Origin: Rhizophagus irregularis
Lineage: Eukaryota > Glomeromycota > Glomeromycetes > Glomerales > Glomeraceae
Reading direction: 5' to 3'
NCBI RefSeq assembly: GCF_026210795.1
Contig: NC_089455.1
Coordinates: 2,480,001-2,544,000, forward strand
DNA length: 64,000 nucleotides
The notes under the pieces are model-generated. The model was not told where the DNA came from and did not search any database. It worked only from the letters and a program-made list of their open reading frames with translations. Position 1 is the stretch's first letter. Every line of letters starts with the position of its first letter. Positions 1-64,000 of the stretch are shown in pieces. The translations under genes and the position numbers were made by a program.

Positions 1-223
1 ACGATTATTAGATGCCAAGTTATTTAATATATTCTTTATATAACTGTGATTATAAACGGTTCTTTTTAATATAAGATTTTTGAGGATAGGTGTGATAGTG
101 ACTATAGATAGATTGTGACTATATAGGATAGATTTTAATAATAAAGTGTTTTGAACATTCAACTGGTGTGACTATATAGTAAAATGTGACTATAACGGGA
201 GTGACTATAGAGGGAGTTGACTG
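1..223. mobile_element. Terminus of a pogo/Tigger-like DNA transposon or MITE (partial)
   Basis: The sequence has at least five spaced copies of a GTGACTATA-type motif and ends ...GTTGACTG followed by TA at 224-225. Read from the other strand this is TA then CAGTCAACTCCC, the usual start of a pogo/Tigger-type inverted terminal repeat. The partner end is not visible, so it lies left of the window or is lost. No coding sequence was recognised. Confidence 0.4.
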
Positions 224-225
224 TA

Positions 226-2290
226 TTCTAACATCAGATATCCACTGTCACAGCATAGATTTCTGAACACTGGTAGCTGCCACCCAACAATAACCCCATT
301 CAACCATTTATAGTAAGCTTTATTTAAGTTTATAAAGTAAAATAAAAACCTATTCTAAATCTAAATTTGAACGAAACACTAAATGAAAATAACAAAAAAA
401 AGAAAAAATAAGAAAAATATAAAACAAAAAAAAAATCTGGGATCTGTAACAGCTGTATTATTTATCTCTATCCTTCATTCCTTCTTCTTCTGAGGTGTGT
501 ATACACAGTCAAAGATGAAATCCAAAGCCTTTATCGATAGTTGTTTAAAAAGAAACTAGAGTCGGTTAGTTTCACAATATTGGAAAAAGATTGGACTGAA
601 GGTTACACTAAAAAAGCCATTGAAATTCCATAAGAGGTTATCCGTTCTATAAGTTGACTCAAAATGAAAGTTATCTTCCATGTTAAAAATTAATTATTGT
701 TGTGCCGGCAAATTGCAGAAAGTGTCCAGAAATGTGTCAAATTTATGACGTGATCTAATTCAGAATTCATTAGATGGTGTGCTAATTGGGAGTCTTGTGA
801 CTTGACGAATAGAAAATACTGGTGGGTGTTAGTAAACAATGGGCGTCAAAGAAGGTGTCGAAGAAGGTATAGGTAAGTATTGTTCATATCATTTAAGTAG
901 GCTAGTTAAAGTCTTTCAGAGATAATCTTATGTATAGTGCTTAAGTCGTTGTGAAGCTGTCGTGTACTTCTTGATAGCCTAGTCAAGTATCTTGAAAAAT
1001 GAGGGCCTGTTGCTGTAAAGAAAATTGTTGTGAAGAAAATCCACAAAGTCTTTGTTATTTAGGAGTTCATTGGTCGCTCTTTTCATGTTCAAGGTATAGT
1101 TATTCTACTTAAAAAAAGTAGCTTAAAACTGTCCTCATCTTAACATTGTCTCAAAGCTTGCTTATTTTGGGTGATATGCCTCTCCAGACCATCTTGAATC
1201 TAGGAACACCATAAAGAAAAGAAAAACGCATAAGAAAAGAAAATGAATAAAAATATTCTAATACTAAAATAAACCACGTTAGGTTTTTTGCTGTCAAGTC
1301 TTTGCTTGAAATATATAAAATAAAATAAAAGTGTATAAACTAGAAGCGAAACAAATAAAAAAATAAAAAATTATTGTTAAGAAAATATGGTCCAGATGTT
1401 TAGCGGAAAGAATGTATGTTTGCTAAAGTTATTATTATTATTAATTATAGCAGAAAAATAGATGAACAGAACTAAAGATTTTTTAAATTTCCTTAATTAA
1501 TATAGCTAATTTGAGATGAAAGCTTTTTCTTACCATATCTTAAAAAATGCTAGTTAGTTTATATTTTCTGAAGAATTAGATGTAATAGAATAAAAAATAA
1601 ATGTAATATTCATTGCAATATAGTCATACGTTTAATAAATAGTTATTTGTAGAATATCTATATAGTTTTAAAAATCAAATGAATTCTTTATTATATTTTT
1701 TATGAAATAATACATAAGAAAATAAAGATCAGCTAGTTAAGTATTTACTATACATAAAACTTGCTAAGTAAAATATCCAGTTTTTTAATAATAGATGGAA
1801 AAAATATATACTTGACTTTTAACCAATAAAATCTAGAGTTAGATAAATAAATGAGAAACAAATTGATCAATAATAACCAGAACTGTTGCTATTATAATTA
1901 GTTATATAAGTAAAATTTTATATTAAAAAATTAATTTTTCATTTATATTAGCTTTATAAAAATGAAGATTTTTTTAATCTTTCAGTCAAATAATCTAATA
2001 TCTAATAGATTTTTAAATCCATCAGATCATTCTGGCTAAATCCAAAAGTACGATCATCTTTGTTGTATAATAATATACCTCATTTTAAAATCACATAAAA
2101 AAATAAAATTTTATAATTTATATAATTATATTACAAATTTTTATTAATTTATTAATAAACTTGAGTAAATCATTTATATTAAATTTAATTTAAAAAATAA
2201 AAGTTCTCTTTTGCTTTACATTATTTACTGTTAATTTTGTTAGCTACAACACAATAAGTACTGAAAATAATAGATTTTTATAAATCAAAT
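226..2290. other. Non-genic stretch, no feature recognised
   Basis: This is a mosaic of moderately AT-rich sequence (about 240-1250) and very AT-rich sequence (1250-2290). No long open frame, splice-bounded coding block or RNA gene could be supported on either strand. It is probably old repeat material. Confidence 0.4.
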
Positions 2291-2690
2291 TTAGTACTCC
2301 AAATGAGTTAAATCAAATCAAGTTATATGTAAATTCAACTTGACTCGTATTAAATTGAGTTAAATTGAGTCAAATTAAAATTATAAAAAATATAAACTTA
2401 TTTAGTACCTGATGGATTTTCAGATATTATTTTGTGCATATGATATTCTAATAAAATATATTCTGATTTAATGTTGTGCTTTGCGTAGTTTGACTTCGAT
2501 TCAAATTGAGCTTGGTTTCTTGGCCAAACCAAGCTTAATTGACTTCGATTCAACTTGACTCAATTTTATTAAATTATTAACTCAATTTGATTTAATTCAA
2601 TTTAATTGTAATTTTCAATTTAATTCAATTTGACTCAATTCAACTCAACTCAATCAACTTGTAAGTTAACTTGACTTGTTTCAGAATATT
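2290..2690. repeat. Degenerate TTGACT/AGTCAA repeat with a hairpin
   Basis: Motifs of the AAATTGAGTCAA type dominate 2320-2370, and their reverse complements dominate 2540-2680, so the block can fold back on itself. A clean hairpin lies at 2510-2534 (arms GCTTGGTTT and AAACCAAGC). It is flanked by direct copies of TGACTTCGATTCAA. No coding potential was seen. Confidence 0.45.
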
Positions 2691-2927
2691 ACAAATTTCT
2701 GTTTAAATATTAGTCAAACAATATAAAATATTAGTCAAATAATATAATATATTAGTTTTAGTTAAATAATTTATAAATTAATTAATGTAATAAATGTGAT
2801 TTATGTATAATCTTAATTTTTTTTATGAATTATAATAAGTTACTAATTATATATCTATTTTACTATATATTTAAAAGATATATATATACCTTTAAATTTT
2901 CTTGTATTATTCTTACCGTTATTTTTA

Positions 2928-5138
<2,211 letters not shown>

Positions 5139-5196
5139 AATAAAATTTTTCACTTATCTATATGACTACATCCTTTTTACTTTTTTATTATTTATA

Positions 5197-5370
5197 GTTA
5201 CTCAGCACAAAATGCTGAGTAACTGTTGTATTTGCAATAAACAATATGATTGGTTAAAATTTGTTGAACACAACTTAGTAAATTTCACTAATTACATTAT
5301 TGTTTATGCAAATACATGTAAAACACAATAGTATTGCAATTATAAGGTCACATATGCCAAGTAACTGTTT
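5197..5370. repeat. Inverted repeats: perfect 11 bp hairpin and longer flanking arms
   Basis: The hairpin at 5197-5223 has arms GTTACTCAGCA and TGCTGAGTAAC around a 5 nt loop. Outside it, GTATTTGCAATAAACAAT (about 5228-5245) is matched in inverse orientation by ATTGTTTATGCAAATAC (about 5298-5314, one base shorter), and GTAACTGTT recurs near 5358. This may be the end of a small foldback element next to the Crypton-like remnant. No coding sequence is present. Confidence 0.45.
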
Positions 5371-5705
5371 TATCAGTGTAGATTTTTATTAAACTTTTAA
5401 ACTTTTTATCAAACTTTCTCTTTTTTAAAAAAATTCTTTTTTAATAAACTCTTTAAAAAATAATCTCTTATTTTTTTTTACATAACATTTTCTTCTCCTT
5501 TTATTATTATGATACAATTAAAAGGAAATTATTTATTCTTTCTTAATTAAGATTGTGGCGAAACCCATAGTAAATGCAAAACTTGACAAAACTATATTAA
5601 AATATTAATAAAAATTTGGTGAAACTTGACTATAAAAATCATATAAAATGACAAAACTATAATAAACTCTTATAAAAAAATTGACCAAATTGAGGTTTAG
5701 ATGTT

Positions 5706-6808
5706 TTGCCAAATTCAAAAACCAGTTTAGCCCGTAACCTTATTCTTAATCAACTTATGGCATTTACTAAAGGAAGAGTTTTCAAAAATACCACTACAAA
5801 TACTGAAAAATGGATTAAAATAATGAACCAATGGAGAAATGATATTTATTATAATTATTCTTTAAAAAGCCAAGATAAGGATATAATTGAACTTAAAGTT
5901 ATACAATTTCTTTGTGACATAACATCTAAAAAGAGTAGTTATTATTCATGTGCTTTATTAAAAAATACTTTGTCTGCAATTAGTAGACATTTAAACCAGG
6001 ATGAAGTATAATTTGTAGTTTTGCATAATAAGATTGATTTTTCAGCTCTATATACATGTTTTGATAGCCTTCTTAGAAACATGAAAAAAAAGGCATTGGT
6101 AAGGTGAAGTCTACAGATGGATTATCAACTGATAAGATCTGAAGTATTATAAACTATAAAGCTTTAAATTTTAATGCTTCTTTAGGTTTATTAAAGTGAG
6201 TTTTCTTTTGAATTTATATATTAAATGCATCAAGAGGTGATAAACATACTAATCTACTTGCATTTCAATTGGTTAATACTTCAGAAAGAATTCTTTTTAA
6301 AAAAGAATAACAGAAAAATTATCAAAAGGGAATTGATAGAAGTCAATTTGATTTATATTCCATTTTCTTCTAATTCTCCTAAAATTGCTAGTCTGAGTTA
6401 TAAATATCAGAAAATTTCTTTTTCTTCAATCTCAAAAAGGAAAATATATTTTTATTTATCAATATTAGCAAAAGTATTAATGATATACTTTTTTTAACTA
6501 TTTGTTATTTAATTTACAAACTATATAGCTTAAGAAAAGTGGTATAATGATAAATAGTTGGCTGATTGTATTATCCATTTTATGTTTAAAAATATATGTA
6601 TTAAATGTAAAATAAATATTAAAGAGAGAAATAACAGCAATCATTTAAGAAGAAAAACAAGTATAATTAAATTGTTTGATCTTGAAGTTGCTGAAAATAC
6701 TGGTATATATAGCTATTACTGGTTATTGTTTTATTGGTAATTATCATGCATATGCTAAATTAAACAATAATCATAAAAGAGAAGCACTTTCTGGTATTAT
6801 TAATTGAC
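5706..6808 (+). pseudogene. Crypton-like tyrosine recombinase (DUF3504/KIAA1958-type) pseudogene
   Basis: The open part at 5706-6011 gives 101 residues with TEKWIKIMNQWRND and, later, KKSSYYSCALLKNTLSAIS. This is the pattern of the N-terminal helical domain in Crypton-derived recombinases of the KIAA1958/ZMYM2/QRICH1 type (W..W.....G......L........, then a Y...L......I...L segment). Downstream, across stops and frameshifts, are ILNASRGDKHTNLLAFQL (about 6222-6275; compare the F..RG..E...L...L core) and NNSNHLRRKTSIIKLFDLE (about 6630-6690; compare NHSGRKT...L.......). These would carry the catalytic Arg/His region. The frame ends in a recognisable tail (ALSGIIN, about 6787-6804). It is decayed beyond function. 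The family call is from memory of motifs. Confidence 0.6.
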
Positions 6809-8689
6809 TTAATGGGTTTCCTTTAATAAATATATCTTTATTTAAATATTACAATTAGACTAATTTTCTAATTTTTTATATTTTCTTAATTTCTTTTTAT
6901 TAAAAAAAAAATAAATAACTATTTCAGATTCATCATCTATTTCTTTATTTAGTATTATATCTGAAATTATCTAATTCAAATAATAATAATATAATTCAAG
7001 TAGTAATTCTATGATTTATTTTAAAATCTAATTGTTATTAATTTCTTTTTTATTTAAAATTTCAGAAAAATTTCAAACCATAACAACTTTTATACTATTA
7101 AAGAAATAATGCAAAAAAAATACCAAATATCCTTTACAAGAATATAATTCTATACTATCTGATGATAATAAGAAAAGGAAAAAGAATTATAAGCATAAAA
7201 AAATAACAGTAGTTAAGAAATATTATAAAAATTATATTTTTAGTAAATAATAAGTATAATAAGTATAATATGTATACAGAATATTACATTTAAAATTGTA
7301 TAGTAATAAATATATAACTTAATAACTGGTTGTACTAGCATAAATCACCAAATAATAAATGCCCAATAAATTCTTTTTTCTTTTCTTAAAATTCTTTCTT
7401 TCAAATTTTTTTCTTCTCTTTTATCTATTAAATTTCTCTTTTCTTAAATATTCCTTTTTCTCAAATTTCTCATATTTCAAATATTACCTTTTTTCAAATC
7501 TCCTTACTCTTTCTACTTTAAAATTCCTTACTTCATATTTTAAATATAAATTAATATCAATTCATCTTTTATTTTTTTTATCTCCTAGATTTTCTTTATA
7601 AAATTACCAATTCTACAATAGTATTTTTTATATCTTCTTTTATTTTTACAAATATATAATTGATTTAATAGTTAATTATAAAAAAATCCTTACAAACTAG
7701 TTAATCCTATGTAATTTTTATTTAATTAAATAATCTTATATAATTATATTATATAACTTACCAACTCAATATTATTTATCACTGTTGATTTCATAATTTT
7801 TATTCAATTCTTAAAGGTAATCTTCTTACTAATTAGTTATCTTTTTTTTTTAGTTTTTCATTCTAAATATTCTTTTTAAAGAAAAAGATAAGAAAAAACT
7901 CAAGTTTTATAAATGCAAGTTGCCTTAGTCTTGATAGAACATTTTAAATTATTTTATGTAAAACAATAACTTAAAATTAGAAATAAAAGTTGATTGAAAG
8001 TTATACTTCTAAGTCTATATATGTTATAATATTTCTATATATATTAATTCTTTCACTTCTATGTAATAGGTATATAAAATCTTATATTATACCATATATA
8101 TTAAGAACTTTTTTTACTTTATACTTTCTAAAAATTATATAATAAATATTATTGCCTTAAGTATTTACAAATTACTAATAAAGTTTAAATTTTATAGCTA
8201 AAAAATTTACAATTTATAAATAATAAGTGGATTTTAATTTTTTTTTTTTAATAAAATATTTGGCATTTACTAATGATTTTTTTATTTATTTTTATAGATT
8301 ATCTAAAATATTAATAGATAAATTAAGAATTTAAAATGATAAATTTATTATGATACTTATTATTTTTTTTTTATTTTTTTTATTAATAGAAAACTATATT
8401 GCATTTATTTAATTTAATACATTAAAAAGTTTATAATAACATTAATAAATTAGTTGGGTTCTTAAGCTATCTTCCAATAATAAAAACTATTATATCTAAA
8501 ATGAATCATTTTATATATATTTTACTTGTATAGAAAAACTAACTTAATAACTATATATATATGGGATTTAATTAATAGATAGTAGATGGTTTATAAGTTA
8601 ATAATATTACTATAGTATATATAGTTTTTTATTACTTTGTATTTAGATATTATTGTATTATATTAATAAATTTATAAATGCATTAACAA
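6809..8689. other. Very AT-rich spacer
   Basis: The stretch has poly-A/T and pyrimidine runs, including a TTCTTTT-rich tract at 7360-7600 whose open frame is compositional only (Phe/Leu/Ser-rich). A lysine-rich fragment at about 7100-7245 could be residual recombinase-element sequence. No gene can be supported. GAGCTATATCCATCCA near 8843, just past this spacer, recurs at 53640. Confidence 0.4.
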
Positions 8690-9605
8690 AAATGTGAAAA
8701 AAAAATATAAAAAAAATAACAATATAAAAGAATTTTTAAAGTAAACTAATTATTATTATTATTTTTTTTAAAAATGATTTATAATTTTATATATGTTTTA
8801 TTAATATTAACTAGGTTTATATACTATACAAACAAATTATTATGAGCTATATCCATCCAATAGAATGCAATCATTAAAATATAAAGTAAATAAATTATAT
8901 TATATTTATTTTAAAAATTTATAATAATATATAATATAAAAGATTTTTTTTAAAAGTAAACTAATTATATTACATTTATTTTAAAAAATTTATAATAATA
9001 TACAATAAAAAAGATTTTTTTTTTTAAAGTAAACTAATAGACAGTTAAGCTTATACCTCTAAATGTTATTGGATCAAATATATATTTATTTAATTTAATA
9101 CTTTGAAAATTTTATTAAATTATTAAAAAAGATAACAATATAAAAGATTTTTTTAAAGTAACTAATTATATTACATTTATTTTAAAAAACTTATAATAAC
9201 ATATACAATATAAAAGATTTTTTTTTTTAAAGTAAACTAATAGACAGTTAAACTTATACCTCTGAATGTTATTGGACCAGATATAGACTTATTTAATTTA
9301 ATACTTTGAAAAATTTATAATGACATTAATAAATTATTAAGAAAAATAACAATATAAAAGAATTTTTTTTTAAAGTAAACTAATTATATCGCATTTATTT
9401 AATTTAATACTTTGAAAAGTTTATAATAACATTAATAAATCATTAAGAAGGAAAACAATATATAAAGAATTTTTTTTTTAAAGTAAACTAATTATATCGC
9501 ATTTATTTAATTTAATACTTTGAAAAGTTTATAATAACATTAATAAATCATTAAGAAGGAAAACAATATATAAAGAATTTTTTTTTAAAGTAAACTAATT
9601 ATGTT
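8690..9605. repeat. Tandem satellite-like array, about 108 bp unit
   Basis: Units begin with poly-T then AAAGTAAACTAATTAT. The last copies are nearly identical, with the AAAGTAAAC motif at about 9372, 9480 and 9587 (spacing 108 and 107 bp). Earlier copies are diverged; two (about 9030 and 9229) carry an alternative segment starting TAATAGACAGTTAA. This is consistent with a decaying array that was recently homogenised at its right edge. Confidence 0.7.
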
Positions 9606-9754
9606 GCAAATTGAAATTTTTTATAATAATCAAATAAATCAATTTCTAAATAATAATAATATTGATTATATTATTTGCATTATTTGCAAGATTTATAAGA
9701 TTTATTATAAAATAAATTTCAAAATATTTATAATCTAACCTTATTACAGGAGTT

Positions 9755-10045
9755 TTTAGGGTTAAAGGTTTTAAGGTTAAAGTTAATTCATCAATACTAA
9801 GTATGATGAGGGCAATAAGGTTAGGATTAGATCGGATAGGTTGAGGTTAAGGTTAGAGTTAGGGTTAGAGTTAGAGTCAGGGTTATAGTTAGGGTTATAG
9901 TTAAGGTTAGAGTTAGGATTAAAGTTAGGTTTGGAGTTAGGTTTAGAGTTAGGGATAGGATTAAGGATAGTGAGTGGAATGGGATAAAGAAAGAAGGAAT
10001 TTATTGTTAGAGTTAGGATTTGAATTAAGGTTAGGGTTAGAAAGA
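9755..10045 (+). repeat. Degenerate interstitial telomere-like (TTAGGG) tract
   Basis: The plus strand is built from TTAGGG, TTAGAG, TTATAG and TTAAGG hexamer variants, for example GTTAGGGTTAGAGTTAGAG. The densest parts are about 9840-9960 and 10015-10040. The G-rich strand points towards the right of the window. The minus-strand open frame over this block (Asn/Pro/Leu/Ser repeats) is a by-product of the hexamer period and is not a gene. Confidence 0.75.
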
Positions 10046-11289
10046 GTGAATAAAAGAACGTAACATTTAAATTTGAGAACATTCTCGCGGACAAGAATCC
10101 GAGTTATTCTACCTTTTAAAGAGGGCTAGTTTTAAGAATTTAAGAAGAAAGACAATTTATTGGGGAAGGCCCTCATTTGGCTTCTTTTTAGACGAGTAAA
10201 GATAATAAAAGAAAATTTTATTTTAAATCACGAATATCTTTGACAGTTTGACGTTTGAAAGAAAATAAATAAAAATGGTTTTAAAATGTAGGAAAAAGTA
10301 AAAAATAAATACACACAAGTAATATGAAATGGATCTTTTAACACGCGTTTATATACTTTTAATATCCGATTGGCGTAAAAGAATTTTTTTTTTTTTTTTT
10401 TAATATTGTTATATATTACATTAATACAAGATTATGATTAGATCGAGTCAATATTTACTAAAAAAAAAAATCAATCAAAAAAAAATGAACTAACATATTT
10501 ACGTTAATATTTGAAAGGTACGCAATTACCATTTTTGGGGGAAACTTTGATTAAACTGAAAATATACTAAATATATAATGTATTTTATATATAGGTCTAA
10601 ACTCAGACAACTCAGTCTAAACTCAGAATAGGAAACTTTTGAATCGAGAACAAACTTCATCATCATCAATGAGATCAAATTTGGAGTTAAATTAAATATC
10701 ATTCGATAAAGAGGAACAATTACAAGATTTTGAAGAGGAGATAATCCTATTGTTAGTTGTTCGTATTTAGATAAATTAGATAAATTGAACAAAGAAATCA
10801 ACAAGTCATTAAATGATTTATCCAATTTCATACATTTCGTTTAACAACGTCAATAACATGTTACATGATGTTATAATGCATTTGAAATGGTTTCCACGAA
10901 TCCACGTTTACCTTTAATGTTACCATCTCATGACCGCAGTAACAAGCATCAAGGTGATACAGAAGAAAATGTGGTATGCATCTTTTAATTTAATGTAACA
11001 AATAATTTAAGTTTTATTGGACATTCGTTAACAATTAAGTGACCTAATCTAGAAAATATTATATTTATTATACAATCAAATATAACGCTATGTTGGACAA
11101 ATTAAAATATTAAAAACAAATAATTCTATCCAATAATATTAATATTATAAAAGTTAAGAAAAAGGGAGGGAGGAAGAGTGATTACAATATTTTCTTTGGT
11201 ACATTATATATATATTATATTAAAATTACATGTAACATTGCAGCGTGCAACCAGGCAGGCCGGAGGGAAAGATTAAACAAAGCAATCAA
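10046..11289. other. Intergenic, no gene supported
   Basis: An AT-rich spacer with poly-T (10384-10402). A 101-codon minus-strand open frame (10526-10831) has no recognisable domain, no splice partners and spacer-like composition, so it is not called as a gene. Confidence 0.4.
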
Positions 11290-11838
11290 TCAGCATAGAT
11301 AAGAAAGAATCATCATTGAAATAATTGATAATCCCATGGTTGTGAAAGTATTTGATAATAATATGGATGATGAGCTCGTGGAAGTGGAATTTGTAGAATT
11401 TCCTTGAACTTTGTTTATTACATCACCTTTAGCGTTAATAGATGAGGGATCAAACCCTGGAATTGTACCCGTTATATCTTGAATGACAAATCTAGTGGAC
11501 CAAACATCATCGACACCAGAGTTAAATTTATAAAAATAAAATCTTCCAGGTGGACCTAAACCAGGTTCAATTTTATAAGATATTTTACCAACTGTTGGAA
11601 GAACTGTACCCAGGTCCTTAACTTCAATTTGATTATCATTAGGTCCTGTCATTAATTTAATATTAATATTTGATAATTCAATTAATTTCGGTGCTGTTCC
11701 ATCTTCCACCCATCTTAATTCACATGGCGCTTTTGAAGAACACGTTGTAGTTTTATTCACCACTGGTAAGAGATTTGCTTCTATGACAGAAGAGAAGAAT
11801 AAAAGGCACAATACCAAGAAAAAGAGAGATTGCTTCAT
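11290..11838 (-). CDS. GPI-anchored cell-surface protein, Kre9/KNH-like domain
   Basis: An intronless 182-aa product. The start chosen is the ATG at 11838, which begins a classical signal peptide (MKQSLFFLVLCLLFFSS, cleavage probably after EA). The in-frame ATG nine codons upstream would put FFFFKKK in front and is unlikely. Residues about 22-125 form one beta-rich domain with CSSKAPCELRW, DNQIEVKDLGTVLP and a closing STRFVIQDITG. This is the arrangement of the Ser/Thr-rich GPI-anchored Kre9/KNH family (seen: motif order; known: fungal cell-wall beta-glucan-related surface proteins). A Ser/Thr/Asn linker and a hydrophobic tail (GLSIISMMILSYLC) give a GPI-attachment signal. It is transcribed away from the DENN gene. 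The exact role is unknown. Confidence 0.75.
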   Translation of the reverse strand: MKQSLFFLVLCLLFFSSVIEANLLPVVNKTTTCSSKAPCELRWVEDGTAPKLIELSNINIKLMTGPNDNQIEVKDLGTVLPTVGKISYKIEPGLGPPGRFYFYKFNSGVDDVWSTRFVIQDITGTIPGFDPSSINAKGDVINKVQGNSTNSTSTSSSSILLSNTFTTMGLSIISMMILSYLC

Positions 11839-13627
11839 TTTTTTTTTAAAAAAAAAAAAAATCAAAATGAATGAAAGTTTGTATAATAAACCGCAGGAAA
11901 ATATTGGTTTAAAAAAATTCGCTATCTAAGCGATAAGCGATCTTACAATGAATGAATGAGGTGATGGTGGTGTAGGAGGAAAGAGTTAAATGTAAAAGAG
12001 CAAACATAATTCCAAACTACAAGTGTTTATATAGTGGAGGCAAACTTGATTAATTATTTGTAACCCAAATAGAGACAAATATTTTCCTTAATGGGTATCC
12101 AAAATTTTGTTTACTGCTTGAGGAACAAAAAATATATTTTTCATCTTAATTATTCTTTGATAGAAATTTCTAATTGTCACAAAAAGTTCGGAATTGGGCG
12201 ATCTACATTAAACACGCTAAAAAAAATTTGATATAAAGGGAAATGATAATTTCACAATAACACAAGATTAATTATTTTCTTCTACTTAGTAGTCATGTCA
12301 ATGAAATCATTTGAAATTTCACCAAATTTTTGTGTTACAAAAAGATTAGAAAATTCTTTTAAAAAATAATTGGACAAAACAAAAACAAAAAAAAAAACTT
12401 TGATAAGAACTTTACCCTTTTAATTATTAAACTAAGTATAAAAGAGGGTCGAATGACAGATTATGCATAAACTAATAGGAAAATACTTAATTTGTTTAAA
12501 ATTACCCAATAAAGTAATATAAACGGAAATTACATTTATTAAATAGAATGAAATTATTAAAACATGTGATTAATAAATTGAGCAATTTTCTTCGGGATAA
12601 TCGAGACGAAACTTGTATGAAAATCATTAAATGCATGAGAATCTTTTTCAAATGATCGAATTATAAGATGTTTCATAAAAGTATAATAAATTTATAAATT
12701 TTCAAAAATTTATATTTTTAGTAATAAAAATTACGATTGCATTTTTTTACGTCATATATTATATCATGATGGGGCGTAGCAGCGCTTATTAAAAGACCAA
12801 TTAAATAATACATTAAGCTAAACTAAGCTAAATATAGTTTATAATTTTTCCATACATAACATTTCGATACATCATTAGTCGACTCATTAGACTGGCTAAC
12901 TGGCTAAAGAAAAAATACCCGTAAAAAAAAAAAAAAAAAATTCTTTCAATTTTTCAATAAGCATCGAATGATCGTTTTGTGTTAGAACGGCTTCAATCAA
13001 TTTCAGAAATATTTATAGTACAAATTTTTAATATGGTTCCGGAATAAGCAAAGGAACTAGGTTTGCGAATCACATATGATTTAAGATCGTTATTTAGTTT
13101 TGTTACCGAATTAGTTAAAAAATTAAAATTAAGTTGTTTCACAAATTTATAAATTGTTTATTTTCAATTTGTGAATTTATTACCCGAAAATTTTTTTCAG
13201 TACGATTCTTTTTATTAAAAAATAAAAATAAATTAAAATAAAATATTAAAGTTTTTTAAACAATAATTATATACCATATTTGCTTAGATTTTCGATTCAC
13301 TTATTTATTTGATAAAAAACCGCACAAATAACTTTTTAAAGTTTTTTGTTTTTTTTCTTCCTCTCTCTCTTAAAAATTTAAAAGAAAAATTTTTAAAAGT
13401 CATAATCTCTTTTTTATAAATCCTTTCCTTAATAAAAATTATAAAAATTATTTTATTTTATTTTATTTTTATTTTTATTTTTATTTTTCTCTCGTTGAAT
13501 ACCGGTATATTCGATATTAAAACTTTTCTTTAAATTCATTCTTAAAATTATCGGATTTTCTTCTTATTATTTCATCTTTCATTTTCATTTTCATTCCATT
13601 TCATTTTAAAATCAAAACTTTCCCGAT
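11839..13627. other. Divergent intergenic region between two genes
   Basis: It must hold the promoters of both flanking genes. Visible features are a (TTTTA)n/(TTTTTA)n microsatellite at about 13446-13490, a pyrimidine tract TTCTTCCTCTCTCTCTT at about 13354-13370 upstream of the DENN start, and poly-A runs. No additional coding sequence was found. Confidence 0.4.
12026..12034 (-). promoter_or_regulatory. Candidate TATA box of the Kre9/KNH-like gene
   Basis: The minus strand reads CTATATAAAC about 190 bp upstream of the chosen ATG. Position and sequence suit a core promoter TATA element. This is sequence-only inference. Confidence 0.35.
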
Positions 13628-16600
13628 ATGCTAAAAAGAAAAACTGTCGATAAAAGGTTTGTCGATTATGTATTTTTAGCAGGTTTACCCCCGAATTTTC
13701 GAATTAATCCCAAAAAGCAAGAATCGATAGATCAATTATCATCTTCTAATCATGAAAATGATAATTTATTCATTAAAGAAGAAGAACATTCAAATGAATC
13801 GAATGGAAAAGAAAATGATATTATGAAATCAAAAGAGGATGAGGATGATGATACCATAAAAAGTGCTGATGACAAAACATCTTCAAAAATCATCTCGAAA
13901 AATACCCCCGTCAAATCAGATACGACTCCTGGTAATAATGACACAAATACATCTGAAATAACTAATGCATCGAAAAAATTATTTGAAAGATATAGTAGAG
14001 ATTTAGTAATACATGATGATGAAAGTAAACAATTATTTGATTCATTATTTGAAAGTATTAAATTAAATATATTAAAATTTGATCAAGAACGTGACGAATT
14101 TTTAAAATCATTGGGAAAAGAAATAAAAGAAATAAAGGTTCCTAATATTACATTCAGAAAAAGTTTTAATAAAAATGTTAATGATGATGATGATGAAACT
14201 CATGAAAGTGGATCAAGTACTGAAATTAAGGATTTTGATGATGAATTACTAGAAACAGATTCTATAAAAAGTCTTTCAAATAGTGATATTCAAGAACAAT
14301 CAAATAATATCAGAAGTTCATATCAGAATGTAGTACCACAACAACCTTCATCAAAACAGAATGTTGATGATTCTGATACTTTGTTACATCCTTTAAAACA
14401 AAGATTTTCTCCAAAATTATTATCCAGATATCCAAAGAATGATTATCCAAAAGAAGGAAACTTTCCTGCATATGTTCCAATGGTACTTTTTTCTTTCTTT
14501 TTTTATATATATTTATGTGTGTTGTCGTACCTATATTTAAAATTTTTTGTTTTTAATAGTTTTGTTTTCCTAATGATATAATGATAAGAGAATCAGACAA
14601 ATGCCCTGATGCAACTTTCCATGGTTTTGTATCCTTTAAAAATAAAATAAAAAAAATCAAATGCTGATTTAAAATATATATTATGTAATATTATCTTTAA
14701 CGGAAAATATTAATGATCGTTATTAGGTGATGACACAGGAAGATGGCTCACAGCGATATGGAGTATGTTTAACTACATTTGAACCAATACAAGATGATTT
14801 GTTTGAAGAATTATACGAACAACAAAAAATCTGGAGAGAAGCTAACATGGTAAGTAAATTATTTTGATTTTTTATCAAATGTGATATCGACCTTTCTTTT
14901 CACTTCCTTTATTAAATTTTTTTTTCTAAAAAAGTCTCAGAGTGAGATAGAATACGCAGAAAGTTTAAATGAAAAGATAAGGATAGAAAGAAAAAGAATG
15001 GAAACGGCAAGAGCAAAAATTTTATTACAGAGACACATAAGCAATAAAGAATTAGAAGAAATAGAAATGGAAAAGGCTGATGCAAAAGAAAAATTGGCAT
15101 TATATAATGAACTATTACAACCTATTAAACTAGGAGTGTTAGATAATAGTAATCTATGGGTGCCAAAATGTATTGGTATAATAAGTCATTTACCATGGCA
15201 TGATATATTAAAAGATTGGTTATGTGCTGTCGCAATGCCAATGATTGAAGGACTTAAAGAAAGAAATGATCCAATTAAATCTTTGATCCCTCTTGAGAGG
15301 TAAGTTAGAGGAGAACTATGGAAGAATAAAGTAGCGAATAACATAACATATATATATATATTTACTTAATTTTTTTTTAATAGGTACATAGTGAACCTTG
15401 TACATGAGATACCTTTACCACCACTTGGAAAATTACAAATAGCATTATCAGTTAATGATATGACATTCTTTTGTGCAAGGCCTGCGCTTAATCAGTTGCC
15501 AATAATGAAGGATGTAAGTGGTATTAACTTTAATTTGATTCGTAATTCTTTTCTTTACTAATCTTTAAATTTTTTTTTTTGGAAATAGTTTTCGTTATAT
15601 TCATTATTTAGAAGTCTTTCGATTAAGAATATAATAACATTATTTGAGGTTGCATTAGCAGAAGGAAAAATATTGATAATATCATCATACCCAGACATGT
15701 TATATCAAGTAGCACACAGTATAACATATTTAATTTATCCATTATATTGGCAGGGTGTATTCATTCCTGTATTACCCGCTAGATTAATGGCATGTTTACA
15801 GGCACCAGTACCATATATTATGGGAATAGAGAGACAATATAAGGGTATTGATTTATTACCTGAAGATGTACGTAATAATACTAAACGTAATTTTGTGAAC
15901 GCGTTTTTGTTAGAATTTCTCATTTACCTTTTTTTTTATTATAGGCTTGTATAATTGACGTTGATAAGGATACAATATTAATGGCAAAATTACCAATACA
16001 AATACCATCTAAACAAAGAAAGAAATTGTTTCAATCATTGGAAACGTATTCACCTATGCATGCACGTTATAACGTACCATATGGTGTGCCTTCATTTATA
16101 CAACAAGCGTATCCAAATGGTAGATTTACGCCAATGAGTAATAAATCAAAATTGTATGATAAAACAGCGGGAGATAAGATGTGTTCGGTAATAGGAATGC
16201 CATCTAGGGCAATACCGTTAACTTTATCAATGTCTAGTTCATTTGATCCTGAAAATGGATTAATGAGAACCAATAGTAATGGCGAAATTGATCAAGTTTT
16301 ACATTTAGCTCCTATATATGATAGCGATAATATGAGTTATAAAAGTAATAATAGTAGTTCAAGTACTATTAGTGATCTATTTGGTAACAATAATAATATG
16401 AGGTTGCCTAATTATAGTAATAAGACACATATGCATGTAAGATCAAGTGTTTCTATGAGTAATTTAAACTCGGTTTATAATAATAGTTCGGCACATTCTA
16501 TACAAAGAAGATTTTCCAATTTTGTTCCTCCTTCTTTCTCTTCTAATAAAGTTGATTTAAGTGGTTTGGACAAATTTGGTAAAAAAACAAAACAAAGACT

Positions 16601-17891
16601 TAGTACTATAACTGGAGGGGCAAGAAAGTCCATAATGGTAAGTTGTTATTGTTTATATTCTATTATATAATAGCCCTTACAAAAGACTAAATCTTTTTCT
16701 TTGCATTTTTTTTCGGTAAAAAATAACAGACGTTTAAAAACAAAGCATTAACAAGAAACAGTTTCTTGATAAATATACGTGAAACATCATCACATTTGAT
16801 TAACGATAATTCGATAATAAGTCCACCAACGTCGCCTGGTTCAACCGATTACTCTGATTCATTATTTGATGATGTTTCAAGTATATCTCATTCAAACAAG
16901 TCAGTACCATTAGGAGTTAACTCTGAAAAAAATTACACACAAAAAGAAGGTCATATGATGGTATTATTACCGCCTGATATTGAAGCATATGGACAAAAAA
17001 GTGGTATTAATACTTGGATGATGGAAGGTTTGGCTTGCGGTATATGTAGAAATAGTCTTGGTATTAATCCTGTGTATAAATGTGAAGGATGTTCAATCAT
17101 GATACATGATGAATGTTTAAATGATGTGGTTTATCCTTGTATACCTGCCTGTTTTGATGAACCAAAGGTATTAGAAGCATTCTTAAGAGTATTTTCTTCA
17201 TTATTAAGAAATTATCGTTCTTTTCTTATAAATAATGACAATACAACAAGAAGTCGTGCAAATGATGATAATGAATTCGAAACTATTGAAGATATTAATG
17301 AACTATTTAGAAAAGATTTGTTCTTAAAAACTCTTGATAAAGATGAAAAGGTAATTAATTTATTCATACGAGAAATGGTTTTATTTATTAAGCAACTATA
17401 ATCATAATACATTTTTTCTTTTAGGCATTTTTATCTAATTTGATAGATTCTCAATCATTTTCACAATTTATTACTGAGAGAGCAATAAGAAAAAGCGAAG
17501 ATTATGATATATTATATTTTGATGAAATTATAAAAGCAAAACTTAATAGATCAAAACTAAAATTATCAAAAGAATTAACGAGTTTCCTAGACGTAAGTAA
17601 AATTGTAATTCTTGTAATATATATATCTATATATATATATTCTTTAATTCTTATGATTCTTGTAAGTCTTGCAAGGAATATTAATCCACTTTTTTTTAAT
17701 ACGACTAATAGGATTCTTCATTTGATGTATCACAAACTATACGTGCCATGAAACCAAATGAAGAAGGTCTTGACGAATTAGGATTTGAAGGTTACATATA
17801 TTTACCTGATTGTTTTGATTCTGAATTAATGTCTACTCCTCGCCCCGTGCGAGATGGTTGGGCAAATGGTTTCGGTAAAGGGTGGAGGTAA
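13628..17891 (+). CDS. DENN-domain protein with inserted C1-like zinc finger (Rab GEF type)
   Basis: There are ten exons: 13628-14482, 14560-14628, 14727-14849, 14935-15299, 15384-15513, 15589-15867, 15945-16637, 16730-17350, 17425-17592 and 17712-17891. All junctions are GT-AG and in frame, giving 1160 aa. The N-terminus VDYVFLAGLP begins the uDENN, which is split by a roughly 240-residue acidic, disordered insert. It resumes at FPAYVPMFCFPNDI and TFHGFVMTQEDGSQRYGV. A charged helical segment follows (about 350-400). The cDENN has LYSLFRSLSIKNIITLFEVA, WQGVFIPVLPARLM and APVPYIMGI. A Ser/Asn-rich linker precedes the C1-like finger (about 941-975, Cx2Cx11Cx2Cx4Hx2Cx7C). The dDENN (about 985-1130) has FLSNLIDSQSFSQFI. 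DENN proteins exchange GDP for GTP on Rab GTPases in membrane traffic. The specific Rab cannot be told. Confidence 0.9.
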
Positions 17892-19206
17892 TTAAGGGTT
17901 GGGATTTATACCATGTAATTTAATAATTTAATGTAGTTTATATCATATATATATAATATATATATACATACACTATTAATAACAAATTTAGTAAATAAAT
18001 TTTATAAAATTTTATTAATTTTAATGATTCAAATCACCAAAGATATGTTTCTTATATAATGCATAATATCAGATTAGAAATGTATAATATTGTAATATTT
18101 TTTTTTTTGTCTTAAAAATTGTGAATAATAAATAAGTACTTAGTGGGTTTAATGTAATTAAGTTGTATAATGATTATAATATAAATATTAATAATAGAAG
18201 ATAAAATAAAAATGTTAAAAACTAAAAGGTTGTTTTTTGAAATACAATTTTATCTAAAATTCAATAAATCTGTAATAATCAATTTTTAAAAGTACTGTAT
18301 TTTACAAAAAAAAAATTTTTTTTAGAAGTTATTATTATTTTTAGTTAAAACATATTATCAAAAAAAAATTTATAATATAGTAAATAAAGAATCAACCAGT
18401 TTTATTAATAAAAATTAAAAATATAGCAATTAAAAAATTAAAATTTTATTTATTTTTTTATTATATACTTTATTTTAATTTACTAATAATAAAAAATAAT
18501 AATAATTCAATTTTTTAAGTATTTAATTAGTAAATATAATAATAATAATAAAATTTTATTATTATATTTTTAAATTTATTAATTAAAAAAAAATTAAAAC
18601 ATATTATTATTAAAAAATAAAATTTACATAATTTTATATATAATAATCTTTTAAAAATAAAAAAAAAATATTTTATTCAAAAAAAAAATTTTTTTTAGTA
18701 TTTACTAATAAGATTTAAGTAATATATAAATGCATATTTACTATTAATTTTATATATTTTAATTCTAATTGAAAATATATAATACTAATAAATAATTTTA
18801 AGATATTGCAAAATCAAAATTTTAATTAATATTAATTGAAATTCTTAATAATAAAAAAAAATCAAAATATTTAACTTAAATTTAAAATACTTTAAAAAAA
18901 AAATCCTAAATATTAAAATATTCATAAATATTTCTTTAAAAAAATCATTTTTAAAATAATAAATTAAAAAAAAAGTAAAAAAAAATAATATTTTATATAA
19001 AAATTTAGTAAATAAATTAACATATTTTTTCAAAATTAATTATTTCTTTTTTACAAGGATTTTGGTTAAAAAACTTGGGGAGGTGCTTAATTTTGGAAGT
19101 TTTTACTAGTATTTTATATAAAAATCTTTTTATCAAAGTTTGAAGGTTGGTAGAATTGTTTAATTTCAGAAAGTAACTAATTTTAAAAAAATACAGTAAT
19201 AAAATT
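17892..19206. other. Extremely AT-rich spacer
   Basis: Downstream flank of the DENN gene. It is almost entirely A/T with (AT)n and poly-A/T runs. A short minus-strand open frame at 18845-19033 is only Lys/Phe/Ile-rich composition. No gene can be supported. Confidence 0.5.
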
Positions 19207-19870
19207 ATTGTTCAGAGCGTAGCGAAGGACTATATAATTTTACGAAGGTCGATGATAATTAGTGTCACGTGGCGATTTCCGGTTGTCTGCACACGTCATT
19301 TCTGATTGGTCCACACAGGATGTGTATTGAAATTTCATGCTACATCAAAATAAACAAGCTATGTAAACTTTGAATTTTCGAAACTTATTTTCTAGAAACA
19401 TTATCATTTTTTTTTTAGATTACACTGGAAATGCTAGAATTGTAAATTCTGTAATATGCCATTAAGAAATAATGATTACCTTTTTTTAGATTTCGGCTAG
19501 TAAGCATATTTTTCTTTTAAACGACTTTCTTATTTTTTTTCTAGGGTTTCTGGATTTCTTATACATACCGGACTAGTGAGTTTTTTTTATTTGTTTTGCT
19601 TTAAAAAAACATTTTTAACGTTTCATTTTTATTTTCTTTTATCAAGAAACGCAGGTTTTTTGTACATGCCAGACTTTTAAAGGTAAATTGTGACTTGTAA
19701 GGGCTTTTCTTATTTGTTTAACTTTAAAGAAACGTTTCTAACGTTTCATTTTTTATTTTTATTTTTTTAGGGATGCCAAATTTTTTGTACAAATTAAATT
19801 TTTAAAGATATTTGGATTTTTGTATAAAATCTTTCACTCCGGACTTACAACGGTTTCTGTTTCCTAGTTA
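19207..19870 (+). mobile_element. Dispersed repeat element, copy 1 (short)
   Basis: It begins TTGTTCAGAGCGTAGCGAAG and ends TACAACGGTTTCTGTTTCC + TAG. Those ends match a second copy at 20183-21145. After the head is a less AT-rich module with TCACGTGGCG and TGATTGGTCC (E-box and inverted CCAAT box). Exon-like blocks follow near 19545-19575 and 19640-19680 (the latter ends GACTTTTAAAG then GTAAAT). There is no obvious inverted terminal repeat. A head fragment also occurs inverted at 27982-28010, so the family is dispersed. Confidence 0.6.
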
Positions 19871-20182
19871 TATATATATATATATATAAAATAGTTAAAA
19901 TTAATCTTTTTATTTTAAAAAATATTTTTACTATTTAATAATTAAAATTTGATAATTTATATCTTATTTAAAAGTTTAATTAAAGTAAATTAAATAATAA
20001 CAGATAATAAAATTATATTAAAGATTTGGATATTTTTCTTATTATTTTAGTATTTAACAATTAAATTTAATAATTATTTTATATTATTAAATTCATTTTA
20101 TTAAAAATATATGTTTTATATTTGTAACTTTAATATTAATAAAATTATTATAATTTAAAATTTTATAATATTTTTTTTTTAA

Positions 20183-21145
20183 TTGTCCAGAGCGAAGCGA
20201 AGGACTATATATGTTTATGAACCTTAACGACATATTGGATCACGTGGCGAAGTCCGTTTGTCCGCACGCGTTATTTTTGATTGGTCCGCACAGAGCGTGT
20301 CATTGAATTGGAAAGAGGTGGTTTTTTTATTTGTTTGACTTTAAAGAAACGTTTCTAACGTTTCATTTTTTATTTTTTTTTCTAGGGACGCTGGGTTTTT
20401 TGTACACGCCAGTCTTTAAAGCAAAATAGAAAAGAAGGCTTTTCTTATTTGTTTGACTTTAAAGAAACGTTTCTAACGTTTCATTTCTTATTTTTTTTCT
20501 AGGGTTTCCGGATTTCGAGCATCACAAAGGACTTTAAAGGTAAATTGGGAAAAGGAGAGGGTTTTTTTTATTTGTTTGACTCTAAAGAAACGTTTCTAAC
20601 GTCTCATTTCTTATTTTTTATTTGTTTCAGATTTTTTGAATATACGGACTTTAAAGGTAAATCGGGGTTTTTTTTATTTGTTTGACTTTAAACGAAACGT
20701 TTAACGTTTCATTTTTATTTTTTTTTTTTTTTAGGGATGCTGGGATTTTGTACATGGCAGACTTTTAAAGGTAAATAAGGAAGAGGAACTTTTCTTATTT
20801 GTTTGAGTTTAAAGAAACGTTTCTAACATTTCATTTCTTGTTTTTTTAGGGGCGCCAGGATTTTGTACACACTGGACTTTTAAAGGTAAATTGGAAAGAG
20901 CAGATTTTTTATTTGTTTGATACTTTTTCGATAGGGTTTTTTAAATAAATTTTTTTTTTAATTTTTAACTTTAAAGAGATGTTCCTAATGTTTTAATTTT
21001 ATTTTCTTCGTAGGAACATAGTTCAAACTTAATCATTTTTTATCTTCGTTTTTACTAATTCGAAAAGTACAAATAAATAAAAATTTTTAAATTTTTTATA
21101 CAAAATTTTTCGCTCCGGACTCACAACGGTTTCCGTTTCCTAGTT
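20183..21145 (+). mobile_element. Dispersed repeat element, copy 2, with micro-exon-like cassettes
   Basis: It has the same head (TTGTCCAGAGCGAAGCGAAG), promoter-like module (ATCACGTGGCG at about 20239; TTGATTGGTCC at about 20277) and tail (CTCCGGACTCACAACGG) as copy 1. The interior is a tandem series: pyrimidine tract + TAG/CAG, a 26-37 nt block, then AAAG|GTAAAT. Blocks are 20503-20539, 20631-20656, 20734-20769 and 20850-20885; a further block starting at 20386 lacks a GT donor. Spacers of 77-91 nt each contain GAAACGTT...AACGTTTC-type inverted repeats (for example 20346-20364). It could be a repeated gene fragment, a non-coding transcript unit or a minisatellite. Confidence 0.6.
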
Positions 21146-22474
21146 ATTTAAATAAAATTATATAATATAATATAATTTTAAACTAAGATATTTTAACTTT
21201 AAACTTTAATTTTAATTTTATATATAATTTTATTTAATATAGTATCAGAAGTTTATATATTTAACAATAAAAATATAATACTAAATTTTTAAAAAAAAAA
21301 TCTATGTAAAAGTTATAATCATTTAAAATTGCATGATTTTTATATAATTGCTTTAAATTTGAAAATTATAATAATACCAATCTGAATTATCATAATTTAA
21401 ATTAAATGTAATTTTTTTTTAAAAAAAAGAAAATTTTTATTAATATTCCTATAATTTAAAATATATTTAAAATATACTTGAATTTTTATTTTATAAGAAA
21501 ATTTAAAGAAAATCAAGTATATATTTTAAATAGATATTAAGTATAAATAAATACTTTTATTGGATATATAATTTTTATAAAATGGTAGCTGCTAAAATTA
21601 CAATATAACACATTTTTAAAAGTTCAAGCTGTATATAGTTTTTTGATAAAATTTAAAGTAAACAAACTTTTTACTTTGAATAATCTTTATAAAAAAAATC
21701 TTGAGATTATTCTGTTAAATTAAAGTATTAATTTTATCAGTCAAGTAAAGAAATATTAGAATATTTTTGAAAATATTTTAATTAAGCTTGCAATATTTAA
21801 AAATTTAATTAAAAATGTTAGCATTATAAATAATTTAAAACAAATTATAGAAGATATTAAATTAAGAATTTTGAATTTGTAAAATATAAAAAATTTTGTT
21901 TAATATTAGCTATTTAATATAAGAACTTATTGATTTATTACAGTTTTTAAAAAATTTAAATTAAATTAAAAACAGAAAAATATTATTTTAGTAGAATATT
22001 TAAATTATATAAATATTCAAATTTATTAAAGTAATAAGATATTTTTCTATAAAAAGATTTGATTATAGAGATATTGTGAAGATTTCTATTAATAAGATAA
22101 TAATATTATTTATTTTATTAGATTCATATGTAAAACTAATTGATAAATCTGTACCAGAAAATATTAATAATAATTTTTTAGAAAATAATTAATTTGAAAA
22201 ATGTATAAAATATGTAAATAAATATGGTAGTTTATTTTTAAGTTTTTAAAACTCTTTTAATAGGATACTATTAATAGTAATATTTAGTTAATCCAGCCTC
22301 TTAGAAGAGGATAGTAATTTTAGATAACTTTTTTATAATTGTATTGTTTTTACTATATTCAGTTTGATGCAATTATTACTTTTATATAAATATACAAGGT
22401 TATATTACTTTAATAAAAATATTAAATGTATTTTTATTGTTGAAATTTATTCTATCATATGATACTATCAGATA

Positions 22475-22838
22475 CTTTACTAAAAATGGCCAATTTTTTG
22501 AAATATTTTTATAGACCTAGATACAATAGCTTTCAAAACAATTGTGCAATTATTTTGTAAAATTTTTAAAATATATTAAGATATATTTGAGGTATTTTTG
22601 AGATTAAAATATTAAAATAATATCAAAGTTAATTATATTATAATAATAAAATAATAACAAAAACATTAAAAAAATTATTGTGATATTATTTTGAGTTATT
22701 TTTATAGACCTAGATACAATATAATTACAAAATAATAACAAAAGTATAATAAAAACATTTTGATGTATTAAATGTATTTTTGTAGTATTTTAAAATTATT
22801 ACAAAATCATTTCAAAAAATTGGCCATTTTTAGTAAAG
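22475..22838. mobile_element. 364 bp MITE with TA target duplication
   Basis: The terminal inverted repeats are CTTTACTAAAAATGGCCAAT at the left and the matching ATTGGCCATTTTTAGTAAAG at the right, extending through TTTTTGAAAT for about 30 bp. TA flanks both ends (22473-22474, 22839-22840). Inside, TTTTTATAGACCTAGATACA occurs twice (about 22507 and 22700). There is no coding capacity. It is a Tc1/mariner-like non-autonomous element by TIR and TA duplication. Confidence 0.65.
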
Positions 22839-23473
22839 TAGCTAATTAAATTCAATAGGTATTTTTATGTAAAAATGAAAAGTTTTTAGCTTATAGAACC
22901 TTATTTTTTTTATTAAGATATTATAGGATCTATATACATTATATAATTATATTAATATTAGAGTGAATTTATATAATTATATCTTTTATATGTAATGTTT
23001 AAATCTGGCTTTTATCCTAAAAAAGAAATTTTTTTTATGTTAATTAATTAATTCTGGCCAGAATTAAATTCATTATAATTATGATCTAATAAAAAAAAAT
23101 GACATTTAAAATCACCTTTAATGTCTTAAGTAAACTTGCAAAACACATACTTTATATCTTTTAATATTAAGAATTTCTTTTTACAAATTTTTGCTAAATT
23201 TAAGCATTATATAAAATGGTAAAATATACATTTATCTTTAATATTAAAATATAAATAAATTAGTAATAAATTTTAATAAATATTAATTTTTTATCTAATA
23301 ATACTCTTTTAATCTTTCTAAATTTATTTTTATTTTATTTTTAAATTTTTCAAATTAAATATTTTTTTTTTCAAAATATTTTAAAATTCAGTATTATAAA
23401 ATTCAATTTTCTGTTAATTTTTTTATTTAATTTTTTAAATTTTTAAATTTAATAAATAATAAAATTCTACTAA

Positions 23474-23591
23474 ACTGGGTGATCATCAACTTTACCAGAA
23501 ATAGGATGGAACTTGGGGCAGAATTAAGAATATGAATGTAACTCCGCCTAAATGCCATCCTAATGCTGGTAAATGCGATGATCGTCCAGGC
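23474..23591. repeat. Imperfect foldback repeat
   Basis: The left arm has CTGGGTGATCATCAACTTTA and AGGATGG. The right arm has CCATCCT, TGGTAAATGCGATGATC and CCAGG in inverse order. The arms pair imperfectly over about 40 bp. A diverged relative appears near 53050-53150 (TTGCCAGAATTAGG, GAAACTCCACCC, AATGCTAGTGCGATG). Confidence 0.4.
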
Positions 23592-24863
23592 AATACCCAA
23601 TTTTTTAATACAAATTGTTGTGAATTTTGATCAATTTGATTAACCTATTTAAAATTTTTTTTAATAAAATGCAGAGAATCTAATAATAATGGAATTGACA
23701 TTGGAATTCAGGAAATTAAACTTTAAAATATCAGATATTTTTGAAAAATATCAATTTGAATTTGGAAAAATAACTTCTAATAATAATATTATTATTCTTA
23801 TTATAAAGATTTCATGGTAAATAACACACATACAGTATATATAAAGTATATAATACGATCTTTATATACAGTAAATTATGACTGAATTGTTAGCATTTAT
23901 TGGTTATATCTACATTTTCTGTAAATCTGTTATCAGTGCCGAATGATTTTTTCATGATTTATGTTTTTATTTCCTAATGCCTATTATGTAATTATGAGTA
24001 CGACCACTTCTTTACTACCATTTTTATCCGTATTTCTTTCACTGAATGAATTTCAACTCCAAAAACAATCATGTTTTGTTACTTTTAAAAGTATATAGCG
24101 AAATCATGTGACAGTTTATCTGTCGTGTATAAGTAGTAAGTATAGTATATACTATACTGTCTGTACAGTATGTCGTCCAGTAATTTTGTTGCATTCAGGA
24201 AAATGGTATGACCACAGCCCACAGGGACAATAGTGGGTTTATAGATTCAGACCCTTTAAATGTACGGCTAATCCTATTACGTAATTTTTTTATAGATAGA
24301 CTCTTTTTTTATTTTCTTTTTGTACGGCTTTTCGTCAGTTTATTTTATGTTCTATTTTAGGATTTTTATTATATATGATTTCTTGTAGACTGTAATGATA
24401 ATGGAACTTTCTAAATAGTGTATACTATGTGTAAAAAGATGTCATGTATAATTTCTTGTAGACTGTACTGATAATGGAACTTTCTAAATAGTATATACTT
24501 GTTGTGTAAAATGAGGTCATATATATATAATTTCTTGTTGGATCTTTCTAAATAGTATATACTGTATGTCAAAGATGGGTTTCTTATCAAATTATCAATG
24601 TATTATTCATTGAAGCATGCATGTACAGTTTATTATCTTATTATTACATTGGCGAATCATAACAAATCTTGAATAATTACCTAATGTTACATCTTATATA
24701 ATAATGATATCAAGAAAATTTTTCTAATTAGAAACAATATAATAATGTATACAAATTAAATCTAGAAAAAAAAATAACAATAATCTTATTATTCAATAAA
24801 GAACTATTAGAAATTCGTACTACTAGGATTCGTGCTTTTTTTTTTCACATTACAAATCATTAA

Positions 24864-26381
24864 TTAATCGTCTACTTCATAAATTAATGTTTCATGATAA
24901 AATTTTGCAAATTCGGAAAAAGTACTATTAGGAGTTCCAATAACATCCATACCATTTGCAATTATTAATAAATCAATTAAAGGATAAAAGAAATCTAACA
25001 TTTTTATATTTCTATCAAATGTATAATTTATATCTCTTAAAGGTTCAATTAAATCTTCAAAATCTTTTAACGTAAATACACAATCAAAAGTAAAAAAGAT
25101 TTTTGATAATTCCATAAATGGATTAGAAGAATCGGTTGCGATAAATATAATTCGTTTGTTTCGTGATTTACAATTAATAAAATGATTTTTAGATTTTGGT
25201 ATATCGATCATTTGTGGTGATATTTGTGGTGGTATTTGTGGTGGTATTTGTGATGGTATTTGGGATGTATTTTTTATATCCTTAATTATAAGATCAATTG
25301 TATTTTTAATATTCTCTTTAAATATACTATCACCAGTTCTAACATGAACACCTAAAAAAGTTCCAAATCCACCTAATTTATTAATAATATTATTAACTAC
25401 TTTTAATAAAATTGGATGAGAAATTAAAAAATTTCTATCCATTTCTGATTTCCATTTAATAATATTTTCATTCTTAAAATCAATTCTAAAACTTCCAAAT
25501 AAACTATCAGTATGAATCAATTTTTCTTTTCTCTTTTTTAAATCATTAATTAAATAATAGGATTCATAATTAATTAATTCATAATTATTATCCTTATTAA
25601 TAGTATCAAAAAATCTATAATAATATCTATTTTTAGCTTTTTTACCTTGACTTAAAACAAATACATTTTCATTATTTAATAATAATTCATTAAAATTATT
25701 ATTAATCGTTTCTTTAACATTATTAATAGGAATATTACAAATTTTATATAAACCTTCAATAGAAAAATCATTTCTATTTATAATTTTAATTTGATTCTTA
25801 ATCCAGTTAAGATCAAATATTTCTTCCCAATTTATAATTATAAAAGAATCATGTTTAATATAATCTAATGAACAATAACCTTTTTCTTCTTCTTCTTTTG
25901 AATTTTTTATATTACATGATGATCGAATTCTTTTAATATTTTCATAATAATTCAATCGATCATAAAGTCTATTTAAAGGTGCATATGGAATAGAAAAATT
26001 ACGAGTAAAATGTATTATTGGTGGTATAATTAAAGTTCTATTTGTTAAATAAGCAAGTACTATAGCATTTTTTAATTCAATTAATTGATTATGAAATTGA
26101 CTATGTGGAAGGTATGTTAAAAATTTTTCATTTTCATCATAATTATTATTATTATTATTATTATTATAATGATTTTGTGGATTATTATTATTAGAAATTG
26201 ATTCAAAATAATTGAAATTTGTAACATTTATTGCTTCTAATTCTGGAGTTAATTTTTTAAATGATGAAAAGAATGTAATAGGGAATGTTATAAAGATTAA
26301 GAGGATGAATAATTTTTTGAAAAGAAATCTCGTTTTACCGGTATAAAATCGATAAATACGTGTTCTTATAAAAAAAACCAT
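24864..26381 (-). CDS. O-fucosyltransferase-like type II membrane protein (paralogue 1)
   Basis: A single-exon 505-aa protein. A basic N-terminus and one membrane segment (about 24-40, KLFILLIFITFPITFF) predict a Golgi/ER type II protein. A poly-Asn stretch (about 64-80) precedes the lumenal domain, which opens with FLTYLPHSQFHNQ (87-99) and NAIVLAYLTNRTLIIPP. These motifs mark fungal GDP-fucose protein O-fucosyltransferase-like enzymes. The HxRxGD-type nucleotide-sugar motif is intact (H346 V R348 T G350 D351), followed by IFIATDSSNP and GTPNSTFSEFA near the C-terminus. It also carries a PQIPPQIPPQIS repeat (about 376-390). It lies head-to-tail with a paralogue 1.7 kb upstream. The substrate is unknown and fucosyl transfer is inferred from the family. 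Confidence 0.8.
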   Translation of the reverse strand: MVFFIRTRIYRFYTGKTRFLFKKLFILLIFITFPITFFSSFKKLTPELEAINVTNFNYFESISNNNNPQNHYNNNNNNNNYDENEKFLTYLPHSQFHNQLIELKNAIVLAYLTNRTLIIPPIIHFTRNFSIPYAPLNRLYDRLNYYENIKRIRSSCNIKNSKEEEEKGYCSLDYIKHDSFIIINWEEIFDLNWIKNQIKIINRNDFSIEGLYKICNIPINNVKETINNNFNELLLNNENVFVLSQGKKAKNRYYYRFFDTINKDNNYELINYESYYLINDLKKRKEKLIHTDSLFGSFRIDFKNENIIKWKSEMDRNFLISHPILLKVVNNIINKLGGFGTFLGVHVRTGDSIFKENIKNTIDLIIKDIKNTSQIPSQIPPQIPPQISPQMIDIPKSKNHFINCKSRNKRIIFIATDSSNPFMELSKIFFTFDCVFTLKDFEDLIEPLRDINYTFDRNIKMLDFFYPLIDLLIIANGMDVIGTPNSTFSEFAKFYHETLIYEVDD

Positions 26382-28098
26382 TCTTGATAAGAAAGAGTAG
26401 AAGGATAAATAATGAGTAAAATTAATTATTGAAAGAATTGAAGAGATCCAGGCGCATTATATACAGTATATATATACGTTCAAACTTCATAATTATGTAT
26501 TAAATAATTTACGTTTCGATAGTTCGCTGTGTTCCACGACATTATATAATTAAATTGAATTTTCTTGTTTTCTATTATCGAAACCATATTTTTTTTGGGG
26601 TATGTACTTTAATCACGTAAACAAAAAATTAAATTTTTCTTGTAAATTTTATTCGTCTCTTGAAAAAAAAATTGTAATATTTGTAATACAATAATTTATG
26701 AGATTAATTAGTATTATAAGATAATTTTTTAATAAAAATTGAACAACGATTTTAATACAAAATTGTACTAAATTTTTTTTTTTGTTATCGTATGTAAAAT
26801 GTGATGTATTGTGTTACAGTTAAAGATATTTAGGACAGAAAGATTTTTTATTGAAATATCGTCTCTGCGAATCGTACATCCTAAAAAAAAAACACGGCTG
26901 TCAGCGGATGGAGGTACAAATTTTACTAAATAAATGAATTAAAAATTCGCAAAATATACAAACAAAAAAATTCATTATGACGTTTATGATGTCGACATAT
27001 ACCGAATTTCTCCCAATCAGCAGCGATTTTCAATGAGATACAGATCTGTTGATCACGCGGTTAGGTTGTACATAGCTGTTACTGCGGATAAAACGGTAAA
27101 CACTTTTAGAAAATAATACAAGTATTTTTAAAAAACAACTTGAGAATATAATTGTTCCAGTATCCGGAACATATTAATTGGTACTATAAATAACTATGGT
27201 TCCAGTACCCGAGGCATATTAAGTATTTAAGTGGTACTATAAATAACTAATTAAAAAGTAATTATAGTAATTAAATACTTCCATGTGGTCATAAGGAGTA
27301 AAGAAAAAATGATCCTAGTTTACATTAGTGCGAAATTAAATCCATTGATATAAATTCATCGGGTGTATACGTCGTATAATTGGGATATCTAAGAAAAACT
27401 CCATATAGAGTAATTCTCCCCCCTCCCTTCGGGGCATCATGAATATTTTAGTTATTCACCGATGCGATGTCCATTTGGATCATTTCGTGATACTCTGCGG
27501 TAAAGCTCTATTCATTGTTATTTTTAGACGGTGGATTCCAAATTATAAATGGCATATAATAAGGGATAGACTAGGATTTACCGGTTTATGTTTCAGTACA
27601 AATAACTCCAATTAGCACGTATTTAAATAAAACCTCCTTTTGCAACTTAATAGGGGAATTGGCAATTATATACAAAAAAAAAATATTGCCAAGGGCCCAT
27701 AATATCAAAACTAAAATAAGGAACAAAATCCTTTCCATAATTTAATGCGTGGACAGACATTTATAATTTTCATATGAGCAATATGAGCATTTGTTAATCA
27801 TGCTATTTAACTGCGGAATATCGGTAAGTAGTACAGTATGGTAGAGCTCGAATGTTCGTTATAAAATATTTTATTTTCAAAGAATACGAATAGTAAACAA
27901 TCTATGAGACAAAAAATCGTATACCAAATATACCAAATTCAAATTTATTATTTATATACATATATACTGTATATATATATAGAGTCCTTCGTTACGCTCC
28001 GGACAATGAAACAATTTACAATATTATACATAAATTATTAAATAAATTACTAACACTTTTCTAACCCCCACGGCCCCACCACCCCAAAAAGAAATATT
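26382..28098. other. Intergenic between tandem paralogues, with repeat fragments
   Basis: No gene was found. The promoter side of paralogue 1 has TATA-rich sequence near 26455-26480. About 27163-27250 is a short direct duplication (GTTCCAGTA-CCGG/CGAG...GGTACTATAAATAACTA). About 27350-27470 is related to 35620-35710. 27982-28010 is an inverted head fragment of the 19-21 kb repeat family (minus strand TTGTCCGGAGCGTAACGAAG). Confidence 0.5.
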
Positions 28099-29547
28099 CT
28101 AAGTTTCCGTAATATTATTATTATTAATCTTTTTTTTAAGAGATTCTCTTTCAAAAACTAAAACATCATGATAATATTTAGCGAAACCAGAAAAAGTACT
28201 TGAATAAGTTACAACAACATCCATACCATTAGATATTATTAATAAATCAAGTAAAGGATAAAAAAATTTCGACATTTTTGTATTTTTATCAAAAGTATAA
28301 GATATTTTCATTAAAGGATTAACAAAATCATCAAAATCATTGATTGTGAAAACACAAGAAAATGTTGAAAAGATTTTTGATAATGTAACATGAGGATTTG
28401 AAGAATCTGTCGCTATAAATATAATTTTTTTGTTCAATAATTTACAATCATTAAGAGATAGATTTTTAATATTATTCGAATTTATCGTTTGATTTGAAAT
28501 CTTTTGATATTTTTTCAACTTTTCAATAACTTGATCAATGATATTTTCCAAATTATGTTTAAATCTTCCATCAGCAGTTCTAACATGAGCACCCAAAAAA
28601 TTTCCGAAACCACCCAATTCATTAATTATATTATTAGATACATCTAATAAAGTGGGATGAGAAAGTTTAAGACTTCTAAGCATATCAATTCTCCATTTAA
28701 TAACATTTTTATTTCTATAATCTATTCTAGTACTTCCAAATAATGTATCCACATGAATTAATTTTTCTTCTCTCTTTCGTAAATCACTAATTAAATAAGG
28801 AGTTTCATATTTACTTAAAATATAACTATTATTAGAATTTTCAGTATCAAAAAATCTATAATAATACTTATTATCATTACTAATAACGTATACATCGTTA
28901 TTATCTTCTAATAAACCTTGTAAAGTAATATTATAATTATTATTATTATTCGTATTATTCGTTTCTTTAATAGGAATATTACAAATATTAAATAAACCCT
29001 CGATAGAAAAATCATAACCTCTATGTATAATCTTAATTTCATTTTTAATCCAACTAAAATCAATTATTTCTTCCCAATTTATTAATTCAAAATTATCATA
29101 AGCTTCATATTCTGGGGAACAATGATCTGAATATTTAATATCACATAATAATCTATCTTTCTTTATATTAGTATTATTAATTAATTGATTATTAAGATAA
29201 TATAATGGTGAATGAGAAATACTTAAAACTTTATGTTCAGTTTGTAATATTGATGGAACTATTAAAGTACGATTTGTTAAATAAGCAAGTACTATAGCAT
29301 TTTTTAATTCAATAAATTGATTATGAAATTGACTATGTGGAAGATATGTTAAGAATTTTTCATTTTGAATCGGAAAATCTTGAGAATCTTCAATAATATC
29401 ATAATCTTCAATTGAACATTTTAATTCTAATGGATTAGAAAAACATTCTTTATATGAAAAAAAGAATACGAGAATAGTAAATAATATTAGGAGAGGATAA
29501 GTTGTTCTAAATAATCTTTTATAAGAAAATCTTAGCGTTTGAAAGTA

Positions 29548-29583
<36 letters not shown>

Positions 29584-29622
29584 ATAATAATTATTATTAT
29601 GATTTTTTTTATCAAGTGGCAT
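28099..29622 (-). CDS. O-fucosyltransferase-like type II membrane protein (paralogue 2)
   Basis: A single-exon 507-aa paralogue of the 24.9 kb gene. It has the same order: Asn-rich cytoplasmic tail, membrane segment (LLILFTILVFFF), FLTYLPHSQFHNQFIELKNA, IFIATDSSNPHVTLSKIF and a C-terminal STFSGFAKYYHD. The poly-Asn is encoded by an (ATT/AAT)n microsatellite at about 29541-29605 and differs in length and position from paralogue 1. The nucleotide-sugar motif is at identical residue numbers but altered: H346 V R348 T A350 D351 instead of HVRTGD. GTPNSTFS is VTYSSTFS here. The catalytic Arg is kept. The enzyme may have a different donor or acceptor, or reduced activity (inference). Tandem duplication is the simplest origin. 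Confidence 0.8.
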
Positions 29623-31375
29623 TTTTATGAATTTCGAATTTCGAATATTTTTTTTTTTTATGTAGAAAAAAAAATATTATTAAATAAAAGAAAAAAAAAT
29701 TCGAATTCTTATAAGAGAAGAAAAAAAATTCTTTTTTTTTTGTTATCTTATCAAACTCAAACCTTACATTGTTTCCTATGCATTTTCCAAGTACGAGATA
29801 AAATATTACAAAATTTCTTTTTTAGGCATAGCAAGAAATGATAACATTTATTTATATATTTATTATTATTTTTTTTTTTATTGTAAAATGAAAAACTTTG
29901 TTTTCATATCTTTGAAAAAAAAAAGCCAAAGAAATGCACACGTAATCAAAAAAAATATATTCGGTAAATTTTTAACAGTCTCCGGGAAACGAGCCCTGTA
30001 ACAAGGATGAATTCGTTTCATCAATAAAATGCATGAATCTTAAACTAAATTTGGAAAGGTTTGTTAAATTGGCTGAAATGGATGTTCGGTAGGGTTAATT
30101 AAATGTTCCATTTAACTTAAATAATTCCTAATTTAGAAAAATCATATGTCTTTCATCATGTTGTGCAATTTAATAACAGTTATTTAAATAAAATTTTGTC
30201 AAACAAAAACTTTGATAACTTTTTTATTTTTAAACCTTGTTTCTTTATATATCTTTATATATAAAACTTGATATTGTTCCAAAAATGTTGTTATTTAAAA
30301 TAGATTATTCGTATTAGATAAATGACCTCGAAAAGGAAATACACGAGAATAAAGAATTAACCAAATATCTTGTTGATCTTATAATATTCCATGTGCATTT
30401 TTTTAATACGAAATGTTTTAAGCAATTTTTTACATTTTTGTTCCCATTATAATTATTGTTTTTTTTTTCATACTAATTTTTTAAATTAAAAAACCATATG
30501 AAAATTTGATATAATTTAATTAATTTTTCATTATAAACAATATTGTTACTATAAATAAAAATATAAATCTACAGATTTACAAGATTTACATTCCTTTTTT
30601 AATCTTTTAATCGTAATTTTTTTATAAATTTTTTTCCCAAAAAAAAGAATGAACAAATTCTTCGGGTTAATCATTTTTTTTTAGGATAATCATTTTTTTT
30701 TTTTGATAATCCTAAAAAAAAAAAACTTTTTGTTGTACGATTATATGAAAAATAATTTAATATGAATGATAAAATATGGAATATTTTTTAAAACTGAGAG
30801 ATTTTATTTATTTAATTGGTTTAAACCATATGAAACAGATTATTCTTTTTTATAATAGAAATTATGGATTTTCTATTTATTCTTTTTTTATATTATAATC
30901 TATTAAATCTATTAAATCTTATGAAAATTTAAATATTAAAATAAAAAAACTTCTCATGCTCTCATACTCTCTTATTCATAAATTAAATGACATATCTTAC
31001 CTTACTTAATCTTAAATTGGATCTACTCATGATGATTCTCGGCAGTTGTCCGAGTTGTAGTGTCCGAGTGCCCGTTCCGTTATTCGCGTGATCTTAACTG
31101 TCGCGTTTCTTTATCTCATACAATCGATTCTATTAAATCATTAATATATATGGTTATCATTGATAATCATTTTTTTTTTAATTATTATCTCTTCATTTTC
31201 GTGTCGTGGAGAAAAGAATGAAGATCTTTTAAAAATGTTGAAAATAATATAAATATACCCTGTATTTTGACTTGAAAAAAAAAAAAATTAGAAATTAAAT
31301 AAGATAAATTCAAATAATATCATATAATACATTCATATATTAAAAAAATTTTTTTTTCTTTAAAAGTTATCAAAA
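29623..31375. other. Intergenic, no gene supported
   Basis: AT-rich. The plus-strand open frame 29539-29841 is an ATT-repeat artefact antisense to paralogue 2. A near-perfect hairpin of TTAGGATAATC and GATAATCCTAA with T/A extensions lies at about 30678-30722. A less AT-rich patch (about 31030-31100, GTCCGAG repeats) lies upstream of the secreted-protein gene and may be part of its promoter. Confidence 0.4.
31248..31255 (+). promoter_or_regulatory. Candidate TATA box (TATAAATA)
   Basis: TATAAATA lies 121 bp upstream of the ATG at 31376. The same octamer precedes the paralogue at 51687, at 51519-51526. Confidence 0.4.
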
Positions 31376-31908
31376 ATGAACAAATTTATAAAATTTACCG
31401 TCGGTGCTATTTTAGCTCTCCTCATCGTTTCTCTTGTTCATGGAGGTAAATATTTATAAAATATATCTTAACTTTTCCTTTCTTAATGTATAAAAGTGTA
31501 TTTAACCTTTCTTTGGGACTTCCACCAGAACCACTTGTAGCCCGTCAATATGGTGATGATCCATCAGCAGGAACAACAACTTCTTCTACATTATTAGGAG
31601 GAAAATTACCAATTCCTGATGCCACTCCAACTGCTTCTGTTGATACCTTCACTGCGGATACAACCTATGGTGCTCCATCTGGTTCCCCATCTGCTCCACC
31701 AGTACCAGGTTATACTCCTTCTGGCACCGGTTCATTGATATCACAATGGGCTTCATTAACTGCTAAAGGTGTACCATCAAATCCAACTACTGCCCCAACT
31801 GCAACTGCTCCTGCTAAACCAGCTGAAACACCAAATAGCGCAAATAAATTCGAATCTGGTTTAATCAATGTTGCCATAATTGCTGGAATTGTCACTTATT
31901 TCTATTAA
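31376..31908 (+). CDS. Small secreted Pro/Ala/Thr-rich GPI-type protein (paralogue A)
   Basis: Two exons, 31376-31445 and 31529-31908, joined in phase 1 by an 83 bp GT-AG intron, give 149 aa. Exon 1 is almost exactly the signal peptide (MNKFIKFTVGAILALLIVSL + VHG). The mature part begins EPLVARQYGDDPSAG, is rich in Pro/Ala/Thr/Ser/Gly without cysteines, and ends in a hydrophobic tail (LINVAIIAGIVTYFY) typical of GPI attachment after an Asn/Ser site. The gene at 51687 shares the exon layout, the E-x-L-x-x-R-Q start of the mature part and an ESGL-hydrophobic tail. A dead relative lies at 48052. It is probably a cell-wall mannoprotein-like surface protein; no catalytic domain is visible. Confidence 0.75.
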
Positions 31909-32878
31909 ATCATTAAATTATTATTTATTTAGAAATTTTAATTTTTTTTTTTTTAAAAAAAAAGAAAAGATCACAAAATGCCGAAATTTTTATTTTTTAT
32001 ATTTCATTTATTTATTTATTTTTATTAATTTACTTAAATAATTTAGTAATTTAGTAATTAGTTCCTTTTTTATTTATTTTCGTTTAATATATCTTTATAG
32101 TAATTAACCCTTATATACCCCTTGATGGTGAGATTATTATGGGAAACTTAATTTTAATTAAATTTTTTTTTAATGGCATTTAACATAAAAAAATTGCATT
32201 TATTGTAACAAATTTGATTGGTTTTATAAAAGCTGTAAGACAGAAATAAAAATCTTCTTCTACTTCTACCGATCAAAATTAAAAGCGAATAACTTTTTTT
32301 AACGTTTTTTAAAACAATTGAAACAATTGAATACTAAAATAATATAAGCAATATCTAATCTCAAAAATGTGTACCATAAAAATGCCGTACGAACTTTAAC
32401 CCAACTGAACTGTTAGTAAAGTTGATCGTTTTTTTACATGCTAATCATCAATTTATTTTGTGTCTTATTTAAATTTGATTGGCAAAATCGGCCCAATGGT
32501 TAATGTCAACTAATACATACTATACATGATCTGATTTTTTTCCCCCAAGCTTGACAATTTACAGTACAACCTATGAAATTTTCCTCCCTTTACATTTGTA
32601 ACACGTTATAACACGTTACAAACACGTTACATTAAAGTATACAATAAAAAGAATTAAAGGATTATCATGTATTTTTGTAAATCTGTAGATTTTTTATAGT
32701 AAATGACTAAAATTCATTTTGGATTATATTAATTTCATTTTGAAATTATTAAAAGACCTAAATTTAACAATTTTGAAAAAACAAGATTTTCTTAATGCAA
32801 GTGAAAAATTAAAATGAAAAAAATTTTTGTTTAAGGTTGATAGAGTTGATAGATAATAAAAAATTAAAATTTGATCTA

Positions 32879-33338
32879 CAGTCGCCACGTTTCAAAGTGT
32901 TTTGTTTCGGTATATCTGATTTGGTGAATTCGATATATGATATTCATATTATATACCAAACTGTTCGGTATATAATTAAATTATGGTAGCATATAATATT
33001 AAATGTTCGGATGATTACATGACTTACCATAACACTATGATTTATTTATGTGATCATTCGATTTTTTAAGTATTTGTATTTACCAGCTATTCAAATGGGG
33101 AATTTGTGGAAATAATTTTCCGCAGATACGTCCATTCTCTTATATTACTAATTAAAGTCACGTGATATTTCGGTATACTAAATATGCTAAATAAGTTAAA
33201 TAAGTTCGGATGCGGTGTATAGTAATTTATTATGTGATTTCGTGCAATTAATTATAAAAAAAAATTGGTTCAGTACAACAAGTTTTCAATATAACAAGTT
33301 TTCGGTACAAACAGGTTCGTTATAACCAGTGGCGACTG
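32879..33338. mobile_element. 460 bp TA-flanked non-autonomous element (pogo-like)
   Basis: The ends are CAGTCGCCAC and GTGGCGACTG, flanked by TA at 32877-32878 and 33339-33340. The interior repeats TTCGGTATA-type motifs and carries TCACGTGATA, but no open frame. The CAGT start with TA duplication fits pogo/Tigger-type elements. Confidence 0.55.
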
Positions 33339-33383
33339 TATTGTAAATAAAATTACAACATAATTAATTATAAACAAATCTAG

Positions 33384-33560
33384 TCAGTGTTGGCACTTGG
33401 CCGTTGGCCAGTTTGGCCGGTCAAACTGGGCCAAATGCCAATTCAGCCTTAATAAAATATTTGTATTTTTTTTATTTGGTCAAAATTTGGCCATGGTTGG
33501 CCATTGACCGTTTGGAGCCAAACTGGCCAAAAAAATCCTTGGTCGTGGCCTGGCTCATAG
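33384..33560. repeat. TTGGCC-rich short repeat
   Basis: Multiple TTGGCCA/TTGGCCG motifs occur in both orientations, including CCAGTTTG-GCCGG-TCAAACTGG at about 33408. It appears to be the core of a small foldback repeat. A 63-codon open frame across it is not supported as a gene. Confidence 0.35.
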
Positions 33561-33639
33561 TAGTAAAATACACCAACCTTTCTCAAAAATGGTAATCGCA
33601 TTTGCTCGCCATCCAGTGATCATGGGAAGATAATTAAAA

Positions 33640-34110
33640 GCTCATTGGATTCGTCATCACAGGACACATCAAATTTTTGTATTTCTGTAATTGATAGATG
33701 ATGAATTATCCTCAAAAGCCTCTAACATCTAAATTAAAAAATGCCAATAACTTTTCATCTATTGAAGCTAGGACATGAAAATACCACCATTAGATGTTTC
33801 TCATCATGATGAATCTAATGAGGTTTAATCTATTCGTCTAAAACCAATAAATAATGTAACGTCTTGATATTTCTGCGTCCAATCGGTAAACATACATTAA
33901 AAGATATTGAATTTTCAAAAAATCAATTTTTAAGATGCAAAATGTCAAGGTGCTACATCGTCTATTGATCGTAAAAGGATGAACCAAAGCTGATTAAATT
34001 CGTCATGATGAGATGCATCGATTTTCATGTCTCTAGTTTCAATAGATAAAAAGTTATCGTCATTTTTTAGTTTAGAGACTTTTGATGATAAGTGTTAACT
34101 AATCATGATC
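33640..34110. repeat. Large foldback element, arms about 120 bp
   Basis: The left arm (about 33708-33835) and the right arm (about 33984-34105) are inverse copies. For example, TCATCTATTGAAGCTAGGAC at the left pairs with the inverse of CTCTAGTTTCAATAGATAAA at the right, and CATCATGATGAATCTAA pairs with TTAAATTCGTCATGATG. The spacer is about 150 bp. There is no coding capacity. Confidence 0.6.
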
Positions 34111-35146
34111 TATATTATATCCCAGAAATAAAAAATATATCATTCGATGCGTCTTGTTACGATGTTTTAATTATCTTTTTTACGATATACGATTCCTTGT
34201 AAAAAATTTATTCCGTATTTTTTTTATTCCAAGTTATTTTTACAGAAATTACGGATGAAATTTATTACAGGGATTTATTGTGGTTTTCAAAATTATTGAA
34301 ATTGATAGATTTTTCATACCCTATAAAAAATTTTTCAGAAAAATGATCACGTGTCTTCGGAATAAAAACTATTGGGATTTACCTCATTTAAAAAAAATTG
34401 AATTATACCCGGGTTTAAATCAAAAAAAAAAAATTTTTGTCTAATAAAATATCCGGATATATTACTATGGGGGTAAGCGGAAAAAGGGATCCTTAGGCAG
34501 TGCTATACGGTAAGTTATTTTGCAATTTGAACTTTAAGTAGTTTTTCTACCTTTGAGGCCTGATTTTTTTTTTTAGGAATTTTATAATTAATGCAAGAAA
34601 TGGCCTCGTAACTTTTTAATAAAGTCGTATCCTTAATCTTTATATCCTTTTTTTTCTCAAAATGCAGAATCGTTAAAGCCGCACATCTAATTGAACATGA
34701 AATATAAATAAATACATAATGGGTAGTCACAAATCATATCGAATAAATGCTTTGTTAAATTAAAAAATCATTTGCATATTATCATTATTATATTATAGAA
34801 ATTAATTGATATTATCATCATTATATTTAATTTGAACTTATATTGTCATTATTATAAAAAAATCTAAATTAATAATTTTTATTATATATAACTTGACATA
34901 ATTTCAATTTATATAGCTGACCGTGCACCGTGCATTTTACATATATTTTCAGGATATTTTTTGTACAATTTCTGTACGAAAAAACACAAAAAAAACACAA
35001 AAACACAAAACACAAAACAGATTTCATCTGGAAATTATCTAGGTAATATACGGCGGAAAATGTACGTAAAATATCCCGAAAAAAAAAAATTCACATTGTG
35101 AAGAATTTTATCAATTTCAAAACCACAATAATATTCTTAAAAAAAA

Positions 35147-35180
35147 TGCCGTCCAAATACTTTTGGTAGGTGGTGTACAT
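35147..35180. repeat. Possible Tc1-like terminal repeat fragment
   Basis: CCGTCCAAATACTTTTGGTA resembles the inner end of Tc1-type terminal repeats (a GTCC-AAATACTTTTGG pattern). No partner terminus or transposase was found nearby, so this is a solitary fragment at best. Confidence 0.25.
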
Positions 35181-35549
35181 GGTTCAAAAATTTTATGAAC
35201 AAATTATACAAGAATCCTACCAGGTTCGCCGAATCTCATGAGAACACCTATACAATTCAAGAAAAAATCACGTACCTGTTCGTTATTGAATTCTGATCCG
35301 GAGTTCTTAAAAAGCGTTAAAAATACAGCAAAACGAATGTGTTGATCAATGGAAATTCATGCGATTTTTTCAGATTTCCCTCTTTTCTCAAACTTGATAC
35401 TTATTAAACTTCTTAACGGTAAAGATTCTCCCAGATTCTCTGATAAATATAGTCGCTACAGCCTATCATATGTAATAAAAATCAATAACTACATGTCTAC
35501 ATCTTTTTGAAAACATTTTAAATTTATATAAATAGAACGTATTATCCCA

Positions 35550-35720
35550 TCGGTATTATGTATACACCAATGGATTTTTTTGTAAATTACTCCACCGGTA
35601 TAAAAAAAAGTATAAAATCCATCGGCGTATACGTCATACACAATGAGATAAGCCTGTTATTACTCCATATACACCGACCCTTCGGCAAGGCATCGGTGAA
35701 TATTTCAGTTAGCACAAATT
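35550..35720. repeat. Dispersed repeat shared with 27350-27470
   Basis: The segment with GTATACGTC, ACTCCATATACACCGACCC and CTTCGGCAAGGCATCGGTGA is related to 27370-27455 (GTATACGTCG, ACTCCATATAGAG, CTTCGGGGCATC, TATTCACCGATG). Its left part has inverse copies GTATACACCAATGGATTTT and AAAATCCATCGGCGTATAC. Confidence 0.45.
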
Positions 35721-36010
35721 TTACCATAATAAAGTGCGCTGATGACTGTATCCGCACATTTAGCCACAAAATTTATGTACGCACGTGCACATTCAAATAA
35801 AAAATTGAGGTCGGATTTGCACACATATATTGTGCGCAAATTAATTACCATGCTCGGAGCGAGCATTCCGCACATTAATTTTAGATTTAAACCTATTAAT
35901 TCATTCATTCTCAAAATGTATCATTTTCAGTACAGTTTATCAAAACAATAAAAAGCAATATATTTGTTCTAAAATAGACAAAGCATTCATTACCATCACC
36001 ATTTTTATAA

Positions 36011-36295
36011 GGGATTAAAATTTGAACGCACCTGCGTTTTGAACGCACCTCCCTTTTTTGGAAATTTTTATATAATAAAAATACTGATCATTTTATCACG
36101 TGATACCGGCGAATTTCTGATTTTTTTGAATAAACGCAATTTATACCTTATACACCTATAAATAAACTCACGTTATATGCGTATTTTTGCCTCCTCTACA
36201 ACTTTACTTACTATGACAAAAGGGGTTTAAAACTTCATTTTTGACTTATACCATGGGGGTGCGTTCAAACGCAGGTGCGTTTAAATTTTAAACCC
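36011..36295. mobile_element. 285 bp MITE with perfect 9 bp target duplication
   Basis: The terminal inverted repeats are about 40 bp long: GGGATTAAAATTTGAACGCA then CCTGCGTTTTGAACGCACC at the left, with the inverse (GGTGCGTTCAAACGCAGG then TGCGTTTAAATTTTAAACCC) at the right. Exact direct repeats TTTTTATAA flank it at 36002-36010 and 36296-36304. A 9 bp duplication with long terminal repeats fits Mutator-type (MULE) non-autonomous elements. It ends 161 bp before the ATG of the channel-like gene, so it sits in that promoter. Confidence 0.8.
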
Positions 36296-36464
36296 TTTTT
36301 ATAATTCCTATGATTATCCTAATAAATATTTAAAAGGTGTATCGTACGACAACATTCCCTTTGGCTAATAAGGAAATATACTTATATATATGTCCTCATT
36401 GCACATCTTTTATAAAAGCATTGGATTTAAATAAATTTAACCCTTCTAAGGTTCTGATTATAAA

Positions 36465-39400
36465 ATGAGTCACGACGTAATTATTCCCGTAGAAACTACA
36501 GATAACCCACATAACGGTAGACCTATTACCAAAATAGAATTATCTCCAAAAAGCCAATATCTCGTTACGTATAGCGAAGAGGACCATTCAATTGTCGGGT
36601 GGAATGTAAAAGATATAGATGAAGGAAAACTTAAATTGGACATTTCTGTTAAAATAAGTGATACAATCAAAAATCTGAACCAAATGCGTATTTCCGATGA
36701 TAAGAAGCTCGTGTATATTTATAATGATAATAAATCTATAGGTAAATAATAATTATTTATAGCGCAAATTCAAAAAAAAAAAATTGTTATATAACTAAAT
36801 AAATATTTATTTAATGACATTTTGTTAGAAATAATCGATTTGAATAATGATCAAAAAATTGAATTATATTTTTGCAAACATCTTACTTCGTATTATTGTG
36901 TCTTTAACCTAAAAGATGAATTTATTTTATACAGTGATATTAATCATTCGGCTGGTGATAATAAAATTATTTGGATTTGTTCTACGCAAACTAAAAATAA
37001 CAAATGGACATGCAAAAAAATTTACATGATATCTGATGATGTTGAATTGCTTAGTATATCAAAATATGACAAACTTTATCTAATTTCAAATGACTGCATT
37101 TACGAATTGAATATTCTTACCGGGAAAAGTATGAAAATATTTGTAAATAAGAATGAGGTAATAAAAATTATTCTGTTCAACTATTCGAAAGTATATAATC
37201 ACTAATTATTATTTATTATTAGTTGGAAGCAGAAAACGTTAAGATTTTATGTAATGAAATATTTATTTGTCTAAAGATCGATGATAAAATTATTATTTAT
37301 TCGGTTGAATTAGGAAATCCTATTGTTTCTTTGGATATAAATAACGGTATTGATTGGTTTAAATTAAAAAAAAATTATATTACTACTATTAAGCATTTTT
37401 ATTAACATCAATCTTTATTTAGATACTCAACTATATAATTTTATGAAACATCCTGGCTTAAATCCTTTATTACTATCATTATTTTCTTTGTTTGATGATG
37501 TATCGAGTAGTGAAATTTGGAATTCCATCATGGAAGATTTTTGGAAAGAATTTTTGAAACAATTAAAGGAGAATAATAAACTACCAAACGAATATAATGG
37601 AAAAAAATTACCAATTCTACCGATTTTGTTTGATTACACAACTAAATATGCATTTGGAATTCTAGATGGGTTCATTTGGAAGATTAAATTTAAGTTTGAT
37701 AAAAGGTTTTCATTAAAACATTCTAATGAATTAAATGGTGAAAATGATGAAAGCTGGAACGTCAAATGTGATTATACTTACGAATACTTGAGTATTCTTC
37801 TATATACAGATACTATATATGCATTTATTAAAAAAGCAAAAAGTTATAAAGATGAGCATGAATTAATTCAAGATTTAATTAAATGGAAAATAAAGATTGA
37901 AAATGAAAAAATTAAATTAGAAGTTTTAAATAAGGATGAAAGTGGTGAATGGAATTCAATTATTACGAGAATTGAAAATTTTAATATTATAAAAAGAAAA
38001 GGAATCATTTTACGTGGAATCAAATTATATAATAATGGTGATATTGTCATATTAACAACAATTGGTCTTTTAATTTATCATCTTAACGAAAATAATAAGT
38101 CTATTTCTTTGAAATATTTTTATTTCACAGATTTATACTTAAAGAATTCTCCAACAAAACAAGATATAGCAAAATATCAAGAAGATGAAGAAAAATATAA
38201 ACAAACCATTAAAAAATGCATGAATATTTTACGATATCATTACAAAAAAGTATTTTTAAATTCCACTTTACCTATATCAAATTATAATAGTTTTAAATCA
38301 AATGATGAATGGGTTTCATTTGTAATAGATAATAAGGAAAGTCTTTTGAAAAATGGTGTTGAATTGTTAAAATTTGCAATTAAAGAACATAATTTAGAAT
38401 TGGTAGAAGATATTTACAAAAAATGCATAAGTTATTTTAAACAAGATTTAAGAAATAATAAGATATTTTTAAGTATTGTTACTTCTACATCACAAATATT
38501 GAATGAATATTACCCAGAGTATATTTCAAAATATTCATCAGAAACAACCATGATTATAGATTCCCCTTTATATAATATAGAGTATCAAAGTAATGATTTA
38601 CATCTCTATTCTTTTTCCCAAAATCCTCAATTATTTAATTTGTCTCAATCTATTTTGTGGACAAAATACCAGCATTCACTATTTATAATCACTGAAAAAA
38701 GAAAAAAGAAATCAATTGTAATAACAATATTATTTGCAATTCAACTTTTAATATTGCTTTTAATGTTGCCCATTTTTATCCCTACATTTTTTATATTATC
38801 AAAATACTATTTTATTAATGATATTTATAGGAATGACATATTTTCTGGAGTGTATTTTGATAAAGTCTTAAAATTTTTAAAAATCAGTTCAAAACATATA
38901 TCAATTCCTACCATTACTTTTATGGTTCCTTATATTAAGTTTGTTAACTATCCACAAGATTATAAATGGGTTTGGGAATTAATTAGACCTCAACCTAGTC
39001 CATTTGCTGAAACAATAAATAGAGAAATTTATAAAACATGGACTGGTGAAGCATTAATTAATTTTAAATGGAATACTTATGGAAAATATTATTATGCAAT
39101 AATTTGGATTGGATTTATAGCTTTACTTGGATGTTTTACTATTGTTGCAATTCCTCAACAGCATATTGATTATACTATTCAAAAACAACTTTTAATTACT
39201 TCAATTATACTTGGATTTATTCATCTTAGTTTTGAAATTCGTCAGATTATTTATAATCCTGTTAAATGGATTCGTGATATTTGGAATTTATTTGGTATGT
39301 GTAAAAAATGTTTTTATTATTTTAAGTAAAAAAAATGTAATTAATCACTTTATATAATATTATTATAGATATAATTGCATATCTATTCCCAATTTATACT

Positions 39401-40508
39401 TCTATTTATTGGCTTTTAACAAATGATAGAAATGTCTGGTTACTTTCTTTTTCATGTTTATTTTTAGATATTAAATTTCTATTATTTTTTAGAGCATTTG
39501 AATCTTTTGGTATATATTTTGCAATTATTATTAGTGTTGCAAAACAGATTGTTTCATTTTTAGTAGTTCTATTTATTATTATAATAAGTTTTGCACATGC
39601 ATTTTATATTTTATTATCACCAACTTCTGATTATTCTTTTGAAAATCCCAATTTTAATAATGATTCTAATAATCCTTGGAATATGAATTCGAAATATAAA
39701 GTATTTAATAATGAAACTACTGATCCTAATCAATTCATAATAGAACAGCCTGATGAAAACACAAATATGTTTACTAATTATGGAACTTCTCTTTTCACAA
39801 TGTATTTATTCTTGACAGGTATGTTTTATATATGTATATGTATATTACAAATATTTTATTAATATTACTTCAATTAATACATTTATTCTTAATCATGTGA
39901 CTTTTGAAAAAAATATTTCACTTTATTACTAGGTGATTCAAGTGCATTATCCATTAATTAGTTATAAAAATAATCCTGCCAACTATTGTAATACTGATGG
40001 TTTTAGATTTCATTTTTGATTGTTGTTGTATTTATGAATTTGTTTATTGGATTACTTAATATGGCGATTGAAAAAGATAAGGATAGAGTTTCATATTTAA
40101 TACAGAAGGCAGAGGTATAAATATCTATCTTATTTAGATAATTTAATTTATTATTTTTTAAAAAATATTTTGCCAATTTTCAAAATCTTTTTCTTATAGA
40201 TCCTAGCTGAAATTGAGTTATTTTATCTATTACCATATCAGAGACGTTGGCAAACATGGTTTCCTGAAGTAATGTATGTATATTTTAGTAGTATTTTTAT
40301 ATAGTGATTCTATTTAATTAATACTTTGATATTTTTTGCTAATGTTTAACAAACTTATTATTCAAGATATTATTATGCCAATGTCGATAAAACTCGAGAA
40401 AAGGTTAAACAAATGATTAGTAATGGTAAATGGAATACTGATGGATTCCCAGAGTTGAAGCAAGAATTATTAAACAAACTTAATATTCAAAATAATCCTG
40501 TCAATTAG
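36465..40508 (+). CDS. WD40-like/TRP-like ion-channel family protein (possibly disabled)
   Basis: Eight exons: 36465-36741, 36829-37157, 37223-37346, 37423-39294, 39369-39818, 39933-40114, 40200-40273 and 40367-40508. The N-terminal half is propeller-like (TKIELSPKSQYLVTYSEED, VGWNVKDID, KLVYIYNDN; WD40-type beta repeats). The C-terminal half holds at least six membrane helices, a pore-like segment (GTSLFTMYLFLTGDSSAL) and a last helix (FMNLFIGLLNMAIEKD) followed by an amphipathic tail (ILAEIELFYLLP, FPEVIYYYANVDKTREKVKQ). This is the ion-transport/TRP-like layout of a large family in Glomeromycotina. A 48 nt stretch at 39959-40006 is in frame at both sides but contains six stop triplets. A homologous-looking reading is spread over other frames. 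Unless this is sequencing error, the product stops after 1026 aa, before the last helix. A possible TATAAAAG lies at 36411-36418. Confidence 0.75.
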
Positions 40509-40622
40509 TACATAATTATGATGTTATGATAGATTATTACTAGATTCTGATTATTATCTTCATCAATCAAATTATTATCATTCTAAAATTAAATTTCATG
40601 TTTTATTAATGGTTTTTTTAGA

Positions 40623-40745
40623 AATAAGTATGGAGAAAAGTACGAACCAGTACGATATATGATAGATTTTGAACATTTTTATTACTGGCAAAGTTTTCGC
40701 TATGTTGTTTTCATGGACATTACTTTGGGAAACATTGCTGATTAA
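40623..40745 (+). other. Orphan exon-like open frame
   Basis: A 40-codon open stretch (NKYGEKYEPVRYMIDFEH, later YYWQSFRYVVFMDITLGNIA, then TAA) follows a good acceptor (GGTTTTTTTAG at 40620). Its composition is gene-like, but no donor partner is evident and it lies after the stop of the channel-like gene. It could be a remnant of a duplicated last exon or a separate small exon. The function is unknown. Confidence 0.25.
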
Positions 40746-41027
40746 ATTTCTTTATAAAACAACATTTTTATAAGATATTTTATTCTAAAGAAAAGAGAAT
40801 TCAGTAATGTTTAAGAAAACTTCTGTGCATTCTTAAAAGATGCAAAAAGAAAATAAATTTACTTTGATATGTTTGTTTTTTTAGAGATAATACAAGAAAT
40901 ATTATTTAAAATAAAACAAAAGGAAATTCCTTCTAATTTCTACTATACTTATATTTAATTTTCTTCAACTTTAGTACATCGCCTAAATAATCTTGTGGTG
41001 GAAAAGCTACATAGTATTATTTAAAGA

Positions 41028-44000
41028 TTACTTCTTTTTAATCTTTTTTTTACTATTTGGAAGTACTACAGCATCAAAATCATCAAAATCATCCGAATTA
41101 TTAGAATCATTAGAATCATGATAATTAGATGCATTTTGATTTATCACACGATTTGTTAAATGATATAATCTACTAACTATATTTATTGTTAAATTTAAAG
41201 TTGAAAAAATTAATGTAAGAAAAGGAATAGTATCACGAAAATAAACTTTCTGCATATAATAAATCTATAATCAGTATAAATGGGGAATATGTTAGTTATC
41301 CCTTCAAATAAAAAATAAATTTTTAGTACCGTGATTCTTACCTGAATGGCTACTTGAGGAATGTCTGCAATAAAAATGCTGAGGCAAGAACCCCAAAGTA
41401 TCTTTACTTTAAGTGATTCAGAGAAAGGAGCTCTAAAACATGAAAAACCTGCAAATTTTGAATGTAAAATATTTAATGCTTTGATATCAGCACCAGCTAA
41501 TATGGTAAATAAAAATGCAACTTTTGCATTAGTCTTAAACCATTGATTAAATTTTGTGTTTGTATTTTCATTTGTTACAATAGAAAAAGCTAATATTGTG
41601 TTTATTCCTACAGGTATTACTAAAAATAAGACACTATTCACAAAAGAAAGGACAAGCCATAATGTTAGTAAGAAAGTAAATAAAAAAAAACGAAATTATG
41701 CTATCACAATACCTTGGAAGATAAAGTATAGGAATATCTCTAGCGTTACTATTAACGAAAAGAATATCCATAACCAAATCGAGAATAATTATACCAAGTT
41801 GTAAAATAGCAATATTATTACCCTAAAGAATATTTAAATATATTATATAATTTAATTAATGTGATTATAAAAATTCTTTATAGAATACGTTACTCTGCTA
41901 TCTCTTATTTGAGCGAACAAGAATAAAACTATCAAGAGTCCAACAAATAAGAATATGCCTAATAATCCGAACTTGTATTTTTCCCATAAATTCGCTATTA
42001 TACGAAAAGAATTAGTTAGTATATATATACAGTTAAAATCACTCATCATTAGATACTCACGTGAACGGACGAAACCATATTTTTCGTCCAAGTATTGAGT
42101 TGTCTGACCTTCACCAATCGGAGTTTGATCTTTATATCTAACCATAAAATCAAGATATTTAATAACAGTCGCAACACTTATATCATTCTCAATTCTAGTT
42201 TCTTTAATATCTATAGAAATTAAATATTGTTTTTCATTTACACTATTATCCACTTGAGTTCTTCCATTACTACTAAGACGTGATCGATTTATAGGAACAG
42301 CATAAGATATTTCATTTAATAAATTATCAAAGAAATGATCTGAAGTTAAATTATCAAAATATAGAGTACCCCCAGGAGTTAAACGTAATATACCAGTAGC
42401 TGAACGAGAAAAATGATCTATTCTTTCCTCAGTAGTAAAATTCCAAATATTCTCTCTAATACCTAACATTGGTTCATTAAATACTCTATCTCTAACAAAA
42501 TCATTATCCACCTTAATAAAATAATTTCCTTTTGATACGCTAAAAGTACTATTTAATATTCTACCGGTAACAGTTCTATTATCATTTTCTATTGATAAAA
42601 AATATGGTTGAAATGATTGACGTAAATAAGTTTTATCCCCATCTTTCTGATAAATTGATAGTTTACCTGTAGAAAGAGCAACAGGATCATAAAATGTAAT
42701 AGACACTTCATCTAAATTAGGTTTTACAGTAGATTGAATTTTAGGAATAGTTGATTCAACATTTAAATTAGAATAACCTTTATCCCTGTCACCAGCAGAT
42801 TTAGGCAAGTCGTCGGTTATATCGAATTGCCAAGAATTATCTATTTCTTTTTGAGCAACTAAGAGAGTATTATTATGTGGCAATATTTCAAATATTCCCT
42901 TTGAATTTGTAGACGAACCAAAACCGTAAGCAGTCCCAACCTTTCCATCATATAAAACTCCATCTATACTATTAAAATTAACGTCAAAAGAAATAAACAA
43001 ATAACCACCGAATGTTAAACTACGTACCCTCCAAAAAGAAGTCGTATTTACAGGATCTGAACTATTAAGAGTTAGAAGAGATGTAATAGCCCCTGAAGAT
43101 AAGAAATTAACTTTAATATAAATAGCTGTCTCACTATAATCTTGTTTAGCTACTAAAAAACAAACTTTCCCAACTCCAACATAAGCGATATCACATGTTA
43201 AACTAATAAATTCTAAATTAGTACAAATTTGATAAAGTAAGAAAGGGGAAACAGAGGTTTGACTATATCCAATAGGTAAAATGGATAATTGATTTTGTGG
43301 TATGATTGTAATATTTTTAATATTAGAATCATCATCAGTTTTTTGTGTTCTATCTACGAATACGATAGCGTAACCTTCGTCAATTGTTGACATAGTTACA
43401 ACTGTAGAATTAACAGGTCCACTAAGGTTAAAATTTCCAGATGTTAAATTTGTAAAATTTCCTTCAGGTTCAATTCTATATTGTTGCCATTCAACAATAT
43501 TTGTTGTATTTGCCCTCATATTACATCTAAGAAATCCTTTTTCTCTATTAATATTAAGTTGTATTTTACTTATTGCAGATGTAGGTGCAGCAGGTCCAAA
43601 ATATCTACGGTCTAATACATTACCATCTAAATCAATTACAATTCCCCATTCTGTAAGTGTAGCATTTAAAATATCATTGGGATCTGTGGAATTATAATAA
43701 GTAACTAAAATTTGTTTCTTACGAATTAAATAATATTTTAAAGGATATGATTTAATCAAAGAACAATAATTAATTTTTGGAATATCTAAATTTTTATAAT
43801 CTTTTTCAATAACTGTTCCGTCAAGGTTAATAATTCTTAATGAAAGCATATTAATGAAACAATCATTATTTGGTGAATCTCTTCTAACTATTCTTATTAC
43901 CATTGTACCATCGTCAAATACTTGTGAATCATACACAAGAGGTAATGATGTTGGTCCATAATCAATTTCCTCCACATGAGAAAATGTTTTCATTTTTCCT

Positions 44001-44116
44001 ATTGTTGTTTCTATTGTTGTTTCTGCTGTTGTTGTAAATAATGGATACGAGCATAATATAATCGAAAAAATTAACGAAAATAATATTTTCGTCGAATTTT
44101 CTCGTATTATCTGCAT
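41028..44116 (-). CDS. Large-ectodomain multi-pass membrane protein of unknown function
   Basis: Five exons (minus): 44116-42061, 41994-41894, 41822-41713, 41633-41342 and 41249-41028. All junctions are GT-AG and in frame. Introns are 66-92 bp with TACTAAC/CTAAC-like branch sites. The product is 926 aa. An N-terminal hydrophobic segment (about 11-28) starts a roughly 650-residue N-glycosylation-rich, beta-rich extracellular region. It is followed by a membrane helix (FGLLGIFLFVGLLIVLFLFA) and about five more hydrophobic segments (ILQLGIIILDLVMDILFV, LFLVIPVGINTILAF, VAFLFTILAGADIKAL, SCLSIFIADIPQVAIQ, FLTLIFSTLNLTINIV). The tail is Asp/Ser then Lys-rich. The IADIPQVAIQ motif recalls the E-x2-PQ-x2-Q motif of XK-related proteins; that is only a hint. 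It converges on the channel-like gene. Confidence 0.75.
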
Positions 44117-44213
44117 TTTTTTACCTTTTTCTGAATAATGAATATTTTACAAAGTTAAACTCGGAAATTTTTTGAGATTAAATGTACTGTAACATGTAAA
44201 TCCTTTGATCTTT

Positions 44214-44221
44214 CTTATATA
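44214..44221 (-). promoter_or_regulatory. Candidate TATA box (TATATAAG)
   Basis: The minus strand reads TATATAAG about 100 bp upstream of the ATG at 44116. This is inference from sequence and spacing. Confidence 0.35.
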
Positions 44222-44347
44222 CCATCAAAATATGCAAGTTTATGCACCCCTTTTTATACGTCTTTGTGGTTATTAAGTATTCATTACTAAAATTTTTATA
44301 TTATTTAATTCGGACTAATTAAAAAGTGTAGGATTCTATTCTTAATA

Positions 44348-45315
44348 CAGTCTGATCTCGATATAATGAATCCACGATATAACGAACTCTCGACTTACCG
44401 AACTTTTTTTTAAAAAATCAGTCACTGCTCAGATAATTTTGATTAATATGAAACTCACGTGTTTGAAATTTCTCATAATTTATGTGATAATCTTAATTCT
44501 GGTCAAAATTAATATTTAATCACGTGACAAATTTATATACCGATCTTATTACTGTAAACTTATGGAGTTCGGTATATAAAATTAATGGTCAGCCATTTCT
44601 GGATTACCTGAGGAAATCCTAGTCTTATAGAACTATAATAGACAAAGGGAAAAAATGTGTGATTACCTACTTTGGTTCGTAAGATAATTTTTTGGAGGCC
44701 GAGCACCATTGGAAGCCGACCATATCACACTCCCCAACAAAACCACCTAAAAAGTTCACTAAGGACAGAAACTAAAACTCGGCATCAAGCAAAGGGAAGA
44801 CTGCGGGTGCTCAATCTAAGTCTTCGACTCGTTTGCGCGATAAATCCAAACCTCATAAACGGACCGACGATACGCGTTCTTTGCTTACCCAAATCCTGAA
44901 ATTTCTGGCAACTTAGTTGTCGAGTAAAATCCTAGATAGTAATGGGAGGATTCTAGCATACTAACGATTTTTATTGTCGCTACCTCTTTTTGTAGGGCCC
45001 ATGGTTAGGTGTAATGGTGTTATAAGGTGTAGAGGAGTTTTTGTAGGAATGGTTTAATTTTCTTTTTTTTTAGTTTTTCGGCGTCCTTTGGTTTTTTTAT
45101 CCCCCCTTTTTTGGTCATATTTCCGGTCCCAGTGCATTAATTTTGCAATCGGTTATGAGTTGGGTGTTTACTTTAGTTTAAAAATTTTCGCTACTTGTAG
45201 TATTAATTTTTAGGGTTCGCCCTTGTTTCACCCCCCAGTCTATGTCTAAATTTAATAAATAAAAATAAAAAAAGAGTTCGGTATATAAAAAAATTTACAT
45301 ACCGAACTTCTACTG
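44348..45315. mobile_element. TA-flanked pogo-like element, interrupted by a retroelement
   Basis: It starts CAGTCTGATCTCGATATAAT after TA (44346-44347) and ends ACCGAACTTCTACTG before TA (45316-45317). The interior motifs (ATATAACGAAC, CACGTG, TTCGGTATATAAA) resemble the element at 32879-33338. Without the 44582-45273 insert it would be about 260 bp. No coding sequence of its own is present. Confidence 0.5.
44582..45273 (+). mobile_element. 5'-truncated non-LTR (LINE-like) retroelement insertion
   Basis: A 692 bp segment with clearly higher G+C than its flanks ends in an A-rich tail (TTAATAAATAAAAATAAAAA) and is bounded by direct repeats GAGTTCGGTATATAAAA (44565-44581 and 45274-45290, 17 bp). 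A long target duplication plus a 3' A-rich tail is the signature of target-primed reverse transcription. An internal frame has a basic stretch (STRLRDKSKPHKRTDDTRSL) that could be ORF1-like, but the family is not certain. The short open frame at 44672-44899 is in another frame. Confidence 0.6.
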
Positions 45316-45317
45316 TA

Positions 45318-47105
45318 TACAGTGATATTATATCGTTGGATTTATCTTGATGAGAGGAATCCTATGGTAGTAAATTCGCATTTAGTATCAATATTGATCG
45401 AATTATCACAAAAAACGTATTTTACTATGCGTTATTTGTAAATTAAATGAAAGTGTTCGGGACAATATGTGTATTAATTATATAAGGGATGTCTAAAAAT
45501 GAAAATTTGTATAAAAAAAATATATACAGTACGAAGCAGCAAATGTAAAACTAAAACTGATTACAATAACTTTTTTACATCCAAAATTCTTGTGAATTGG
45601 CTGTCCTAAAAGCACATAAACTTGCGGAATGCTAATAGGAGGAGGAATACTATATAACATTTATATACTAAACTAATTAGAGAATTAATGGAGGAAATAT
45701 TTGAACTTTCATTGTAATATAAATTTAGTGCCATGATAAGGTAGAAATTGTCGAGTTTCTGTGGAATTGTGAGCGAGCTTTTTAACTTATTCTTCTTTAA
45801 CCTGATTTGTTCCTTAATAAAATATAATTTGATTATTATAGATAACGCTATTAATTAATCAAAAGTATATTTATATAAGTATTTCGCGTCAATCTACAGC
45901 AAATCATATACTGTATATCTAAAATATTTCGATTCAGTTTTAAATCATTTTTTTGTCCGGCAGGCCAAAGATTTCATATTTACAAAATTTGATCACTTGT
46001 TCTTGAGTAAAACGGTATAAATTAGAGATTTAGGGAATCACTACCTTGGGGGACAAAAACATTGACCAGAATTAACATAATTTCGGCCAGAGTTATAAGT
46101 ACATGTCATGAGATTTGTAATTTTGTTTTATAAATCCGGCCAGATTTTATAATTCCGGCCTAAATTATATGTATCATTTTTCTGAAAACTGAGGGTATGT
46201 TAAACGAAGAATCAAGTTTGAGTGTTCTTGGCCACAAAATATTACTTGAATTAGATAACATTTTAAGATTCAATAAATCGAGCTTGGCAATGATCTCCCA
46301 CAAAATGTTTTCCCCTAATTTAGGTTATAAAGGTTTTCCGATGGCAAATTACTTGAAAAAAGACAATCGCTTCAAAAATTTACTTATTCTGGCCATGAAT
46401 AAGGGTTTTTTAAATCGATAATTCATCATGTTTCGCGACTCGCGACTAACTTGTCATTTTATAATTGGAAGTATTATATAAATGGAAGTACCTCGCATTG
46501 AATTAAGAAAAATTATTATTCGAAATTCTGAATTAATAAATTTATCATAGTTCGATCAAGAAATTCAATGTTAACCCTGATTAGTACAATTTTATAACAA
46601 TATATTTTCATGAGAAACTTCGATTTTTATTCGATAGGGGGGAAAAAATACTTATTTTAACCATGTACTGTACATGCTGTATATTTTATGTAGCAATAAA
46701 AAAAAGGTAATTTTTTTGTTCCTTTATAATAATTATCATCTTTTAATATTTTCATACTAATATTTAAATTTATGAAAATGAATCTTTTTTTTTTAATTTT
46801 TCCATTTTTTAAAATTTTACAACTTTTATTTGCAAATGTTAATCGCCGAAAAAAAAGAGGTATTTTAATTTTTTAAGAACCATTCAAAATCTCGATGCGT
46901 TATACTGTATAATACAATCACGACGCTTATTATCTTTTTTTTTAATTTACATTTCGACAAAATTTAATGAATTATTATTAATGTTATTAGTTAGAAAAAA
47001 TAAATTACAGTTTTTTTTTTTGCTTTATATTAAATAAAAATGTGATTTTTTTTTGTATATAAAAAAAATACTGATAAATAATAAATTTTTCGTATTTCAT
47101 GAGGT
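45318..47105. other. Intergenic, degenerate repeats
   Basis: No gene was supported. About 45955-46425 is related to about 48735-49375 (see that repeat). Several CCGGCC/GGCCGG motifs occur near 46075-46165. The 74-codon open frame 46197-46421 lies wholly in the duplicated segment, and its frame is not kept in the other copy. Confidence 0.4.
45955..46425. repeat. Diverged segmental repeat, copy 1
   Basis: It matches 48735-49375 in patches: CATATTTACAAAATTTGAT; AAAATATTACTTGAATTAGA against AAAATATTTCTTGAATTAGA; TCAATAAATCGAGCTTGGCA against TCATAAATCGGGGTTGACA; and CGCTTCAAAAATTTAC followed by TGAATAAGGG. Both copies are in the same orientation about 2.8 kb apart. The function is unknown. Confidence 0.45.
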
Positions 47106-47567
47106 CGTTTTCAGAAATGTTGGCACTCAGTGTGTCGATCATTTCTCAAATCGAACACACCGAACACACACTGAACACAAACAAAACACAGCAATTAAAA
47201 TTGCGAAAAAAAAATTTTTTCCTTTATGAAACAAAAAATTAGACTTCGATAATATATTTTTAGGTAGTGTGCATAAAAAAATGTATAAAAATTATATTAT
47301 TTATATATATGTATTCACTTGTATTTGCTTGTATTCGCTTATATTCAGTGTGTTCGGTTGTGTTCGGTTGTGTTCGGTATGTGTTCGGTATAAATTTTAA
47401 CATTTTCAATTTTTTTCATAACTAAAAATTGATAAAAATAGTTTTTATGTAAAACTATATACGCACACTTCAAGTTCTCATAATTTTTTATATGTGTTCA
47501 CGGTGTGTTCGGTGTGTTCGTTTTGTAAAAATGATTGACACATTGAGTGCCAACATTTCTGAAAACG
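47106..47567. mobile_element. 462 bp element with about 65 bp terminal inverted repeats
   Basis: The left end reads CGTTTTCAGAAATGTTGGCA then CTCAGTGTGTCGATCATTT, and further GAACACACCGAACACAC. The right end is its inverse (GTGTGTTCGGTGTGTTCG, AATGATTGACACATTGAGTG then CCAACATTTCTGAAAACG). The interior has further TGTGTTCGGT repeats (about 47348-47390). The target duplication is not clear. Small open frames in the arms (for example 47488-47704) are artefacts of the repeats. Confidence 0.6.
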
Positions 47568-48051
47568 GCAATAAGTGTCGGGATATTATTGAATATCGGT
47601 TTTCGCTTATTAGGGATCTTTGGATGTATAAACAGGATTTTGATTGTCGAGATTTCGTAATAAATCCTAAATTATTCAAATTATTCAAATTTTCTAAATT
47701 TTAAAATTTTGTTAATTTTTTTGAATTTTCCAACAACGGTTCGGATGGATGAAATACCGTAAATATGGTTATCGAATTACCGAAATTCCAGATTAATATA
47801 AAAATCTCATCCGACATTAATGTTATCGTTCATAAATAATTAAAAATGCAAATTGATTAATTAACAAAGTTTCATGTTAATTTTTTTGATTAAATACTTA
47901 AATAAATAAAAATGAAATTTAGAATCATTTTTTATTTGTTCTTATTAAATTAAAATATCATAAAAATTTAAAATCAAAAATTGTTATGTTTCTAAGCCTA
48001 AATTACTTGCGAGCTTACGAACACATATATACGTTATAAATAAAAACAAAA

Positions 48052-48330
48052 ATGAATAAATTCATAAAACTAATAATTATCAGTGCTATTGTAACCTTCC
48101 TCATCGTTGAAATAGAGGTAATAAATAAATCAAGCTTTCTTTTTTCTTTTTTATAATGCGTACAACGGTACAAACCTTTCATTTTAATTTTCTTCCACCA
48201 CAAAGATGCTTGAAATTTCCGATACTACGAGAATTTTGTAGAAGGAAATTAGTCCTACCACCATCACCACAACAGCAATAGCCGGATCGGCACCAATTGT
48301 ACCATAATTGCTGGCACTATCAATTTAAGA
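48052..48330 (+). pseudogene. Decayed paralogue of the small secreted GPI-type protein family
   Basis: Exon 1 (48052-48117, MNKFIKLIIISAIVTFLIVE) matches the signal peptide exon of the 31.4 kb gene at both DNA and protein level and ends at a GT donor. The acceptor region CTTCCACCACAAAG resembles CTTCCACCAG of paralogue A. Exon 2 begins with a short frame that hits TAG after 11 codons. The distal end still shows NSNS and CTIIAGTINL-like coding (compare VAIIAGIVTYFY). The Pro/Ala/Thr-rich middle is lost. It is a dead copy, about 3.5 kb upstream of a live paralogue. Confidence 0.65.
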
Positions 48331-48734
48331 AGCAATTAAATAATTCCTAAAATTAAAAAAGCTCAATTATATTTTCATTTAATGCATTTTATATTTATAA
48401 AATTATTATAACTTACCAATGATAAGAATATTATGAAAATAAAAAATCTTTTCTTTCTACCCGATAAAAACGGAATTTAAGGAAACTTTGACTTTTTGAT
48501 ATCTGTACAGAAATATTATTTAAAGAATAGAGCATCTAAAACTCGAATGGTATACACTAAAAGAATAACATTCAACATTAAAGTTCAAATTCGGAGATTC
48601 GAATTGATCGACCAAAGTCGGCCCAATGGTCCTAATTAGTAAAATTGGACCGACCGCTGATATCATTTAAATAACGAAAAAGAAAATCAACATCAAATGC
48701 GACTATAGTGAATACGTTAGACCCGATATACGTA

Positions 48735-49375
48735 CGTATTTTGACGGTCAAAAATTCCATATTTACAAAATTTGATGCTATTAATAGCCAAACAATATAA
48801 TAAATGACCAACATGATATTCAAGAATACATACTATTTTTTTTAGACTAAAAAAAAAGAAATGCCAATCCTGCTAACTTTTCAAGGAAAACTAAAGAAAA
48901 GAAATGCTAAACCCGCTAACTTTTTAGGGAAACTAAAGAAAAGAAATGCTAAGCCTGCTAACATTTCGACAAAGCCAAGGGAGATACCAAATTAGGGATA
49001 AATATACGATATATAACATGATTCACAGACTTATTAAGTTGTATGAAATTACTTTAAAAGATTAAATACTTTCGATCTGAGATTTCGGGTGCAAAATATT
49101 TCTTGAATTAGACAATTATTATAATTATTCAAGATTTCATAAATCGGGGTTGACATGATCTCATATAGTGAAAAAAATCGGGGAAATTAACAAATTTGAA
49201 CTTATAATTTTTATTATTGATAATCTAGGACAAATTAGGATAAAGTTTTTTTTTACGGCGTGCACCCTGATACAGGGCGTTCAAACATACGAGTTACTTT
49301 GAAGGTTTTATCACGCGATGATCGCTTCAAAAATTTACACACCCTGATCAATGAATAAGGGGTAGTGTAGATCAT
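48735..49375. repeat. Diverged segmental repeat, copy 2
   Basis: Same-orientation relative of 45955-46425, with insertions near 49190-49300. A short tandem block (48855-48985) lies inside it. Confidence 0.45.
48855..48985. repeat. Three-copy tandem repeat, 42-43 bp unit
   Basis: The unit is approximately AAAGAAATGCTAANCCYGCT plus AACTTTTYAGGGAAACTAA. Copies start near 48857, 48900 and 48942, and the last is diverged. There is no long open frame. Confidence 0.6.
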
Positions 49376-50166
49376 ATATAACGGTCAGTATATTCCATAT
49401 ATATATATTATTTCTTTTATTTCTGAATTAATAAATTTATTATATAATTTTTTAACAAAAAATATTTCAAATGTTAAAATAGAAATTTCAGGGGGAAGAA
49501 ATAATTGGATAATTGGAATAATTTTAGTAAATAGTATATATATTAATTAATTATATATATATATTAAATAATTTTATTCGTTCATCTAAAAAGTAAATAC
49601 AATAAATATTAATGTAATTTAATAAGGAATAAACAAAACCATTCTTTTTTGACGCGTTATTAATTAAGTTCGCGTAATATAAAAAATTTTTGATCGTAAC
49701 ACGGCTTATGAGTTGATTTTCAAAGCACATCATCAAAAAAGAAATGCCAAGAAAAGTTAATCATTTTTGTCGATTCTGATAGGAAAATATGGTTACACAA
49801 ATTACACAAATTACACAATTATTTCATCATTTAACAGACAATCAGCAACCTTATTCATCACATTCACACATAGCATAATCTTGTGTTATCAAAATGAATA
49901 ATGAATTCTTTTATATCCTATTATAATATTAAAGTTAAGTTCGAAATAACATGTGTCTATATATCTCGCGTGGGTTATTGGGGTGGGTTGTAACATAAAT
50001 ATGAATTATTATTTGTTTTTATTTTTTGGTTTGTAATACAGTGCGTTGATCATATAACATATTAATCATTATCAAGTGGCTATCAAAAATGCCAAGAGAG
50101 CCAAGAAAGAGTTTGTTATGCACCTTACAATAATTTGGTTTAGGTAATACAAAATCTTTTATTCAC

Positions 50167-50197
<31 letters not shown>

Positions 50198-51518
50198 TTT
50201 AATATTTGGCCAAAATTTAATTCTGTATACATTGTACAGAAGTAAAAAATAAGCCCGAATTACAACTGGTAAATAATTTTACATGCATAAGCTTACCCTC
50301 TAACAATTATATTTTTTTATTGTTTTTATTTTATTTAGTCATACCATTTCTCATAAATTTTTTCTTGGCAAAAAAAAATAAATAAATAAATAAATATTTC
50401 TTAAAATTCTATTAATAGTTAAATTGATCGAAAATAATCGAATGCATAAAAAAACAAAACGAATTATTGTTAATAAGAAATATTATTGGAAAAAACATCT
50501 ATTAATAATTAATATCTTGGCTCTTTTAAACCTCATATGGAATAAATAAAATTTTACTGACGCGTTAAATTCTACGGGGAACCGGGATAAACGCGTGTTT
50601 AGGATATCATCATTTATCACGAGAAATATGTAACGTAATAAAATAATCCTTTAATATATCATCCGATAATGGTAAACCATGTACCAGTAGATCCTTACCC
50701 TGAATCAAAAGATGCCAAGAATTCTTTATATATATAAAAATGCAATTATGCTTTAATCCCTATTTAGTAAAGACAAAAAGAAATATTTATCTTCCAATTA
50801 TCTGGAAAAATTATTAAACGCCAAAGAATATATTTTACTGTTGTAACGTAACAATTTTTGCCAATGTTCTATCTACTAAATCTTGGCATATTATATCGTA
50901 ATCTTTTTAATATTACTATAATTATATTTGATTTCCTATATATCATGATTTACTTACTTATTTATTCTAGTTCAATAAAAAAAAAAATGCATTTTGAAAA
51001 AAAAATTTTCTTTTTTTCTTTTTACTTTCAATTTTTCTTTTAGACTGTTTCTAAAAATATAATTCATTGACATTTAAATCGGAGAGTAATTCCGTTACGT
51101 ATGTGGTCCTGTATGAATAAACGAAATAGTTTAAGTTTATTTTTCAAACTTTCAACTAAACTTGATTTTACGTAGTACAACATTTTAAAAAGGTATTACA
51201 AGTTTATTTATGAAGGTTTATTGTAAAAAATTTTTTTTTAAAAAAAAATACCAAGAAAAAGCACGACATCAAAAACTATTTAATTTAAACTTATTTATTT
51301 ATGTAAATATAAACAATACCCAAGGAAAACATTCTACTTTATACTATTAATGATAAGATGCCGAAATTTCTATTAAAAATAATTTCGGGGCTGATGATTA
51401 CTATACTTTATTTTATTTTATTCTATTTTATTTTTTATACTATATTAATATAAGATCACTCGATAATCACTTTATTTTAGTTAATTCGGAAGATACGAAA
51501 TCTTTTCTCTTTCACAGG
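49376..51518. other. Intergenic, no gene supported
   Basis: AT-rich with (AT)n tracts (50170-50200) and an (AAAT)n run near 50377. A 31-codon hydrophobic frame starting at 51361 (MPKFLLKIISGLMITILYF) resembles a signal peptide but has no downstream coding partner. The right end is the promoter region of paralogue B. Confidence 0.4.
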
Positions 51519-51526
51519 TATAAATA
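51519..51526 (+). promoter_or_regulatory. Candidate TATA box (TATAAATA) of paralogue B
   Basis: TATAAATA lies 161 bp upstream of the ATG at 51687, as in paralogue A (121 bp). Confidence 0.4.
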
Positions 51527-51686
51527 AAGGGCTTTTTTTGCGTTGAAAAAAATTCCCAAGGTTGTGATTCACGAAAAAAAAAATAATAATATTTAATTAT
51601 ATCATTAAAAAGAATTTCAACTTTTCATTTAAGATCAATTTCTCTTTAAGAACAACCAATTTTTAATAATTTTATAAAAAAAAAAA

Positions 51687-52239
51687 ATGGCAAAATTCAC
51701 AAAATTAACGTTCGTTTGCGTTCTTGTCCTCGTTCTCCTTGTTTCCTTCAGCGTATCATCTCCTGGTTAGTAAATTAATCCCTTTTTACGGTTTCTTTTT
51801 TGGTTAAAAATTCCTTTTATTTAATTTATTCATTTTATTTTTTTTCTTAACAGAACGATTAGCTGTTCGTCAAGCACCTACACCAGATACTGGAGCTCCA
51901 GCACCAGGAGGTGATGCAACTCCACCAGCAGGTGGAGCCACACCAGGAGCAACTCCACCAGCAGCTGGAGGAGCACCACCAGCAGGAGCAACCCCACCAG
52001 CAGCTGGAGGAGCACCACCAGCAGGAGCAACCCCACCAGCAGGAGCAACTCCACCAGCAGGAGGAGCACCACCAGCAGGAGGTCCATCATCATCACCTTC
52101 TTCATCACCAACTGTGAGCGCTTCAGCTGCCGGCCCTAGTGGTAGCTCATCTCCAGCAGCAACAGGCGCTGCCTACAAAATTGAAAGTGGTTTATCTAGC
52201 GTTGTTGCCCTCGCTGCTCTCGTTGGTTATTTCTTGTAA
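51687..52239 (+). CDS. Small secreted Pro/Ala/Gly-rich GPI-type protein with PPAG repeats (paralogue B)
   Basis: Two exons (51687-51765, 51854-52239), phase-1 junction, 88 bp intron, 154 aa. Exon 1 is the signal peptide (MAKFTKLTFVCVLVLVLLVS). The mature protein starts ERLAVRQAPTPDTGAPAPG and continues as imperfect repeats of GATPPA / GGAPPA units (about residues 46-105). These are encoded by a tandem DNA repeat (CCACCAGCAGGAGCAAC-type unit). A Ser-rich linker and the hydrophobic tail ESGLSSVVALAALVGYFL follow, giving a likely GPI signal. There is no cysteine in the mature repeat region. Exon structure and both ends match paralogue A, while the middle is unrelated in detail, as expected for a fast-evolving repeat. 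It is probably a cell-wall/surface protein. Open frames on both strands over the repeat (51878-52117) are shadows. Confidence 0.8.
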
Positions 52240-54541
52240 AAAAATACAATTCAATTTTTTTTTGAACGTTTATAATGATCCTTATTTTTCATGTGGGGGG
52301 GAGTTTTTTAGTATTTTAATTGTTTAGATAAAAAAGAAATTTTTTAATAACATTAAAAAATTAGTTCTTTTCCTCTTTTTTTTTTATAATTTAATTATAT
52401 TATGTATTAAGTTCACTGAAAATTTTAATAAACACGATACTTTATTATCAATTTCTTTTTAATTAAATAAATAATTTCGAATGTTCGAGTAAAAAAGACA
52501 AAAATATTGGTTCAAAGATGGTTAGCATCCTCAAATTTATTAAGTAGTACCTATCATATATTCATGGTACTGGTTTCATGTGATACAATTTTGGAAATTC
52601 AATGTTTTTTTTTATCAAAAAAAGTTAAAAAAATTTGTCATTTATTACGTCAATATGAAGTAATAAAAAGATTGCTGTGCAAGTAAATCAATTAAAAAAT
52701 ATCTAATTTTAGTTAACAAAATTAAATAAATTTTCATTTAAGACGAGCAAAGCCAAATGATATGTTCTTGGCTTGGTCGTTTGGTCAAAGCCATTCCGAG
52801 TGACAATAACTTGGCTTATTCAAAATTGCAGCTTGTTCCCAGAAAAAAATGGTATAGAAAAAAAAACACTTCAGCGGGTAATCTAACCTTTAAATAAACA
52901 TTAACTTCCTAATTTTGTAATTACAAGTCCTCGCCGACTTTTTAACTATATCATTTTTGTCTTATTCCGTCTTAATACAATAACCTGAATTAGCCAAGCA
53001 TTAGCATTAATCCGTTATTGTGTTTACATAAACGTTTTAGATGCTTGTTTACCTTGCCAGAATTAGGTATAAGTTTGGGTAGAATTAAGATGTCATGAAA
53101 CTCCACCCGTTAATACCTGTTAATGCTAGTGCGATGTGATCACTGCGAGGTGATTTTTTTTGATAAAAATCATAGTAAAAATTGTTTATAATCTTTTTTA
53201 AATTAATAAACAAATATTAGCAGATTTTACAGGTCGGTTATCTCATATACTATGTATTAGCATAATAATAAAATTATAGAGAGTTTATTATAAAAATTGC
53301 ATGAACGGTCCCGTCAAACTGATAATATTATTATTGGACTATATAATAGTCTAATGCGGCACTACTTATTTATATTGTATTGATCTTTGACTGTACTTTC
53401 TCTCAATAACAAATCTTGTCTGATATTATCAATAGAAATTCTAGTTAAAATATACCTTAATCTATGCCTTTAAGACAATTGGTTGTTTTACTAAATTTCA
53501 TCAATTCTTTACTCATTTAAAGTAACCAATTAAGATGATTTGTTATTAATTGCAATATAAAATCTTGTTATAAATTAATTTGTTACAATTTCATGCAAAA
53601 TAAATAGATACTATCATTTTTTTGTTAAAATTATTATCATAAGCTATATCCATCCAGTAGGATACAATTATCAAAATACAATTAAAAATAAAAGAAAAAT
53701 AATAATTCAAATATTTTATCAAATTTTCTTTGGTAATTGTTACTTTTTGTGATATTTTGTACATTACTTTTACTACTAATTAGTATAATGAAAAAAAAAT
53801 AAGGGGAATTACTTTTTAAGATTTATTGCAATTTAAGACATTTTGGCCTAAATTATGTAATTTTTTATTTGTAATTTTGAGCCACTTTATAATGGCCAAA
53901 TTCATATAATCATCTGATTTTGATTTTATATATTTAATATTAATAATTACTTAACCAGAGCTATATGAAAAATAATTATCTAATCTACTATTTAACAGAG
54001 AAATAATTGATTTTTTGGTTACTTTTATTCTTTTAAAATCATGATTAGTAGCTTTAGATCATATGTATTATAGTATTTTTATAGATTTTTTAAAAATTTT
54101 TAATTTTATTATTATATTTATAACTTTCTAAAATTTTAAACTTTTTACATACTAATTTATTAATTTTAATTAGTACTATAAATTTGATTTAAATTATAAT
54201 ATATTACATAAAGAATTTATTATATAATTGGATTTAAAATTAGTTTAATTATACTTATAATAAATTAATATTTTTACTATAAAGTTAATAATACTAATAG
54301 AAATTAATATATTTAATTTATATTTTTAATTTATTTTAATAAATAGATTTAAAATTATCACTTTTAAAATTAAATTAGTTTATATAAATTTAACTCTAAA
54401 ATATTAAAAAATTATATAGTAAATTTATATAAATTTAATTTAAAATTCTGGAAATTAGATTTTTTAAAAATTTTAATAGTAATTTAAAGGTAAATTTGTA
54501 TCTAGCACTCCTGTAAAATGCTTAAATCTAACATTCTAACT
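52240..54541. other. Intergenic, AT-rich, minor repeats
   Basis: No gene was supported. AAGCCAAATGATATG-TTCTTGGCTT palindromic sequence lies near 52749. A diverged copy of the 23.5 kb foldback is near 53050-53150. AAGCTATATCCATCCAGTAG at about 53641 resembles 8840-8870. From 53,900 on the sequence is almost pure A/T. Confidence 0.4.
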
Positions 54542-54784
54542 AAGGTTGCTTGCCTAAACCTCTCCAAAATTCTACGATTAGTTTCTCCAAAATTTTACTA
54601 TAGTTTTATTATAGTTTCAGCAAGGTTTTGGCAGTTTCAGTATTTATAATAAGTTTTGTCGGGGTTTGCTTTTCTCCAGAGTTTTGCCAACTTTTTAATA
54701 AGACTTTCATATAGTTTTGGCAAAATTTCATCATTTCAGCATTTTGCCAACTTACCAAAACTCCCTAGTTTCTCCAGCAACCTT
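54542..54784 (+). mobile_element. MULE-type MITE family, copy 1 (243 bp)
   Basis: The ends are AAGGTTGCTTGCC and GTTTCTCCAGCAACCTT. The interior is CCTAAACCTCTCCAAAATTC and CTATAGTTTTATTATAGTTT-type sequence, shared in inverse orientation with 59727-59970 and 62341-62589. Flanks 54532-54541 (CATTCTAACT) and 54785-54794 (AATTCTATGC) share ATTCTA, consistent with a decayed 9-10 bp duplication. Confidence 0.65.
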
Positions 54785-56589
54785 AATTCTATGCTATTTA
54801 TATAATTCTCACGTAAAGTAAAAAAATTGCTGAACAACTCTGAACTCTGGAGTAGGCTATTTTTTTAAAAAAAAAAAATTTATTCTTTTAAGACAGTTCA
54901 TATTTTATGAATATTTAACGATTTTTATTGGTTTATAAGTAATTACGTTACATTTGTAAAAAAATTTACTTATACGTACAGCCATACTATTCTAAATTAA
55001 AAAAAAAACGCCAAACATATCACATAATATAAATCTACAACTAAAATCATTTTCTTTATTTTCTAGGCTTATTATTTATAACTTGTATTTTTATAAAAAG
55101 CGGCATTATGTCCTATTTTATTGCAAACACAATACTTATAAGAGCCTCTAGTTTTGGGCTTTTCTTAAGCATCCTGTTTCTTTTTCACACTACTCAAATA
55201 CCTTCACTTGGGTGGCTAACCTTTAGTAATAACTCTATTCAGATTTTTACATTTTAGAGGTTTATATCTATAATTTCTCAGTCTTTTTCAATTTCATTTT
55301 TCTCTATCTGACTACTAGTCTCTATTCTAAAATTAGTATCATTATAGTTTCTTTGAATTTCTTGGGATTATCAGATACTTCATCAATAGTGGATCTTTCA
55401 TCAATTATTGTTTGAAGTCTTTCAGACGTATTTCGATTGGATTTTCTTCTAACATAATCTTGAAGAATAAAAGTTATTTCATCATCTTCTTGCTCAACTG
55501 CAAGTAAAGTGGCTGTTCGTACTAATCTTCATACACAACTATATAAAATTCTTTTATGAATAGCCTTTTTAAGAATAGGAACAGTTATTGGAATCGTGAT
55601 AGGCTTTCATACAGATAATGTATTATTGTTTATAATTTCATCATCATGAATACGTACCTTCTTTATTGTTAAATATTACTTTTTCTTGCATGTTTGTTTC
55701 ATCTTAGTAAATATTCTTATACCATCTTTGAGGTATATTTTAGAATTCATCATAACATGAAAATAGTAACGATATATTATTCCCTTTGAGATAGACTTGA
55801 GACAAGAATACTGGTAAAATATTGCATTGACAATAATAACAAAATATACATAATTTTTTCTTTCACTTCGTATATTTACAACTTTCTATATTTCTAATAC
55901 TTCTTTTTGTCCTATTTCTTCAATCATAACCTGAAGTGTAATAAAATATGCATCAAGTTGATCTTCAATAAAACCATCTGATGATTTATGAAGATTTTCC
56001 TTTAATAATAGCAAGGTATTATTTAACATTAAAGTATATTGCAACTCAATTATTTATTAGTAACAACATACTTGCTTACAATTTAATTCTTCGTTATTGA
56101 ATTCAATCATATTTGCAGTAACAAATAAACATTGAGATATTTTTGTCTTACATCAGTAAATTTTTGGGATGCGGATCCCTAGAGATTCCAAATATCCCGT
56201 AATTAGTAAGGATCTCTAAGGAACCTTCCCCACCAGCGAGGATTCCTTATCAAAAGATTTTTAAAGGATCCTAAAATTACCATTAAGGAATCATTAAGGA
56301 TATTTATCATTATATTTATTTAATAGATTTATTATTAGTTAATTTATTTATTTATAAATTTAATAATGTATTTATTAATTTTTATTTATTTATCTATTAT
56401 CTATTATATATTATCGCAAATTTTTTCTGAATTAATAAAATATAGAACAATAATTAGAAAAGATCTATTTTAATTACAAAGTAAATTCTAAATAAAAAAT
56501 CAAAAAAATGTAAATATAAAGTTCTAAGGCAGAATCTACAATAAAAAAAATTAAAAATATAAGTAAACGTAATAAATAAAGGAATAAAA

Positions 56590-58310
56590 ATGATAAGTTT
56601 CGCAACAAAACTTACCATCTTTAAATTTTTAATTCTTCCATCGATGCCCAGATAACCTAAAATAAAAAATGTTGTTTAATTTCTATTAAAAAGAAAACAA
56701 ACGAGAAGTTTCTCAATGAAATTTACCATTTTTAACTCCTTAACTTCTTCATCAATACCATTCACCCTAACGAAATCTTACCCATCTAAAAAAGAGAAAA
56801 AATTGAAACGTTAATAAACGTTTCGTTAAAATCAATAAATTTAAAAAAATTAGTTTCTACCAAAATCCTATTGGATCCCTCACAAGACAAAGGAAAAAGA
56901 ACGTTAACTAACGTTCTCTAACGTTTCTAATAAAAAAAATATATGGTAGTCTTGCGAAATCTACCATTTCTATACGCCTATAAAACAAAGAAAGGGATAT
57001 TAGCAACATTCCTAATAAAAATAAAAAAGATGTAAGTTTCATGAAACTTACCATCTTTTTTAAGGATCTAAATCTCCAGAGACCCAAATCCCGAATCTTA
57101 CAAATAAAAGAAAAGGAAACATTAGTAAATGTTTCCCCAATAAAAAATAACAAAAAAAAGTTTTGTAACTTCCAGTTACAAAACTTACCACTCCAAATTT
57201 CCGGATTCAATTCACAGAATCTACAAAAAAAGAATAAGGAAACATTAACAAAAATTTCCTAAAAAAAAAACAATAAAATTTAAGTTTTGCAACAAAATGT
57301 TGCGAAACTTACCAAATCTCCAGGTTGAATGGCGAAACTGACCTAAAAAAGCTTAAAAAAGAAACATTAAAAGACATTTCTATTAATAAAAAATAAAATA
57401 AATTTAAATAGAAGTTTCACAACAAAACGTTGTGAGACTTACCCATCTTTAAAGTCCAAATCGCCTGAAACTTAAAGAAAGAGAGGGTGGGAAAAGAGAG
57501 AGAAGAAAATTAGAAAGAATGAAAGAAGAAAAGTAAAATTCCTTGCATAAATAAAAATAAAAAAAGTTATATATTTCCTAAATACATACCCGACTCCATA
57601 TCCAAAGTTCAGAGTTAATAAGTCCAGTAACCGAAAACAGGACCCCGGATATCTCCAAAACAGGTCATAAATCACACTTTCGGCAGATTGGCCCATTTTT
57701 CAAGGGCTCAAAAAATTGTTTTTTGTAAATATCTCGGCATCCAGTGGTCCAATTTTGATGAACTTTTTTTAAATTGTAGAGCTAAATGAGGGCTACAAAA
57801 TAAAAAAAAGTTCATTAAAATTGAATTACTGGATGCTGAGATATTTACAAAAAACGATTTTTTGAGTTTCAGCAAAAAGGTGTGTTTTTGGCCAAAAGTC
57901 CATTATGACCTTTATATTAGATATCCGGGGTCCTCCGAAAACTACCATAAGCCATCAAGTAAAAGCAAATTTTCACGCCGCCCAGAGACCCAAAAAATAC
58001 CTAAAAAAAAATGAAAAAATGAACAATTAGAAATATTCGTTAAAATAAAAAAAAATGTTTCTTTATCTTACTTTCACCCAGAATCCCAAAAAAAAACTAA
58101 AAAAGAAAAAAGAACAATTAGTAATGTTCGTTATAATGAAAAAAAACAATAAAGTTTTTTTACTTACCTATTTCACGCCCAGATATTCGAAAAAATACCT
58201 AAAAAAAGGAGAAAATGAACAATTAGAAATGTTCATTAAAATAAAGAAAAAATAAAGAAAAAAAATACCTGCCAAATGCCGCGTCCAAAAAACTGAAGAG
58301 CCGTCTAAAA
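56590..58310 (-). repeat. Tandem exon-like micro-cassettes with hairpin-bearing spacers
   Basis: On the minus strand short blocks sit between a pyrimidine-rich acceptor (TTTTTAG, TTTGTAG, TCTTTAAG) and a GTAAGT-type donor. Examples are 58269-58304 (36 nt), 58168-58198 (31), 57443-57470 (28), 57313-57342 (30), 57189-57220 (32) and 57052-57096 (45). Spacers are about 70-100 nt (92 nt twice). Right after several donors is a hairpin: plus-strand 57412-57440, 57282-57310, 57158-57186 and 57034-57049. A second inverted repeat lies upstream of the pyrimidine tract (57115-57136, 56899-56916, 56805-56824). Blocks share TCTGGAGATTT and GGACTTTAAAGATG motifs. Joining four adjacent blocks (57470 to 57052) gives stops in all frames, so long coding capacity is doubtful. 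Confidence 0.6.
57618..57950. repeat. About 330 bp palindrome inside the 2.9 kb element
   Basis: The arms are inverse copies of about 150 bp around a centre near 57785-57800. GTAAATATCTCGGCATCCAG (about 57726) pairs with CTGGATGCTGAGATATTTAC (about 57832). GGACCCCGGATATCTCC (about 57642) pairs with GATATCCGGGGTCC (about 57928). GGTCATAAATCA pairs with TTATGACC. The left arm contains a 35-codon frame starting at 57696 (minus strand, MGQSAESVIYDLFWRY), ending near a GGTATG donor, that could act as a larger exon-like block. Confidence 0.65.
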
Positions 58311-59726
58311 AGTAACAATTAAATAAAAAAGTTTCAAAAAATTAATTTGAAAAATAAAATACAATAATATTTATTTTTCAAAAATAGTTGGTAGGTATAT
58401 TCTATTAACATGAAATGAAGGAAAAAAAAGAAAGAAAATAAAGAAAAAAACGTGTAAAAGGGGAAGAGAATGCATGAAGAAGGGAATAGAAAGAATGTAT
58501 AGGAAACACGTAAAAGGGGGAAGGAAAAAATGTATGAAGGGAAGGGAAGAATATGTGAAGTGCATGAAGTGAAGAGAAATTACGCGTAATGGAAGGTTTT
58601 TTTTCGGCAAGTCATGTGACTGATCAGTGATCATGTACAATTAAAGTTTCACAAATGATTTTGTGACAGATTTGTAAAATCATTTGACGCGAACTTGTAA
58701 AATTAAAATTATAAGATACTTAAATAAAGAATTCTTGAAGTTTTTTTATTAGGAATCCTTAAGAATCCTATAATTTATAGAATCTATACATGCTGCCCAA
58801 ATTATTTTGGGATGCTATAATTATAATTTGGGATGCCATAATTCATTCAGTTTATATATAATTTACTATGTAAAGTGCCAAAATAATTTGGGATGCCATA
58901 ATTGAATTTGGGATTTTACTTATAATTATGGCAATCCAAAATAATTTGGGTGGCATGTATAATAGAATCCTAAAAGATCTTTAAGATTTATTAAGAGATT
59001 TTTAAGGAATCCATAAAATATTAGATCTCCAAGGATTTTATAGAAATTTACAGAATCCCTAGGGATCTGTATACCAAAAAATTTACTGATGTAATTGTAT
59101 TATTAATAGGTTCAGTAAGATATTTATCAAGAATTTTTGCTACTATAGAAAACAAATCTTGTCCAGTCATAGAAGAAGTATTTGTTGTAGTAGCTTACTT
59201 GTATTTGTAAAACTGATTCTATCGCTCTTTATCTTTTAGCCTTGAATCAAGTCGATCAGCAATCTCACATAAGGTACTATTAGCTTTTAATTGTTGCTTT
59301 ATAATCCAATTATAACTTTCAACTTTTGCAGTACTTTCAATACCAGCTGTGAAAATTTTATGAAGGTATGTTTGAGCCCAAAATCTAGAATTTTGATCTA
59401 ATGTACGTAAAAGATAGTCTTTATTTTGCCATTAGATAATTAATAAGTAATTGGTTTCATCTTTGCTTAAATAGTGGTTCACATAAACTATTGCGGCATT
59501 GATAGAACTGTTTAATGAAATAGTCCTATTTCTTACCTAATTTTGCTTTCAAATTTTTAGGTAAATTTTGCGTAATATGAAAAATACAGTGAGCTGGATA
59601 TATTTTAGAAAAAATGATTGGAATTGCTGTATCAAGAACTGGATCAGCATTAGTAAACATCACAATTGGAGCTGTTTCAGTTGCTTTTTTGATGCATTCA
59701 AGTATTCACACATGTGTATTAAGAGT

Positions 59727-59970
59727 AAAGTTACTGGAGAAACTAGAAAGTTTTGGCAAGTTAGCAAAATGCCGAAATAGCGAAATTTTGCCGAAACTAT
59801 ATAAAAGTCTTATTAAAAAGTTAGCGAAACTCTGAAAAAAAGTGAAATCTAACAAAATTTATTATAAATGCCGAAACTGCCAAAACCTTGCCAAAACTAT
59901 AATAAAACTATAGTAAAATCTTGGAAAAACTAATCGTAGAATTTTGGAGAGGTTTAGGCAGGTAACTTTA
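59727..59970 (-). mobile_element. MULE-type MITE family, copy 2, inside the MULE pseudogene
   Basis: Inverse copy of 54542-54784. It starts AAAGTTACTGGAGAAACTAG and ends GAGGTTTAGGCAGGTAACTT. The flanking TSD is decayed (59718-59726 ATTAAGAGT against 59971-59979 ATCAAAAGA). The open frames 59568-59780 and 59614-59835 cross it and are not genes. Confidence 0.6.
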
Positions 59971-61169
59971 ATCAAAAGATTCATCACTTACTAATACTTA
60001 ACAAACTAGATAAGATTTACATTTATTATTAATTATTATGAAAAATTCAAACGGCATTTGATACTGATTTGTTCGAGCTGTATTATTGTTGATAACTACA
60101 TCATAATATTTAAGTCATAGATTCACCTGATCTGGAGATATCTAAAAAAGACAAGTTAATCTATTGTCTTTATCTAATTCAAAATCAACAACCCAACGTA
60201 AGTCTTTAGCCTTCTTTTGCATTAATATTGTAAGTAATGCAGATGCATCATTATTAACTTTATCAGCAATTTGTATTTATAAATTATGTTGACCAAGTCT
60301 TGGTCTTGAAAATGCAGATCTGGAAACTGGGCTTTTAAGAGATTCCTTTGCTGTGCTGTAAGTATTAAACTTCTATACTTTGTCATTAACAAAATTTCGT
60401 TAAGTGCTTCATTAGTAAATGCTCAATATTTTATTAAAAATTCTTGAGTTTTAGGTACAAATTCATAATTATTTTGATTAACAAATGTTGTAACCCCTAT
60501 TTGCGTTGCTTGTTTAGGAAAGATAAGATTTATATGCCATGGCCAATTTAATTTTTTTGTTTTGATATTCTGTTGTATTCCTTTTGATGCTGCTTTTACC
60601 AATTTTTTGGACTTATATTTTCCACTGAATTCACAAACTAAGGTTCTTTTATAAACTTATTCTTTATTATTTCATTCCATTTTATATTTAACAATTGCAA
60701 ATCCATTTCTAATACCATAATCATCAAAGTAGCTATCAACTTCGTCCTATGTATTAAATTTGATATCTTTAGGAATATCCTCAGTCTTAACTGTAAGTAT
60801 CAGATATTTACTATTAGTTAATATGTACTATAAAGATAGTAAAAATACATACATATTTAAGATGTAGTTAATACTTGTTAAATTGTCACTGTTTTTTTTA
60901 TCTATGTTAATATATTCATCTACATTAATATATTTAACGCCTTTCATTTCTTGTACAATATTATCAATATTAATGGTAACTGAATACATATTCATTAGAC
61001 TTATAGTATCTATTAAAAAGGAAGATACAAAAAAATTTTTATAGTTTTGGTTTGAGTTTTTTTCAGTTGGTATTAAAATAAGAGAGAGAAACGAAAAATA
61101 GTTGTTTGTTTATTTTTATTAAATGATAACTTTACTAGAAATACGAGTTTATTTATAGTATATTTTTTT

Positions 61170-61430
61170 GATTTATATTAGAAAATGTGATATATCTTAA
61201 GTTTTGCTTTACATAAAAATCTTTCATAAAAGTATAAGGAGTTAATTATGTCATATGTTTTGGTTTACATTAGAAAATGCAATATATTTTAGATTTCACA
61301 TTGCATAAAAATTTTTATAAAAATATAAAGGGCTTTATTAGAACACTTTGAGAAGTTTATTTACAATATTTTTTCAGAAATGTGATGCATCTTAAATCTC
61401 ACTTTGCATAAAAAATTTGTGTCATGTGTA
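61170..61430. repeat. Three diverged tandem units of about 90-105 bp
   Basis: Each unit has AGAAAATGTGATATATCTTA (or TGCAATATATTTTA) followed by TTTGCTTTACATAAAAAT (or CATTGCATAAAAAT) and ATATAA(A/G)G(A/G)G. Units start near 61181, 61269 and 61374. The block lies just upstream of the MULE pseudogene start. Confidence 0.45.
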
Positions 61431-62108
61431 ATCATGTATTTTTAACCAATTAGATTACACTTTATATATCATATTAGATTTAATTGGATCACTCCCGCTA
61501 AATATACATTTATCTGTAATTTAATATTTAATATTAATTTAATTCAAAAATTTTTATAAATAAATTTAAAAAAAAATTCTAATATTAATAAAAAAAAAAT
61601 TAAATAATTATTAAATATTATTTATTATCCCTTAAACGGTAAGACATTACAGGCAAATTTGCTATGATTTTACCAAAATTTCAGCTCTCATTTACTTTTT
61701 TGAAGAATAAGGCTATTCCAATAAAAATTTTTTTCTAAATAGTTTGAATATTATATCACATGGTGGTTATCATCATTTTCCAATCACATACTAAAAAATT
61801 AAAATTAACTATTGATCAAAACGTTGCATTTTAACGATAACCTAATTTTAAAATAATTTTGTATTTAATCTCAATGGACTCATTGGAATTTAGCTGTAGC
61901 CATATCAAACCTTAATAATAAAATGTAAAATAAGTTGCAAGAAATAATTTTTATTATGCTAATTTTTATGATTTAAAAGTAAGATTTCAAAATTACATAA
62001 TGCCTTAAAAAAAAAATAATTTTTGTAAAATTTATAAAAAAAGTGCAATGTATATGTTACGAAAATTAACTAATTTTAAATAAGAAAAATTAAAATAAAA
62101 TATCATTT
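61431..62108. other. AT-rich spacer
   Basis: Nothing recognisable. Poly-A/T runs, no open frame of note on either strand. Confidence 0.4.
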
Positions 62109-62745
62109 TTAATCATCATCTTTCTTATATATATGAAAATCCTTAAAACAATTACTTCTTTCTTTATTATAATATAAGACTAAATTACATTTTATACAAT
62201 ATAACTGTAATTGAGAAGGATTTTTTGTTGCTTTTTCCTGATTCTTTTTTGCTAAATATTTACACCATATACAACTACTCCTTGTTTCTCTCCATTCTGG
62301 AAAATGACCTTCCAGTAATAATCTTTCTATAGGGGGTTCTAAGGTTGCTTGCCGAAACCTAGGGTTTAGGGCTTTAGGCAAGATGGCGTTTTGCCGAAAA
62401 GTGAAATTCTATTGAAACTATATTAAAGTTATATTAAAAAACTGGCGAAACTTTGGAGAAAGGTGAAACTGCCAAAACTTATTATAAATGCTGAAACTGC
62501 TGAAACTCTGCCGAAACTATAATAAATCTATAGTAAAATTTTGACAAAACTAATCGTAAGATTTTGAAGAGGTTTAGACAAGCAACCTTAAGGGGTTCAA
62601 ATTTTGCTGTAACATATTGCTGCTTTTTAGTAGAATTAACATAAATAAACTTAAATTGTTTAGTTAATTCATCAACTTGATTTTATGTATGTGGTTTTTT
62701 ATTACTTCCTCCTAAATCTTTTTTAATTAAGGGTACAGTATGTGT
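62109..62745 (-). pseudogene. piggyBac-like transposase C-terminal fragment, split by a MITE
   Basis: The distal part encodes EPPIERLLLEGHFPEWRETR followed by a Cys-rich finger: C-x2-C (CIWC), then C-x2-C (CIKC), then a CFKDFHIY end. This cysteine spacing at the C-terminus is typical of piggyBac-type transposases (known family feature; assignment from memory). Upstream, after removing the 62341-62589 MITE, the frame continues VNSTKKQQYVTAKFEPPIER without a break, and further up NKKPHT-stop-NQVDEL shows an in-frame stop. The N-terminal catalytic region is absent, so this is a dead fragment. The stretch MPKALNPRFRQA at the start of the distal open frame is MITE sequence, not protein. Confidence 0.5.
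62341..62589 (-). mobile_element. MULE-type MITE family, copy 3, inside the piggyBac-like fragment
   Basis: The ends are AAGGTTGCTTGCCGAAACCT and AGGTTTAGACAAGCAACCTT. Flanks AGGGGGTTCT (62331-62340) and AAGGGGTTCA (62590-62599) match at 8 of 10 positions, a 9-10 bp duplication typical of MULE-type elements. Collapsing it restores K-F-E-P-P-I-E-R in the host fragment. Confidence 0.7.
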
Positions 62746-62878
62746 CGATCATTTTTATTATGTATCAGGTGGCTATTTTTTCTAAACACGTGCAAATCCA
62801 AAAACTCGGTTTACATATCAACTCAATTATCGTGACATACAAACAAGTTTTACATTTCAAATTTTAGCCTATAATAAT

Positions 62879-64000
62879 ATGACACGTAACTGGTATAATT
62901 TTATCGTTCAAAAAAATCCTTCCATCTATAAAAGTTACCAAAGAATGAATAAAAGCTGGTTTGTTATTGAAATGTCTTCTGAATTTGAAGTGTTACCTCT
63001 CCATAAAGAATTATCGGAATTTTTTTTGCCAAAACACTACTATTATAATCTTGAAAAAACTCTACAACTAAATGCAAATGTTGGTTATATTCATTTGCAA
63101 AACAATGCTCATGACGAAAGTTCATGGGTTCCATTATTACCAGATTATACTGTATATACCTCTTTAGCTGGAAATTTTTTCAAGTTATCTATTAAAAGAG
63201 TGGAGGATTCTTTGCAATATTTTTGGCAAAATTTTGGCAAAGATTCTACGTTTATTAATTGTAATGCTTAAGGTCAGGAAAAATTAGGGTTTCACTTAAT
63301 GATAAAACATTATAATTTGAAAAATATATCACTTCCTTCAGTTCTGGGGCTTACCGAACCTACTATAATAGAAATTTTGCAAAAAACAATTCATAAAGTT
63401 TTTCCAGATCGTTTTTCCTATCATGGCCAAACTAAAAAAGAAAAAGGTTTAATTCGTAGTCTTAAACGGAAAAGTGATGAACTTGAAAAATTTTGTAGTA
63501 CTGAAGAAACTATTGTTTGTGGGATAAAATTGGAAGAAAAGGGAAAAATCATCAATCCAAAATTTACACAAGCCCTTATGGTGATGCATGAAAAGGATAA
63601 ATCGGCATTATATAATGCTAACCGTAATATTAAACGGTTAAAAATCAAGATCGCACAATTTCAAGATGAAAAATCCAATTTGAATAATAAAACTGAAATA
63701 CTAAACCAAAAATCTGAGAGGATAAAGAAATCAGTAAATGATATATTAGACGAAAAAAAATTAGGATCTACAATTTTAATTAGTACAGAGCAATATCTTT
63801 CTCTTATACTTTCTCATCCTTGTAATCATTGTAATAATACCGATCTTCAAAATAAATCTTATCATGTATCATATGTGGGTTTTAATATTACAATTGATGT
63901 AAGTTGTCAACTATGTGGTACGATTGATTCATATTCCAATCAATCAAAGGGGATCAACTTTTCGCATCTTATTGCAGCATCAGCTTTGGCAAGTGGTGTT
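62879..64000 (+). pseudogene. Mutator-domain-like transposase ORF, one in-frame stop, runs off the window
   Basis: The frame starts at 62879 (MTRNWYNFIVQKNPSIYKSY). It is open for 130 codons, meets a single TAA (63269-63271) and then stays open in the same frame to 64000. Downstream parts are a helical region (YHGQTKKEKGLIRSLKRKSD), a Lys-rich coiled coil (about 63540-63755), then a cysteine pair CNHC, a second pair CQLC and INFSHLIAASALASGV. A C-x2-C...C-x2-C followed by a hydrophobic A-x-x-x-G helix recalls the Mutator-domain transposases of animals and fungi; this is a tentative match. The first ATG may not be the true start. Whether the stop is a mutation, an error or an unseen intron is open. 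Confidence 0.45.

Follow-up and report, generated by a model that had tools for sequence, protein, structure and literature searches.

The window, a stretch of 64,000 nucleotides from Rhizophagus irregularis (C27:2480001-2544000), carries on its minus strand a chain of short blocks (58304-56535) that lie between pyrimidine-rich acceptors and GTAAGT-like donors. This chain is probably one of a family of dispersed tandem arrays that ride as cargo in non-autonomous DNA transposons. The repeat unit would consist of a short non-coding exon (~37 nt) and an intron of the spliceosomal type (~84 nt). Whole arrays are carried, the window array by an element with terminal inverted repeats (TIR) and another by a HINE-like element. 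The arrays may be transcribed and spliced, the act of splicing or the intron mattering more than the sequence of the exons. Rather than being maintained pair by pair as an RNA fold, their palindromes may arise and be renewed at the DNA level, by template switching or as whole units spread, with CpG mutation eroding them afterwards. The probability assigned to this reading as a whole, which is drawn from sequence comparison, is about 55%.

The blocks of the window array measure mostly 13-45 nt, among them blocks of 36, 31, 25, 22, 30, 32 and 45 nt, one of 13 nt and a long one that holds a nested transposon (Table 1). The GTAAGT donors are placed at 58167, 57442, 57312, 57188, 57051 and 56615 (minus strand), and the remaining ones read GTAAGA, GTATGT, GTAGAT or GTAAAT. 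Reading of the sequence and of its splice signals bears out the original prediction of short minus-strand blocks between acceptors and GTAAGT-type donors, as well as the two adjacent 92-nt spacers, which are the introns 57312-57221 and 57188-57097. Several donors are immediately followed by a hairpin. All four pairs of donor arms quoted in that prediction are present, two of them (AAGTTTCGCAAC/GTTGCAAAACTT and AAGTCTCACAAC/GTTGTGAAACTT) with one C-A mismatch each. The second stem proposed ahead of the pyrimidine tract was found as well; it encloses a branch-point-like CTAAC/TTAAC motif. The prediction overlooked the nested transposon inside the interval (57934-57639) and the longer element that surrounds the array.

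Table 1. Features of the window array, of its carrier and of the second array in the window.
Feature	Position	Strand	Remarks
Whole mobile element carrying the window array	56151..59091	-	inverted repeats at the ends, TA adjoining both
Left terminal inverted repeat (CATCAGTAAATTTTTTGG...GATTC)	59053..59091	-	
Leader	58320..58742	-	part kept in the C17 copy, then a pyrimidine-rich stretch; partial matches on C17, C20, C8, C1
Exon-like block 1, 36 nt	58269..58304	-	
Intron, 70 nt	58199..58268	-	branch-point hairpin TGAACATTTCTAATTGTTCA
Exon-like block 2, 31 nt	58168..58198	-	
Intron, 71 nt	58097..58167	-	GTAAGT donor
Exon-like block 3, 25 nt	58072..58096	-	27 nt in the C17 copy
Intron, 71 nt	58001..58071	-	GTAAGA donor
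Long exon-like block 4	57590..58000	-	broken by the nested transposon
Nested palindromic MITE, 296 bp	57639..57934	.	8-bp direct repeat GTTTTCGG on both sides; empty site in C17
Exon-like block 5, 22 nt	57443..57464	-	28 nt with the AAG acceptor before 57470
Intron	57343..57442	-	donor hairpin AAGTCTCACAAC/GTTGTGAAACTT; next exon from 57342, or from 57351 by automatic call
Exon-like block 6, 30 nt	57313..57342	-	
Intron, 92 nt	57221..57312	-	donor hairpin AAGTTTCGCAAC/GTTGCAAAACTT
Exon-like block 7, 32 nt	57189..57220	-	
Intron, 92 nt	57097..57188	-	donor hairpin AAGTTTTGTAAC/GTTACAAAACTT; branch-point hairpin GGAAACAT/ATGTTTCC
Exon-like block 8, 45 nt	57052..57096	-	
Intron, 74 nt	56978..57051	-	donor hairpin AAGTTTCA/TGAAACTT
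Less regular 3' part	56535..56977	-	donors 56964, 56860, 56781, 56726, 56615; exon starts 56785, 56656, 56535
Right terminal inverted repeat	56151..56188	+	
Further array of this family, carried in a HINE-like (Helitron-type) element	20183..21143	+	
Second, shorter copy of that HINE-like element	19208..19867	+	branch-point units at 19599 and 19722

The element that carries the window array is 2.9 kb long, and its inverted repeats are identical in 34 of 39 columns (counted by eye). Its terminus has 12 matches in the genome with up to two mismatches, and the control none. TA is found on both sides of this copy, a repeat of 2 bp that is too short to prove a target-site duplication, and this is the only element of its type seen with clean inverted repeats at both ends. 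The closest paralogue of the array is placed on contig C17 (79-94% identical by piece). The left end of the element is the same there, and the right end has diverged (by eye) and abuts the end of another element. Three more distant relatives of the window array were also found; L066 and L067 keep branch-point units, and L065 yielded none at E up to 0.05. The nested MITE is a later hit on this element. It is present in at least 38 other places of the genome at 96-99% identity among the best 40 candidates scored.

The second array of the window belongs to a different carrier. Eight aligned copies of this HINE-like element share sharp ends of the types TTGTCCGGAGCGAAGCGAAGGAC and TTCGCTCCGGACTTACAACGGTTTCCGTTTCCTAG; an A precedes the element in 7/8 and a T follows it in 8/8. 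The aligned copies contain subterminal inverted repeats (GTCCGGAGCGAA-like on the left, TTCGCTCCGGAC-like on the right) and a short 3' palindrome, AACGG-TTT-CCGTT, directly before TCCTAG. The 3' end is matched 205 times in the genome with up to two mismatches (control: 0), many of these matches with a one-base difference in the loop of the palindrome, and not all of them having been shown to hold an array. Tandem units are placed between the modules of the element, with branch-point units in all seven fetched copies (L058-L064). No target duplication is consistent by eye in the eight copies, L060 having a possible 10-bp repeat. The HINEs described in PMC7492417 have inverted repeats in subterminal position and a palindrome at the 3' end, and often hold a tandem array between their two modules. 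Ends of the 20-kb type are absent near 56-59 kb with up to four mismatches allowed, and inverted repeats are found there instead; judged by these ends, the carrier of the window array is not a HINE. Since one array is carried by a TIR element and the other by a HINE-like element, the same kind of array has, to go by the termini, carriers of at least two types. The 100-bp inverted ends of L052-L057 were also considered and proved on inspection to be pyrimidine-rich against purine-rich stretches of low complexity. About two thirds of the transposable elements of R. irregularis are reported as unclassified in the accessible text of PMC11075540.

The genome searched comprises 146.7 Mb in 32 contigs. 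The branch-point hairpin GAAACGTT N2-8 AACGTTTC occurs 926 times and its control once, and the donor hairpin GGTAAGTTT N2-10 AAACTTA gives 175 matches when the strands are counted separately, so that some places count twice, and its control gives 16. Among the branch-point matches listed, 50 distinct places lie in the first 5.2 Mb of contig C1, 43 of them grouped in 12 clusters and 7 single. Fifteen loci picked from 100 listed rows of the donor pattern contain at least three branch-point units in 10 cases and at least one in 14 (E up to 0.01). Because the exact branch-point pattern recovers 34 of the 104 units in these loci, the 926 matches suggest a family of ~2,800 units genome-wide, as a rough extrapolation. 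Scaling of the 12 clusters, or of the 12 clusters and 7 singles, among the matches listed corresponds roughly to 340-530 loci. A stricter pattern that joins branch point and acceptor was too narrow, with four places only. In the window, a covariance model reached E<0.001 only at the array described above and at 19.6-21.0 kb on the plus strand, both of which had helped to train it. The sequence TTTGTCACATGACCGAAA was tried as a promoter shared by the arrays and rejected: it has 25 exact places, and of the 12 fetched besides L013 only L019, L022 and L027 hold branch-point units.

Automatic calls in 30 oriented array sequences gave 243 introns, with a median of 84 nt, and 207 exons, with a median of 37 nt and quartiles of 31 and 44; the intron set contains both L009 and L029, which are 98% identical, and some exons of more than 60 nt probably contain an intron that the calls missed. 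Of the 243 introns, 222 end in a TAG acceptor and 121 begin with a GTAAGT donor. Hairpins of at least nine Watson-Crick pairs number 280 in the sampled arrays and 8, 9 and 8 in three local shuffles. The stem frequencies and the accessibility were calculated for 221 introns, after exclusion of those outside 55-130 nt; in these counts and in the anchor covariation, L009 was left out where L029 was used and one strand of L027 was dropped. Donor stems of at least 8 pairs just inside the intron are found in 49% of the 221 introns (8% shuffled), and stems of at least 10 pairs in 29% (0.8% shuffled). In 17% (2.9% shuffled), a straddling stem of 7 or more pairs spans the junction and has the GT in its loop. 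Either stem type is present in 62%, and 38% reach neither threshold. The corresponding values for 18 control introns, called automatically in TCP1-type genes with unchecked frames, are 5/18, 0/18 and 1/18. The 8-pair threshold alone is not specific, because 5 of the 18 control introns reach it. By eye, the GAAACGTT...AACGTTTC hairpin appears in none of the 18.

The case for splicing comes from the comparison of paralogues. In ten paralogue alignments, the GT/AG bases of the splice sites differ at 3/420 positions and the same dinucleotides elsewhere at 282/3300 (Fisher p=8e-12). The differences comprise 0/200 for GT and 3/220 for AG. The test is symmetric and sets the sites called in either copy against all other GT/AG in either copy; the alignments are not all independent, with L043 used twice and three pairs taken from one group of six. 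Part of the signal is supplied by the largest group of arrays (L013, L016, L030, L032 and L043), whose carrier is not delimited. An inert palindromic satellite spread by transposons, in which the splice signals would be relics of an intron-bearing ancestor and nothing would be spliced now, would account for arrays that are tandem, mobile, present in high copy and fast-changing. It also agrees with six HINE-like copies, in which no clear conservation of the splice sites was seen (GT 5/140, AG 6/115, rest 700/13136, with sites taken from one copy). However, the conservation of GT/AG in the dispersed arrays makes such a satellite improbable.

The exons behave differently from the splice sites. 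Non-CpG differences in five pairs, counted in units called in one copy only and with L043 used twice, amount to 60/901 in exons, 54/1546 in other intron sequence and 117/3364 in flanks. The exon excess sits at A/T sites (5.9% vs 2.7-2.8%; p ~3e-4 against introns and ~5e-4 against flanks), and G/C sites show none (8.2% in exons, 8.5% in introns and 5.6% in flanks). By these counts, the exons are the fastest-evolving part of the arrays. As the splice bases are conserved and the exons change fastest, what is kept, as far as paralogues can tell, is the ability to be spliced and not the text of the exons.

The length of the exons modulo 3 is flat (60/74/73 for the 207 exons), related exons of an array do not share one frame, and a frame open in one copy is interrupted by stops in paralogues. 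The exon indels of six paralogue pairs include 9 multiples of three, all from L010/L011, against 38 non-multiples. These observations stand against a protein-coding repeat gene, such as an SP7-like effector with repeat units (described in the accessible part of PMC11333574), to which very little credence is given. For 4 of 18 arrays, the longest open run of the joined exons is nevertheless greater than in mononucleotide shuffles at the threshold of P<0.05 (0.016 for L009 and for L029, which is almost the same array, 0.036 for win2 and 0.044 for L035), and L016 has 1, 11 and 7 stops in its three spliced frames. On balance of these sequence tests, a coding role of the arrays is unlikely. A search of Rfam with the window and seven array loci gave no match at the gathering score, a search that a snoRNA missing from Rfam would escape. 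The earlier suggestion of a spliced non-coding RNA thus gains support from the conservation of splice sites between paralogues and from coding tests that are mostly negative.

The stems of the arrays covary. In a seed alignment of 46 branch-point stems, which had been selected for having a hairpin, both sides of the pair had changed in 26 cells, versus 8.5 in shuffles. A profile built on the sequence alone of these seeds collected 176 distinct rows with 1380 Watson-Crick cells, versus 1275 expected. With the outer anchors alone fixed (GTAAGTTT-like and AAACTT), 75 distinct inner segments contain 282 Watson-Crick inner pairs, versus 187.6 in shuffles (sd 7.7, maximum 215 in 2000 shuffles). Inner pair 3 is Watson-Crick in 69/72 cases (24.7 expected), distributed as AT 30, TA 21 and CG 18. 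Identical rows were merged in the branch-point-stem and anchor-covariation counts, and L053-L056 were excluded from the anchor covariation and from the classes of inner stems. The covariation is real. The variation of the inner stem consists mostly of two blocks with exact partners (AAG, 18/20 perfect; CAA, 16/16; 59 segments), and therefore the independent events are few.

At pairs 1-2 of the donor stems, the two CpG pairs beside the anchors, the arms change independently of each other and are not compensated (54 vs 52.9 and 55 vs 53.3 expected), and G-U and A-C are equally frequent there, with 20 cases each. The branch-point stem contains 49 G-U and 81 A-C (expected 81 and 108; 176 rows). 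The internal mismatches of long hairpins lean mildly to G-U, with 22 G-U vs 14 A-C in donor stems and 21 vs 19 in other hairpins. The non-CpG bases of the donor stems are no more conserved than the flanks (12/323 vs 117/3364), and other stems differ at 5/188. Of 401 comparisons of homologous hairpins, 132 showed no change and 131 a difference in length, which was left unscored; the other 138 had changes at equal length. Nine of these 138 have one compensation and three have several, some of the compensated rows repeating one event or being shifted.

These hairpins could be RNA structures that were selected for the control of splicing, the donor and branch-point stems hiding or joining the splice signals. 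The strong covariation with the outer anchors alone fixed is in line with this view, as are the donor stems (49% and 29% at the two thresholds, and 17% straddling), which are more frequent than in shuffles and controls. The array introns are also more stable than those with a shuffled interior in 194/221 cases, twelve hairpin rows are compensated between paralogues (not all independently), and the donor stems lean to G-U. On the other hand, G-U is not preferred over A-C in the branch-point stem or in the CpG pairs of the donor stems, the CpG pairs are uncompensated, the donor-stem bases are conserved no better than the flanks, and the hairpins have two different geometries, with 38% of the introns below both thresholds. 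Nor is the donor less accessible than in controls: bases +1 to +6 have a mean unpaired probability of 0.34 both in the 221 array introns and in 16 control introns, and of 0.36 when the interior is shuffled. The covariation does not look like selection of RNA pair by pair, and selected RNA structures are possible, though doubtful. The hidden splice sites once proposed for this locus are unsupported by the accessibility values. The claim that the stem bases change in pairs as if the fold were kept is right as to the covariation itself and finds no clear G-U preference or compensated CpG pairs behind it.

Given the lack of a clear wobble preference, the uncompensated CpG pairs, the unhidden donors and the unconserved stem bases, palindromes written at the DNA level are the most likely explanation. 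They would spread with the units and, we infer, decay by CpG mutation. Template switching makes hairpins (PMC8794818), and the authors regard its part in their maintenance as less clear. Its footprints in the arrays are thin. Loop inversion was tried as a mark of template switching and set aside: AAA and TTT loops share one stem context, but the 138 changed hairpins of equal length include one homologous case only, and a doubtful one. The palindrome-prone satellite of the original prediction holds in part only, in that the array is tandem and its complementarity is kept without clear wobble tolerance.

The unit had also been proposed to copy itself. Whole arrays are indeed cargo of mobile elements, but single units were not seen moving. 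Introner-like introns, each of them a mobile unit of its own, would agree with the many similar introns and with the multiplying symmetrical (stw)introns of fungi that are reported in the accessible part of PMC8469720. In the loci read, however, the units stand head to tail with exons, and the thing dispersed is the whole array within the ends of the element, which leaves the introner-like reading a slim chance. The 18 TCP1-gene introns called automatically are not alike by eye.

The cargo arrays of the preferred reading might, more tentatively, form a new class of non-coding locus: transposon-borne micro-intron arrays in which splicing rather than an exon product is selected. Splicing may avert the RNA silencing triggered by intron retention or may allow export, and unrelated transposons could have acquired the array because it aids their persistence. 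If the arrays are spliced, they offer micro-introns in very large natural numbers, on which the handling of 25-45 nt exons by a spliceosome can be studied, and they make it possible to ask what a transposon needs splicing for. They also call for caution. The covariation is large without clear wobble tolerance, and therefore, in palindromic repeats, covariation should not by itself be taken for a selected RNA fold.

In multi-exon long non-coding RNA genes and snoRNA host genes, the splice sites are kept and the exons drift. The arrays are alike in both respects, whereas they are tandem and mobile, have tiny exons and gave no Rfam match in the window and seven loci. The window element resembles a MITE or non-autonomous TIR transposon in its inverted terminal repeats and in the TA on both sides, and differs in its size of 2.9 kb and in being filled with an array of splice signals. 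By its putative TA target, it may be Tc1/mariner-like.

The symmetrical stwintrons or introner-like introns of Hypoxylaceae (PMC8469720, accessible part) are likewise multiplying intron families of fungi with an inverted-repeat structure. Those introns are reported at novel positions in genes and with terminal inverted repeats of 45-55 nt, whereas the arrays consist of local hairpins in tandem. Template-switching hairpins, as presented in the accessible text of PMC8794818, share with the arrays the perfect stems and the several pairs that change together with no need for a wobble intermediate, but the loop inversions that they predict were not convincingly found in the arrays. The second array of the window is most readily compared to HINE/Helentron elements with satellite-like tandem repeats, such as Cg_HINE of the oyster and the DINE-1 group of Drosophila (PMC7492417, accessible part). 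It is alike in its subterminal inverted repeats, its short 3' palindrome, its tandem array between two modules, its dispersed copies and perhaps the lack of a consistent target duplication. Unlike in those elements, the repeat unit here is made up of an exon and an intron and includes a donor, a branch point, a polypyrimidine tract and an acceptor, and the window array has terminal inverted repeats instead. The literature searches, outside which most subscription journals lie, brought up no description of such exon-intron arrays. Satellites and tandem repeats carried by transposons are already known; the intron-exon unit as a satellite, with conserved splice sites, seems to be new.

The window holds several further repeats besides the array of short exon-like blocks and hairpin-bearing introns on its minus strand. 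The palindromic MITE nested in this array recurs at 38 further genomic places with 96-99% identity, as counted among the best 40 scored candidates, and is presumably hAT-like, judging from the length of its direct repeat. The pair of 257-bp units is a recent tandem duplication. A further 5' end of the HINE-like (Helitron-type, non-autonomous) elements, of the same type as those of the two adjacent copies, is placed at 28006 on the minus strand, and no 3' end was found for it.

Repeats and mobile elements in the window
Feature	Position	Remarks
257-bp unit	2933-3445	two copies, 99% identical
GTTAGGGTTAGA repeats, ~100 bp	9852-9958	resemble interstitial telomere repeat
HINE-like copy	19208-19867	adjacent to the next
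HINE-like copy	20183-21143	adjacent to the preceding
G+C-rich 18/39/54-bp repeat (CCACCAGCAGGAGGAGCC)	51916-52081	within open stretch 51808-52239
Palindromic MITE, 296 bp	57639-57934	8-bp direct repeat at both ends

Sequences resembling ATCCTTAAGGATT recur just within the ends of the element that carries the array (~56.2-56.3 and 58.75-59.1 kb), and likewise in its close paralogue on contig C17. At the genomic loci L030 and L043, the array is followed downstream by a second, unrelated AT-rich tandem repeat in both copies, and therefore the segment shared by the two loci exceeds the array.

The donor stem varies among the arrays of the family. At locus L015 (C1:5092000-5094000), a strong donor stem is absent from all 10 called introns. 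This array lies immediately upstream of a stretch that resembles, by eye, the catalytic loop of a protein kinase. Exon-like units at this locus may thus be connected with a coding gene. In some introns of four other loci (L012, L019, L022 and L041), the end of the exon base-pairs with the beginning of the intron to form the donor stem. The resulting straddling stem (TTCGAAG/GTA...CTTCGAA, with the slash between exon and intron) puts the GT in the loop, a geometry that differs from that of the window array.
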